From Prunus persica (Eukaryota; Streptophyta; Magnoliopsida; Rosales; Rosaceae), in the NCBI RefSeq assembly GCF_000346465.2, contig NC_034009.1:39600456-39664455 (forward strand): 64,000 nucleotides of DNA. Reading direction: 5' to 3'. Made by a program: the position numbers and the translations under genes. Positions within the stretch are counted from its first letter, which is position 1, and each line of letters starts with the position of its first letter. Under the pieces are notes generated by a model. It was not told where the DNA came from and searched no databases. It saw only the letters and a list, made by a program, of their open reading frames with translations. Positions 1-64,000 of the stretch are shown in pieces.

Positions 1-120
1 TTTTCCTCTCCCTCATCTCTATTATTTGGCCCTTCACCCCCTTCAATCCCTTCATCTTCTTTTTCCTCTCCCTCATTTCTGTTACTTGGCCCTTCATCCC
101 ATTGAATGTCATCCATTTCC
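1..120 (-). repeat. 60-bp coding tandem duplication in the acidic tail
   Basis: Positions 1-60 and 61-120 are two copies of one 60-bp unit with several substitutions and the same phase. On the minus strand each encodes a 20-residue acidic block containing EGP.N..EGEE. Further copies could lie to the left of the window. Confidence 0.75.
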
Positions 121-1571
121 CCATATCCCTTAAATAGATGTGAGACGACACAACGATTCGTCCTCTGTTTCAGTAAAGCTAGGTCCCTCCTTACTTCCTG
201 CTCAAACTGAGGACCTAAACATTGGTCCAATAGTTTTTCCATCCGTATGACCTTTAAGTGAAGGACGTCTTTTTCCCGCTTTTCTTGAAACAACTCGGAC
301 CTCAACAAGCTTACCACCTTGTTCAACTCATCAAGATCACCACATGAAGAAGGAATTGACTCTGCCGAGACAACAGCAGGGCGATCCTGTGGCCAACTCC
401 AATATGGCTGTCTCATTTCCTCTTCACTTAGACATAGCGCCCGCAACTGAACTGACTGTTTCAGAATACAGACAAGAGTCATATTAAATCATTCTACTTC
501 ATAATTTCATTCAATCTTATCAATAGTTCTAAGGGCTGCAAACCAAACCTCTTTGCTCTGGAAAAAATAATTGTTCAACTTTCTCATCTCTGGAACAGAC
601 GTAGTAGTTCTCCATCGCAAAATACGCGGGACAGCGGTCGGATCAACAACCTTGCAGTAATTCAGGTCCGCCATTCTAGGAATTAATTCATATACCCAAA
701 TCTACACAATTCACAGGACAAAAGTCATTATTTATGTTTTAAAGAAAAACAAAACATAACTGACATGAACATTATTACCATGTACCTGGAAAGCATACGT
801 GAAACCTTTAAAACTCCAGCCACTCCTTTGCGCTTCACTATGCTTATCCTTCTTGCCCTTCTCATTTCTCCGGCTTGTTCCCGTTACCTTACTTTTCCCC
901 TTCCCTCTTCCCTCTTCATTTTCCAAGCTTTTCACATACTTTGTTGGTGCAGAAAATAGACTGTCTTGGGTTTTGTCAAAGGACACCGAACCCCACGGAT
1001 ACCTGTTGAACGCATCCAAGTCCTCTACAAGGGTCAGGTAATTTAGATTGATGTTCAAATGTTTGTCCCTTCCCAAAACCACTAACTCAGCAAAGTAAAC
1101 AAGAGGTAGCTTGAAGATGTCATCTTCCTCTGTGCACCTCACAAATGCTTCTTCTAAAGCATTGCATGTAATTCCTTCGTCTATAAAATATCTTTTCTGA
1201 AGTCTGATTTCATTACTCTCTCCACTGGAAACTTCAGGCACTTCCCCAAAACGAAGCCCTGTGATCAAACAGAAATCCTGACGAGTGAACTGAGCAACGT
1301 CACACCCTAATAAGAAACTCAGTCCATCCAAGTCTTTCACACCCTGCCCCGCTACTCTACGCAACACAACCCCATGCACAATCTGTCCGCTAAACTGAAT
1401 CTTATCTATATTCAGAAGATGGCCAAAGCATGATGTCTTGAATTGTTCTAATTGTTCCGCACTCAACTTCGCTCGAATTGCAGCTAGAGATGAATTTGCA
1501 TGTGAGCAGTTGTTCACCCGTGATGAATATACCTCTGCCTCTGGCCATACCAGCTCCACGTTGGATCCCAT
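1..1571 (-). CDS. MULE-associated DUF1985 protein, 5' part (cut by window edge)
   Basis: Reads leftward. Exon 1 (about 1571-786) encodes a DUF1985-type domain, the N-terminal domain of plant transposon proteins that usually end in a Ulp1 (C48) protease; the block from FGHLLNIDKIQFSG to CLITGLRFGEVPE is diagnostic. A CAG/GT donor at 786/785 joins an acceptor at 702, and exon 2 (701-549) continues in frame with KVVDPTAVPRILRWRTTTS. Exon 3 (455-1) starts after a CAG acceptor, carries QPYWSWPQ, a helical charged segment and an acidic tail, and stays open to the left edge. The exon 2 donor (GAG/GT at 549) is the least certain junction. I chose the Met at 1571 because the residues before it do not resemble the family. 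No stop is visible within the exons. The protease itself would lie outside the window. Host relevance is unlikely; this is transposon cargo. Confidence 0.75.
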
Positions 1572-2020
1572 TTCCTCAAATACAATGTGAAATAACGTGA
1601 ACATATATACTACCACGTATTTGCACAATCACAACTAGTCAACCAGGCACATTACAACTTTTACAAAGTACATGAGCATATGGATTACTCATCACAGGCT
1701 TTAACATCATCAAAGCAATATGACAATTTTTGTGCAAATACCTGTTAATGCAATGATTATGTGAATTACAAACAATTTCACGTGTTTTATTTATGGATCC
1801 ATACTCGTGTGAGTGCAATGTAGGCAAGTTCTGCACTTCACACACATGACAATTATTGTCATCTCATACACAACCCAAAATAAATAAATAAGAAATATAG
1901 TGGAAGGAAGCAAAGCAAAGCATGTACTCTGCTATCTGCTTGCTAAGCAATTGCCACATCCTTCTTTCTTTCTACCTTTTTCTTCAGTCACCCACAATCG
2001 TCATAGATCAACCTTCATTT

Positions 2021-2757
2021 CAAATGCTTTGCACTTTTATTCATGAGTTTATTATTATCTGTTCTCATTTCTCATAGGCAAATTTAGTAACAAATGAAAT
2101 AATATTTATTTCACAAAATATATAAATTCTAGTGCCAGAGAGGTACTCTTCACTCTGCACTGCTTCAAATGTGGAAGGTTTTGAGATGTTATTGACATGT
2201 GATTGACTTTATTTTCATTCGTTTTTTAACATATACCCAAGCAAAAATTAACATGCAATTGAAGCACAAATAAGAGATGCCAAATCCAACAACATTGATG
2301 GTACAAATTGGGGAAAACCATTACTCTAACCCTAAACTCAAATTCCTTACATTACTCATCAAATGCTTTGCAGTTCTATTCATGAGTTTATTATTATCTG
2401 TTCAAATGTTTCTCAGGCAAATTTAGTAACAAAGGAAATCATATTTACTTCATAAAATATATATATATATATATATATTCTAGCGCCTCTTCTTAATCTG
2501 CACTATGCACTGCTTCAAATGTGGAAGGTTTTGAGGGCCTCCTCCAATTCAACACCATTATCTTATTCATATCATTATTGACATGTTATTCACTTGTTAT
2601 TGACTTCATTTTCATTCTTTTTTTAACATATACCTAAGCAAAAATTAACATGCAACTGAAGCACAACGAAGAGATGCCAAATCCAACAAAATTTATGGTA
2701 CAAATTGGGGAAAACCATTACTCTAACCCTAAACTCAAATTCCATAAATTACTCACC
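2021..2757. repeat. Tandem direct repeat, two units of about 340-400 bp
   Basis: Unit 1 (2021-2359) and unit 2 (2360-2757) share the blocks caaatgctttgca, attcatgagtttattattatc, gcactgcttcaaatgtggaag and ccattactctaaccctaaac in the same order. Unit 2 carries about 58 extra bases and a TA run at 2457-2478. A third copy starts and breaks off near 2745. It lies between the DUF1985 gene and the presumed MULE end at 3252. No gene is visible from 1640 to 2020. Confidence 0.75.
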
Positions 2758-3252
2758 AAATGCTGGTTATTGCAAGGTGTCTGTGTGGGGTCTTTCTGTT
2801 TCTTTGCTCCACAAATGGAACCTACCACTTCCAACGAATACAGCTTTTCCCCTTCCCCTTCCACTGCTTCGCCTCTTCACTGATTTGGAATCCACACCTT
2901 TGCCCCTTCTACTCCAAATAAATACTTTCTCGGGGTCTGGAGAACGGAGTGGCGAATCGTTGCCTTCAACTGTCGTTAGCCGTTGCCTTCATTGGGTATC
3001 TCAGACCTCTGTGTTTTAGAGAGATGAGTTCTTTCTGTTCAAACTTCGAACTTGCCTCTTCTTCTTCTTTTTCGGACGTGTTTCCCTCTTCTTCTTCTTT
3101 TTGGACGTGCTGGATATTCAATTCGGGTTTGGGTTCCTTACCTACCCAATTGTGAAACTTTAACTCAATTCTCCCCAGCCCTTGGATTAATCTGATGGCT
3201 ATAAAGTGAACCCCTTATAACTTACCCCTTATAACTTTCCACTCATTATAGT
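2758..3252. mobile_element. Outer end of the left MULE with putative terminal motif
   Basis: No credible coding sequence. The stretch ends in ACCCCTTATAACTTTCCACTC followed by ATTATAG (about 3226-3252). The same motif closes the unrelated MULE at 58806-58833, also on the 5' side of its transposase gene. I infer that 3252 is the terminus of the DUF1985-bearing element. The opposite terminus is outside the window, so no target duplication can be checked. Confidence 0.45.
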
Positions 3253-3282
3253 CTTGGCCAGGTATGGCGGCCATGCTAGTAA

Positions 3283-3600
3283 GTGTTGGGTCTTTGACCC
3301 AACTTAAGCTAAATGGGTCATAAGATGACCGATCATCTTATCTCATAAGGATATATAAGTCATGTTATGATTTAGGATTTTATAGGGTTTCCTTTGTAAG
3401 AGGTAAGAGAGAAACAAGCTCTCTCTCTCTCTACACAAGGAGGTCAGCCATAGCAAGGGAAAGGCTCCTAGCACTCTCCTCTCTCTTATTATATCATCCT
3501 TCCAAGGACAGCTTTGGTATGGTAAAGTTGGAGGTTGCACACTTTGTGCACTTTGGTAAGAACTCATCCAAGGGAGCCAAGATTAAATTGGTTAGCTGTT
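3283..3600. other. LTR-like remnant, unclassified
   Basis: Starts tgttgggtctttgacc, contains a ggatatataagtcatg promoter-like block and a CT run at 3417-3433, and resembles a small copia-type LTR. No partner LTR, primer site or target duplication is visible. The sequence from 3600 to 3785 holds nothing I recognise. Confidence 0.25.
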
Positions 3601-3785
3601 GGATTAAATTGGTTAGCACGATTCAACGGTTAATAGATAAAACTTCACATAAAAGTCATATATAAGGCCCTCACTATAGAATGACTCGTTAGTTTAGTCT
3701 CTTGTTACATATCAAATGTTAGAGATATTTTTTAATAAGGATCTGCCATACCACATAGTTGGATAAGACATTATACACGGCTTTT

Positions 3786-4430
3786 GTAAGAGCATCTCCA
3801 GCGCTCCAAACTAGCCCAAGCAGCAGGGGGGCCTAAGTCTAGGAAGCAGCTCCAGCTCGCAAGATTCAACCCAGGCAAGGTGTGGAACCCACGAGGAGAT
3901 CTAGCCCGTCACCTTGCCTTTGGGTTTCAGTCAAGCTGATGTCAACGAAAGAATTTCAAATTTTTTTTACCGTTACAATGTACGCGCCAACGATAAATTT
4001 TCTTTGGATTTCTTGCATTGATCCACAGCTACCAAAAACCAACAGCTACAAGCCACGTGGCTTCTCCAGGAGCCTCCGATCCAAAAATCATGTCAAATCT
4101 AACGGCAGTCCATTTTTTGGCTAAAAATATCAAAAAATTATGGAAACATGTTCTATAAATTCCTACAAATATTATTCACTTCCCACACCAAATCTTCATA
4201 CAAATTCATATCCTTTCAATATTTTTCACTTTCCATACAAGATTTTCTACTACTAAGTTTCGTTTGTGTAAAAATACAAATGACCTCTTCTATCGAAGCC
4301 GGAGGCGCGTGTACAACCGTGGAAGATATTTTGTTGCGTGAGTGTTGGGTCAAAGTTGGTCATTCCCTGATCACGGGCAATGAGATGAAGTCCTCTCGTA
4401 GGAGTTTCTGACATCGCAACGAAAGTAAGA
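3786..4430 (+). pseudogene. PIF/Harbinger relic with fragment of its Myb-like ORF2
   Basis: Begins with taagagcatctccagcgctc, a form typical of plant Harbinger-derived elements with a TAA target. From about 4268 the plus strand encodes TTVEDILLRECWVKVGH followed by ITGNEMKSS, which matches the start of the trihelix/Myb-like accessory protein of Harbinger elements (often misnamed glutathione S-transferase T3-like). It then breaks at a TGA at 4409. No transposase and no right terminus are present. It is a decayed deletion derivative. Confidence 0.5.
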
Positions 4431-4439
4431 TGTGATATG

Positions 4440-4935
4440 AAAATGTAAGGAATTTGATGAGAGGAATGGGATTTGAGGAGTTTGATGTAGGAATTGATGT
4501 AGGAATTGAATTTGGGAGGTATGTATATAAGATTTGAGGGTATGTGTTTAGGGATTTTGATAAGAGGATTTGAGGAATTTAGATTTGAAGGATTTGGATT
4601 TGGGGAATTTAAATATGAGGAATTTGATTAGGGTTTGGGTTTGAATATGTGAAATTTGATATGAGAGTTTAGAGACAACAGATGATCGATTGCTCTGATA
4701 CCATGCTAAAATATGATATGGTTTGAATACTTTAGGTTGAGTTTTATTCTTTTCCATAAAAAGGTATATATAGGAGTTTACATGAGTGCTTTACAAAGAA
4801 ATAGATACAATAATCAATTAGGATAATATCTCCTAATTATACAATAATTTGTCAACTATATAGAATAGGAAAGTAAATTCCTTAATTAATCAAGAAAATA
4901 AATCTCATTGATTAATTAGGAGACTAACGTCAACA
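4440..4935 (-). mobile_element. Copia-type LTR with primer binding site and leader, minus orientation
   Basis: On the minus strand the LTR begins TGTTGACGTTAG (at 4935) and ends ATTTTAGCA (at 4704). It is followed at once by TGGTATCAGAGC (4703-4692), the classical initiator-Met tRNA primer site. The 232-bp LTR is thus followed by untranslated leader down to about 4440, made of loose TCAAATCC/ATTCCTC repeats. No gag or second LTR remains. It abuts the DUF247 pseudogene, which it may have interrupted. Confidence 0.7.
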
Positions 4936-4939
4936 TTTA

Positions 4940-5455
4940 TAAGCCATAAAAGAGCAGAAAAAGAGGTACTTAGGAGATTTTATACGTCGGACTAAGGTAA
5001 GCTTAAAGGACTATATCAAAAAAATAAGGGACCAAGAAGCAAGACAGAGAAGTTGTTATGCAAACCCATTAAGTTTAGCAGTGATGAATTTGTAAAAATC
5101 ATTCTAGTGGATTCTGCCTTCACTATTGAGTTCTTATTGAGGTTCTATCTGAAAGGATCTGGACATGAAGGAGACCGCTTATTAAACAAACCGTGGATGT
5201 TTACAGCCTGACATGTGGTTGCTTGAAAATCAGCTCCCATTCTTTATTCTTGAGGATCTTTATCACACATACATAATAACCGACTCTTTTAGGAATTATT
5301 ACAGTACTCATGATCATGAGAGGCTTTCAATAATTAATATTTCTAAGAATTTCTTCACAGCCGGAATATTGAATTTGGAGGGGAAGGGAGACAAATGGAA
5401 CAGAATATCATCTTCTTCTAGTGTTGGAAATTTTATATTATTTAATAATATTTAA
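4940..5455 (+). pseudogene. DUF247 (UPF0481) protein, internal fragment
   Basis: Translation of pieces in different frames gives the DUF247 order: DYIKKIRDQEARQRSCYA, then FVKIILVDSAFTIEFLLR, DRLLNKPWM, DMWLLENQLPFFILEDLY and a degraded downstream part. A one-base loss near 5070 and a disruption near 5207 break the frame, and the N- and C-terminal parts are missing. DUF247 proteins are plant membrane-anchored proteins of poorly known function; some act in self-incompatibility in grasses. It does not overlap the DUF247 fragment at 28751-29230, which covers the C-terminus. Confidence 0.75.
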
Positions 5456-5459
5456 TTTC

Positions 5460-5894
5460 TATTGTGAATGAAAAATAAGTTTCTTTAAGAAACGTGTGTC
5501 TTAGGCCAGTTTTTCTAACTGGTCGGCTTCCTTAGATTTGTGCCTATTGCTTTTCAAAGTATAATGATGCAATGGTTGTATCTCGTTCAGGCAAATGGAA
5601 GGTATATAGCAATTTATAGAACAATACAGTAATCCAGAAGAAATATTATGAAATGAAAAGAATAAAAAGTAAAAAAAGAGAAAGAAAGGAATTCCCACCT
5701 GCAATGTATATGTATGAAAGGAAGGACCAAGTTTGTTTTAAAATGGTAAGAACAAGTTGATTTTAAATTGGGTTCAGATCAACTCATAGATTTCTTGCCT
5801 TTTCTGTTCTCCTTCCTTGGACATGAACTGTTTAATCTTGGACTCTTCCCCATCATGTTGGGCCTGTCTTCTTCTTGAGGATTGTATAGGCCTA
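5460..5894. repeat. Duplicated BURP downstream flank
   Basis: The part 5590-5810 matches 11905-12240, the region just downstream of BURP1 (shared blocks tatagcaatttat, agaagaaa.attatgaaatg, aagaataaaaagta, aagaacaagttgatt, catagatttcttgcctt). This implies that another BURP copy once lay to the left. No coding potential. Confidence 0.65.
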
Positions 5895-7351
5895 GGAAAT
5901 GCTTCGGGGTAGTTTTTGTGTTTTGGGCATTGGGACCCAACTTCACAAAAAGAAAACAAATTTGACCAAAACACAAATTTGAAGGACATTGAAATTGTAC
6001 CCGTAGGATAGATTAAAACACTATAAGGGAGGTAAATAGTACGTTTACAGAGTTTAAGTGTAATAAAGGAATAAAAACATGCCCAGAGAATTGATAAGTG
6101 ATATCAATTCTTGAATATACGTGAAAATTATTTTATGTGGTTAAACCCCACCTCTGGGGAAAATCCACGGAACTTCTTAGTCCAACTTCTATCACTTATC
6201 CTAGACACATTCTAGATAATGTTTGCCAACCTCTTCGTAACTCAACTTCTGTCACGAGATGATCTTTCAACACTTTATGTCGAACGCAATACTGGTCACG
6301 ATTTCTTCAAGCTCGCCGGAGTTCTTCCAATTCTCCTTATATTGAATCTGATACTAGTCACGATCGATTCAAGCTCATCGGAGAAAAATCGCCACAACAA
6401 TCTTGGTGCCCTCAACCGTATGAGTCACTGAACATGCAAATGAATACAATATGAATGATAAAAGTGTTTGATAAATCACCAAGTTATGGAACACTTGATG
6501 ATTTATCTCAAATAAAAATTCAGCTTTCCAAAGTTTATGAATTGAAAATATGACCGTTAAAGCTCTCTAAACAAAGAAGACGAAGGTCTTATTTTATAGA
6601 CTTTTACTTTACAAGAAAGAAAACACGTTGAAAACCAAATCTCCAATTTCCAAGGCTTGACAGAAAATCACAAAATTATCTTTCCTATTCTAGAGATTGG
6701 TCACATGAAGTCCAACCAATAGGAAATGAGATATTTAAGAAAGGAAGATTTTGATCAATATCAATATCAAATGAATTCTTATACGCCTAGTCAATTGTTA
6801 TGGGTATCTTGACTCCTTGATATTGTGATATGATTGAAACATGATTTCCACGTTAGAAAATTAAGGGGATGTTAAAACATGAAGGTAATAGGAGAATCAA
6901 ATTGATTTGGGCCAAAATTGCCTAAAAAGAAAACACTCCTTAATAAACTTCAATTTACTTTTAAAAATAGTAAAACGTGATTGAATCGTTCTTTAAAACA
7001 ATTCCCTAATATACATGCATGATAGTGATATCACTTACCTTTGAATCAGATGGCTTTCACGGGTCAAGCCACAAGTTTTTGTCTTGGGGATTGCTGAGCT
7101 TCATCAATCCTGCCAATGTCAATTTTGCCCCTAAGCTCTCTCAAAGCACGTTTACAACCTATGCTAACATATATTAGAGTTTATGTTAGTATCAAGAAAA
7201 TGCCAACACTAATTTCGTAACACGTAGAAATTGTTAGAGATTGAAGTTTTTATCATTTTTTCTTCCAGACTCTCCACCACTCACTAATATAGTTTACTCA
7301 TGTGATGAGTTTACAAAACCTATTTCTCTACTCTCACAAAGACTATACTTA
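5895..7351. repeat. BURP duplication unit, copy A, upstream half
   Basis: Collinear with 58849-60320: both start aggaaatgcttcg and keep the same order of blocks to gactatactt, with only scattered differences and small indels. There is no open reading frame of note. It contains small shared palindromic or repeated pieces, such as actggtcacgatttcttcaagctcg and a second actagtcacgat. It continues at 9129 after the Harbinger insertion. Confidence 0.85.
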
Positions 7352-7954
7352 GGGGGGTGTATTCAATTAGGATTCTAAAGCGTTTAAAAAGATTTTGTTT
7401 AAGTGCCAGCTTTCATAGAACTTGATGGAACTTTATAATTCGTATAGAACTTGATAGACTTTCAGAAGACTTCTGTATAATTTTTTAATAAAACTTTCTT
7501 AAGCTTTCATAGAACTTGATAGGCTTTCATTCCAAACTTATGTAGATGGTATATTTCATTTTATCCCCATCCTTGACATTTAAAGAAAGAAACTTGAATT
7601 TTTTCAATCAAATTTGTTTTTGTTACCAAAGCAGCAAAAACAAAAAGTACTTGTTTGCGATGGAAGAACATATGCACAGTTCAAAATGAAAAGAATAAGA
7701 AGCAAAGTACCTATTTGACCAATGAATGCTGTGTCAACTAGAGAAGCAATTGGATCGGCTGTCAAAGCCAATGCTGCAGGCAATGCATCGATGGTCCAAA
7801 TTGCAATAAAAAAATATTTTGAATAATGGCTCTTGCAGACAAAGACCACATAAATTCTGAACTGGTCTAGCTTGAATAATAAGGTTAGATTAGCCAATTG
7901 ATGAGATTAAAAGCAAAGCAAGTTGATGAATTTATCATCAACTATTTAATAACC

Positions 7955-8159
7955 ACAGTCCTGATCTCTTGGACCCCTGTAGTCCAAGAGATTTATGGTC
8001 ACCCACCGTTGGATGTAAATTCAACGGTTGACTTGAATCGGGTAATAATCATTTATGTCATATTGCATTTATATATATCATTTTGAACCATTGGATTAAT
8101 ATCCAACGGTGGGTGACCACAATCTCTTGGACTCCTGTGGTCCAAGAGATCGGGACTGT
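7955..8159. mobile_element. 205-bp foldback MITE nested in the Harbinger element
   Basis: ACAGTCC at 7955 and GGGACTGT at 8159 bound a near-perfect foldback with arms of about 60 bases (CTCTTGGAC.CCTGT.GTCC and the CACCCACCGTTGGAT block). Flanks carry an 8-bp direct repeat TAATAACC at 7947-7954 and 8160-8167, which may be read as up to 10 bp if end bases are shared. This suits a hAT or MULE derivative. A truncated relative occurs at about 49003-49082. Confidence 0.85.
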
Positions 8160-8301
8160 TAATAACCAATAGAGTATTTAAACATAAACAACAATGTTTG
8201 ATCAACAAAACAAATAGTCCAAATATCATCCAAAAAACAATAACAAAAAATCAATCATTCCAAACAAACTAGTCATTCTCAAAAACTCTCAAAAAACCCA
8301 C

Positions 8302-8595
8302 TCATTCCAAATTGTAGGATATCCAATTTGAGCACTCCTCAGGAGACATTTTCAAAAATGCATCCTTTTTTGTGTTACTATGCAACAAAGAGAGTGCTTT
8401 ATAACGAGCATGTTCATCCAAATTTGGGGTCTCCTTAATGGCATCCCATATATAACTCCGCTGCTCTCTCTCTTTTTCCCTTTTTGCCAATAGGTTATGG
8501 ACCTCCCGGAAGTCGATGACAATTGAATCAATGCTAAGGCTAATTCTTCCCATAGCTTGCTGGGTGGTCACATTTGAGATAGCATTCCCTTCCAA
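8302..8595 (-). pseudogene. Harbinger ORF2 (Myb-like) C-terminal remnant
   Basis: A 97-residue open frame, charged and helical, ending with the block KKDAFLKMSPEECSNWI. This resembles the C-terminus of the Myb/SANT-like accessory protein of plant Harbinger elements, where a short segment ends in a conserved Trp. The Myb domain itself is missing. The neighbouring sequence up to 8780 may include its former leader. Family assignment is by resemblance only. Confidence 0.45.
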
Positions 8596-9128
8596 ATATG
8601 TTCTAGTTCGTTTCCTCTAGTAACAAGCATAAATCCTAGTAACAAGCATAAACCCTAACCCCAACCTATAACCTAATAACAAGAAGAAAACCCAACGAGG
8701 TATTGATCAAAGAAAAATTAGGGAGCATACCTTCACAGATGGAGGAAGGAAGCTGTTCGTCTTCGCAGAGAGAAAATCTAGGGAAAGAGAAAAACGTCTT
8801 ATGAAATACTTGGGGGGGAGGTTGGATTTATTTTGGTCTTTTTTATTTATAACTCTCCCCTTAAAACCTACGTAAATTTATCACTTAATGAAATCCTTCC
8901 AAATATATGACCTTTCGAATACACCTAGATTTGATTCAACTTTTTTATAATCATAATTGAATACACCCATATTTGAATGGACTTTTTAAAAGTTCATATA
9001 GGTCCGAAATGAATATACTCAAACTTGTAAAACCTCTTTTAAAGTTTGTATAAATCCAAATTGAATACACCTGGATTTTTAAAATCTTTTTAAACACTTT
9101 ATAATCCTAATTGAATACACCCCCCTTA

Positions 9129-10134
9129 TTCTCAAAAGACTATATTACTTTACCTCTATCTCTGTGAAATGTAAAAAGTTGAAACTTTAATGTCAAACCT
9201 CAACAAAAGATGAACTTTCATCAGTTACGTTGAATTTGGATTTGTTGAACTTAAGTGGTTTTATTTTCTTTGTCAGTGTTTGATGACTTAATTTGGTATT
9301 TATTTCTTCTTTTTTTTCCTTGGAAATGTGTTCCACCAACGTGAGGAAGAAAAATATGCACAAATTAATATATTTAATAGAAGCCCAAGATTTCGGATGC
9401 ATATAATTTCTACAAAAATCTACAAAGTTTTTTACTTTACAAACTTCTTATGTCTACCAATTTCTACTAAAATTAATTTCTCTGTGGTGCTCAAATTCAT
9501 CATATGTGTGTCGTTAATTTTATTGAAAATTGGAAGTTCCCATCATTTTTGTTTTTTGGGAATTTTCTGAACCAAGGAAAATCAAGTAAAATTAATAAAG
9601 CCTAAATTGGAAAGGGAAAATATCTAGAGGATGCATTGTAGGATTGCTCATGCCAATAATTGTACCCTCTAAATATATAGAGACATATTTTTTTTGTTTT
9701 CATGACATGTGGTCCTAAAATTATTGTGTAAATCTTCAATCCTGAACGATGCACCTAAAACTCATCCACCCATTCTCAGGCCAATTATTGCACCTAGTGG
9801 GCTCTCGACCCCCTCTCAAATTTAACCACATATTTTATGGACCATCCAGCTGTGAGGTACATTCCCCCCACATGCCACAATTGTATATTCACAATTACGT
9901 CTGATACATCACATCATGCCACTTGCCTCAAATGAATTTAAGTGAGTGAGGCAGTTGGAAGTAATTAAGCTCTATATTGGTGGGTGGAGTGTTACTTCTC
10001 GGTTCCCCTCATCATTCGTCTATAAAATGGTGAAGGCAGTTGCTATTGTTACCATAAGAGCCAGCTCCGACTTCCTTTAATTTCTTGCTTCATATCCACT
10101 AGCTACATCTGTTACCAAGTTAATTTCAGTTCTA
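9129..10134 (+). promoter_or_regulatory. BURP1 upstream region and promoter
   Basis: Collinear with 60320-61275 of the second BURP unit. The 130 bases before the TATA box are shared by four places in the window (9895-10027, 25628-25790, 28350-28490, 61064-61192). The shared blocks are catcacatcatg.cacttgc.tcaaatg, gtgaggca, ggaagtaattaagctctat, attggtgggtggagtgtta and catcattcgtc. TATAAAA lies at 10021-10027, 108 bases before the ATG. No reading frame in the region resembles a protein. Confidence 0.75.
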
Positions 10135-11689
10135 ATGGGGTTTCATCTCCCACTCATCTTTGCTCTTCTCAGTGTAAGCTCTGCAATTTGATTAACTTTT
10201 CCATTCTCTCTCATTGTACTCTATATAAACGAAAGTTTTGTGTTCCTATTGTTCTCTCCGATTTTATTTAGTACGTACTTAAGTGTCGTCCACTAATTAA
10301 TTATACTTTGTGATTTGATTTTAATTTGAGTTTGAATTAATGTTGCAGCTAGCAGCAGTGGCACTGGCAAACCATGCTGCTCAACCAGCACCTCAACTTT
10401 ACTGGAGCTCCGTCCTGCCAAACACACAGATGCCAAGATCTATCAGTGAACTTCTGCATCCTGGTTTGTGTTGAGCTCTTTAGAATCTTAGATATCTCTT
10501 CTACCTGCCATTTTACTAAAATATGTTCCACCACATATTTATCAGTTAACCATTGTCATTACATGAGTGACACATATTCACAAATCGGCTGATCACTTAT
10601 TTTCCATTATGACTTGATATATAATTTGCAGACTCCACAAATGAAGAAAAGAGCACAAATGACGTTGGCAAACCTGAAACTTTCCCATTGGGCAATCAAC
10701 ATTACTCCAGTCAAAAACATTATGGAGGCATACCTGAAACTTCCCCATTGGGCAATAAACATTACTCCAGTCAAAAACATTATGGAAGAGGCAAACCTGA
10801 AACTTTCCCATTGGGCAATCAGCATTACTCCAGTCAAAGACATTATGGAAGAGGCAAACCTGAAACTTTCCCATTGGGCAATAAACATTACTCCAGTCAA
10901 AAACATTATGGAAGAGGCAAACCTGAAACTTTCCCATTGGGCAATCAGCATTACTCCAGTCAAAAAAAGTATGGAAGAGGTGCTTCTCCATCCGACAATC
11001 AACAACTCCATTATAAAGACTTAGCTATTTTCTTCTTGGAGAAGGACATGCGCCCTGGCACAACAATGAAGTTCCAATTCCCTATAAATTCAAACACGGC
11101 TACTTTCTTGCCACGAGAAAGCGCTCAATCGATCCCCTTCTCCTCTAACAAACTGCCAGAAATTTTCAACCATTTTTCAGTGAAGCCAACATCTGAGGAA
11201 GCCAAAACAATTAAGCAAACAATCGAAGAGTGTGAAGCTCCAGACCTTAAGGGAGAGGAAATATATTGCGCCACATCTTTAGAATCAATGGTTGATTTTA
11301 GCACTTCGAAGCTTGGAACAAGAAACGTTGAAGCAATCTCGACGGAGGTATTGGAAAAAGGAGCCACCATGTCCATCCAAAACTATACAACAATGCCGGG
11401 ACTGAAGAAGTTGGCAGGTGACAAAGTCGTTGTGTGTCATAAGCAGAACTATCCCTATGCTGTGTTTTTCTGCCATGCAATAAAACATACAGCAGCTTAT
11501 GCTCTCTCCCTGAAAGGCGATGATGGGGAGAAGGTTAAAGCAGTAACCATCTGCCATCTAGACACATCAGAATGGGACCCAGAGCATATGTCCTTCCAAA
11601 TCGTCAACGTTAAGCCCGGAACCATTCCCATCTGCCATTTCATTTCCACTGATGCTATTGCCTGGGTTCCGAACCACAAATCTGCATGA
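10135..11689 (+). CDS. BURP-domain protein, RD22/USP-like (BURP1), intact
   Basis: Three exons: 10135-10173, 10349-10463 and 10632-11689, all with GT-AG introns, giving 403 residues. The first 20 residues form a signal peptide (hydrophobic LPLIFALLSLAAVALA, likely cut after ALA). The short segment LYWSSVLPNTQMPRSISELL follows, as in RD22 and USP proteins. Residues 64-168 are five copies of a 20-21 residue repeat. The BURP domain starts near residue 184 (FFLEKDMRPGT) and holds the four Cys-His pairs at 320, 332, 359 and 386, i.e. CHX10CHX25CHX25CH. RD22-type proteins are secreted or wall-associated and often respond to drought or abscisic acid; that role is known for the family and not shown here. 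The start is set by the TATA box, the signal peptide and exon junctions. AATAAA at 11870 is a likely polyadenylation signal. Confidence 0.9.
10667..10980 (+). repeat. Five in-frame 60-63 bp repeats in BURP1 exon 3
   Basis: Units encode G.PET.PLGN.HYSSQ..YG(R), with alternation of Q and K after GN (Q, K, Q, K, Q). The alternation suggests that a two-unit block was duplicated. BURP2 and the truncated copy near 61701 have one unrelated stretch here (GNGKPIDHKGKPEN) and no repeat, so the array expanded in this copy only. Long open frames on the other strand and in other phases in this interval are by-products of the repeat. Confidence 0.9.
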
Positions 11690-12469
11690 TCATCACTTAG
11701 CACTAGTACTGTGCGTATAATATGCCTGTATAATTATCTCCCTACTTATTTCTGCCTCTTCATCATGTGGTGTAAGATATATGTTGAGATGAAGTTTTTG
11801 GGATTTGTGGTCGAAATTAACCCGATCATGTTTTCTCTTGCAACCATATAGACTTCAACTTGTACTCATAATAAAGCATGCTATATTTATGAAGAGATAT
11901 TAATCTTCAGGCAAATAGATATTATGAAAACATATATAGCAATTTATCCAGAAGAAACATTATGAAATGAAAAGAATAAAAAGTAGAAAAACAGAAGGAA
12001 AGGAATTCGCACGTGCTATGCTATGTATGAAAGGACCAAGATTGTTTTCCCTTTGGTTAATGACTAGAAAAGCTCACTTGCAGAGTGCTTTCTCCGACCA
12101 TAGATGGAAGAGAAATTTTCTCTTAATAATAGCACAATGATCGGGTAATTGTAAGAACAAGTTGATTTAAAATTCCTTGACCCAAAAAAAAAAAAAAAGT
12201 TCTTTTCAAATTCAGGTCAACCCATAGATTTCTTGCCTTCGTCTTCTTCATCACGTTGGGCTTGTCTTCTTTTTGCGTTTTGGGCCTTGGAAGTTGGGAC
12301 CCAACCCAACTTCACAAAAAGAAAACAGATTTGCCAAAAATCAAATTTCAAGTCTCTCCTCCGATCACTAATACAGATCAAATTTTGGATTTGATGAACT
12401 AAAGTGGTTTTACTTTCTCTGTCAGTGTTTGATGACTTAATTTGTTATTTACTTTTTTTTTTTTACTTG
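11690..12469 (+). other. BURP1 3' region and downstream duplicated flank
   Basis: Contains the 3' untranslated region (AATAAA at 11870). Then 11905-12240 matches 5590-5810, and 12250-12460 is a shortened relative of the start of the duplication unit (gttttgggcc, cccaacttcacaaaaagaaaac, then jumping to gtcagtgtttgatgacttaat). No gene. Confidence 0.6.
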
Positions 12470-12474
12470 ATCTT

Positions 12475-13910
12475 TGTAGGGGCTTTTTTTTTTCCGGCAG
12501 CTTAAACGGGCTGGGCTGCCGTAAAGGGTAGATTGATGAAATTGTCCCCTTTGTCTGAATTCGAAAATCAAGCCCCAAAAGCGCTTCGAAAGGGCAGTAG
12601 AGCCTTAGGAAGCGTTCTGGTTACCTTCACTAATTAAAACAACAGCAACTTACAGATGATTTCTTGAGGCTTACAGATAAATTTTCTAGCTTGGCATGAC
12701 ATGGAAGCAAAATCAGCATGAGTTTAGCACCAAAGAGGAAAATATGGCTTCCTAGGGAGAAATGAGAGTGTTTAAGGTGAGGAAGAAGAGGTTTGCAGGC
12801 TGATTTGGCTGAGAAAAGAGAAAGAAAGAACAATGTTCTTCCGGCAGCTTGACAAAGCTTCTGACAGATGTGAAAGTCGTCCGCCAGAAGAGGAAAATGG
12901 AGAAGAAGGATGAATAGTGCACGAAATTGGTGGGTTCTTGCAGGTAAGAGAGAAAGCTTGCTCTCTGAATCTGAGTTGGTTTTGGTTGGGTAGAAGAAGC
13001 CCCCTTTTATAGCTGCGGGAAACCATCTTTTTCCAAGAAACCCTAATGGTTTCTATCCTTTTTGGCCAAGCTTTTCCCTTCCTTTCTCTTCTCCTCCCTT
13101 GACTTTTCCTATCTTGGTGAAATTTCCTCTGCCTATTTGCACAAAATTAGAGATTTTGAGGAGCTCAAGGCCCCTTTCCCGCAGCTGCCTTAGTGGAGAA
13201 TCCCCATTTTCAGTCATCTTTCTTCCTTCTTTTCTCCCATCTTCCAAGGCTAGGTTTGATGAGAGAAAGAAATGGATATGCACACTGGTTTGAAGGGTGT
13301 TTTTCCTTGAAACTTGTTCTCTCCCATGTGCTGGAGCTTCCCAGCAGCTTACACACATAGATATTTTGGCTTTCATCGTGGCTTTTGTTTTCAGCTAGGT
13401 GCTGGAGATTTTGCATATATTTTCTTGAGTTGCTTGGGCCTTCTAGGACAATACGTTGGTTTATCAAGTGAATGGGCTAACTTCATCAATTGTTGGGCAA
13501 TTTTGGTTGAGTTAATGGACTATTTTGGTTCAAGTAATGGACTATTTTGGTTGAAATAATAGGCTATTTTTCTCTCTTTGTGCTCACCCACATATTTGGG
13601 CCTAAAAAATGGGCTTGAGTTTCGGGGCTCCCAAGCAACCCCGGGACTTCCATTTCTCGGCCCATCAATGAGCCTCATGTCAACTTATTACCATCCATAC
13701 CACAACCCACTCAAGCAAGCCTCAGGCATCTTGCGTGGCTTGGGCCCACGTAAGCTCGTAGTGGCAATGTTGCTTATTTGCTTGACGTGGCATGTGTGCA
13801 AGTGCATATGACGAACTTTCGCGTGCCCAAATTGAGTTTCTTCTCGGTAGGGTATCGCATTGGGCCGAGAATTTAATTGGGTAGAACCGTGGATTTTTTG
13901 GGCCTCAACA
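12475..13910. mobile_element. Solo LTR, 1436 bp
   Basis: Starts TGTAGGGGC, ends GCCTCAACA, and is flanked by a perfect 5-bp repeat ATCTT at 12470-12474 and 13911-13915. It contains no transposon gene. The many short open frames here (for example around 13053-13560) are chance. The parent family is not identified. Confidence 0.8.
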
Positions 13911-14370
13911 ATCTTATATATATTAGTTTTCTTTTTTTCCTTAATATTCACCACCTTTCTGTTGCATAAGTATTCCAGTCTTAGCGGGTTTCCATCTACC
14001 ACTCATCTTTGCTCTTTTAAGTGCAAGCTTTTTTATTTTTATTTTTTTATGCACAAGATTAGAGGGGAGGGAGATTTCTCAATGTAAGCTTTGCAGTTTC
14101 ATAATTAATATTTCCAATATCTCACTGTTAGTAAAATATGGAACGGGAAAAGTACGAATAAAATACACACATGTTTTATTTAGCAAAATTTTGACAAGAT
14201 ACAACTGAAAAGTTTGGCCACTATATAATATTTTGATTTAATTTTTTTTATTTTTTTAATATATATTATTTTTATTCAATAATATGTGAAAAATAGGTGT
14301 ACAATATATGAAATTTGTATGTATTATTGAAAAATTCGTAAAAAAAAAACATGTTATTAAATGTGAAAAA

Positions 14371-14611
14371 TATGTACGTATATGTATAAAACATGTATTG
14401 TACATTACTTTTTAACAAACTTGTATTTTACCTAGTCTTTAAACCGTATATGGAAAACGGAAGTATTATTGAAAAATACATATGTACGTATATGTATAAA
14501 ACATGTATTGTACATTACTTTTTAACAAACTTGTATTTTACCTAGTCTTTAAACCGTATATGGAAAACGGAAGTATTATTAAAAAATACATATGTACGTG
14601 TATAATATGAG
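14371..14611. repeat. 110-bp tandem duplication in the BURP pseudogene intron
   Basis: 14371-14480 and 14481-14590 are nearly identical (start tatgtacgtatatg, end aaaaataca), and a third copy begins at 14591. AT-rich, non-coding, inside what was intron 1. Confidence 0.85.
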
Positions 14612-14743
14612 TATTAAACAAAAAAATGTGCTAAGTACTTATCTTTTAATTTAATAATTCATTTCATTTTGTGATCTCATACGTAGTAATGAGAGTTCAA
14701 ATTAATGTTGCAGCTGACAATGGTGGCTCTGGCAAGCCATGCT

Positions 14744-15093
14744 TGATGCAGGAGTATAGGGGTGGATCAAGATAGATATTTACCATGTAATTAGTTATTT
14801 CATGATATATTGTTATTTTCTTATTTAGGTAGTTTTATGATATCTTTTATTATTTATGTGGGATTTTATAATTAATTAGTTTACTTTTGGACCAAGTAGC
14901 CTTGGTGCTCAAGTCTTGTAAAGCTTATAAATAAGGCTAATGTAATAGTTGTAGGAAAAGAGATGTCGATGATTAATAAAATCGTTTATTTGTGGCATGG
15001 ATTTGCTACGATATATGTGAGTTTGCACTAGCCCTAGATTTCGGTGCTCGTGTATGTGGTTGGTGACCTGTGTCCGGATCCCGATCCCCATCA
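14744..15093 (+). mobile_element. Solo LTR, 350 bp, inside BURP pseudogene exon 2
   Basis: Starts TGATGCAGGAG and ends GATCCCCATCA, with a perfect 5-bp target repeat ATGCT at 14739-14743 and 15094-15098. Internal features fit a copia-type LTR (cttataaataaggctaatg). Removing it and one ATGCT restores exon 2, which proves insertion into the BURP copy. Confidence 0.88.
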
Positions 15094-15627
15094 ATGCTGT
15101 TCTCCCAGTACCTCAACTTTACTGGAACTCTTTCCTGCCAAACACAAATGCCAAGAGCTATCAGTCAACTTCTGCATCCTGGTTTCTATTAAGGGACTTT
15201 TCGTGAGCTTATCATCTACCCAAATTTTACTCATCCGACGTAATTTTAAAAGTGATTTGATCCTTTGGCAAAGTAATCTTGAACTACAAAAAAGGAGGGC
15301 ACTCGAATAGGCATGCCATTTGGTATTACCCACCTCTAATTTCTTTTAAAATTTTAGTAATTGATTTTTAAGATTAGAAAATGGGAAAGTTCAAAACCGA
15401 AAAAGTTGTTTCAGTTTTGGCAAGTATCGGAAAAGACTAAAATTTTCCGACTTTATTATTACTAGAAACAAAGTCGAAGTATTCACCAATCATGTGGCCT
15501 TCCAAGTGCTCAAGGTTAAGCCAGGAACCGTTCCTATCAGCCATTTCCTTCCCAAGTATGATCATGTTGTCTGGGTTCCAACCCACAAATCTACATCAGT
15601 ACCTGAACTAATCAGTTCTACATGAAT

Positions 15628-16829
15628 ATTCATTCATGGCAACCTTGGGCTAAGTATTTGAATTTATGCTCATAAAGCTTTAATGCTTTTGAGGGCCAAT
15701 CGTTGTCTACATATGGTATTGTAGCATCTTTAGATGGAAGAGGTCAGGGGTTCAATTCTTGTTTTCCACTTCTTTATTTGTTGGTTTATCGAGTGTAGAG
15801 TGGAGTTGCACCTATATGTTCGTCTCTCACCCCATCATTTACCATTGATATATATTTAATAGAAGCCTAAGATTTCGGAAGCACATAATTTCTACTTTAC
15901 AAACTTCCTGTGTCTACCAATTTCTACTAAAATTAATTTATCTGCGGTGCTGAGATTCATCATAATTTTAATAGAAATTGGAAGTTTTCATCATTTTTGC
16001 TTTAAGTCTCTACTCCACTCACTAATAAAGATTACTCATGTGAGTTTACAAAACATTTTTTTTTTCTACTCTCTCCTGAAGACTACACTTCTTCTCAAAA
16101 AATTAGATCACTTCACATCTTGTGTATGTGAAAACTAATGTAAAAAGTTGAAACTTTATCGTAAAACCTCGACAAAAATGAGCTCTACTACAAAATGTTA
16201 AATTTGGATTCGTTGATTTAAATGGCAATTTGACACTTGATAGAAATTTTTACATACATGTGTTAGTGTTTGATCACTTCACATGTCACTTACTATATTT
16301 ATTCCACTCAAGTTAGGTAAATATTATTATCAAACATTTCAATTAATTTGTGATTTTTTTATTATTTAATCAATTATGAATTAATGGATTCTTCTTGTTG
16401 TTTTGAAGACCAACAAAAAAAAAAAAAAGGGTAGTGATGGCTTATAATTCTGGTAAAACAACAGTGACGTGGACAACAGATGTTACGCTGTACTAAAGAT
16501 TTTTGAAGATTCTTTATTTGAGTTTCTTTCAAGATAAAAACCATATTATCCACAACCACAAGCACATCCGGCAGACAATCTTTGGCTATTCATCACAATT
16601 GGGAGACAATGAAGAAGACAGAAAATGGAGTAATTCAGATGTTACCAGCCATCCACGACAAACTGAAGTCTGCAAAGCATTCGTAATCTAAAAAGGATGG
16701 GGAGGCTGCGCAATACTTAGCCACGTGTAGGCCAGGAGGCTTTCCAATTTTAATATATATATAGATTGAAAAAATAAAATAAAAATCAATCTATTATCAT
16801 ATATATTATAAAATAAAGATTATTGCTCC
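15628..16829. other. Intergenic, with scrambled BURP-unit fragments
   Basis: 15850-15990 matches 60560-60730 and 15995-16140 matches 60240-60440, but in swapped order compared with the intact unit, so this stretch is rearranged. 16200-16829 contains no recognisable gene, only AT-rich sequence and A runs. Confidence 0.55.
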
Positions 16830-16942
16830 CATGGGCGGTGCTATGCACAGGACAGTGCCTGCCTAGTCCAAATTTTTTTTAAATAAAAATAAAAATCTAC
16901 ATATGTTATAAGCTCATCCAAAAAAAAAAAAAAAAATAAAAG

Positions 16943-17117
16943 TGTTGTAAATTATAAGGTGGAGCCCACATGTTGGAAGGCTTTGCCTACAAAAGGGTTC
17001 ACACCCTCCCTTTGTAATTAGACATTGAGAATACTAAGGAAGACAGAAATGAATAGAGAGAAAACATTCCCTTCTCTCCATCTCAATTCCCTCTCCAATT
17101 CCTCTAGATTTATAACA
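16943..17117 (+). repeat. 5' LTR of the gene-carrying retrotransposon
   Basis: 175 bp, TG...CA bounded, matching 18567-18741 base for base by eye. Confidence 0.92.
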
Positions 17118-17270
17118 CGTTATCAGCAGCACGAATCGCTTTCAAACAATACCAGCTGAATTTTATGATGAAACCCAGATCTCTCATCCATCTCTGCTGC
17201 TCCACTACTTCAAAATAAATCCCACAGAAAAAGAAAAAGCCTCAATGCTCTCTCTCTCTCTCTGTCTCGC

Positions 17271-17432
17271 TTGGGAGACTTGGACAATTCCTCATCCCCG
17301 TTACTGACAATTTCAACAGCTTCAGGGGAAGCTAGTTTATCTTCCTCTGCTCACGAAACCATGACTCTTTCAGAGCCAAACAACAACACAATAGACAACG
17401 CATGGAGACCAGACTGGAGCTCGTCGGCTAAG
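17271..17432 (+). pseudogene. Unidentified captured coding fragment
   Basis: Open frame beginning MGDLDNSSSPLLTISTASG and continuing to about DNAWRPDWSS before the transporter-derived piece begins. Ser/Thr-rich and acidic, in the sense orientation like its neighbours. It looks like the N-terminal region of a host protein, but I do not recognise it. Frame from 17271 reads on to 18014 only by running through the following pieces out of their own frames. Confidence 0.4.
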
Positions 17433-17530
17433 GCACCGACGATCCGACCCTACCCGTATGGACCTTCCGGATGTGGTTCCTGGGTCTTGTCTCATGTGCC
17501 CTCCTCTCATTTCTCAACCAATTCTACAAG
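17433..17530 (+). pseudogene. Oligopeptide transporter (OPT family) fragment
   Basis: In the frame of the ATG at 17471 it encodes [19 protein letters not shown] and then [12 protein letters not shown], the conserved N-terminal segment and first membrane helix of plant OPT transporters. It is about 33 residues in sense orientation, and the sequence changes at once to the glucanase-derived piece. The parent is a plasma-membrane peptide/metal-chelate transporter; this fragment cannot function as one. Confidence 0.8.
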
Positions 17531-17553
17531 CAGCAGAGCTTCAAATCAAACAG

Positions 17554-17920
17554 ATCATGGCATCGCTTTCACACCTCCCCATCTTCCTCTTCCTCCTGTT
17601 CACCGCTTTCTATTCTACAGCTTCGCAGTCCTTCATCGGCGCATCCAAAGGCGACATACCGGCGCTCGCCTCAGATCCGAACGCGGCGGCTCAGTGGGTG
17701 AACTCGAATGTCCTCGCCTTCTACTCGGCCAGCAACATCGACCTCATCAACGTCGGCAACGAGGTCCTTTTTCTCCAACGACCAGGGCCTCATCTCGCAG
17801 CTCCTCCCCGCCATGCGAAATGTCCAATCTGCCCTCTCCGCCGCGTCCCTCGGCGGCAAGGTCCGTGTCTCCACGGTCCACTGCCTCGCCGGATCGGGAT
17901 CCTTCCTTCAAGTGTTTCTC
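17554..17920 (+). pseudogene. GH17 glucan endo-1,3-beta-glucosidase fragment
   Basis: ATG at 17554 begins a signal peptide ([19 protein letters not shown]) ending near TASQSFIG. The sequence then jumps directly to [17 protein letters not shown] and INVGNEVLF, skipping about 50 residues that normally lie between, including the start of the barrel. One extra T in the run at 17767-17771 shifts the frame. The next frame carries SNDQGLISQLLPAM and ALSAASLGGKVRVSTVH. INVGNEVL contains the acid/base glutamate region of GH17 enzymes. The absence of introns fits capture as cDNA. The later strand has a very GC-rich base composition compared with its surroundings. Confidence 0.85.
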
Positions 17921-18021
17921 TGTCTTCGACTTGAAAAAGAAGGTCATGGCAGGCCTATGTAAAAATTGCGAAAAGGAAGGCAATCTTCAACCTTTTCTCC
18001 TGTCTCTCTCTTGATCAATTC

Positions 18022-18264
18022 ATGGAAGGCACATTTGGGTCTTCCGGGGGCTCATCAAATGAGTCAGCAATGTCAAAGGTGGAGGTGGTGGAGCAAGACT
18101 ACGTGGGGATGTCATATGAGGCAACCTCATACCCAGCTGAGGCAGAGCTTGTGCTGGGCCTGGGCCTTGGCCTGAGCCTTCGTGGTGGTGGTGCAGGGAA
18201 GCAGCCAAAGCCATGTGCATGGGGTGAGCGTGGTAGAATCTTGACTGCTAAAGTTAGGTGCTGA
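18022..18264 (+). pseudogene. Aux/IAA repressor N-terminal fragment
   Basis: Open frame of 80 residues from ATG 18022 to TGA 18262. It contains YPAEAELVLGLGLGLSLRGG, i.e. the LxLxL EAR repression motif of Aux/IAA domain I, and ends WGERGRILTAK, the stretch just before domain II in IAA11-like proteins. Degron, dimerisation and DNA-related domains are absent. About 90 bases of what looks like 5' untranslated leader precede the ATG. If expressed it could be an EAR-only peptide, but nothing here shows expression. Confidence 0.75.
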
Positions 18265-18400
18265 GTTACACTGTGTTCTCTGCTACTGACCCTAAGAGGA
18301 GTGCTAGAAACTTCCATGTTCCGCCATCATTTCGCTTTCACTGTTACAAGGCACTGGAGTATGTTTAATTGAAAAGTGAGATACACAGCAAGTTGATCAG
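18265..18400 (+). pseudogene. Unidentified captured fragment
   Basis: Reading LSYTVFSATDPKRSARNFHV and then PPSFRFHCYKALEYV before a TAA near 18369. The composition looks like real protein sequence and is in the same sense as its neighbours. I cannot name the source. It is followed by the retrotransposon's own 3' leader from about 18400. Confidence 0.4.
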
Positions 18401-18566
18401 CCTAGTGGAAAGCAAAGGATTATTGCCAGGGATATGAACACCCACCGAAATAAAGGGATAAGTACTCTTTTTCCCTTCGACCAGTTTTTTTTTGTCCCAC
18501 TGGGTTTTTACTGGCAAGGTTTTTCACGAAACATATTCCGTATCATTTGTGGTCTCTAAGAGGGAG

Positions 18567-18741
18567 TGTTGTAAATTATAAGGTGGAGCCCACATGTTGG
18601 AAGGCTTTGCCTACAAAAGGGTTCACACCCTCCCTTTGTAATTAGACATTGAGAATACTAAGGAAGACAGAAATGAATAGAGAGAAAACATTCCCTTCTC
18701 TCCATCTCAATTCCCTCTCCAATTCCTCTAGATTTATAACA
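18567..18741 (+). repeat. 3' LTR of the gene-carrying retrotransposon
   Basis: Matches 16943-17117 over the full 175 bp; preceded by the purine tract at 18558-18566. Confidence 0.92.
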
Positions 18742-19774
18742 AAAAGTAAATTCTACACATATGTTGCCCATCCAGGTGGTCCCATATCTTCTCTTTCCTT
18801 TTCTTTTGGCTATTAGACTTCTTGTTTCTCTCTCTCTCTTTGCTACCCCACATCAGCAAGTTTCTCCCTCTCTTTTTTTGGGATCAAATTCTTCTTCTAT
18901 TGACAAAATCTTCTATTATATTGGGTGGGCAACTTGGCAACAACATCTTCTCCTCTCCTTTTGTCAACAGCAAGTATTATTCTCATTCTCTCATTTGCTA
19001 TATATCTTTAATTATAGTTTTAATTTAAAATTGAGTATTCTAGGGTTTAATTAGGGATGAATTATAATTTTGGGATTTTGTTGAAATTAATTAGGGCTTC
19101 GATTAGGGGTGAATTATTCTACTGCTTTGATTTGGAATTTTGTTAAAATTGAGTATTATAGGTTTAATTATGGATGAATTACAATTTTTGGTTTTGGTAT
19201 TGTTGAGATGTTATTATGAGAATTTGTTTGATTTTTTGTTGGTATATTTGATTAAAATTCTTTCTACATATTATTCATAGGCTATCTTTTATTATGTCGG
19301 ATCACAATCGGAATCCCAAGAAAACAAAAAATTTGAATAGTGTTGTTTTGTATTGCATTGCATTTACTTTTGGTTTTAGTTTTGCTTTTAGTGTAAATTA
19401 CTCAAATGGTCCTCAAATTTGTACCCAATTTACATTTTGGTCCATAAACTAAATTATTCATTCAAATGGTCCACCAACTCTTTATTAATCGGTGCTTTGG
19501 TCCTATCGTTATGTTTTCTATTAAATTTAGTCATGTGAGCAGCACATGCTACATTTGTATGGGTAAATAAGACTTTTGACCAGTGGCGGATCCACGTTGG
19601 GACAAGAGGGGTCGGACGACCCCTTGGAAGGCTGGAAATTTGGCAAGGGAGTCCATGAAAGCCCCCTTGGACAGCTGCTGGAAGCCCCCTTGTATGCACA
19701 CAATGTGCTCGACGAAATGCCCCAACGAAATGTCCTGCGCAGCTGTGCTGCGCCTTGCGCGTAATTTTTTTTTA

Positions 19775-19875
19775 AAACCAGCCTTGCCAAACGACGTCGT
19801 TTGGTCAAGGCTCAGTCAAATTTTTTTTTAATTAACCTGGCCTCAAAACGACGTCGTTTTGGGCCAGGTTTAAAA
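19775..19875. repeat. Paired ACGACGT hairpins in the hAT 5' subterminal region
   Basis: Two palindromes 50-60 bases apart: CCAAACGACGTCGTTTGG within a larger stem (agccttg...caaggct), and AAAACGACGTCGTTTT within aacctggcc...ggccaggtt. Both stems have perfect 14-18 base cores. They lie between the left terminus and the transposase gene, where hAT transposases bind subterminal repeats. Confidence 0.75.
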
Positions 19876-20523
19876 AAAAAAAAACAGAACAGTACACACG
19901 CACAGCAGCTCTGCACAGATTCATTTTCTCCAAACCTTTCATTCCCAATTCCACAGCCCCTCTTCCCATCCTCTCAAACCCTAACCTCCCAACCTCCCAA
20001 CCTTGGACAACCTCCATCAACTCTTCACCGGTGGCCCAATGCCGATCACCACCACCTTCTACCGCCGTCCGCCGCCCATTTTTTAAACTACAAGTAAGTA
20101 AGCATGGAAAATCTGATATTAATAATTATAGTGATAATATATATTGTTGATATTGATATTTTTTTTTTATGTAATGAAATTTATGGATATGAATCATATT
20201 GATTGATTGAGTTTATGCTTGAAATTTATGGATATGAATCATATTGATATTTTTTTTTATGTAATTAAATTTATGGATATGAATCATAGTGATAATCATA
20301 TTAATGTAGATTGATTGAGTTTATGCTTGATTGATAATATGAATTGATTGGGTATATTAAATATTGATTGCTATTTGATATGATAATTTGGTATATTGAA
20401 TATTGATTGATATGGGTTTAGGGAGTATATTGAATATTGAGAGTGGGTTATTGAAATTTTCATATTCATATGATAATTAGGATAAAAATTAATGATTGAT
20501 TGAATTAATTGATTTGTAGATTT

Positions 20524-22873
20524 ATGGAACGATTCTTTAAAAGAAAATTATCTACGGATAGTTCTTCTCTGTCTAATCCGGGTAGTTCAAATGCAAGACC
20601 AATTGAAGTAGATGAGATCTTAGCTAATCTTCAAGCAGACCCTGGACTAAGAACTCGAATGGCGGATTATAGTCCTAATATTAGGGATGAGATCCGAAGA
20701 GCATATCTACAAAAGGGACCTTGTCAACCTAGAAGTTATAAATTCCCACAAACTAATCAATCAGGAATTAATAGACGCTTCATTGCTCATTGGTTTGATG
20801 ATCATGATTGGTTGGAATATAGTATTGCTAAAGATGCTACGTTTTGTCTTCATTGTTATCTCTTCAAATCTAATTTTGATCAAGTGGGTGGTGATGCATT
20901 CACTGGGGTAGGCTTCAATAATTGGAAGAAGGCGAAAGAAAGATTTAACCTTCATATTGGACCGGTTGGTAGTGTTCACAACCAAGCTAGAGAAGTTGCT
21001 TACAATTTGATGCATCAAACTACACACATTGAAACAATTGTGCTCAAGCAAACAAGCCAAGCTCGCACGGCTTATCGCACTTGCTTGAATGCATCACTTA
21101 AGTGCACTAGGTATTTGTTGCGGCAAGGGCTTTCTTTTCGTGGTCATGATGAAAGTGCACAATCAAGTAATAAAGGGAATTATTTAGAGCTCTTGCAATT
21201 TCTTGCGGATCATGATGAAAAAGTTAAGGCCGTTGTATTGGAAAATGCTCCGGGAAATTTAAAGTTAATAGCTCCTTCAATTCAAAAAGATCTTGTCAAT
21301 TCTTGTGCCAAAGAAACCATTGATCTTATCTTGAGTGATGTAAAAGATAGATATTTTTCAATAATGGTGGATGAAGCACGTGATGTTTCAATAAAGGAGC
21401 AAATGGCAATGGTGTTGCGTTATGTGAATGACAAAGGACAAATAATTGAAAGGTTTGTGGGGGTTCAACATGTAACCGACACTACTTCAAGTGCACTAAA
21501 GGAAACAATTGATGAATTCTTTTCTTCCGCGAATTTGAGCTTTTCCAAGCTACGAGGACAAGGTTATGATGGAGCTAGCAATATGAGAGGTGAGTTCAAT
21601 GGCCTTAAGAGAAAGATTTTGAGAGAACAACCTTGTGCATTTTATGTTCATTGCTTTGCTCATCAACTTCAACTAGCTCTTGTTGCGGTAGCAAAGAAAA
21701 ACATTGATGTCAACTCTTTTTTCACAACGGCTAATAGTTTGGTTAATGTGGTTGGAGCATCTTGTAAGCGTCGCGATGCACTTAGAGCACAATACCAAGA
21801 AGAGCTTGTGAGAGCTTTTGAAGATGATTGTCTTATAACGGGGCGGGGCTTAAATCAAGAAAGGACTCTCAAACGTGCCGGCAATACACGATGGAACTCA
21901 CATTATGGTACGTTGATTAGTATCATTTCTATGTTCCCATCTGTGGTGAATGTGCTTCAAATGATTGTTGATGATAATCTTAATGATAGTTCGGGTGAAG
22001 CCTATAAGTTAAGGAGAGAAATACAATCTTTTGAGTTTGTGTTTCACTTATTTGTAATGAAAGCTATATTGGGAATAACAAACACTTTGTCTCTAGCATT
22101 GCAAAAGAAAGATCAAGACATTGTGAGTACAATGAATTTAGTGAAAACATGCAAGGAAAACCTGCAGTTGATGAGGGATAATGAGTTTGAAGAATTGGTT
22201 GGGCAAGCATCCTCGTTTTGTTACAAATATGATATTATAGTTCCTACCATGGATGAGGAATATGTAATTCCAGGGAGATCATGGCGTAATGCTCCAATGA
22301 AGACAAATTATCATCGTTATCGTGTGGAGATCTTTATTCATGTAATTGATGGGCAACTTGCGGAATTAAATGATCGCTTCAACGAGGTAAGTACTGAGTT
22401 ACTTACTTGTTTGGCATGCTTGAGTCCAAAAAATAACTTTGTGACTTTTGACAAACGAAAGCTAGTTCGTCTTGCTCAATTTTATCCTTATGATTTTTCG
22501 GATAGAGACTTATTGATGCTTGAAGATCAACTTGGTGTTTATGTTCATCATATGCGTTCGAGTAGTGATTTTTCTCAATTGGAAGGGATTAGTAGTCTTG
22601 CGGAAAAAATGGTGGAGAAAGGAATGCATGAAATATTTCCTTTTGTATTTGCTTCTTACATTGGCTTTGGTTTTACCGGTTGCAACTGCATCAGTGGAGA
22701 GGGCATTTTCCGCTATGAATATTATTAAAAATCCACTTCGCAACAGAATGGGAGATCAATGGTTGAATGATAGCTTGCTTGTTTACATTGAGAGAGATGT
22801 TTTTGCTTGTATTGATAACGAAATTATAATGCAATGTTTTCAGAATATGAAAACTCGTCGTGGACAATTGTAA
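20524..22873 (+). pseudogene. hAT transposase (TTF zinc finger, DUF4371, hAT C-terminal), one frameshift
   Basis: Starts MERFFKRKLS, the usual start of this family, just after a 3' splice site. Order of parts: TTF-type zinc finger (about 21-50 kDa N-third; CLHCYLF), DUF4371/RNase-H-like catalytic region with FSIMVDEARDVS (first catalytic Asp), RGQGYDGASNMRGE (second Asp), the conserved NTRWNSHY Trp, and the C-terminal dimerisation block ATASVERAFSAMN. Up to FPFV at about 22643 the frame is open. There it shifts by one, and the true C-terminus (YLLLTLAL to KTRRGQL) continues in the next frame to TAA at 22873. A single small indel therefore separates this copy from a full-length gene of about 780 residues. 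Such proteins cut and paste the element by a hAT mechanism in the nucleus. Confidence 0.9.
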
Positions 22874-23426
22874 CTTGTATTATTGGTTTTGTTATGAATT
22901 ATGAATGAAAGTACTATCTTTCTATCTTTTTAGCATTATTTTCTTTGTAGAAAAATTTCAGAACTTTTACACTAAGCCCCCTTGGCTACATAATCCTGGA
23001 TCCGCCACTGCTTTTGACCACTTTATCACCTATGTATCACCACTTTATAACCTATTTGGGGAACATAGGTCAGTTATGGACGGTTTTACCCTTACATTTG
23101 ACGGCAACATTAACATAATGTAACAGTGGGATCAATGGAGTGATTAATATAAAGTTGATGGACCATTTGAATGAATAATTTAATTGAGAGACCAAAATGT
23201 AAATCAAGTATAAGTTTGAGGACCATTTGAGTAATTTACCCTTCGCTTTTATATTTGTTGAACTTTTATTTATGATAGATATGCATTTAAGGGTAAGACC
23301 CATTATGTTCCCCTGGCTAGGTGTATCTTTTTATGTTTATTAATGAAATTCACTCGAACTGTTGAGTTTAGTATGTAAGTTTTGCCTAACTGGCTTTTGA
23401 ATCCTAGAACCGCCACTGTTGCTCCA

Positions 23427-24494
23427 TCCTCCATGCACTTGCATGTGCTCTTACAAAGTGTGAAGTAGATTTTGTGTGCTCCAAGTCATTGACTAGAGCT
23501 GAAACATGGTTAGCTAGATTTATAAGGACCCATCTCTTTATTTCCTAGACATATACCCATCTCTCTATAAATCTATATGTAAAACCTAATTTCAAACTTA
23601 AATGACCAGTAGGATATAAAAGGTCATAGTATTCCTATGTTTTTATATCGTTGCCACCAGACTTCTTATTTTATTTATAATTTATTTCAAGCATTTCATT
23701 AACTGCCATAATTGTAATTAATACTCCATATTAATAGCATATCAATCACCCCATTTCTTTTGGTTGCCATTCCCTCTAACATATCGCCCCTTAAATTTGA
23801 AAACCAAAAAAAAAAAATGTAAATTACATATCCAATAATGTACCTATGAAAAATATAAATATAAATATATACATATAAAAATATAGGTATATTATTTACC
23901 AAATAGAAAATATAAAAACCTAGGTCAGTTGCTTTGTAATTGAAATTTCTGTACATTTTCCACAAATTAAAAATAGGTACATAATAATTTATAGAAAATA
24001 TATGTACATTATTTATCCATAGGTAAAAATACCGATAAATGCACATAGGTGAATTATTTACCAATATATTATTTTTTTGCTAAGGATTTACCTTAGTTTT
24101 TAGTAGATTAATTTACCTACCTAGAGGCATAGGTAGCTTAAAAAAAATGTACCACCTTAGTTGGTTGCATACTAATTTACCTACCTAGAGGCATAGGTTG
24201 CTAAGAAAAAATGTAGGTAAATTCATGTACCTAAACACATAGGGGTCAAATAGAGAATAACATGTTATTTCCCTTTGAACAAATTAATTTCAAACCATAA
24301 CAATTATTGAATTTGGAAATTGGTATAAATAAAAGGAAATAAATAAACTATCAATTTGAAAATTAAAATAAGAAATGATCAAGTAGTCATATTTGAAAAA
24401 AAAGGAAAGAATATATTCTTGGTTTTTATAGGAACAACGAGTATATTCAAACCAAACGGCGATAACTACACCAAGCTTTAATTACTTTTTTTTA
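23427..24494. other. Intergenic, AT-rich, short tandem repeat
   Basis: No gene. 24105-24155 and 24168-24220 are a direct repeat with a period near 65 (taatttacctacctagaggcatag). The 121-residue open frame at 23699-24064 is low-complexity (Tyr-Ile runs) and not credible. Confidence 0.55.
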
Positions 24495-25003
24495 AGGCCA
24501 AAAGTCACTTTTGGTCCCTGTAGTTCGGCATTTCTACCACTTTTGATGTTGTAGTTTCAATTCCGTCAATTTTGCCATTGTAGTTTCGTATTTGTAGCAA
24601 TTCAAGGACCTGTTAATATTAATGTCAATTTGTTTAATGATGCAAGAGGTAATTTCGTCATCCCAAAATCCTTGAGCATAAAAGATTGTCTGAAATTCTC
24701 CCCATTTCATATTAGGGCTCGAAATTCAACCACTAATCCTAATTTTTGAAGAACCCTAGACCCAAATGACCAATTTCAAGCCCTAATATGAAATTACGGA
24801 AGTTTTAGATGAGCTTTTATGCTCAAGGATTTTGAGTTGAAGAAACTGCCCCTTGCACTGTCAAATAAATTGACAGGAATACTGACTTGTCCTTGAATTG
24901 CTACAAATACAAAACTACAGTGTCAAAATTAACAGAATTTAAACTATAGGGTCAAAAGTAGTTGAAGTGTCAAACTATAAGGACCAAAAGTGACTTTTAG
25001 CCT
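24495..25003. mobile_element. Long-TIR MITE of about 0.5 kb
   Basis: Starts AGGCCAAAAGTCACTTTTGG and ends with its inverse (ccaaaagtgacttttagcct). Inner arms also pair (tagcaattcaaggac with gtccttgaattgcta; ttcatattagggctcgaaatt with a block near 24780). The two halves form one foldback. The target duplication is not clear because the left flank is a T run. Confidence 0.75.
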
Positions 25004-25269
25004 TTTTGTTTCAATAAGGAAAAAACTGACCTATTAAATCCTTGGAATCTATACAAAATTGAAACACAATTAATCAACATTGAATTGCAGCTAATTTCTT
25101 AAACAAGGGTATTATAGGAATTTAAAAAGTATAACATTTAATCCATTGAATTTGATTAGGAAACTTGATGAATTGAATCCTAGTTATATAGTTTTTCTTA
25201 TAAAAATCAGGTTTTATTTATAGACAAATAAAACAATGGGTTGTAGGTAAGAAAATATTAATTTGAAGG

Positions 25270-25894
25270 GAAAGAGTCAAATTTACTAAATTAATAAAGC
25301 ATAAATTGGAAAGGGAAAAGATCTAGAGGATGCATTGTAGGATTGCTCATGCCAATAATTGCACCCTCTCGATATTGAAAAACCTATTGTTTATTATTAT
25401 CTTCAATCCTGAATGATGCACCTAAAACCCAAGTGTCTCAGGCCAACCATTGCGCTCATACCACTTGTTGCAGTACACATTCACCTGTTTTTAAAGAAAG
25501 AAATTCTACCAATCGATATTTTCTCAAATTTAATCACATAGATCTATTATGGTTAACCATATGTACTTTTATCTGCCATCCAGAGGTACCTTTTTCCAAC
25601 GTGCAACAATTGTATTTGATTCACAATTATGTCTGATATACATCACATCATGCCACTTGCCTCAAATGAATTTAATTGAGTGAGGCAATGGGAAGTAATT
25701 AAGCTCTATATTGGTGGGTGGAGTGTTACTTCTGGAACCCTCATCATTCGTCCATACAGGGGAACAATTCCCTTCCTTCTATAAAATGGGAGCAATTCTC
25801 TCACTGTACTCTATATAAAGGAATAAGTGTCGTCCACTAATTAATTACACTTTGTGAGATTTGATTTTAATTAGAGTTCGAATTAATGTTGCAG
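25270..25894 (+). promoter_or_regulatory. BURP2 upstream region
   Basis: Matches 9580-10340 and 60780-61420 with deletions. The shared pre-TATA block is present (25628-25760) and TATAAAA is at 25780-25786. The segment that holds exon 1 and its leader in BURP1 (about 10035-10200) is missing: sequence jumps from ataaaatggg to caattctctcactgtac. Confidence 0.75.
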
Positions 25895-26949
25895 CTAGCA
25901 GCGGTGGCACTGGCAAACCATGCTGCTCAACCAGCACCTCCACTTTACTGGAATTCCATCCTGCCAAACACACAAATGCCAAGAGCTATCAGTGAACTTC
26001 TGCATCCTGATTTGTGTTGAATAGATATAGTATGTTACTGGAGTACGTATGGCAACATATTCACAAATGTGTCACGTATTTTCCATTATGACGTTGATAT
26101 ATAATTGCAGACTCCACAAACGAAGAAAAGAGCACAAATGTCATGAATGCTGTTGGGAATGGAAAGCCAATTGACCACAAGGGCAAACCTGAAAATACTG
26201 TACTACCACAGCTTGCACGACGCCCATTTTCTTACAAGAGTGATGATCGTCCCACTGACAATCAACTCCATTATAAAAACGTAGCTATTTTCTTCTTGGA
26301 GAAGGACATGCGCCCTGGCACAACAATGAGCTTCCAATTCCCTAGAAATTCAAACACGGCTACTTTCCTGCCACGAGAAAGAGCTCAATCGATCCCCTTC
26401 TCCTCTAACAAACTACCAGAAATTTTCAACCATTTTTCAGTGAAGCCAACATCTGTGGAAGCCAAAACAATTAAGCAAACAATCGAAGAGTGTGAGGCTC
26501 CAGGCATTAAGGGAGAGGAAATATATTGCGCCACATCTTTAGAATCAATGGTTGATTTTAGCACTTCGAAGCTTCGAACAAGAAACGTTCAAGCAATCTC
26601 GACGGAGGTATTGGAAAAAGGTGCCACCATGTCCATGCACAAGCACACAACAATGCCGGGACTGAAGAAGTTGGCAGGTGTCAAAGTCGTTTTGTGTCAT
26701 AAGCAGAACTATCCCTATGCTGTGTTTTACTGCCATGTAATAAAACCAACAGCAGCTTATGTTCTCTCCCTGAAAGGCGATGATGGGGTGAAAGTTAAAG
26801 CAGTAGCCATCTGCCATCTAGACACATCAGAATGGAACCCAAAGCATTTGGCCTTCCAAATCCTCAAAGTTAAGCCCGGAACAATTCCCATCTGCCATTT
26901 CCTTCCCACTGATCATATTGTCTGGGTTCCGAACCACAAATCTGCATGA
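25895..26949 (+). pseudogene. BURP-domain copy BURP2, first exon and splice donor lost
   Basis: Exon 2 (25895-26009, acceptor TGTTGCAG) and exon 3 (26111-26949, TGA) are preserved, and all four Cys-His pairs of the BURP domain are intact. The exon coding the start codon and most of the signal peptide is deleted. The exon 2 donor GT is AT (26010-26011), so the normal transcript cannot be made. The remaining frame from ATG 26143 gives 268 residues with the full BURP domain but no secretion signal and no 21-residue repeats. It could make a cytosolic BURP protein if transcribed, but is more simply a recent pseudogene. The 3' region lacks the AATAAA found in BURP1. Confidence 0.8.
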
Positions 26950-28317
26950 TCATCACTTAGCACTGTACGTATAATAACCTTTACCCCTGTATAATTATCT
27001 CCCTACTCTACTTATTTCTGCCTCTTCATGTGGTGTAAGATATATGATGAGATGAAGTTTTTGGGATTAGTGGTCGGGTTGCCTTAAAAACACAGATTAC
27101 AGAAACTGCTTGAACTTAACCCGATCATGTTTTCTCTTGTACTCGTAAAGCATGCTGTTGTGGTTCTACTTAATTTCGTCCTCCCCAATGTTTGAGTGTT
27201 TAATTGTTACGTTGGAATAGGCTGCTAATGCATGTAGTTAGAGAAGCTTTCATTTATATCAAAGTCCTCAAACTATCAAGAATTAATGCATCCAGAAACA
27301 TATATACCAAGACGCAAAACAACATATTTTCCATGCTGTGTCGGTAACACCAAAGCAAACTTCCTTTATCACAAAAGGACCAAATTCCAATACTAATCTA
27401 ATCCATCATGTAAAGCATACAATCTACAACTGCCTCCCTAAATTTGTCCATTGGATATATATGTCACTTTTTGGTAATTTGGTATAGCAGCACCACGTAG
27501 TATGCATTTAACAGAAAAGTAAACAAAATTGACAGTAGAACTATTTGTCCTAACGAAACTGAAGTTGAAAGACCATGAGAACGATTTTGAAAATTAAGGG
27601 ACTCAAATGAAAATTGGGTCTAAGTTCAGGGACCAATAAAACGATTAACCCATAGATTTTGGATCCAGTACCACATCCCAAAGAGAAAACCACAAGTTTG
27701 CAAGCAAGTTTGTCCATACTAACACTACGTACAGTATGGGCAATGTGCTAGACTCATCTCACTTTCTCAACCTATCCTATACTTGTCTAAAAGAGTTTCT
27801 AATTTAATGTACTGAGATTTACGAAAGAAATATCAGAGAAACAATTTTCAGGCAATAAAAAAATGTCTTGGCAAGAAAATGCACAATTTGTTACATAACT
27901 TATTAAATATGAACAGTTGAAAGAAAAAAGAATTTGGATGAGGGATTTGCAAATTCCTATGGCCCAATTACCTTTTTTTCTTTGTTTTTTTTTGGTTCTT
28001 TTGATCCAGTAGCATATTCCAAAGAATGAAAACCACAGGCATGCAATGCAAGCTCTTTTCCCATGTTTTCCTCTGTTTTTCTCCTATCATGGAAGTGATT
28101 AAAACACACCTCTAAGCTTGTTTTGCGTTTGGTAGCCGAGTGTAAAAGCTCAATGCAAGATAGTTTGAGGTAGAATTTTCTCCTGTTTTATTAGGACAAT
28201 GATGAGCTATATGTGACAACAAATTGCTTTAATAATGAAAATTAAAAAAGTGTGATTCATTGAATATTTGCGGGGTTTTGTTCAGAGCTGACAAAGTTCT
28301 AAGTCAACACATCAAAT
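26950..28317. other. BURP2 3' flank and empty intergenic sequence
   Basis: To about 27160 it resembles the region after BURP1. Beyond that no gene, LTR or clear inverted repeat was seen. Confidence 0.5.
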
Positions 28318-28490
28318 TCCTTTTTCCAACAATCGTATTTGATTCACAATTTTGTCTGATATACATCACATCATGACACTTGCATCAAATGAATTTAATT
28401 GAGTGAGGCAATGGGAAGTAATTAAGCTCTATATTGGTGGGTGGAGTGTTACTTCTGGAATCCTAATCATTCGTCCCTACAGGACTCTAG
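28318..28490 (+). repeat. Orphan BURP promoter fragment
   Basis: From tttttccaacaatcgtatttgattcac to cattcgtccctacagg this matches 25585-25757 closely, then stops before any TATA box or exon. It is a fourth, gene-less copy of the BURP upstream block. Confidence 0.8.
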
Positions 28491-28750
28491 AACTCTCACA
28501 CTTCTTACAAGGACTACTTAACTCTATAGCTTATTGCATATAGCATATATATGCAAACCCAATTAGAAATTCTACAACAGAAGCAAGATCAATCTCACTA
28601 TGCCTTCTAAACAAACAAACAAATAAAACAAGCATATTAATTGCTTTAATCACTCTACTAACATCAACACAGCACACTTAGTTTACTAACAGATGATATA
28701 GAAAGGAAAAAAAAGGACCAATAGGGAGAAAATGGTGAACTAAGGAGAGA

Positions 28751-29230
28751 CTAATACTTCTGGTCCTTAGAAGGCATAACAGAAATAATAGAGCACACTG
28801 CTTGAATGCAAGTCAGTATTAGGAGCAAAACAGCTGCAATGAAAGAAATAGTTGCCCAAGGTGTATTGAAATAATGTTGCCTCAAATTTGCCTTCCATTT
28901 GTTCCAAGGCTTTCTGCAGTAGCTATTAAGGCGCTCAGAAAGAGTAGCAAAGTAGAAGCTTTCACGATACACTGCAATTCCTTTTCCGAGGTTGTTAATC
29001 AGAGTGCACACCTCATTGTAGTCACCAAGCATATTTTTGACAATCCCATACTTCAGAAGGAACTCCACATCCTTTTCGGTGTTCACAAACTCATCCATGA
29101 GTGAAACATAATCACTTATGTAATTCTTACGGCAATGGCACTATTCAAAGGCAATGAGGTTATGGAGTGTGAGCTCTGTGTAATCGTTTATTTTTAGTTT
29201 TGGAATTTCTAGAATCCCATCGTTGAATCG
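28751..29230 (-). pseudogene. DUF247 (UPF0481) protein, C-terminal part
   Basis: Minus frame reads FNDGILEIPKLKINDYTELTLHNLIAFE, a TAG stop where the family has Gln, then CHCRKNYISDYVSLMDEF. It goes on through the family's end region (KPWNKWKANLRQHYFNTPWA) to a membrane helix (ISFIAAVLLLILTCIQAVCS) near the C-terminus and a natural stop at 28751. The 5' side is cut exactly at 29230 by the copia LTR that starts at 29231. The remainder of the gene is not found on the other side, because that element is itself truncated. Confidence 0.85.
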
Positions 29231-30668
29231 TGTTAACGCAGCTTTCCTTTCCTAGCCTACGCGGAAGTCAACTTCACAATCTCCTCCTAGCAATTAGCCT
29301 TTCCTACTGTAAATCGGATTGTATTCATGTCTATATTATTTCCTACCTTAAATAGATATCCTGTACTAGTATACATAGGGACTTTGTGTAATCTGTTAAA
29401 TACAAGGAAATATATACTCTACATGGTATCAACCTAACCTAGGGTTCTCTCTCTCCCCCTTATTCGATCCTCTTCTCCTTTAGGTCCACCTCATGGCTTC
29501 GTTTGAATCCACCATCTCCCTCCCAAGCCCTAACTCTTCTCATTTTATCAAGCTTACTAACTCCAACTATCTTCTTTGGCTCCGCCAACTCAAACCCTTT
29601 TAGTTGGCCATGACCTCTGGAAATTTATCGATGGCATTCATAAACAACCTTCTGCCCACACCTCCACCTCTACCACCACAACACCCACAACCACCACCAC
29701 TCTTACCGAAATCAATCCTACCTATGCTCAGTGGTACCAACAAGACCAACTCATTGTTAGCTACATCACCAGTACACTCTCTGAGTCCATTTTCTCTCTC
29801 ACTGTCGGTTGCATCTCTGCCCGGGATCTCTGGGAGTGTCTCCAATGCCACTTCTCTTAATCCAATATGGCCAGTGAATCTGCTCTTCGTTTTCAACTCA
29901 TGGATTTGCAAAAAGGCTCTCAACCCATTGATGCTTACCTTCGTCATGCTAAGTCTCTTGCCGATTCACTAGCTGCCATCAATTAACCTGTCTCCCCAAA
30001 AGAACTTGTCACTGCTGTGCTTCGGGGTTTAGGACCCGATCACAAAATGCTCATCACAGCAATTCTCAATTTCTCTCCGCTTCCAGACTTTGCTGATCTT
30101 CGTGCTCGTTTGTTAGCTTTTGATGCACAGACTCCTCGAATCTTTCCTGATCAAAACACAACGCTAATGGCCACCCAATCTTCTCCTTACACCACCGGTC
30201 ATACTTCCTTCCCTTCTCACCGTGGTTGTGGCTCTTCCAGCAATAGGCGCGGTGGCTGGTGCAGTATTGGCCGTGGTGGCTGGCACAACTTCTCATCTTC
30301 CTAGAGCAACCCGTGGAATGGCTTCCAGCAGCCCTAATGACCTAATCAACTGTGGCCTCCTTTTGCTCTAAGTTTTGGATCTCAAAGCAACTGGCCTTCC
30401 TTTCAACCTCTTTGGGCCCAATCTGCCGCTTCTAGCAAACACTCTGCCCGACCCAACTCAGCTCCTGGTGTCTTGGGACCCGCTTGGTGCACCACATGCA
30501 ATACCAATCGACATACTACTACAACATGTCCTTATTGCTACAATGGCCCAGAATTCTTCCTTTGCTGGGGCTCAATTCATGCAGCCACCTAACTCTACAT
30601 GGTACCCTGACACAAGTGCCACTCATCATATGACTGGTAGTTCTTCTAATCTCCAAAGGAAATTAAAT
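29231..30668 (+). mobile_element. Copia retrotransposon, 5' part only
   Basis: LTR 29231-29423 (TGTTAACGC...CTCTACA, 193 bp) is followed by TGGTATCAACC, close to the initiator-Met primer site, then a leader and a gag gene. The element is cut at 30668 by a gypsy-type LTR, and no pol region is seen beyond it. AATCG at 29226-29230 would be its left target repeat. Confidence 0.75.
29492..30668 (+). pseudogene. Copia gag (UBN2-like) and protease start, decayed
   Basis: MASFESTISLPSPNSSHFIK starts at 29492, then LTNSNYLLWLRQLKP, the copia gag N-terminus. Later frames give WYQQDQLIVSYI, then ARDLWECLQCHF (TAA stop), then LRFQLMDLQKGSQPIDAYL and other typical gag blocks, with stops near 29859 and 29985 and frameshifts. 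From 30598 TWYPDTSATHHMT corresponds to the protease WYPDTGATHHMT, with the Gly of the DTG active site changed to Ser. Non-functional. Confidence 0.8.
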
Positions 30669-32813
30669 GAAGGAGTCCTACGAAGGCTCAAGGCTCGAAA
30701 GCACACGATCCGGCTCTGCTGCGGAGCTCACTCAACTACTGGCTGAGGGGGCGCAAAACAGAAAATTGTGAGTGGACAAAAATAAAAATTCAGTTCAGTG
30801 TAAACCAACGTAATATAACCCCACCGTTTAGAAAACCATGCAAGAAATCCAAATGCATCTCAAAACCATCATAATCATCAAATCAAAATCAAATACTGGA
30901 TGCCAAGTCCGAAATCCATAAAGAAAGCTTTACAAACCCACCATCCAAATCTTACAATCCCACAACTAAACTCTCGAAAGCGTACCCATTGGCAGTACCA
31001 GCAAGGAAGTATCCTCACCGAGAAACAAGAACAAAAGAATAGCTATATATATAATTATATAATATAACCACACCTAGTTGTACCGGGAAAACAATCCAAC
31101 CGGGGGATTGTTTGACTAGTCACCATGGCAGAGTCAAAGTAAACAAATTCCTCAATTCACCATGTGACTAGGGAACGAGCTGTCCAACTGGGGGACCAAC
31201 TCTCAGCCAGCATGTACCGTCGATAGCCTCAAAACCCGTACGTCTGTGACCAGTCCTACGCGTGCAGACTACCCAATCAAGGGTTTACAGCAACATCCCA
31301 TCAAGGATGCCCTAGGTTCCCACAATTCCAAGTATCTCAAGTTTGCGTATCCAAGTTCCAAATCCGGGGAGGTACATAGGGTAGTGCTTATAGCACTCCA
31401 AATTGACATTCTATACTCATCACTTTCCACAATCTCATCTCAACAACCTAAGTACCCCACACATAGCCAAACATATATAGAAATTCTCAAAATCCATATA
31501 TACATACTCAAGATACTCAAATATGTCAAAATCCAAAATATATTTCCAATGCATCATAAAAATATCACTTTTAACAATTGAATAAATAATATATATCCAA
31601 TATACCAATTAAAACATCATGCATAATATTTCCCATCATAAAATCATGCATAAGATTTGAAAACAAAGTCCACTCACAAGTAGTCCCACACTGCTTGACC
31701 TTGAGAGGGTCCCGCCTACTGCGTATGCGTGGTTGGAGTACCTATTTCAGAATACGTATACGAGATTAATAAGAAGCGTTTCGAACGAGAACTTTGAATT
31801 AAATATCCTAATTTCCCAGGTTTCTAGTAAGTGTACTAGGAACGAGACGTTCTAAGGTTCCACTACCCAATTCGAACCATGGAAGAGCTTCGGGAGACAC
31901 TCGGTCAACCGGCGGTCAAATTCCCAAATCGGGTCAACTGGCCCACGGGACCCACGACCTCCGTTTTTAAAATCCGTAAGTTCCTAAAGGTTTCACAATG
32001 TCTAAGATACTACTATCACAAGTTTGGTCCGAAACGGACTGTTAGATCGCTTACGATCGCACGATCAGACGGTTATTGTAAAACGTAAACTTTAAGTTAT
32101 TGAATCAGAACATCCGGGGCTCCGATTCACGATCCGCGAATTCCTACACGATCCTAGGAAGGTCTAGAGTAACATATATTGGAATGGAGTCGATCCAAAG
32201 GTCCGAACATATCGAACCTAGACCGGATAACTCCTAATATGTGAGATTCGTTCGGGGTTCGAACATCAACCAAATTGGAATCCTAAGGTACCTACGTGCT
32301 CGTGACATTAAGGGGATCAATTGGGACAAAAATGCCCCTCTGCTACAGTGCCCACGTGCCACCACACGCGGCGGTAGAGAGTGGGTGTCCAAAGCGATTT
32401 CTCTTCGCCGGAAAATCTCCAAATTACAAGCCACTCTCCTGGCTACAGGTTCTACTCAACGAGTGGAACACTTTATTCAACTACAGCCAAGTCCAATTCG
32501 GACGGCAAGTGGCCGGAAACTCACGGTTTAACCCGGAACTTCATGGCTTGGATTGGGCGACCATCGTCACCATTGTCGTGGCACAACCTAGGAAATAGCT
32601 AAAAGGAGAGGAGGGCTACCTATTCCAAGCGATGGCGCAGCTCGCGGTAGCCGAAAATGTAGCCGATGACGTTGGCAGTTTTGGCCGGTTTTTCACGTCG
32701 TTGCCATCGCCGTTTGTCGAGTTTTCGATTGGAGAAAAGGGGTGGGGTGAGTAGAGGAGGAAGAGAGGAAGCTTTTGCAAGAAATGACACTTGTCAGGGA
32801 GGGGGGGGTTGGG

Positions 32814-32851
<38 letters not shown>

Positions 32852-33125
32852 AAAAAAATTTCAGATTTTCATCCAAACCCTTTTCGAAATATTTACAAGT
32901 TTGCCACTAAACTACTTTTGGTTGCCAAATCTTCGTTATAACTCCGATTCAAGCCTACCACGTGTCTACGGATTCGTCTCAATACAACCTACCCAAAAAT
33001 ACCAGTCACTGCCCCAAACTCTTTTTGGGTAAGAAAATGACCAAAATACCCCTACCCCAAGGGTAAATTCATAATTTCACTTCAATAATTTAATAAAGAA
33101 TTAAATTTGGAGTCGGGGTGTTACA
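30669..33125 (-). mobile_element. Long gypsy-type LTR, 2457 bp, minus orientation
   Basis: On the minus strand it begins TGTAACACCCCGACTCC (33125) and ends GTAGGACTCCTTCA (30669). Flanks are TTAAA and TTAAC, a target repeat with one mismatch. It shares order and sequence of blocks with the plus-strand LTR at 52048-54318 (for instance attcacgatccgcg near 32124 against its inverse near 53067, and the AG/CT run at 32819-32847). No gag-pol. Small open frames inside are chance. Confidence 0.75.
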
Positions 33126-33800
33126 TTAACTACCTGTTTAGTAGGTGTGGGGTTTTATACAAAAAGCATCGATGTTATTGGGAGTGGAACCACTTATTAT
33201 AAGTTGTGATTTATTTAGTCAAGTTTCCTATGTGGGATTTTCTATTCTTCAACAAGCCCCCTCATGTGGGACCACCACATAGTGGGCCACATGTAAAGCT
33301 AAGTCCACATCGGAGTCAATCATTCAAGCCCAATACCTAAACACCACGTATTGTGTGAGGGGTAGGGGTAAACATTCAAGCCCAACATGTGAACCACCAA
33401 ATATTAAGTAAGGGTAAAGGCTCAATTCAGGCCCAATCAATGAACCCATTATGATATCATGTTAAATTTCAGATAGACGGGACTGTGGCCCACCACTAGC
33501 AACATTGATATTGTCCCCAACTTAACTACATGTTTAGTAGGTGTGGAGTTCTATACATAAGGTCTCGATGTTTTTAGGAGTGGAACCACTTATTATAAGT
33601 TATAATTTATTTAGTCAAGTTTCCAGTCAACCTGACTTTGATACCATGTTAAGATTTTAAAGGGACGAACTCTTGGCACTATTAGTAACATCGACATTGT
33701 CCCCAACTTAACCACCTGTTTAGCAAGTGTGGGGTTTTATCCTAAAGGCCTCGATCTTATTAAGAGTTGAGTCATTTATTATATGGAACTTTCTATTTTG
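33126..33800. repeat. Diverged tandem repeat, three units
   Basis: Units starting near 33126, 33527 and 33705 share ttaac.acctgtttag.a.gtgtgg.gtt, then cctcgat.tta..agagt, then cacttattat. Period is irregular (about 400 and 180). tgataccatgtta near 33640 is a primer-site-like motif in reverse. Non-coding. Confidence 0.6.
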
Positions 33801-34305
33801 TTAACTCTGTGTATTCTTCATCAATGTGAACACCCCTAAACCAATCATACCTGATACGAATTGAAACACAAGTTTGTTTTTTGCCTTTGGTAGATGAGTA
33901 GCTAGAAAAGCTCAATGCACTTGCTCTTCTGCTACATTTCAATATAAGAACAAGGTTTGGAAGTCAGGTCAACTCCTCATAGCTTCCTTGCCTTTGCTTT
34001 GACATGTCTATGCACTTCTTGGGGAAGTTTGAATAATCCATTGCAGGCCCCATGACAACTAAGGAACCAACATTTTGTAGAAGGTTTTGTCTATACCTTT
34101 TGACTATAAGTAAAATCTTTTGTATCTGCTCTTATGTTTCGGTGAAGTTTCTATGTGTCCTTTGTGCCGAGTTTCTATGCGTCCTTTGTTGAACCAAAAA
34201 ATGAGGTTGTTTCTTACTAGATTCAAATACTTAAAAGAAAAAAAGAAATTGTTGTTTCTTAATGGATTTTATGATGAACAATATCAAACTCTCCTCTTAT
34301 ACGTC
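33801..34305. other. Intergenic, nothing recognised
   Basis: AT-rich sequence ending with ACGTC (34301-34305), the left target repeat of the following LTR. No open frame with recognisable protein. Confidence 0.5.
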
Positions 34306-34661
34306 TGTTGGTAAATTTTAACAACAATATTAAAACCTTGCAAGTGCACAAATCAAATGATAGTATAGTAAGCAAGCAAGGGTCGATCCCACGGAGATTG
34401 TGATCTAAAGAGATGTTTATCAATGTCACGCAATGAAAATCAAAACAAAGGACTTCCAAACACACGCCAACACCAAGGGGGGTTTTGATTTGTTTTTGTG
34501 AATCAAACAAAATAAGGAAAAGGAAACAAAAGAGAATTTAAATTAGAGTTTAAGAGAAATTGGTTTAAAATCAATCAAGATCAATAGCTAGGACTTACTA
34601 TCCACCTCCAAACAATCAATCAATCCATAAACAACAATAGATAATCAATTTCTAGTAAGCA

Positions 34662-36270
34662 CACTACTACAAAAAAGCAAAAAGACGACGGTAAATCACC
34701 GTCGTGTATTCGGTTTTTCAATGGTCGTGGAATCCACCGTCATCTTTTCCCTCATAAACCACGACGCTAAATCACCGTCGTTGTTACAATATACAACGTC
34801 ATCAACAAATACAAAACGACGTCTTTGTACTGCAAAAAGATCTAAAAAAGCAATCGATGATGAGAAAAGACGACCAACTCTCTAAACAAACCGTCGTTAA
34901 AAAGAAAAAATATGACACATATTAACAGAACATGGCCGCAAGATAGACATACAACGACGAAAATTAAAATAAGACGCCGTTAAATATCATTTTCACGACA
35001 ATAAAAAATATGTCGTCTTTAAATACATTAGAAGACGACGTTATTGATACCTACTACGTCGCCTATATAAAAATAACCGTCGTAAAATAAATTTTCCACT
35101 TCGATTTTTCTATAAAAGATGACGTGGAAATAGTTGTCAGTGTCATTATTTACGACGTATGTATTTATAGAGTAGACGTTGAACAACGAAACAACGTCGG
35201 TTACAAATATATGAGAGTCGTATTACAAAATTTATACGTCCTATTTTCAGAAACAAACAACGACGATAAATATTAGACGTTGTTAAATAAAACAACGTCG
35301 AAAACAAATAAAAACAGACGTGTTTAGTCTGCTAAAGTTCTAAAAAATAGTCGAGGATGAGAATAGACGACCAACTCAAACAAATCACCGTCGTTAAAAA
35401 GGAAAAATATGACACATATTAAAAGAACAAGGCCGCAAGATAGACATACAACGACGACAACTAAAACACTACGCCGTCAAATATAATTTTCACGACAAGA
35501 AAAAATATGACGTCTTTAAATACATGAGAAGACGACGTTATTGAAATATACTACGTTTCTTATTTACAAACAACCGTCGTGAAATAAATTTTCCACTTCG
35601 ATTTTTCTAAAAAAGATGATGTGGAAATAGTTGTCAGTGTCATTATTTACGACGTATGTATTTATATAGTTGACGTTGAAATGCGAAACAACGTCGGTGG
35701 CATTTATATAGTCGACGTTGTATTTATATGTATTCATTACTCACGACGCACTTATTAATATAGACGACGTTGAACTTCTAAACAACGTCGGTTCCAAATA
35801 AATGAGAGCCGTATTACAGAAAATATAGATGGCGTTGATTATGATGAGAGCCGTATTACAAATAACGTCGTTTAATTGATATTAGACGGCGGTTATAATG
35901 AATTACCGTCGGAATTCATTTCGTTCCTCTTCGTTTATAAAAGAACTTGCGACGTGGAAAATGTATGATGACGTCGTATTTTTTAACGTTCAGATTATAT
36001 ATCTCGTTTTTTAGACGTCGGTATTATGGGATTGGAGTCGTGTTATTTTGAATTACATGGCGGTTCTTAATCCTTCCCCGACGTGATATCCTGAATAATT
36101 GCTTCATAATAGCGTCGTGGTTCTTCATTGTTACGTTGCTTTAAGACGTCGGTAAATATGCTGAATAACTGGTTCACAATAACGTCGTGTTTTATTTGAA
36201 CGTAGAAAGTGAAGAAATCACATTACAATATATTACAAAATTAATGTCATACACTGCCAATTACATAAGC
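34662..36270. repeat. CACTA 3' subterminal motif array with 0.5-kb internal duplication
   Basis: Dozens of ACGACG/CGTCGT cores in both orientations, often as ACGACGGT or ACCGTCGT, at 10-60 base spacing. They are probable binding sites for the element's accessory protein, by analogy with TNPA sites in En/Spm. 34836-35310 and 35333-35780 are a direct duplication (shared blocks gacgaccaactc, aaaaatatgacacatatta, ggccgcaagatagacatac). No coding sequence. Confidence 0.85.
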
Positions 36271-36271
36271 A

Positions 36272-38938
36272 TCATTCAATCCATATATCTTCACACCCAT
36301 CTCGAATATTTTGACCGCCTAACTCACCCACCAGTTCATCAAATGTGTCAACATTTGGCATCCCTCTAGTAAATGGCTCACACTCAATTATCACATCACC
36401 TAAGACTTCATCACCAATAACATTATTATATTCTCTATTAGGCATTGATAACACTACCGACCAACCACGATGCATCGGGTCGTCAACAAAAAATATTTGT
36501 TTGACTTGAGAAGCCAAAACAAATTGGTCATTCCTATGTCCAATTTTACTCAAATCTACAAGGGTAAATCCAAGTTCGTCGACTACAAGACCAGAACTAT
36601 CTATCCAATCACACCTAAAGACTGGGATTGTAAACTTTTGGTAGTCAAGGTCCCAAATTTCTTGAATGACACCATAGAAACCCATATTTGAGAGAATTGA
36701 GTTTTTATCCTTGGCACTAGCAACTTGCATGGTATGTGCAAGTAAATAAACTCCACTATTTTGAGTTGTCCGCACATCATCTTGTGCCTTGATATTGAAT
36801 TTAATACCTTTAATAAGATAGCTCCTATATAATGGCACAGCCATGTTTGGACCAGCTGCTAGCCACCTTAAATTTTCTGATACGCCATGATTGTCTTCCT
36901 CAAGTTCACTTTGAACCTGCAAATTAATCATATATCTTAATGCAATCTAACATAGAAATAAGAAGAAAATTAAAAGAGAAATATGTTATTCAACAACATA
37001 TACCTTGAAGCGTAGCCATTGAATGAAAGTGTTATTGTGCTTATCCTGCAGCCACTTTGTGATTTAAGGTATGACAATCATGTGATTTAAGGCCAAGAAG
37101 TCTTGAATCTTGTAAAGATACAAGATTTTTAATATTTGAAGAATAACCTTCAGGGACCTTCATACCATAGAAAGAATTGCAAACCTCTCTCTTCTCTGCT
37201 CTTGACAAATTCCAAGGCCCAGGAGGCAAACGAGTACGTCTTTCTCCATACTCGGGTTGCAAATCAGTTTTGACCCCCATGTTCAATAAATCTAATCGAG
37301 CAGCAATCCCATCTTTATTTTTTCCAGGGATCTCCAGCAATGTACCAATGATACTATCGCAAACATTCTTCTCAATGTGCATAACATCTAGGGCATGCCT
37401 CACAGGAAGGTATTTCCAATACTCGAGATCAAAGAATATTGATTTCTTCTTCCAACAAACTCTGTCACCATTTTCAACCATGTGCAGCACTTCTTCTCCG
37501 GTTAATGGCTCGGGAGGTATGCCATATTCAGGTTTCCCATTAAAAGCTGCACGTTGCCTCCTATATGGATGATTGATTGGTAACCATTTTCTATGCCCAA
37601 TGTAACAAATTTTGTGGCCATTTTCAACCTGTGACTAGGTGTATCATCGCCGCATATTGGACAAGCTTTATATCCTTTAACAACACAACCAGATAAGTTT
37701 CCATAGGCGGGGAAATCATTAATTGTCCACATTAATGCAGCTCTGAGTGTAAAGTATTCTCCATTATGTGCATCATACACTCCTCTAATCCCATCCCACA
37801 AAGATTTTAAATCATCAATCAAAGGCTCCAAGTAGACGTCTATATCATTTTCGGGTTGTTTAGGACCGGAAATCAATAAGGTTAACATCATGAACTTTCG
37901 TTTCATGCACAGCCATGGAGGGAGATTATATGTAACTAAGATAACCGGCCAACAACTATATCTGCTACTTAGAGAACTGTGGGGATTGAATCCATCAGAT
38001 GAAAGAGCCAATCTCAAGTTTCTCGGCTCATTACCAAACTCAGGCCATTTATCATCAAGAAGTTTCCAAGACGGGGAATCCGCCGGATGAGACATCTGAC
38101 CGTCAATTGATTTTCTAGCAGCATGCCAAGTCAAACTCTTAGCTGTCTCATGTGATTGAAACATCCTTTTAAACCTTGGAATTGGAGGAAAATACCACAC
38201 CACCTTCGCTGGCACATCCTCTTTCAAGATTGAATCTTTGCCTTCCTTCCACCTTGAGATACCACAAGTAGGACAATTAGTTGAATCCTCATACTCCTTC
38301 CTATACAAGATGCAATCATTGGGGCATGCGTGCATTTTCTCATAACTCAGCCCCAATGCACACAAAGTCTTTTTTGCCTCATACATAGAGGTTGGTATTG
38401 TATTTCCTTCTGGAAGCAAATCGCCTTGAAGTATCAATAATTCTGTAAAACAGACATCACTCATCCCATGTTTTGCCTTCAAATTATACAACTTCACTAA
38501 TGCCGATAACTTCGTGTACTTTCTACAACCAGGGTACACTGGTTGATCTCCATCCCCAATCACATTGGCAAACTCATACGGATCGGAACCAAAATCACCA
38601 AAATCATTATCATCCATATCAATTTCTTCAGACACAAAACTGTACCTACTATGGCCATCATCTTCTTCAACATTTCTACTAGCATTAGTAGTTGCTTCCC
38701 AAGGTTCTCCGTGAAATGTCCAATTCTTATAGCTTTGGTCAATTCCATTAAAGTATAAGTGATCCCTTATAATTCCAACCCCAAACAACTTCAAATTAAC
38801 ACATTTAACACATGGACAACGGATATGTGTTGTAGTTAGAAGATTTTCTACAGCAAAGTTCAAAAATGCTTCCACCCCAAACTCATATGCCTTCGATCTT
38901 CTATCCGAGTGCATCCATGACTTATTCATCTCCGACAC
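36272..38938 (-). pseudogene. CACTA transposase (TNP2/TNPD type), frameshifted and internally deleted
   Basis: ATG at 38938. N-terminal transposase-associated domain (MNKSWMHSDRRSKAYEFGVE, CPCVKC) is followed by Transposase_21 (Cys pairs CPNDC, CPTCG; YFPPIPRFKRMF; LALSSDGFNPH; GYKACPICGDDTPS). One A is missing in the run near 37622, so the frame shifts. The continuation, GHRKWLPINHPYRR to HALDVMHIEKNVCDS, is in the next frame. Just after GLKSHDCH (near 37078) most of the DUF4218 region is gone and sequence resumes with DKHNNTFIQWLRFK (to 37004). A GT-AG intron (37003-36917) leads to the DUF4216 exon (36916-36272; WLAAGPNMAVPLYRSYLIKG). This family performs cut-and-paste transposition of CACTA elements; this copy cannot be functional. 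Confidence 0.9.
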
Positions 38939-40100
38939 TATAACCTATTATCTATAATAAAGTGAAAATACAGGCAATGACCATCACTATAGCAGATTAT
39001 ACAAAGATCTAATAGCAAGTAATACATAACAGAGACGACGGGTTTTAAACAAAAACAGACGTATTTGGCATATATAGACGACGGATTTTCAACAGACGTC
39101 GTCTAATATAAGTAATACAAACGACGGTTTATGAAAAAACCGTCGTGTATAAGTAATACAACGACGGTTTTTTCATAAACCGTCGTGTAATCGTCGTCGT
39201 ATGCCTAAAAAGGCGTCGTGTCTCAGTTTATTTTCAAGAACCCAAAACCCATTAAGAACACAACATATATATGAAACCAAGCAAGAAACCAACATATACA
39301 TGAAGCCAAGCATGAAAACAATAAATCCATTCCCAATTCAACATAACATAGGGTGATTAAAAGATCCGACAAAATTAAAACCATTCCCAATTCAACATAA
39401 CAGATAATGTAATCCATGAACCCATTAAACAGAAAATCCATGAACCTATACCTATAAGCACATTATTAACAGATCGCAAAGCATATACCTAAAACCCTTT
39501 AACAAAACAACCTAATATCATTCAATGAATTTACAAAGGGAAGATAGGGTTTGTACTTACAGGTTGGACGAGCTCACAGATTCGACGAAGCCTGGAGAGT
39601 GCAACTTTTAATTAGAGCAGAAGTGAGAGAGCGAATGTTATGTTGCGCGAAATCTGAAAATTTTAGGGTTCAGGGTTAGAAGTATAAGAATAAGAGCCAA
39701 ATATAAAAAAATTTAGGGCGCGCGAAAATTTTTAGAGCGCGCGCTCTTTAAAACGTCGAAAGAAAAACCATGGCGAAAGTTCTACAAGAACCGACGTAAA
39801 TGTAATATTCCACGACGAAAACACTTAACGTAACGCCGTTTATTTTGACGTTCATTTTTCGGATTAATTTTAAATTTATTTTGAATATTTTGATATAAAG
39901 ACGACTGAAAAACCACGTCGAAGTTAAGAAATTGAAAACGTTGTAAATTATAATAGACGACTTACATATTAAAATGACGTCGTTTAAAGTGGAAACCATG
40001 TCGGATATTTTACTGCACGACGTAACATATGTATTCCACGACTCAACCACCGTCGTTAACAATTAATACCCTAAACCCTTAAAACTAAATTATATAATTT
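38939..40100 (-). promoter_or_regulatory. CACTA transposase leader exon, intron and promoter region
   Basis: A leader exon ends at 39561 with a donor reading CCT/GTAAGTAC on the minus strand. The intron runs to an acceptor just before the ATG (ataggttatag near 38945). Upstream, 39710-39750 holds a GCGCGC-rich inverted pair (agggcgcgcg, agcgcgcgct), unlike the AT-rich surroundings. ACGACGG motifs recur at 39030-39210 and 39760-40060, so putative protein-binding sites lie inside the intron as well as the promoter. Confidence 0.6.
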
Positions 40101-40896
40101 TAAAAATTAAGTTTATAAAAGGGTTTATGGTTTTACAGCCTAATATATACCCTATACTACCCAAAAATTATACTTTAAAAATAAACCCCAATAAATAACA
40201 ACCCTAATCTCTAAACCCTAGACTCTAAACCCTAAACCATAAAACTAGAAGTGATTTTATGACTCATCAAAACAATTTTGTTTTGGATGGTCATTTTAAA
40301 TTTTTTTTATTCAAAATGAATTTTTTCAAGGTTTAGGGGGAAGAAAATATATCAATGACTTCATAGGAGTTGACTTTTCATTTTTCTGATTTATTTTAAA
40401 TTTATTTTGAATATTTTGATATAAAAATAATAAAATATTCTTATCACAATAACAAACCACGTCGGTGTTAATAAATTTTAGACGTTGTAAATTGTAATAG
40501 ACGACTAAGTTGTTAAAATGACGTCGTTTAAATGAGAAACCATGGCGGATATTTAACTATCCGACATAAAATATATATTCCACGACTTAACCGCTGTCGT
40601 TACAAAGTACTACCCTGAACCCTTAAGAAATTGAAGACGTTGTAAACCATAAACGACTCAATTGTTCAAAGAACGTCGTCTAAATATCCTTTTACGTCGG
40701 ATTTGGTTAAAACGAAACAACAAAAAACGACGGCTTTTGACTTTATTACGTCGTTGGAAAAGTATTACACGTCGGTTACGCAATTTGTATGTTTGTTTTT
40801 TTTTTTAATTTAAGAAAACCTCAACAAATTTTTACATTATATATTATAGACAAAATTTGTACATTATACATAAATATCAAGTGTTCAATAATTCCC
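40100..40896. other. CACTA intergenic spacer
   Basis: Between the two transposon genes. Contains aaaccctaga/aaaccctaaacc telomere-like words at 40225-40250 (too few and irregular to be a telomere track), and ACGACG motifs. 39960-40060 and 40495-40610 are diverged direct repeats (gacttacatatt..aatgacgtcgttta; agacgac.aa.tt.ttaaaatgacgtcg). Confidence 0.6.
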
Positions 40897-43800
40897 CTAT
40901 TCCAGGTGAAGGCAAACAAACTCTGACCATTCATTCCGGACTTCATCAATTGCTTCTTGGGGGTATGGCGCTTCCTGTTTTCCCTTGGCATACTGCATAA
41001 ACAATGACTATTAGGGTTTATAAATAAAAAGAAATTCAATCACAGACGACGATATTTTTCATAACCGACGTACTATATCTATTCAACGACGGTAATTTTA
41101 CATGACCGTCGTTGATAATACAAAAAACGACGTAAAATGTATGAAGGTAATTTCTTCTTACCTTCTTCTCAAACCCCAAGGAAGGATCCATGATGATGTC
41201 CCTCATGAAGCGCATCACATAATACCCGCATTCGACATTGCTGGGTTGCTTTGGTGTCCCTGACAGAGTTTTCCAAATGGCTGCCTTACGGCCTGGTCTG
41301 GCTATGTGAGAATTATAAATTTTTATAGCACTGTTCACAATGTTTTTGGCCTCTTCATCGACCACACGATTTCCTGGCAGAGGATCCAGAAAATAGACGG
41401 TTTCTCTCTTTGCTCTTACAATCAGCAAGATCCAATGACGGCTGCACAAAATTAATATAAAAACGACGGTTATTTACAATAACGACGTATTATAATGTTT
41501 CACACGACGAAATAAAGTAGCAATCGACGACATTTTACATTTATCACGACGATAAATAACTACCGACGTGGTTAGTAGTTTCAAACGACTCAATAAAATA
41601 AAACACCGACGTGGTTAGTTTATACGCTGTAATTTATTGAAAATCATAAAAACAAAATCCTGTTAAGGAGACTAACCCTGGATTGTAAGGCATCAGGAAA
41701 ATCTGTTCACCGTCAGTCTTTTGAAGTCGAGCTGCTAGTAAGCGTGATCTGTCAGCTATTGTGCCAGAGTTGGCACTAACTGTAGCAAGGTCGATAAAGC
41801 CAACCATATTGCACATATTTGCTCGTTTCAAAACATCGTGCAAGTGCCTAAATATATAAAATAATATAAACAAGTCAGCACAAAAAAACACACGACGGTT
41901 ATGTATAACAAAACGACGTATTATAAAATTTCACACGACGTACTGAAATAGACAACGACGTTATAATATATTTATCACGACGGTAAATACTAACGACGTG
42001 GTTAGTTAGTTAAGACGACGTAATAAATAAACCAACGACGTATTATTTTAGAATGACAAACCTCATATATACAAAAAAACACGACGGTTATGTATAACAA
42101 AACGACGTATTATAAAATTTCACACGACATACTGAAATAGACAACGACGTTATGATATACTAACGACGTGGTTAGTTGGTTAAGACGACGCAATAAATAC
42201 ACCAACGACGTATTATTTTAGAATGACAAACCTCATATATACAGCAATGACAGTGGCTCCTATTTCTTCCATGCCTGCAAATTGTGTAATATCTTCAGGC
42301 AGGAGGAAGGTATCGCGCTCTAGACCAAACACCTCCTTATCAATTGTAAAGTGCAGGGTCTTATCCTGAGGCACGAGTGTCGTTTCCACATAACGACAAA
42401 GGGAGTTTAAAGAAGATGGCGCCTCCATATTTGAATAATCAACAACTTTAATAACCTGTTTAAAGAAATATAAAAAATGACGTGGTAATTCAATAAAAAC
42501 GACGGTTTAAGGAATAAAACGTCGTCTGAAAAGAATTTAAACGTCGTCTGAAGAAACCGTCGTGGTGAATAATTTATTACGTCTTAAAAAAAATTCCGCC
42601 GTCTAAGTTGTAAACAAACGACGGTTTAAAGAAAAATATCGACGTCTGGAATTTTGAAAAACAAATAAAAAAGGCAAAGTTATGTGAACATACCTGGTCG
42701 TCATCTTCTTTCTCCTTTTCATCATGTTTTTCTTCTGTCTTCCCTTCATCTATTACGTCGAGAATGACTAACTCCGTCGTCTAAAAACCACAAAGTTTTA
42801 AAATAACGACGTTTAATGGCGTGTAAAACAAGTAAACTAAATACGACGTGGTATTGAAATACAAACGACGGTTTATGTTTAAAATCGTGGTGGTATGTAT
42901 TTCAAACGACGGTTTTATTAATAATAACGACATCTAATGGTTTTTAAAAAAACAGAGAATTCAAAGTTCAGATATGTTACCTTTTCTTCCTGATGTTTCC
43001 CATTTTTGGCAGTATCATCCTCAAAATGCTGGGATCTCACATCACCTCCAGAGCAGCTTGCTTTGTCAGACATTGGATTTTTGGGACTTTGGCTAATTCT
43101 GGGTTTAAGCATGCTTGGATCAAAATTGGGAATTAATTGGGAAAGCTGACTCAGGAAATGCTCCCTCTCAGCCTCTACCAATTGTTTCGTTCTAGCCTCC
43201 ATCCTTAAAGCCTCTTCCCTTGCCTTAGCTTCCATCTTTTTAGTCTCTTCTTGAAGGAGAACTCTTAAACTGTCCTTCAAACGGTCGTCAAAGCTCACTC
43301 TCTGTGGTTTGGGTAAATTGAAATATTGCCTTGGTGAGATCCCAGCACCTACTCCTCTCACTCTGCCTGGATGCTCGGGGCCCAAAGCCATGGTCAGCAC
43401 ATCATTGCTGCCAGAAACAGTGACTTTGCCTTCCGAGACTTGTTTTTGCAATTCATCCTAAAACAAAGATATATAAAAAAGTAAGAACAAAAACACACGA
43501 CGGTTATTTATATACAAACGACGTATTATATAATTTCACACGACGCAATAACATATAAATCGACGTTATTATAATTTATCACGACGGTAGTTTTTAAACC
43601 GACGTGGTTAGTTTTTAAAACGACGAAATGAATAAACCACCGACGTCTTATGCTTTATTTACAGATAACAGAGGGATGATTCAATATTCACACCTTTAAC
43701 GACCTTGTTTAAAATATTTCGACGTAGTAATTCAATACAAACGACGCGAAAATGAACCACCGACATCTTATGCTATAATTACAGAAAACAGAGTAGTGAT

Positions 43801-44730
43801 TCCTGATTTAGACCTTTAACGATGTGGTAATATCATTCACACGACGCAAAATATAACATAAGACGTAATAAGAATTATTCACAGTTTAATAAAAATTTAA
43901 AACAGAGTGAGTAGGCTTACAATTAATTTTGCTTTCTCTGCCACCTTTGGATCCGGGATGTTACCATGTTTGTCCTGTCTAGCTCTCTTCCATAAGGTAG
44001 ATCGATCAATTTCTACCCCAGGCATGGTTTCCTCCAATTGATCCTCCAAACCAGCATATCCTTTTCGAGACAATCGATGATTGTACTCAAGTTTCTCCCT
44101 AATCTGTGCATGTTGAGAATGCACAGACTCAAAATCTTTGGATAACCTTGAAGCTACAAAGGCATCCCATTGTGCTTTCTCTATGAATTTATATATTTCA
44201 GGGGGTTGGCTTAATCTCTCCCTGTCATTAGTGTATGGAAGGATATATTGCCTCGTTAGTGTAGACTTGAAATCCTTCCATTTCTTGGCAGCAGAAGCTA
44301 ACACAGAGCTCTTGCCCCCTTGACCTACCACAAAAGCAATGTCAACTGCTTCCCAAATCTGCTCCTTTATATCCTTGGAGATTTGAGCCTATTTCATGTC
44401 CACAAGTGGAACTCTGGAGCGTGCCAACACACCAATGTAGGACTGCATCTCACTATGTGCTTGGCCAATTCCTTTCCCCCTTTTATTGTACTCAACAATT
44501 GGCCTCAGTTTCTGAAGTTTTCTCTTCACAACATGAGGCATTGTGCTCATACCTCGACCAGACTTTGAATCATCAGAGATTGTTGTCGTGCTGGTTCGTT
44601 CTGTCTCAGCAGATGATGAAGCAAACTTCATCTTCTTCGAAGGCTTCACTTGAGGAGGTACCATTCCAAGGTCCTTACCTCCATTTTTCTTGGAGCCAGA
44701 ATCCTTACTTTGGTCTTAGTGAGAAACCAT
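40897..44730 (-). pseudogene. CACTA second gene: coiled-coil protein ending in Ulp1 (C48) protease
   Basis: Seven coding exons: 44730-43921, 43457-42981, 42780-42694, 42455-42232, 41847-41677, 41441-41162 and 40992-40897, all GT-AG and in phase. The N-terminal half has the plant transposon block KKWKDFKSTLTRQYILPY, the next exon a helical Glu/Arg/Ala segment (MEAKAREEALRMEARTKQ). The last three exons form a Ulp1-type protease core with HW (catalytic His), LDPL (Asp) and ECGYYVMRFMRDII (Cys). Two in-frame stops occur: TAA at codon 5 (44718-44716, after MVSH), and TAG at 44391-44389 where a Trp is expected after VDMK. A downstream Met (44664) would avoid the first but not the second. Ulp1 enzymes process or remove SUMO; the role in transposons is unknown. 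Confidence 0.85.
41892..42242. repeat. Tandem duplication of CACTA intron 4 including the exon 4 splice donor
   Basis: 41885-42073 and 42075-42242 carry the same order of blocks (acgacggttatgtataac, cgtattataaaatttcacacgac, acgtggttagtt, caacgacgtattattttag). Both end in gaatgacaaacctcatatata, i.e. the last bases of exon 4 with its donor. The inner copy creates a second, exon-less donor in the intron. Confidence 0.85.
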
Positions 44731-44743
44731 TTTTACAGACAAA

Positions 44744-45735
44744 ACTGCAAGTGAAAATATTTCAGGAAAAGATTAAGAACACAAACGACAGTTATTAATA
44801 AAATACGACGTATGATATGATTTTAAACGACGCAATGAAATAATCTCAGACGTAATAAATGTTTAAAACCAAGGTAATTAAACAACGACGAAATAATTAA
44901 CTATAAACGACGTGATAATTAACTATAAACGACGAAATATTTATATAACGTCGTGGTATTGATGTTCACACGACGTCAGTCGTAATATACCGTCGTCTAT
45001 ATAAGGATCCAAAACCCTTCTTTCTTTCTCTGTGAATGTTTGATTGCAGATTTGATTTTTCTGAACCATGGTTTTTGTTTTCTAATTTGATAAAATACAA
45101 GGCCAAGAAAGAAAGTTTTGGAATCTTATATAGACGACGGTATTTTAATATGACGTCGTGGTATTAACATTCACACGACGTAAAACAATAAGATACTGTC
45201 GTCTATATTAGATACCAACCCTACTTTCTTTTTCTTTATATTTTATCAAATTAGGGAAAAACAAAAACCATTGTTCAGAGAAATCAAACCTGCAATTAAA
45301 CAAGCAAATAAAAAAAAGACTATAATTTTAAAAACAACTTTGTCAATTTTCAGACGACGCTAGAACGACTGACGAACCGTCGTGGTCTACATATTTAACC
45401 ACGTACATAAGAAGCTACCGTCGTCTTATTTAGTTGAGGTAGTTGTCTTCAAAGTTGGAAACTTTCCCTCTTTGTCTGTATATTTTATTGAACTTGGAAA
45501 GAAGTAAAATGATTTTGGCCAGAAAAAAGGTAAAAAGATTTTTCAAACAAAAAACGTATGAGCATGCAAAACAACAACCAAAATAGTGAAAATGAAAGCT
45601 TACCTTTTGCGTGCAATGAAAGCAAGAGGAAGATTATGTTTAAGTTCAGAGACGACGAAGAAGAAGAGAGGAAGACGATGAGATACTCTGACAGTGCTCT
45701 GACAAGGAAAAAAGTCTAAAAGTTTTCTCTGGGAG
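44744..45735 (-). promoter_or_regulatory. Leader exon and 5' intron of the CACTA Ulp1-like gene
   Basis: On the minus strand a leader exon (about 45735-45604) ends ACGCAAAAG/GTAAGC. The intron ends CACTTGCAG at 44745, 14 bases before the ATG. The intron contains ACGACGG motifs and an inverted repeat (45035-45110 with 45215-45295). Confidence 0.65.
45035..45295. repeat. Inverted repeat (foldback) in the CACTA 5' intron
   Basis: Arms of about 70 bases: tttgattgcag...gaacca(t)ggtttttgtttt.ctaatttgataaaata, against its inverse tattttatcaaattag...aaaacaaaaaccattgttcag...ctgcaa. The spacer of about 110 bases holds ACGACG motifs. Such a hairpin could be transcribed into double-stranded RNA. Confidence 0.65.
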
Positions 45736-47688
45736 ATTGAACTTTTTAATCGGGTTTGAAAACGGCGCATGTGTATGTCAGGTAGACGAAAAGTTGCTTA
45801 CATATAAAACCATTTCAAAAAAATAATACGGCGGTTACATATAACTACGACGTATAAATTACAAAATACGACGGTACATTTAACTTCGGACGTGGTAAAT
45901 AAATACGACAGTAGTGTTGTAGGTACCGTCGTAGTAAACTCAAAAATTAAAGTACATAAGTAATAACTCGCGTCATGGTAGATTATTTAACACGTCGTTT
46001 TTATTAATTTACCGACGTGGATTTCTGTAATATACGTCGATAATACCGACGTTGATTTTACAATTTAAACGGCGGTTTTTTTGTAAGGACCGCCGTTGGT
46101 TTTAAAAATTTATTCTATAAATTTGTCGCTTTCATTCATTTTCGGTTTACATTTAAGGTTCCAAGTTCTTCCTCTCTCAGTCTCTCACGTCTCAAAGACA
46201 ATAATTTGGATGTCTTTCTCAAAGAGAAATTGAGCTTACTCGCATCAAATATATGTCCACAAGAAGAAGCTTGTCAACTAGCCTTCTCACTTCCTTGATC
46301 AAGCCTGATAGGACACTTAGTGCTTCTGAATACTCCTTGCTTTCCATCAAAAGAGATGCAAGCCTGGCCTCCACTCGCTGTCGAAGGAAAGTTCGCTTCT
46401 CAGGGAAATCTTCTTGATTTTCTTGGCTAAGAAGATCCGTCAGATTTGTGATAGCCTCTTCCTTTATCCGTAGAGCTTCAGAAGAAGAAGATGGGTTTCA
46501 AGAATGCGATAAAGAATAGAAATGGCTTCAGATGGCCTCTAAAGCATGAGCAATCGAATCAGTAGTTGTTGGGAGATATGATGAAGACATTGTCAATGCT
46601 TTGAACTATACAAGTCCTGCAGAAAGATAAAGGACCAAACTGTTAAAGAAACTGAAACAATGGCGGTTTTCTGTTCTACCGTCGTCTTTTCTCGTCGTCT
46701 ATATTAAGGTAAGATGGCGGTAGATTTATAATTACCGACGTAGATTATTTTGTTAAACGTCGTTAAGTGTACTACAACCGACGTGGATTTTATTTTTAAA
46801 TTATAAATAGAGTTTTTTTTCCCCTATTCTTTCAGTTTTAGTTTTCAATTACAAAGCGTGATAAATAGATTTTTCTTTCCCGAGGAAATTTAAAATGAGG
46901 GAAATTAATGTTCTAGAATTTGTAAACTAACACGACGCAATATTTGCAAATCTGTGTCATCTGTTAAGATTATGATGTGGAACAGAGTTCCATCTGGTAA
47001 GATTTCGTAACCCTTGGGATCTCAGACAAATCTGATTATGTCGGCGGTTTTCTATATAAATCGTCGTGGTTATTTCAATTCTTGTCATTAAGTAGATCTA
47101 CCGACGTAGGATAAGAAAATCAAAGAAAAAAATTGTTAACAAAAATTCTTATTAAGACGACGGTTAAAATTAAAGGTACGACGTATAAAATGAATAAATA
47201 CGACGTTAAATTTTATTGTACGATTTAAAGATAACGTCGTAGAACTATAAGAGAATGACGTCGATATATTTATATTTTCCGTCGTTGTACATTAATTTAA
47301 TACGGCGATATTTTGTATTTTAAAGCCGTGGATTTGTTTGTAATTATACGGCGTCTTATACGAAAACCTCGTCGTGTTATTTTATGAGTAAAAACGGCAG
47401 TTTTTATTGAAATCGTCGTCTTTACTTTCTACGTCGGTCGATTCATAACTTCTGCCGTTCTTTGTTGGCATTGATTTTACACTGCGAAAATCTGTTTCAA
47501 ATAGACGTCGGTTGTTTAATTATGTACGTTGTTGTTTTTGAACAGCCATTTGAATCTCCATTTTTTAGTTGTCTAAGGTTGTATTACACGACGGTGTTTT
47601 TAGAACCGTCGTCTTTTTAAAAACCACGACGGTTTTCACTTAGACCGTCGTTGTTTTCTGGTCGTCTTTTTCACTTTTTGTAGTAGTG
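45736..47688. repeat. CACTA 5' subterminal motif array
   Basis: ACGACGG/CCGTCGT and looser ACGACG or CGACGT words are spread on both strands from 45760 to the terminus, interrupted only by the RPN6 piece. Nothing else codes. Confidence 0.85.
46214..46590 (-). pseudogene. Captured fragment of 26S proteasome subunit RPN6
   Basis: On the minus strand it opens with MSSSYLPTTTDSIAHALEA, then (after frameshifts) SEAISILYRILE, ALRIKEEAITNLTDLL and, after a jump, EKRTFLRQRVEARLASLLME, SKEYSEALSVLSGLIKEVRR and a decayed LVDKLLLVDI. This is the N-terminal helical part of plant RPN6 (PSMD11), a lid subunit of the 26S proteasome, with roughly 65 residues deleted between the two halves. Several frameshifts show that it is not translated as RPN6. 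It lies inside the CACTA 5' region, in the same orientation as the element's genes. Confidence 0.9.
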
Positions 47689-48742
47689 GCATATGATGAC
47701 GACACTCACAACAAGATCATGGCATTTGACTCGAGTTGTATGATTCTCTCTTAAGTGTATGTAAAGTGTATGACATTTACATCAATACGTGTATTCTTAA
47801 TTGAAATCTACTATGGCATTTACTCAAATTAACAATCAAGAATCCATTAAGATCAAAGAGAATATGAGTGTCACAAAAACCCTAAAACATGGCATTTGTT
47901 ATTAGGAATTCAAGAATCGATTTCTCATAACTAGTTCTTAACCCAATTATTCGTTGCAAATAAGAACACATTCAATATGGCAATTGACCTATGTTCTACA
48001 ACAATTTAATTCCAATACATGCTTCTAAGTTAGCTACTCAAAGAAACAAAATATCAGAATTCACATAACATATAGAAACCGAAAACATCACGCTTGTAGA
48101 AACTAAAAATCCATTAACCTTGTTTATAAAATTGAAATCATGTTTAGGGCTTCAAGATTAAGCCCTAACTAACAAGAAATTAGTTACTCATGGTCTTGGA
48201 TGAACTCAAAAATAAATACATAAGAACTGAAAATTAAAGAAGGAAGGAAAAGAAAGAACTCGTTCGCAGCTTTCTCCTCTTGCGCTGTTGATCTCTTTAG
48301 GACGTGAATCCTTTTTATCAGCCTTGCCTCGTCTTTTATATCACTTATATCAGAGTTCTAAACCCTAAAATTGACTGAAAAGTCGTCCAAGAAGTCTTGG
48401 TAAACAAGGAATCCAAATAGGAAAGTAAAAATCACAATTCCTAACTCCACTGGGAAATACAGCTCAGCCCAATGTTCACACGATTTTGGGATCTTCGACC
48501 TTGTAGAAAAATCATTAAAAATATATTTTAGAAAGATAAATGTCTTATCTTTCCAACCATATATAGCACGTAACTTGAAAAATTCGGAAAGGCTTCCGTT
48601 TCTTCACATTCACGTAGCATGTACGAAACTGTCCTGTCTGCACGTGGGCTAACTTTACTTGTAATACTGTACCAATTGGCTCGGTAGAAAATTCTAGAAA
48701 AATCATAGATTGAACTTCAAGATGTTAGCTTTCATCTCCAAT

Positions 48743-49550
48743 CAGGGGCGGCCTTGGGGAGGTGCAAGTGGCGCCACCGCACAGGGCCCCCGAAAAAAAA
48801 AATATTTATATTATATATATATATTAATATTATATGAATCGTATATATAATATAGCGTCTGGATATTTGCACAACAGCGTGTTCAGGGGAGTTGGATGGA
48901 GCACATCTCTCTTTGGCAAAAGGGCCCGAGTTCGATGCTCCTTGATGTCGTTCTACTGGCTAGCCTTTTGTGATATTATTTTTGCATTCAAACTTTACAT
49001 AATTATTGAACCATTGGATTAATATGCAACGATGGGTGACCACAATCTCTTGGACTCCTGTGGTCCATGAGATCGGGACTGATATTACATGACTTATTTT
49101 ATTAAATTATTATCATGTTGATGATTGGTTGTATGAGAATATAGTTTGTAGAAATATTTATCTATTTCTTGTTGGGGTTTTCTTCCAGGTTATAGGGTTT
49201 TGGAATTTTTCTTTGTAATCTAAACATGCCACCTACTAGAAAATACGTTTATGGATATACAAAACGGCTTAGAAAAAGAAAATTCGAGGAATTGACTCAA
49301 TCTCAAAGAGGAGCTCTTGATAGATTCATTGTTAGAGAATCACATGCTACAATTGATGAAAATATTTAAATTTTTATGAATTTAATTTCTGATTTTCATT
49401 GCATATTTATTGATGGTGAATTTTAGTTATAAAAAAAAATTGTTTATGACATTAAGTTATGGCAAATTTTTATAGTATTTTCGTATTAGATTATGCAAGG
49501 CCCCAATTTAAGTTTCGCACAGGGCCCTCAAAATCTCAGGGACGGCCCTG
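48743..49550 (+). mobile_element. Small hAT element, 808 bp, non-autonomous
   Basis: Ends CAGGGGCGGCCTTG and GGGACGGCCCTG with a perfect 8-bp target repeat TCTCCAAT (48735-48742, 49551-49558). Near 49227 it retains MPPTRKYVYGYTKRLRKRKFEEL...QSQRGALDRF, the usual N-terminal start of zf-MYM/TTF hAT transposases, ending at a TAA at 49366. It also contains a truncated relative (49003-49082) of the MITE at 7955-8159. Confidence 0.9.
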
Positions 49551-49734
49551 TCTCCAATTGGTCTTGTGCTAAAATTCCTCCGAAAAGTTGATTTTCCCTT
49601 AAAAACCTTCTAAGAGTGCAGAAAAGCTGAAAATCAGAAAAATAAAGTAATAAGCCATTTTTAAATCTAATTCTCTTACAAAACCAAAGTAAAAAGAGTA
49701 CATAAATGAGTATATTTATGGACTTATCAACGTC

Positions 49735-50470
49735 TTCTTCGTTGGACTTGGGGTTGTTTTCCTTATATGTCCCCTATATATATATATGGCCTTTAGTTGA
49801 GCCCACAAATACCTTCAGTTAGTTTTTGGGTTTAGGGGCCTACAGAACCTGCACTAAACAATAAAAGAAAATACCTAATTAGTTTAGTACGAATTTATAA
49901 TGAAGGCTTTATTAGGTGAAGTTTTATTTCTTAATCGTTAGATCAAATTGGTTAGCATCTGAAGTCGCCCAAAGATTTGAGAGGGATTCCACAAACATAT
50001 AATATAAAGAAAGAAAGCAATAGTAGGAGATGAACCAGTACAAAAAACAATATATAAATAGTACATAATAATTCCATAACCTTGTCACAAACGCACTCAC
50101 AAATGCTTTCCATAAACCTTGCCCTAACATATAACAAATAAAGGCAACATTGCATATGATGCAACCATGTCCAAATCTGATACGTGATAAAAAAAAAAGG
50201 ACATGGCAGCAACATATGACTGAAGTAGATGGGCTCTTTGCATCTCGTGTTATCGTAATTAAAGACATCAAAATATTAAGGTTGAAATCTTCTATAGTAG
50301 CAAGCATTAAAATAGGTTTGAAGCAGAGTTTAAAGAAAATTCCAATTCCACTGATTTGCCTCTGCTCAAAGACGAGAACCAAAATGGTTACTTCCCTTGC
50401 TGAGTATATTTGTTAACGTCGGAAACGGTAATAGATGACCAATCAAACCCAAGTACGACGAGTTTTGCAT
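49735..50470. other. Intergenic, nothing recognised
   Basis: AT-rich; the 152-residue minus open frame at 49924-50382 is hydrophobic low-quality sequence with no family resemblance and a poor codon pattern. Confidence 0.45.
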
Positions 50471-50483
50471 AGGATCAGAAGTA

Positions 50484-50790
50484 GTTGAATCCAGCTTGCA
50501 TCACACGCTTCTTTGACTCCATTGCATTAGATGAGTTTTTGTATTTTTGAACAGCTACACTCCGAAGTCGTTTGTGTCTACGCTTCATGCGCTGCAACTT
50601 CGCCCTATCCAGATTGGCCTGCCTTTTGTCATCTTCAATTTGGCCTTCAACAAATTCCAAACGTGCCCTTGCCCTTTGGATTTCATCACCAAGTTGAAGA
50701 TGCCTCTCCTTCCAAAAAGCAAGAACTCTTTCAGACTCAAAACTTCCAACAAAATGGTCATTCTATCTAGGAATGTGACATTGCTTGTCT
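50484..50790 (-). CDS. Unknown short basic, helical protein (3' exon)
   Basis: Minus frame reads NDHFVGSFESERVLAFWKE, RHLQLGDEIQRARARLEFVE and on to KKRVMQAGFNYF before TGA at 50484. It is about 95 residues, rich in Arg, Lys, Glu and Gln with heptad-like spacing. An in-frame TAG sits directly upstream (50772), overlapping a possible AG acceptor (cattcctag), so it may be the last exon of a spliced gene whose start is near 50870. A donor-like CAG/GTGAGT at about 50808 supports an intron. I do not recognise the family. It is divergent from the gene at 51343. Confidence 0.45.
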
Positions 50791-51263
50791 GGTGACTCAC
50801 CTGCGTTTCAAAGGCGGTCTTTGTTTGGAGGGGTGTTTATTATGCTCACATCAAACTTGGTTAGTAAATCCATTCTATGGGGGGAGTGAGTTTCTGTGGA
50901 GGAGAGAGTTTCAGTAGATGGAGACAGATTCGGTGGAGGAGTGAGATTTTTGTGGAGGGAGAATTTCTATGAAATGGGTGATAGTAATACCAATAAAAGG
51001 GTTCCCGCCAAAAAGTATTTGGTTGACAATGTATAAATTAATTTTTGGTCTGATACAATCTAAGTTTAATCCTAACTAGTTTGGTTAGTTTGGTTGAATT
51101 CACTAACTAGATGTCACTTCCATTGAGTTTCTTTCAACCACTATCAGTGGTGTAAGGAGAGTGTGAGGTTGACATGCTTGAAAAGCAAAACCTAACACCT
51201 CTTTTTTTTAAAATTGAAAGAAAGTACATATGTTGACTACACACAAGCTTTGGTATGTTGGTC

Positions 51264-51924
51264 TATAAAGCTATGTTCCCTTTCTCAAACGAAATTGCAT
51301 ATGCAATCCTCGTCCTCCCAAAACAAATAGAATTATTCAAGCATGTCAACCTCTTCAGGCGCCAACAACACAATCAAAGATGACAAATTGGAGTCGCAGG
51401 TTCTATTTCCACATTGTACTCGCCGACCCCTTCCATTTTCAACATCATTTGGGAGTGAGGGGGACTCCGATGATCCATTAGAGCTAATACATGCAGTCAA
51501 TAGCAAGCTGGATTATAATTCCAGACTGATCAATTCATGGCGCGAGAAATATGTTGAAGACGAAGCCATTTTGGCTGATCTTAACATTAGAGTGAACAAA
51601 GCGTTCTCCCAAAAGAACAAGTACTTGAAGCTGAGTCATAAAAGGAAGCTGAAAGCTGAGGAGTTAGATACAGTAATGAATGATGAAATTAAAGGTTGTT
51701 TGATGAATCATATGCGATGCGAAGAGCACCACAGTGAACTGGAGTTGGCATTCAACGAAGGATTCGAAAAATTACGAGCATTTGCAGCAACTACTCATAC
51801 AAGTTATAATTGGGACTATGTGTCCCCTGATGTTGTGAGAGAGATACTAGACGATGGTGGTGACATGAATGAGCATAAGCACGTCAAAGCTGCTTGGAAG
51901 AAGCCGACCGATACGACTAAGTGA
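51264..51924 (+). CDS. Unknown 193-residue protein
   Basis: CDS 51343-51924; TATAAAG at 51264-51270 lies 73 bases upstream. The protein starts MSTSSGANNTIKDDKLESQ, has an acidic stretch (GSEGDSDDPLE), then a long charged helical middle (NKAFSQKNKYLKLSHKRKLK, probably coiled-coil) and ends with MNEHKHVKAAWKKPTDTTK. No frameshift or stop. I do not recognise the family; it may be host or transposon cargo. Its last exon-like part (51861-51970) has a second, diverged copy at 54618-54735, beyond the LTR at 52048-54318, showing a local duplication. Confidence 0.5.
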
Positions 51925-52047
51925 TTGCGGCTACAGTTGTTCAGTTGGTTGAGAGTGATCGTGGTATTGCACAAATTAGAAGTATATTCCCATAATGTCA
52001 TTATCTAATTTAAAATAACACAAATATCAGTTTCATTTGCTTCATAT

Positions 52048-52301
52048 TGTAACACCCCGACCCCAAATTTCCCCAAAATTTACCCTCATTTAATTAATTA
52101 ATTATTTAAGGGTATTTTAGTCATATTTTTAACCGGAGAGAGTTTGGGACCATGACTTGTATTTTTGGATAGGTCGTACTGAGACGAGTTCATAGACACG
52201 TAGTGGGCTCGAATCAGAGTTGTAACGAGAGAGATATGGTCAAAAGAAACCCAGTGGCACAATCGTAAATATTTCAAAATGGGATTTTTATAAAAATCTG
52301 G

Positions 52302-52339
<38 letters not shown>

Positions 52340-54318
52340 GCGACTTCTCTCTCTCTCCCGTCGGCTCTCTCTCTTTCTCTCCTTGTATCTCCGGCCACCG
52401 ACCACGGCTGTGGGCGGGGCCGGTACCAAACTGACCGGGACGACGTCCCCTTCCTTCCCCGACCATTCCCCGCCGGCAACGCGGCCGTTGCTGGCCGGAA
52501 AATGCAGAAAACCGCCGGGAGGTCGTCGAAACTTCAACGCCGTCGATCTCCCTCCTCCGGCCACCATTTTCGTCGACCCAGGTATGGATCTTGAACCTCT
52601 CGAGCTGTTCTAGCTGTTTGTTGGTTGGGTTTTGATCGATTCGATCTCTAGATCACTCGATTTTCGAATTGAAAATTGGCCGAAACTTCGGCCGCCGTGA
52701 TCGGCCATTTTCGGCCACTTTTTGTGGTAGGTCCAAGAACAAAAGTGGCTCCAAATAGGGTGTTATACCTAGGGTAGAAGTTTGGAGCCGAGATGTTGAG
52801 ATTTTCCGGCGAAGCGTTATCGCTTTGGGCACCCACGCGTGCGGCGGCGCGTGGGCACTGTAGAAAAAGTAGATGTGTTCCGATGAGATCCTTAGGTTGT
52901 CACGAGTGCGTAGGATTTGGCGGATCTCAATTCGGACGTCGTTTGACTATCGAACGGATAATCGCATATTATGCGTTATCCGGGTTCGATAGGTTGAGAC
53001 CGTCGGATGGTCCCAAATTTAATATATGTTGATCTAGGTATTTCTAGGATCGTGTAGGATTTCACGGATCGTGAATCGGAGCCCCGGATGTTCCGAATAA
53101 TAATTTAAAGTTTATATTTTATATTAACCATCAGATTATGCGATCGTGAGAAATCCGACCGTCTGATCTGAACCAAACTGGCAGGAAAAGTGTCCTGTAC
53201 CTGGTAGAACCCATAGGGACCTTCGGATCGGAAATTGGAGGTCGTGGGTTCCGCAAGTCTGTTTGACCAGGGTTAGAGTAGTTTGACCCTTGGTTGACCG
53301 TGAGTCTCCCGGAGTAATCTCACCCTTCCAGGGGGAATTATCGGGAGCTAGACTATTGTGGAGGGTTACACAATATTAGAATTATTTATATAATTATATA
53401 TGGTTGTACAAGGGTACAACAAAGTCTAGAATGTCAGTTTGGAGTGCTATACGCACTACTTTAGGTACCTCCTCGGATTTTGGATTCGCTACAAGCACCA
53501 CCAAGTGAAAGTTAGGTCCCGCGTGGCGTAGGTTATCCGGCGTTGGGACAGACCCCATACGTGGCGTTGGTTGTACCGGCGTATGGGGAGATTTGCAATA
53601 TGATGTTCAGGTCTCACGTGGCGTAGGTTATCCGGCGTTGAGACAGGCCCCGTACGTGGCGTTGGTTGTACCAGCGTACGGGGAGATTATGTGATATGAT
53701 GTTGAGGTCCCGCGTGGCGTAGGTTATCCGGCGTTGGGACAGGCCCCATACGTGGCGTTGGTTGTACCGGCGTATGGGGAGTTATATGATATGATAGTAT
53801 GGCATGGTCGCACATGGCGTAGGTTATCCGGCGTGTTGACAGGCCCCATACGTGGCGTTGGTTGTATCGGCGTATGGGGAGAATATGTGAAATGCAGAGA
53901 AAGGAAATAAGGTATCACCGATGTGTGGAATTGGGTTTTAGGGAAGAACTACGTGTGGCTTGATCCCTCAAGGAGGGTACGTAGGCAGCCTAAGGTTATT
54001 GGGTGCAGCCGCAGACTAAATATTAGTCATATTTGGTATTTGAATTGTATGGTAGTTGTTTGAGAATTATTGGAAGGCCAAAGGCCATTTATGAGAATTT
54101 GCATGAAATTATATTGTGCATGCTGCTAGTTGTGGATATTAAATGTGTTTTTATGCAGGTTGAAATTTTGGGAAATGTCCAATTTATAGGGGAGACTCTG
54201 CTGAAATTTCGGCAGGAAGTCTCGGTTTTTAGTAAGTGGGCCTGGCATCGGGGTGATGTCAGGAATTCCAAAGGGTTCGTCTCGGGTTTTGAGAAAATTC
54301 GGGGCGGGTCCTTAAACA
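52048..54318 (+). mobile_element. Long gypsy-type LTR, about 2271 bp, plus orientation
   Basis: Starts TGTAACACCCCGACC; the end is set at TCCTTAAACA. Flanks CATAT (52043-52047) and TATAT (54319-54323) agree at four of five bases; CATAT also occurs exactly two bases earlier. It is related to the minus LTR at 30669-33125 (same start, same CT run region, same inner blocks), but the last few hundred bases differ. No internal gag-pol. Confidence 0.7.
53515..53890 (+). repeat. Four-unit minisatellite inside the LTR
   Basis: Units start at about 53515, 53608, 53703 and 53806 with GGTC.C.C.TGGCGTAGG, each followed by TTATCCGGCG, then a second half CGTGGCGTTGGTTGTA.C and GGCGTA.GGGGAG. Each unit is thus itself a pair of related GTGGCGT...GGCG halves. 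Period is 92-103. Confidence 0.9.
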
Positions 54319-55420
54319 TATATAATTATTGGGACTATGTATTGCAAGTCATCATGTGTTCCTTCTGTCTAACATTATATTTTGCAAATATCAAAATATT
54401 ATTCAATAAGCAGTCAATATCACAGCAAGTTGGGAATTAGTAAAGCCCCATTATCATGTCCGTTCACATTAAAGAGCTGGCGTACTTTTTCTCAAAAAAC
54501 TGACACGTGAGTCATAAGTAACATAACATGTGCTATACATTGTTTAGTGAATGGTTTATGGTTTATTTATATATAATAAAATTCCAAATATTGCTGAATA
54601 TTTGTTTTTTCTATATCCCTGGGAACATGAGTGACCATAAGCATGTAAGACCTGTTAAGAAGAAGCTGACTAATACGACCGAGTGATTGTGGCTACCGTT
54701 GTTTAGTTGGTTGGGGAGATCGTGGTATTGCTAAGAGGGAGCACATAATGTGCTTTGCAATCAAATTTTCTTTTGTGTGTGGAATTATGAGTAGTTCAAA
54801 TGTTAGTGTACCCTTTAATATTCTTCAACCGTTTGAAATGTGATTAGCTGCAATGTACTTTTTTACACGCTGCTTTCTAATCACTCTGTTCCAACAAAGT
54901 GCTTTAAGTATCCTTCAGTTACAAATGTTTACAAAATCGTGCATCTAATAACCAGTCGAGCTCAGATCTTAATAACAAGTAAAACACTAGAACATAACAT
55001 TCGGAAAAAGTGGGTGCTGCTGGAAATCATTACTGGTAATGGAAGCAAGAGCTGGCTGCTGGAAATGCTGCATTAGCCTGTGATATAATCAATGAATCTC
55101 TGTTAAAACATAATTCACCATAAACTACCCATTTTACATGGTAAAAGTCATTGCTTCTTCACATAACTCAAAATTTGATACTTTATCAAATGTCTATGAA
55201 AATTTCTAAATAGGGGAAAGACGTAAAATTAACATGTGTCCAAATTTCATGCAAGAATGAAACCAAGCAAATTTTTATTTCAATTATCAGTGGACATAGT
55301 AAGAACTCATCGGTGGACATGAACAAAAAAATAATAATATTAAAAACTGAATCTAGAAAACTTCACCTGATCATTAGTCTTCATAACAACCGAATTTCGT
55401 CTAATAGAAACATAAATCAT
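54319..55420. other. Partial copy of the 51343 gene tail and empty sequence
   Basis: 54319-54345 (tataattattgggactatgt) parallels 51803-51822, and 54618-54735 parallels 51861-51970 (gagtgaccataagcatgtaag, aatacgaccgagtga, gtttagttggtt, gatcgtggtattgc). About 270 bases separate them, which could be intron. 54736-55420 holds nothing recognised. Confidence 0.55.
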
Positions 55421-57751
55421 TCAGTTGGTCCGTGCATCGTGTCAAATTCATAGAATAATGGGTCACTACGATCTATTGGAGTTGATTCGTCATTGTTCGA
55501 CGGTGATGTCCTGCATAGACATCAAACACAAGCACAGAAAAAATTTACCTATTCAAATTTTAGGTGTTATTATAAATAGTGTTAGCATCTTACGGTGTGT
55601 TCAAATTTCTTGCGCATTGTCTTCTATCATGACCAATGTGTCCACACTCCAGACAGTGTCTAATCCCTCGCTTCATTGCCTTTTCTTTTGCTCCCGTTAC
55701 TCGTTTCGACCTTCTTTTGCACCTCACTCTCTTAGGGTCTTTCATATATTGTGTTTGAGAGCTGGACCCTCCAACTTCGTTATTACTTGGTCCATCCTTC
55801 AACAACTTCAACTTCACCTGCAAACTTTTTAGAGTCTCTGACAGTAGCTCACATCCTTCTTCACTCATTAATGCACCCTCAACCACATCTTAAGCAAGTC
55901 GAGACATTGTACTCCGCCTTATTAAAAGACCAGGATCTGCAGAGTCTTTAATTTCGTTGCCATTTGCATCTGACACCAATTCAGATTTTGCAGTTTTCTT
56001 CCACCTCTTTAAAATATATTTATCGGGCATATATTCAATCTGGTCCCTTCTGAACAATGCTAGGATGTGCTTGCAAATAATTCCAACAAATTCAAATCTT
56101 TTGCACCCACACGATGCGTGGTCAGAATCTTTAACATATACGACGTCTGCCACTCTTGTTTCCCAATTTTTCCTTTTGCTCACGCGAAAGACAACTTTAG
56201 AAGCACCCTCTGTTTTGAGCTCTAGGAAACATGTTGTACTTTGTATTAGTTCTTGGTCAAACTTTTGAAACATTGTCCTTGTGTACAAGGTAGCCATTTG
56301 TTTGTTCATTGGCATCGGTAGAATACATTGAGCCACTTCAAATGCATCTACGTGATCAGCAACTAACTCTTTTTGACGTTGATGAGAAAGTGCCCTCTCA
56401 AATCGTATTATGAAATCCATCAACGAATTTCTCCTTGATATGTATTGCTTGAAAAAACCATGAGAACCTTCCACTCTTTGGCTGCTTGACATTCCAGCGG
56501 CAAAAAATTGTTGTGCGTAGGCTGGAACCCAAGATTCTCTTAAATCAAACATTGAACTTAGCCATGGATGGTCAGTCAAACCAGCCTTTGTAACCACAAT
56601 ATTCCATTTTGTAACAAACTTATCCTTATTGTCAGTATCCCATACGGCTTTCTGAAATTCACGCCAATACTCCTTATAAGCAGAATGTGGTAACTTAACA
56701 GAGAACTTTGATGTGATGTGCAATATGCAAAGTCGATGAAATGTAGTCGGGAAGGGTATTGAAATCGCTCTGGTCATTGCCGCATCTTGATCTGTAATGA
56801 TCGTTTTAGGTCCGCCACTTGGCATGGCTTTCTTAAACTCCTCAAACATCCAAATAAACGACTCAGTCGTTTCCTTGCTCAAAAATGCGCATGCTTAGAC
56901 AATTGTCTGACCATGGTTATTAACTCCCAACATTGGTGCAAATGTCAAGTCGTATCGATTCGTGTTGAATGTGGTATCGAATACAACAACATCTCCATAA
57001 AACCCGTACGCCCATCTAGAAGTTGCATCTGCCCAAAAACATTGACTAAACCTGTCATGGCCATCTCTCTCAATCTTGAAATAAAAAGCCTCATTTTTTT
57101 TTTCTGTTCAGCCATAAAATACTCGGTCACTAGTTCAACATCGTGGTTCCTCAACTTCCCATTCACACTACATTCAAAATTGTAGATATCTTTTTTGATA
57201 AAACCGATTTTATCCATTCCTCCGGATTGCACCTCGAAAATACTTACCTTCTGATGAATGAGAATATTAACCGAACCCAACTGTTTTGTGAGTACTTTTG
57301 TAGAATCTGAACTATGACGGTGTGATCTCAATAAATGCATTCTTTCTGAGGGTGTCATCTTATGATTGTGTCCCTCTGCAAAAAGAGAGATGGTATACTT
57401 CTTGCTCCCATTTGTCTTCACAACCACAATCTTAGCTTTGCAATTGCATCTACTTATTCCCCGCTGTCTTTTTCTCTCCCGAGTTTCATCTCTCCTGTAT
57501 TCACCTTGTTTGCAACATACAAATTCTTTCCTCAAAATCTCTTTCTTATTTCCCCCCCAAAAGCTGGAATGAAGTCGAATACCAAAGCCAGCCAAGAATG
57601 CATATCTATTATAGAAATTGTAAACGAGGTCAAGCAAGTCGAACTTCATCCCAACTGCTGGTGTTTCCTCATTTCTTACTTCAAGAATGTAAACCCTCCC
57701 ATTAGCTGTTACACAGTCATCACTCTCTGAGCCCCCAGACATTTTATCCAC
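55421..57751 (-). pseudogene. MULE transposase of the FAR1/FRS type
   Basis: Two coding exons (57751-55594 and 55510-55421). Order: FAR1 DNA-binding domain (FDLLDLVYNFYNRYAFLAGFG, REFVCCKQG..., CNCKAKI), then the MULE DDE region (FWADATSRWAYGFYGDVVVFD, ITDQDAAM, HRLCILHI), a SWIM finger (CGCKRFEFVGIICKHIL) and a C-terminal CCHC knuckle (CLECGHIGHDRRQC), then TSPSNNDESTP to the final stop. Three lesions: a frame change in a 10-base A run at 57094-57103, a TAA at 56897-56895 (in QTIV*ACAF), and a TAA at 55892-55890 (LA*DVVEG). Gene relatives include the domesticated FAR1/FHY3 light-signalling factors, but the broken state and context mark this as a transposon copy. Confidence 0.9.
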
Positions 57752-58833
57752 GTATATTATTGATCCACTTCTATATTATTGCATAGCAAATATTAATTCA
57801 TTAATAAATCATTACTGCATCACAACATATCAATGCATTCCACTTACACAAAACATTGCCCAAATTGACACAAAACACGCATAGCCTAACTTGTTGGATT
57901 CCGATTACACAAAACGCAAGCAAAATTTAATAATAGTTACGTCATCTCTTGTGAAATAATCTAGAAAAAATAACATTAGAACCAACATGTTCAACTAAGA
58001 ACACAAATGCAATTCAAACCAGCAATCACATAACTTCACCCAATATCCTCTCCAAATGCTTACTCCTAATGTCATTAAGCCTAAGTTTAGGATCTTTTAC
58101 CTACATTTCATAATTTTTCACCCCCACCAAAAATAATCAACTAAGTATACTGAATATTCATAAGGAAATGACGCATTATTGATGCCACAAATGACGAATT
58201 TCCTACCCTCACAAAAAACAAATCAAACCCAATTAAATCAATCCAGCAAGAGTGAACTTACCTCTCAAAATCAATCGGGAGCTCCGAAGTCAGTAAGCTT
58301 GAGAGAATGTGGTGGACATTAGAGAAGACTCTTTGGTATTGGAGACTCCATCTCTACCAAAATCGAGGAACGAACTGCTGCTACGGCGTCTAGCTACAGA
58401 AAAAGATATGCTACTTTACTTTCATCTGGAATCTTGTTTGCTGAACGAAAAAGAGAAAGGGTTTTCACTTGAGCCATAGAATCAAAACAAGGCAACATCT
58501 AGGTAAGAGCCATTAATCGTCATATCGAGGATACCATAGATCGCAGGCCTCCCAAGGAGCTGATGACAATGGAGCGACTATAGGGTTTGGGAGCTTTGGA
58601 TCCTTCTAATTGTGGGTTTGCGTTACATTCAAAAAAAGAGGAGTGTGTTGTTGAGTTTTTCACATAGAGGGAAAGAGGGAAAGATCTTCAACTGAAGTTG
58701 GGTTTCCAACGGGTCAAATTTCAACCCGGTTCTACATGCACCCTCTTTTAAAAACTCACCGTTGGATTTCATCCAACGGCTCGTACATACCCCTCAAAAA
58801 CACCCCTTATAACTTTCCACTCACTATAGAAGC
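57752..58833 (-). mobile_element. MULE 5' region with leader exon and putative terminus
   Basis: A leader exon (about 58660-58263) ends GAGAG/GTAAGTTC on the minus strand. The intron extends to an AG near 57770 just before the ATG. The region ends with ACACCCCTTATAACTTTCCACTC and ACTATAG (58804-58833), the same motif as at 3226-3252. Next to it is a short palindrome (CCGTTGGATTTCATCCAACGG). The left terminus of the element was not found. Confidence 0.5.
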
Positions 58834-58848
58834 TCTCCCCAGGAAATG

Positions 58849-61265
58849 CTTCGAGGTAGATTTTATGTTTTGGGCCTTGGGACCCAACTTCACAAAAAGA
58901 AAACAAATTTGACCAAAAAACAAAGTTGAAGGACATTGATATTGTACCTGTAGGATAGGTTAAAACACTAAAAGGAAGGTAAATAGTACGTTTACAGAGT
59001 TTAAGTGTAATAAAGGAATAAAAACATGCCCAGAGAATTGATAAGTGATATCAATTCTTGAATATATAGAACGTAAAATAAAGGAATACGTAGAAAATTA
59101 TTTTATGTGGTAAAACTCAATCTATGGGGCCACGGGACTTCTTAGTCCAAAAAAAATCCATTGAACGATGATTACAAGAAGTACTCACACACTTATCCTA
59201 GACACATTCTAGATAATTTTTACTAACATCTTTGTAACTCAACTTCTGTCATAGGATGATTTTTTGACACTCCTTATGTTGAACGCAATACTGGTCACGA
59301 TTTCTTCAAGCTCGCAGGAACTCTCCTTATATTGAATATGATACTAGTCACGATAGATTCAAGCTCATCGGAGAAAAACAGCCACAACGGTCTTGGTGCC
59401 CTCAATGGTATGAGTCACTGAACATGCAAATAAATACAATATGAATGATAAAAGTGTTTGATAAATCACCAAGTTATGGAACACTTGATGATTTATCTCA
59501 AATAAAAACTCAGCTTTCCAAAGTTTATGAATTGAAAATATGATCGTTAAAGCTCTCTAAACAAAGAAGACGAAGATCTTATTTTATAGAATTTTTCTTT
59601 ATAAGAAAGAAAACACATTGAAAACCAAATCTCCAAGGCTTGACAGAAAATCACAAAAGTATCTTTCCTATTCTAGAGATTGGTCACATGTAGTCCAACC
59701 AATAGGACATGAGATATTTAAGAAATGAAGATTTTGATCAATATCAATATCAAATGAATTCTTATACGCCTAGTCAACTATTAAGGGTATCTTGACTCCT
59801 TGATATTGTGATATGATTGAAACATGATTTCCACGTTAGAAAATTAAGGGGATGTTAAAACATGAAAGTAATAGGAGAATCAAATTGATTTCGGCCAAAA
59901 TTGCCTAAAAAGAAAACACTCCTAAATAAACTCAATTCACTTTTAAAAACAGTAAAACGTGATTGAATTGTTCTTTAAAACAATTCCCTAATATACATGC
60001 ATGATAATGACATCACTTACCTCTGAATCAAATGCCTTTCATAGGTCAAGCCACAAGTCTGTGTTTTGGGGATTGCTGAGCTGCATCAATCCTGCCAATG
60101 TCAATGCTGCCCCTATGCTCTCTCAAAGCACGTTTACAACCTATGCTAACATATACCCTAAACCCTAGTATCAAGAAAATGCCAACACTAATTTCGTAAC
60201 ACGTAGAAATTGTTAGAGATTGGAAGTTTTTTTTCTTCAAGTCTCTCCACCACTCACTAATACAGATTGCTCATGTGATGAGTTTACAAAACCTATTTCT
60301 CTACTCTCACAAAGACTATACTTCTTCTCAAAAGACTATATCACTTTACCTCTATCTCTGTGAAATGTAAAAAGTTGAAACTTTAATGTCAAACCTCGAC
60401 AAAAGATGAACTTCCATAAGTTACGTTGAATTTGGATTTGTTGAACTTAAGTGGTTTTACTTTTCTGTCAGTGTTTGATGACTTAATTTGGTATTTACTT
60501 CTTCTTTTTTTCCTTGGAAATGTGTTCCACCAACGTGAGGAAGAAAAATATGCACAAATTAATATATTTAATAGAAGCCCAAGATTTCGGAAGCACATAA
60601 TTTCTACAAAATTCTACAAAGTGTTCTACTTTACAAACTTCATATGTCTACCAATTTTTACTAAAATTAATTTATCTGCAGTGCTCAAATTCATCATATG
60701 TGTGTCCTTAATTTTAGTGAAAATTGGAAGTTTCCATTATTTTTGTTTTACGGGAATTTTTTGAACCAAGGAAAATCAAGTAAAATTAATAAAGCATAAA
60801 TTGGAAAGGGAAAATATCTAGAGGATGCATTGTAGGATTGCTCATGCCAATAATTGTACCCTCTAAATATATAGGGACATATTTTTTTTGCTCATACCAC
60901 TTGTTGCAGTACACATTCACCCGTTTTCAAAGAAAGAAATTCTACCAATCGATAATGTCTCAAATTTAATCACATATTTTATGGACCATCCAGCTATGAG
61001 GTTTTATCTCAAAAACCTTCGGTACATTTCTCCCACATGCCACAATTGTATATTCACAATTACGTCTGATACATCACATCATGCCACTTGCCTCAAATGA
61101 ATTTAAGTGAGTGAGGCAGTTGGAAGTAATTAAGCTCTATATTGGTGGGTGGAGTGTTAGTTCTGGGTACCCCTCATCATTCGTCTATAAAATGGTGAAG
61201 CCAGTTGCTACTGTTACCATAAGAGCCAGCTCCGACTTTCTTTAATTTCTTGCTTCATATCCACT
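58849..61265 (+). repeat. BURP duplication unit, copy B
   Basis: Collinear with 5895-10135 minus the Harbinger insertion. It includes the shared promoter block and TATAAAA at 61186-61192. No coding sequence apart from the BURP remnant that follows. Confidence 0.88.
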
Positions 61266-61794
61266 AGCTACATCTGTTGCTCTTCTCAGTGTAAGCTCTG
61301 CAATTTGATTAACTTTCCCATTATCTCTCACTGTACTCTATATAAAGGAATAAGTGTCGTCCATTAATTCTCTCCGAAAGTGTCGTCCTGATTTTAATTA
61401 GAGTTCGAATTAATGTTGCAGCTAGCAGCGGTTGCACTGGCAAACCATGCTGCTCAACCGGTACCTCAACTTTACTGGAACTCCGTCCTGCCAAACACAC
61501 AGATGCCAAGATCTATCAGTGAACTTCTGCATCCTGGTTTGTGTTTGAGCACTTTAGAATCTTAGATATCTCTTCTACCTGCCATTTTACTAAAATATGT
61601 TCAACCACATATTTATCAGTTAACTACTGTCATTACATGAGTGACACATATTCACAAATCGGCTGATCACTTATTTTCCATTATGACGTTGATATATAAT
61701 GTTGGGAATGGAAAGCCAATTGACCACAAGGGAAAACCTGAAAATACTGTACTACCACAGCTAGCACGAAGCCCATTTTCTTACAAGAGTGATG
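61266..61794 (+). pseudogene. Truncated BURP copy (fourth)
   Basis: Exon 1 has lost its start codon and first codons (about 47 bases missing between ctacatctgtt and gctcttctcagt). Exon 2 is intact (61422-61536, good donor). The 3' splice site and first codons of exon 3 are deleted (gatatataat joins gttgggaatgg). Exon 3 stops at about 61794 inside SYKSDV, long before the BURP domain. What remains of exon 3 resembles BURP2, not BURP1. Confidence 0.85.
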
Positions 61795-62660
61795 TGGGGA
61801 CCAAATCTCATGTATCATAGCTTAACCCATATGCCACAACTAAAAGACGTGGGATGATCGAACAGCATACCCACATGGTCATGGATCTCTTCAGATAATC
61901 AATATTAAACAACCCATAAACTTCTCCCTTTGAAGAACAAATTAAAACCAATTTCTAGAGGAAGGTTACAAAACATTTTAGCCCGTGAAGAACAAATCAA
62001 GACAATATAACCCATTTGATAACAAAATCAAAATGAGATTTACCAATACTAGATGACCACGGCGCCAGTATAATGGTACGACGGCGGCGTTATTGTAACG
62101 GTGGAGAAGTGGATGGTATGACGACGGTGTTAGTGTGACGGTGGAGGAAACGATATTATGAAGGAGGCGTTGCTATGTTCGGTGGAGGAGTCGTGTGTTT
62201 CACAGTTCAATATATCCTTTTTAGTCATTTTATATTAGGGTAAATCAGTAATTCAATAAATAATTTGATAGTATGGTGTACTCAGTTAATATTAGGGTTC
62301 ATTTAACAGCACTCAAATTAACTAGTGTAGAGTCTATCTATATTATTAATACTAAAAATAAATATATGACTAAATAACTCAAAAAAAAAATAAATCTACA
62401 ATCTTTTTTTTAAAAAATTTTTTTTATAGAATTTTATTAGATTAATAGGCACTACTAAAAAATCTCCTTATAAACTACAAATACACGCATAACTTATACT
62501 AATGTGAGCTACTGACACCACCTGCCACATGACAGTTGTCCAAGCATAGTGTTGTCATTCATTATTCCCCACAGCAACTAACATCCAATAAAGGGTTGGG
62601 GCCCACCCATACTCCACCTCTCTGTATGTAGCTCTTTGAGAATACAGAAGAAATATTTTT
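61795..62660. other. Intergenic with a small GACGG/GGTGGAG repeat
   Basis: 62060-62190 contains loose repeats (ggtacgacggcggcgtta, ggtatgacgacggtgtta, each followed by gtgacggtggag). On the minus strand a donor-like TATTG/GTAAATC near 62045 could end a leader exon, but no coding exon was found. 62340-62500 is AT-rich. Confidence 0.45.
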
Positions 62661-62819
62661 TAGGGAAATAGCTTAAAATGATACCCATTTCATAATTTTA
62701 ATTAAAAATACCACCCCTTTCCAATTTTTGTACAACTATCACCTATAAATATAAAATTATTGTCCACTTATTGCTGATTTTTCACAAGTTCAGAAATTTT
62801 GGAAAGAAGAAGCTCACAC

Positions 62820-62858
<39 letters not shown>

Positions 62859-64000
62859 GCACAACTCTCTTTCTTTGGTATCTGTCTATCACAGCTCTCT
62901 GTGTCTCTCTTGGCTCTCTCTATCTTGGCTCTCTCTCTCTCTAGCACAACTCTCTGTCTCTCTCTTTGCTCTCTTTCTCATAGCGCAGCTGTTTCTCTCT
63001 CTAGCTTCGTTATGTCTCTTTCTCCCCTATTCGATCTCTTGCTTTCTGTTTGGAATCGCGAACCCCTCCCTTTAGCTATGTCTTCTGAATAGCTGCTTGC
63101 AACCTTGAAGCTCTAGTGGATTGCCGACCTCGAAAAGGTAGTGTTGATGGTTATTTTCTTAATATCAGTGGGATTATGTGAAATGGGTTATAGTTTGATT
63201 GTTTGGGTTTGTGTTAAATTCGTTTTGGCTTTAATTTCTTTGGGTTAGGTTTTGTTGAATATTCATACTCATTCATCTGGGTTTGTACCAATTGCATTTA
63301 GATTGGTCTGGATATGTGAATCTTGAAACTTGGGATTTTCTATTTGATGTAGTAGATCTGTATAGTGTGATTCTGTTGTGTTCCTCTTATTTTACAGTCG
63401 TATTGCTGTTATATTGTCATTATATTGCTTATATATTGCTGTTATATTGTGGTTATATTGCTATTGTATTGTTTGGTTATTGTGGTTATATTGTGTTAAT
63501 GAAATGTTGTTTTGTCATGGTCAGAAATGGAGACAATTGTTATTCTCGTGTGCTACAATGGAAAATGGGTCACCTCGAAGAAGATGTGCAAATACGAAGG
63601 GGGTGACTCAAAAGGCTTAATAGTTCCACGGACCATCAAATTTGTTGAACTGTTGGACCGTGTGCATTAGATTGGTAATACAAACAGCAGGGAAGACAAG
63701 GTTTGCTTAAAATTCTCAGTTTTGGTGGCCTCGAATGAGTGGAAGCACATAAATATTGAGGACGATGATGATATCAATTTTTTTATGAAGTACAATTCCG
63801 AGGTAACACCTTCAAAACTAGCTCCCTTACTCGTGAGTATAGAAGATAAAGGATTGACAAATGATGTAGTTCATAGTATGCATATCACGACAGATAGTAG
63901 TCGGATGGGTCATTCTTCAGTTGCCATTGTTGAAAGCAATGAAGTAACTTGGAATAATACGAATGTCACTGATGTGGGAGGTGAAGTAGGGACAGATTTT
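62660..64000 (+). pseudogene. MuDR-type MULE transposase, N-terminal part (cut by window edge)
   Basis: Leader exon with a long CT run (62819-62859) ends at 63137 (GAAAAG/GTAGTG); the intron ends TGGTCAG at 63524. ATG at 63527 starts METIVILVCYNGKWVTSKKM, then KSKG-like GDSKGLIVPRTIKFVELLDR. This is the PB1-like N-terminal domain of plant MuDR transposases. A TAG at 63668-63670 replaces an expected Gln (VH*IGN). The frame then stays open (FSVLVASNEWKHINIEDDDD) to the window edge. Gggaaatagcttaaaatgatacc near 62664 could be the element's left terminus. The MULE catalytic domain would lie outside the window. Confidence 0.75.

Follow-up and report, generated by a model that had tools for sequence, protein, structure and literature searches.

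The analysed window is a 64-kb stretch of the peach (Prunus persica) genome, C1:39600456-39664455 in an assembly of 227.5 Mb and 192 contigs. It contains a 1,799-bp element in which two long terminal repeats (LTRs) enclose pieces of five host genes. The neighbourhood includes a DUF1985 sequence (735-1628, minus strand), a BURP-domain gene (10625-11686, plus), a DUF4371 ORF (20509-22725, plus), which we take to be hAT-type, and a tnp2 transposase (37505-38944, minus). Rfam and tRNA scans of the 64-kb window returned no matches. The features of the element, in window coordinates, are as follows.

16938..16942, no strand: left copy of the target-site duplication, AAAAG
16943..17117, plus: 5' LTR, 175 bp, TG...CA, identical to the 3' LTR and with many relatives in the genome
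17118..17134, plus: primer-binding site CGTTATCAGCAGCACGA, directly 3' of the 5' LTR
17118..17178, plus: conserved family leader, matching sequence directly behind the LTR in sibling elements
17272..17377, plus: first-exon piece of an IDD (BIRD) C2H2 zinc-finger gene; donor C1:34371872-34371977, 96%
17308..17447, plus: block of the IDD end and 56 nt without a donor, 98% identical to an LTR element at C5:9308652-9308791
17434..17525, plus: OPT transporter piece (5' coding sequence); donor C8:10827988-10828079, 97%
17526..17620, plus: GH17 5' UTR and signal-peptide exon; donor C8:12975230-12975324, 99%
17621..17881, plus: GH17 exon 2 piece; donor C8:12975537-12975952, 98%
17877..17984, plus: TPR-gene piece; donor C8:22456260-22456368, 97%
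17982..18253, plus: Aux/IAA 5' UTR and N-terminal piece with the EAR (LxLxL) region; donor C1:3457989-3458290
18022..18264, plus: 80-aa ORF from the native Aux/IAA ATG, with EAR kept and degron and PB1 missing
18365..18468, plus: family 3' anchor directly behind the cargo slot, covered in eight sibling loci
18469..18566, plus: terminal 3' segment with a purine tract
18567..18741, plus: 3' LTR, 175 bp, no difference from the 5' LTR
18742..18746, no strand: right copy of the target-site duplication, AAAAG

Paired TG...CA LTRs with a target-site duplication, a primer-binding site after the 5' LTR and a purine tract (AAGAGGGAG, 18558-18566) adjoining the 3' LTR identify an LTR retrotransposon. An initial annotation of this DNA had described two identical LTRs, a perfect AAAAG repeat and the absence of retroviral-type genes, and these points stand: the LTRs agree over their full 175 bp (16943-17117 against 18567-18741), AAAAG is present at 16938-16942 and 18742-18746, and neither ORFs nor Pfam matches reveal gag or pol in the element. 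Zero differences in 2 x 175 bp place the 95% upper bound of the insertion age at about 0.7-1.7 Myr under substitution rates of 1.3e-8 to 5e-9, and the identity of the LTRs suggests that the element is possibly mobile. The insertion site is A-rich, which makes the duplication weak evidence on its own; 10 of the 11 sibling LTR pairs have a 5-bp duplication of their own. The primer site takes the form CGTTATCAGCACGA in the family, to which the window copy adds three nucleotides. The family form is complementary to the 5' half of tRNA-Ile(AAU) except at a single place, a C opposite A34; in the mature tRNA-Ile(AAU) this A34 is inosine, which pairs with C. Twenty stretches of the genome match the tRNA-Ile(AAU) part with up to three mismatches allowed. 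The 3' anchor was seen in siblings L032, L033, L034, L037, L038, L039, L042 and L047. The several-kb 3' backbone of the long members is missing from the window element, where the anchor meets the terminal 3' segment over the 7-nt shared run GTACTCT.

The inner 1,447 bp of the element served as the genome query in the search for donors; 40 of 575 first-look candidates were scored, with BLAST on individual loci for refinement. Five donors were located, each at its own locus, on contigs C1 and C8, with identities of 89-99%, and Pfam scans of the donor loci confirmed the family of each: all five are genes. The sense-oriented OPT, GH17 (with its signal-peptide region) and Aux/IAA EAR pieces recognized in the initial annotation are thus all present and now have located donor genes. 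The same annotation also spoke of one or two unidentified genes; two such pieces can now be named, IDD (17272-17377) and TPR (17877-17984), and the genome search found no donor gene for 17179-17271, 17378-17433 and 18254-18364. The identity of the Aux/IAA piece to its donor is 89%, counting about 30 nt of gaps, and its LxLxL is the EAR motif. In the GH17 piece, exon 2 contains a 153-nt in-frame internal jump at 17634-17641 over an 8-nt shared run, CATCGGCG, followed by a +1 frameshift (an extra T); the Pfam GH17 match of the piece (E=2e-4) lies under the family's curated cut-off. The piece starts 32 nt downstream of a TATATA in the donor. As a general rule, capture beginning at donor transcription starts was rejected: among seven donor pieces tested, one begins at the TATA-predicted start.

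The claim that the captured pieces are intron-free holds for the one piece that bears on it. The GH17 donor has an intron of 215 bp (L045:1596-1810, GT...AG), and exactly that stretch is missing from the window piece. The IDD, OPT, TPR and Aux/IAA pieces match unbroken donor stretches and span no donor intron, and intron loss is thus scorable in GH17 only.

The IDD and TPR pieces lie in one reading frame, OPT and GH17 in two others, and no single ORF in the window element keeps all donor frames. As the pieces do not keep a common frame, the element is unlikely to produce a functional fusion protein. The 80-aa ORF might possibly yield a short EAR peptide. Compared with a protein database, a 247-aa ORF of the element matched 27 proteins, none covering more than 29% of the ORF. 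No gene entry for the chimera of the window element was seen among these 27 matches.

Alignment to the donors and sibling elements reveals shared runs of 9, 0, 8, 1, 3, 1 and 7 nt at seven joints of the window element. The 9-nt run lies within 14 nt over which the parents differ at one position; the 3 nt at the TPR to Aux/IAA joint require a 1-nt slip and are otherwise 0; and at the last two joints one or both parents are a sibling element rather than a gene. The joint at the IDD end was left out of the scoring because the 56 nt that follow have no donor. Under a simple chance model, runs of at least 3 nt at four of seven joints have p 2e-4 (p 4e-3 for three of seven, if the slip joint is set to 0), and three joints of at least 7 nt have p ~2e-9. 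Reverse transcriptase switching templates would be expected to leave such runs; against this count the three or four of the seven joints with just 0-1 nt in common. Eleven joints in sibling elements overlap at BLAST level by 11, 2, 1, 2, 1, 3, 5, 5, 3, 7 and 1 nt, gap-separated neighbours being left out and BLAST ends being inexact; exact reading of the 11-nt overlap leaves 5 nt.

The search for further copies of the element uncovered a multi-copy family. The LTR end followed by the primer site occurs 97 times exactly and 619 times with up to two mismatches, against 0 for the reversed control. Paired long members measure 6.1-7.2 kb, with LTRs of 157-189 bp. Eight of the 97 exact matches were drawn systematically, regardless of cargo (list positions 8, 18, 28, 38, 48, 68, 78 and 88; position 58, which is L015, was already among the sibling pairs and was left out), and 1 kb from the primer site was read in each, the 3' LTRs lying outside this reading. 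Host-like pieces, either named by Pfam or matching the genome elsewhere, are present in all eight:

L090: nodulin-like (Pfam)
L091: ATP-synthase N-terminal domain and AMP-binding enzyme in one ORF (Pfam)
L092: genome donors, one GT-AG intron exactly absent (genome match)
L093: TCP, L093:403-888, minus strand, antisense (Pfam)
L094: thioredoxin (Pfam)
L095: genome donors, one GT-AG intron exactly absent (genome match)
L096: several genome matches, some of which may be other elements, and a weak Pfam DUF4408 (E 0.0094)
L097: UFC1 (Pfam)

Five of the eight (L091, L092, L093, L095 and L096) combine two or more loci or protein families. At E 0.01, Pfam matches were obtained for 5 of 12 sense ORFs and 1 of 10 antisense ORFs in this sample; one ORF each of L092, L095 and L096 had no Pfam match. 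The sibling LTR pairs give a similar picture, with Pfam-named or genome-matched host pieces in 10 of 11: their cargo includes RbcS, PH, serine carboxypeptidase, pectinesterase, RRM, DOMON and, twice, TPR-Aux/IAA. The pieces of L013 and L023 are unnamed and known from genome matches, some of which may be other elements; the eleventh pair, L024, is known by the blocks it has in common with L023, and three of its ORFs have no Pfam match. The family claim rests on these 19 members, the 11 LTR pairs and the eight sampled. Cargo or tail sequence in common led to additional members, which contain a C2 domain, an alpha/beta hydrolase fused to a class-I aldolase, Sec15 and a class-II DAHP synthase, with no Pfam match for three further cargo ORFs and one tail ORF; as they were picked by likeness to the window element, they are not an unbiased sample.

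These counts bear on the Bs1-like reading of the initial annotation. A young element without gag or pol, which fused pieces of more than three host genes through RNA and works like maize Bs1, is supported by the present data; a one-off event is not, as the LTR family is multi-copy, its sampled members carry other host pieces and two blocks of the window element are shared with other elements. An ordinary LTR family, a single copy of which captured several genes by chance, has Bs1 as a precedent and would agree with the occurrence of the OPT and GH17 pieces in no other element scored, but is improbable given host pieces in 8 of 8 siblings drawn regardless of cargo and in 10 of 11 sibling LTR pairs.

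The gaps between captured pieces and their donors provide a view of the route of capture. Base-level reading of nine donor skips gave five that fit GT-AG, one that fits CT-AC and three that fit neither. The GT-AG skips, exactly absent from the captured copies, belong to the GH17 donor, the aldolase donor (two), one donor on C7 and one on C2. The CT...AC fit of a skip on C3 holds for one among eight possible alignments and may be fortuitous; the piece (L095 sense q647-652) is perhaps a spliced one in antisense. Skips of 204 bp on C6, 191 bp on C8 and 132 bp on C3 fit no intron, so some gaps are jumps or deletions, and the proposition that all skips are introns is ruled out by these three of nine. 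The antisense TCP match in L093 likewise rules out sense-only capture; capture is not always sense. The antisense TCP cargo of L093, and perhaps the CT...AC piece of L095, look as if captured during plus-strand synthesis. In L034 (1843-2662, minus), pieces from opposite strands of one point, C3:26904096-26904485, flank a C2-domain gene piece.

Capture at the DNA level, by a Pack-type process, gap repair or nested insertion, would agree with the antisense piece and with the three skips that fit no intron. Exact GT-AG intron removal in the GH17, aldolase (two), C7 and C2 donors, together with the finding that every donor of the window element is a gene, makes it improbable.

Parts of the window mosaic are shared with other elements. 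The 17308-17447 block and the element at C5:9308652 display the same departures from the IDD donor. The block of TPR, Aux/IAA and tail (17877-18468) is 98% identical to C5:15548669-15549261, within the element C5:15543364-15550012, the LTRs of which are only 85-89% like those of the window element, gaps excluded; parts of this block also occur at C1:29804502 (98%) and C5:13484816 (89%, with a gap). The closest LTR (97%, C3:18354081) belongs to the element C3:18347188-18354260, the first 1.5 kb of which contains a PH-domain gene piece and merely 32 nt of the TPR-Aux/IAA block. No other element among the 40 of 575 first-look candidates scored has the OPT or the GH17 piece. Blocks residing on differing LTR backgrounds indicate that the window element arose by recombination among several family lineages, with OPT and GH17 pieces in addition. 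Both the IDD block with its donorless extension and the TPR-Aux/IAA-tail block were inherited from the family. The same mosaic also occurs at several places in the genome, three for L095 and two for L092, and the family mosaics evidently recombine between LTR lineages and re-transpose. Aux/IAA EAR-coding parts recur in six elements (L032, L033, L034, L043, L050 and the window element, 17982-18253), with differing neighbours.

A long member, C5:13483990-13490824, was read through three overlapping loci and contains no ORF of the size of gag or pol. Thirteen ORFs of at least 60 aa from its middle (both strands), two from its 5' part and two from its 3' part produced no match to gag, integrase or reverse transcriptase, and four ORFs of this sibling had no Pfam match of any kind. 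The scan covered uninterrupted ORFs, at the ends on the plus strand only. Neither the window element nor this long sibling thus has the gag and pol of an autonomous Copia or Gypsy element. The longest ORF in the middle is antisense, encodes 191 aa (L061:1594-2169, minus) and is coiled-coil-like. Of its 42 relatives, those with a named source are mostly from Prunus (apricot, brigantina, campanulata and dulcis) and one is from Malus, so the family backbone is old in the group. Two almond relatives of this ORF are annotated as 'receptor kinase 3'.

One of the family's chimeras is found among annotated genes. The hydrolase-aldolase fusion within C8:14759632-14766375 (L047) is 100% identical over 93% of the query to an annotated Prunus persica protein named caffeoylshikimate esterase. 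The chimera of alpha/beta hydrolase and fructose-bisphosphate aldolase has entered the public peach gene set, and some peach gene models, at least one caffeoylshikimate esterase, are transposon chimeras.

Two further explanations are very improbable. Read-through transduction, in which transcripts run from an element into adjacent genes, is known for retroelements (PMC13317346), but the pieces of the window element sit between the leader and the 3' anchor and not beyond an LTR, and their source loci are widely separated on C1 and C8. A host gene or retrogene merely flanked by two LTR-like repeats, for which the annotation of a sibling chimera as a peach gene might speak, is at odds with the primer site, purine tract, target-site duplication and family membership, and with the partial coverage of the 247-aa ORF by its database matches.

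That the LTRs, target-site duplication, primer site and purine tract surround a five-gene mosaic without gag or pol is confirmed. The window element is very probably a young and shortened copy from a non-autonomous LTR family of peach that takes up host mRNA in a cargo slot, its 5' internal region. Host mRNAs would be packaged with family RNA in particles made by a putative helper. During minus-strand synthesis, reverse transcriptase would leave the element RNA for spliced mRNAs and return to it, often at short stretches of identity; each round could add, trim or exchange host pieces, and switching between co-packaged family RNAs would recombine older mosaics. Co-packaging, the helper and the order of these steps are what we infer, while the anatomy, the five donors, the GH17 intron loss, the joint runs, the blocks on differing LTRs and the cargo of the sampled members are observed. 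The broader proposition, that capture of host mRNA is the family's normal mode of replication and the region behind the leader a free cargo slot, we hold to be an even chance. If true, nearly each insertion lineage would make a new multi-gene chimera, then pass it on and recombine it, and the family would be a standing generator of exon-shuffled transcripts across Prunus, some of them adopted as gene models.

The known examples of LTR elements capturing genes are mostly single fragments, or solitary cases where several genes are involved. LTRs are long in classic LARDs and short (157-189 bp) in the peach family; one long sibling does have the multi-kb internal region without gag or pol that characterizes LARD-like elements, and the window element itself is short. 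The LTRs of TRIMs measure about 100-250 bp, a size the peach LTRs fit, but the window element with 1,799 bp and the paired siblings with 6.1-7.2 kb fall outside the class. Gene-carrying TRIMs comprise 30 elements of 1,172-1,449 bp in seven subfamilies, two TRIMs having exons of more than two genes; soybean GmaRetroS15 has intron-less exons from up to three genes, a 5-bp target-site duplication and several copies (PMC4717578). The peach family shares with GmaRetroS15-type TRIMs the spliced host pieces, the 5-bp duplication and the multiple copies, and differs in its long paired members and in having cargo in every sampled copy. Maize Bs1 is described as one element with three transductions, containing pieces of a proton ATPase, a xylan endohydrolase and a beta-1,3-glucanase (PMC13317346). 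As in Bs1, at least three host genes, a glucanase included, lie between the LTRs and the intron is lost where testable, a likeness in way of working; unlike Bs1, a single element, the peach mosaics are diverse, form a family and undergo recombination and renewed transposition. A survey of maize B73 reports 425 intact LTR elements with host fragments and at least 189 captures and, under its own conditions, none in which fragments of two or more standard nuclear genes occur together (PMC2774510); the window element resembles these in holding host fragments within an LTR element and differs in having pieces of five host genes. Pack-MULEs, Helitrons and Pack-CACTA likewise capture host gene pieces one after another and shuffle them, but are DNA elements, and Pack-MULEs carry exons and introns (PMC4717578); the spliced peach pieces point to capture at the RNA level. 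The antisense 191-aa ORF has counterparts in the antisense additional ORFs of Retand, Grande and RIRE2 (PMC7264820), although no recognizable gag or pol accompanies it in the long peach member. We therefore describe the peach element as working like Bs1 and the gene-carrying TRIMs and file it as neither.

What is new is scale and habit: all sampled copies of one family carry and recombine host pieces. We found no report of such a family in the open-access literature, which does not in itself prove its absence in print. Most donors of the window element are still 96-99% identical to the captured pieces, and the sibling mosaics are in various stages. If the family holds, the switch sites, direction, donor choice, rate and fate of chimera building by reverse transcriptase become measurable.

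An LTR-end variant, GTTTTATAACA, was followed as a lead to the helper and set aside: the two loci read, L098 and L099, have the sibling LTR type and the same primer site but are almost ORF-less and carry no visible cargo, and the 619 loose matches therefore include loci that are not capture members. The pair L015/L016 (C5:8172094-8178544) has no target-site duplication and a purine tract upstream of its first LTR, and resembles a portion of a tandem array whose elements have an LTR in common.
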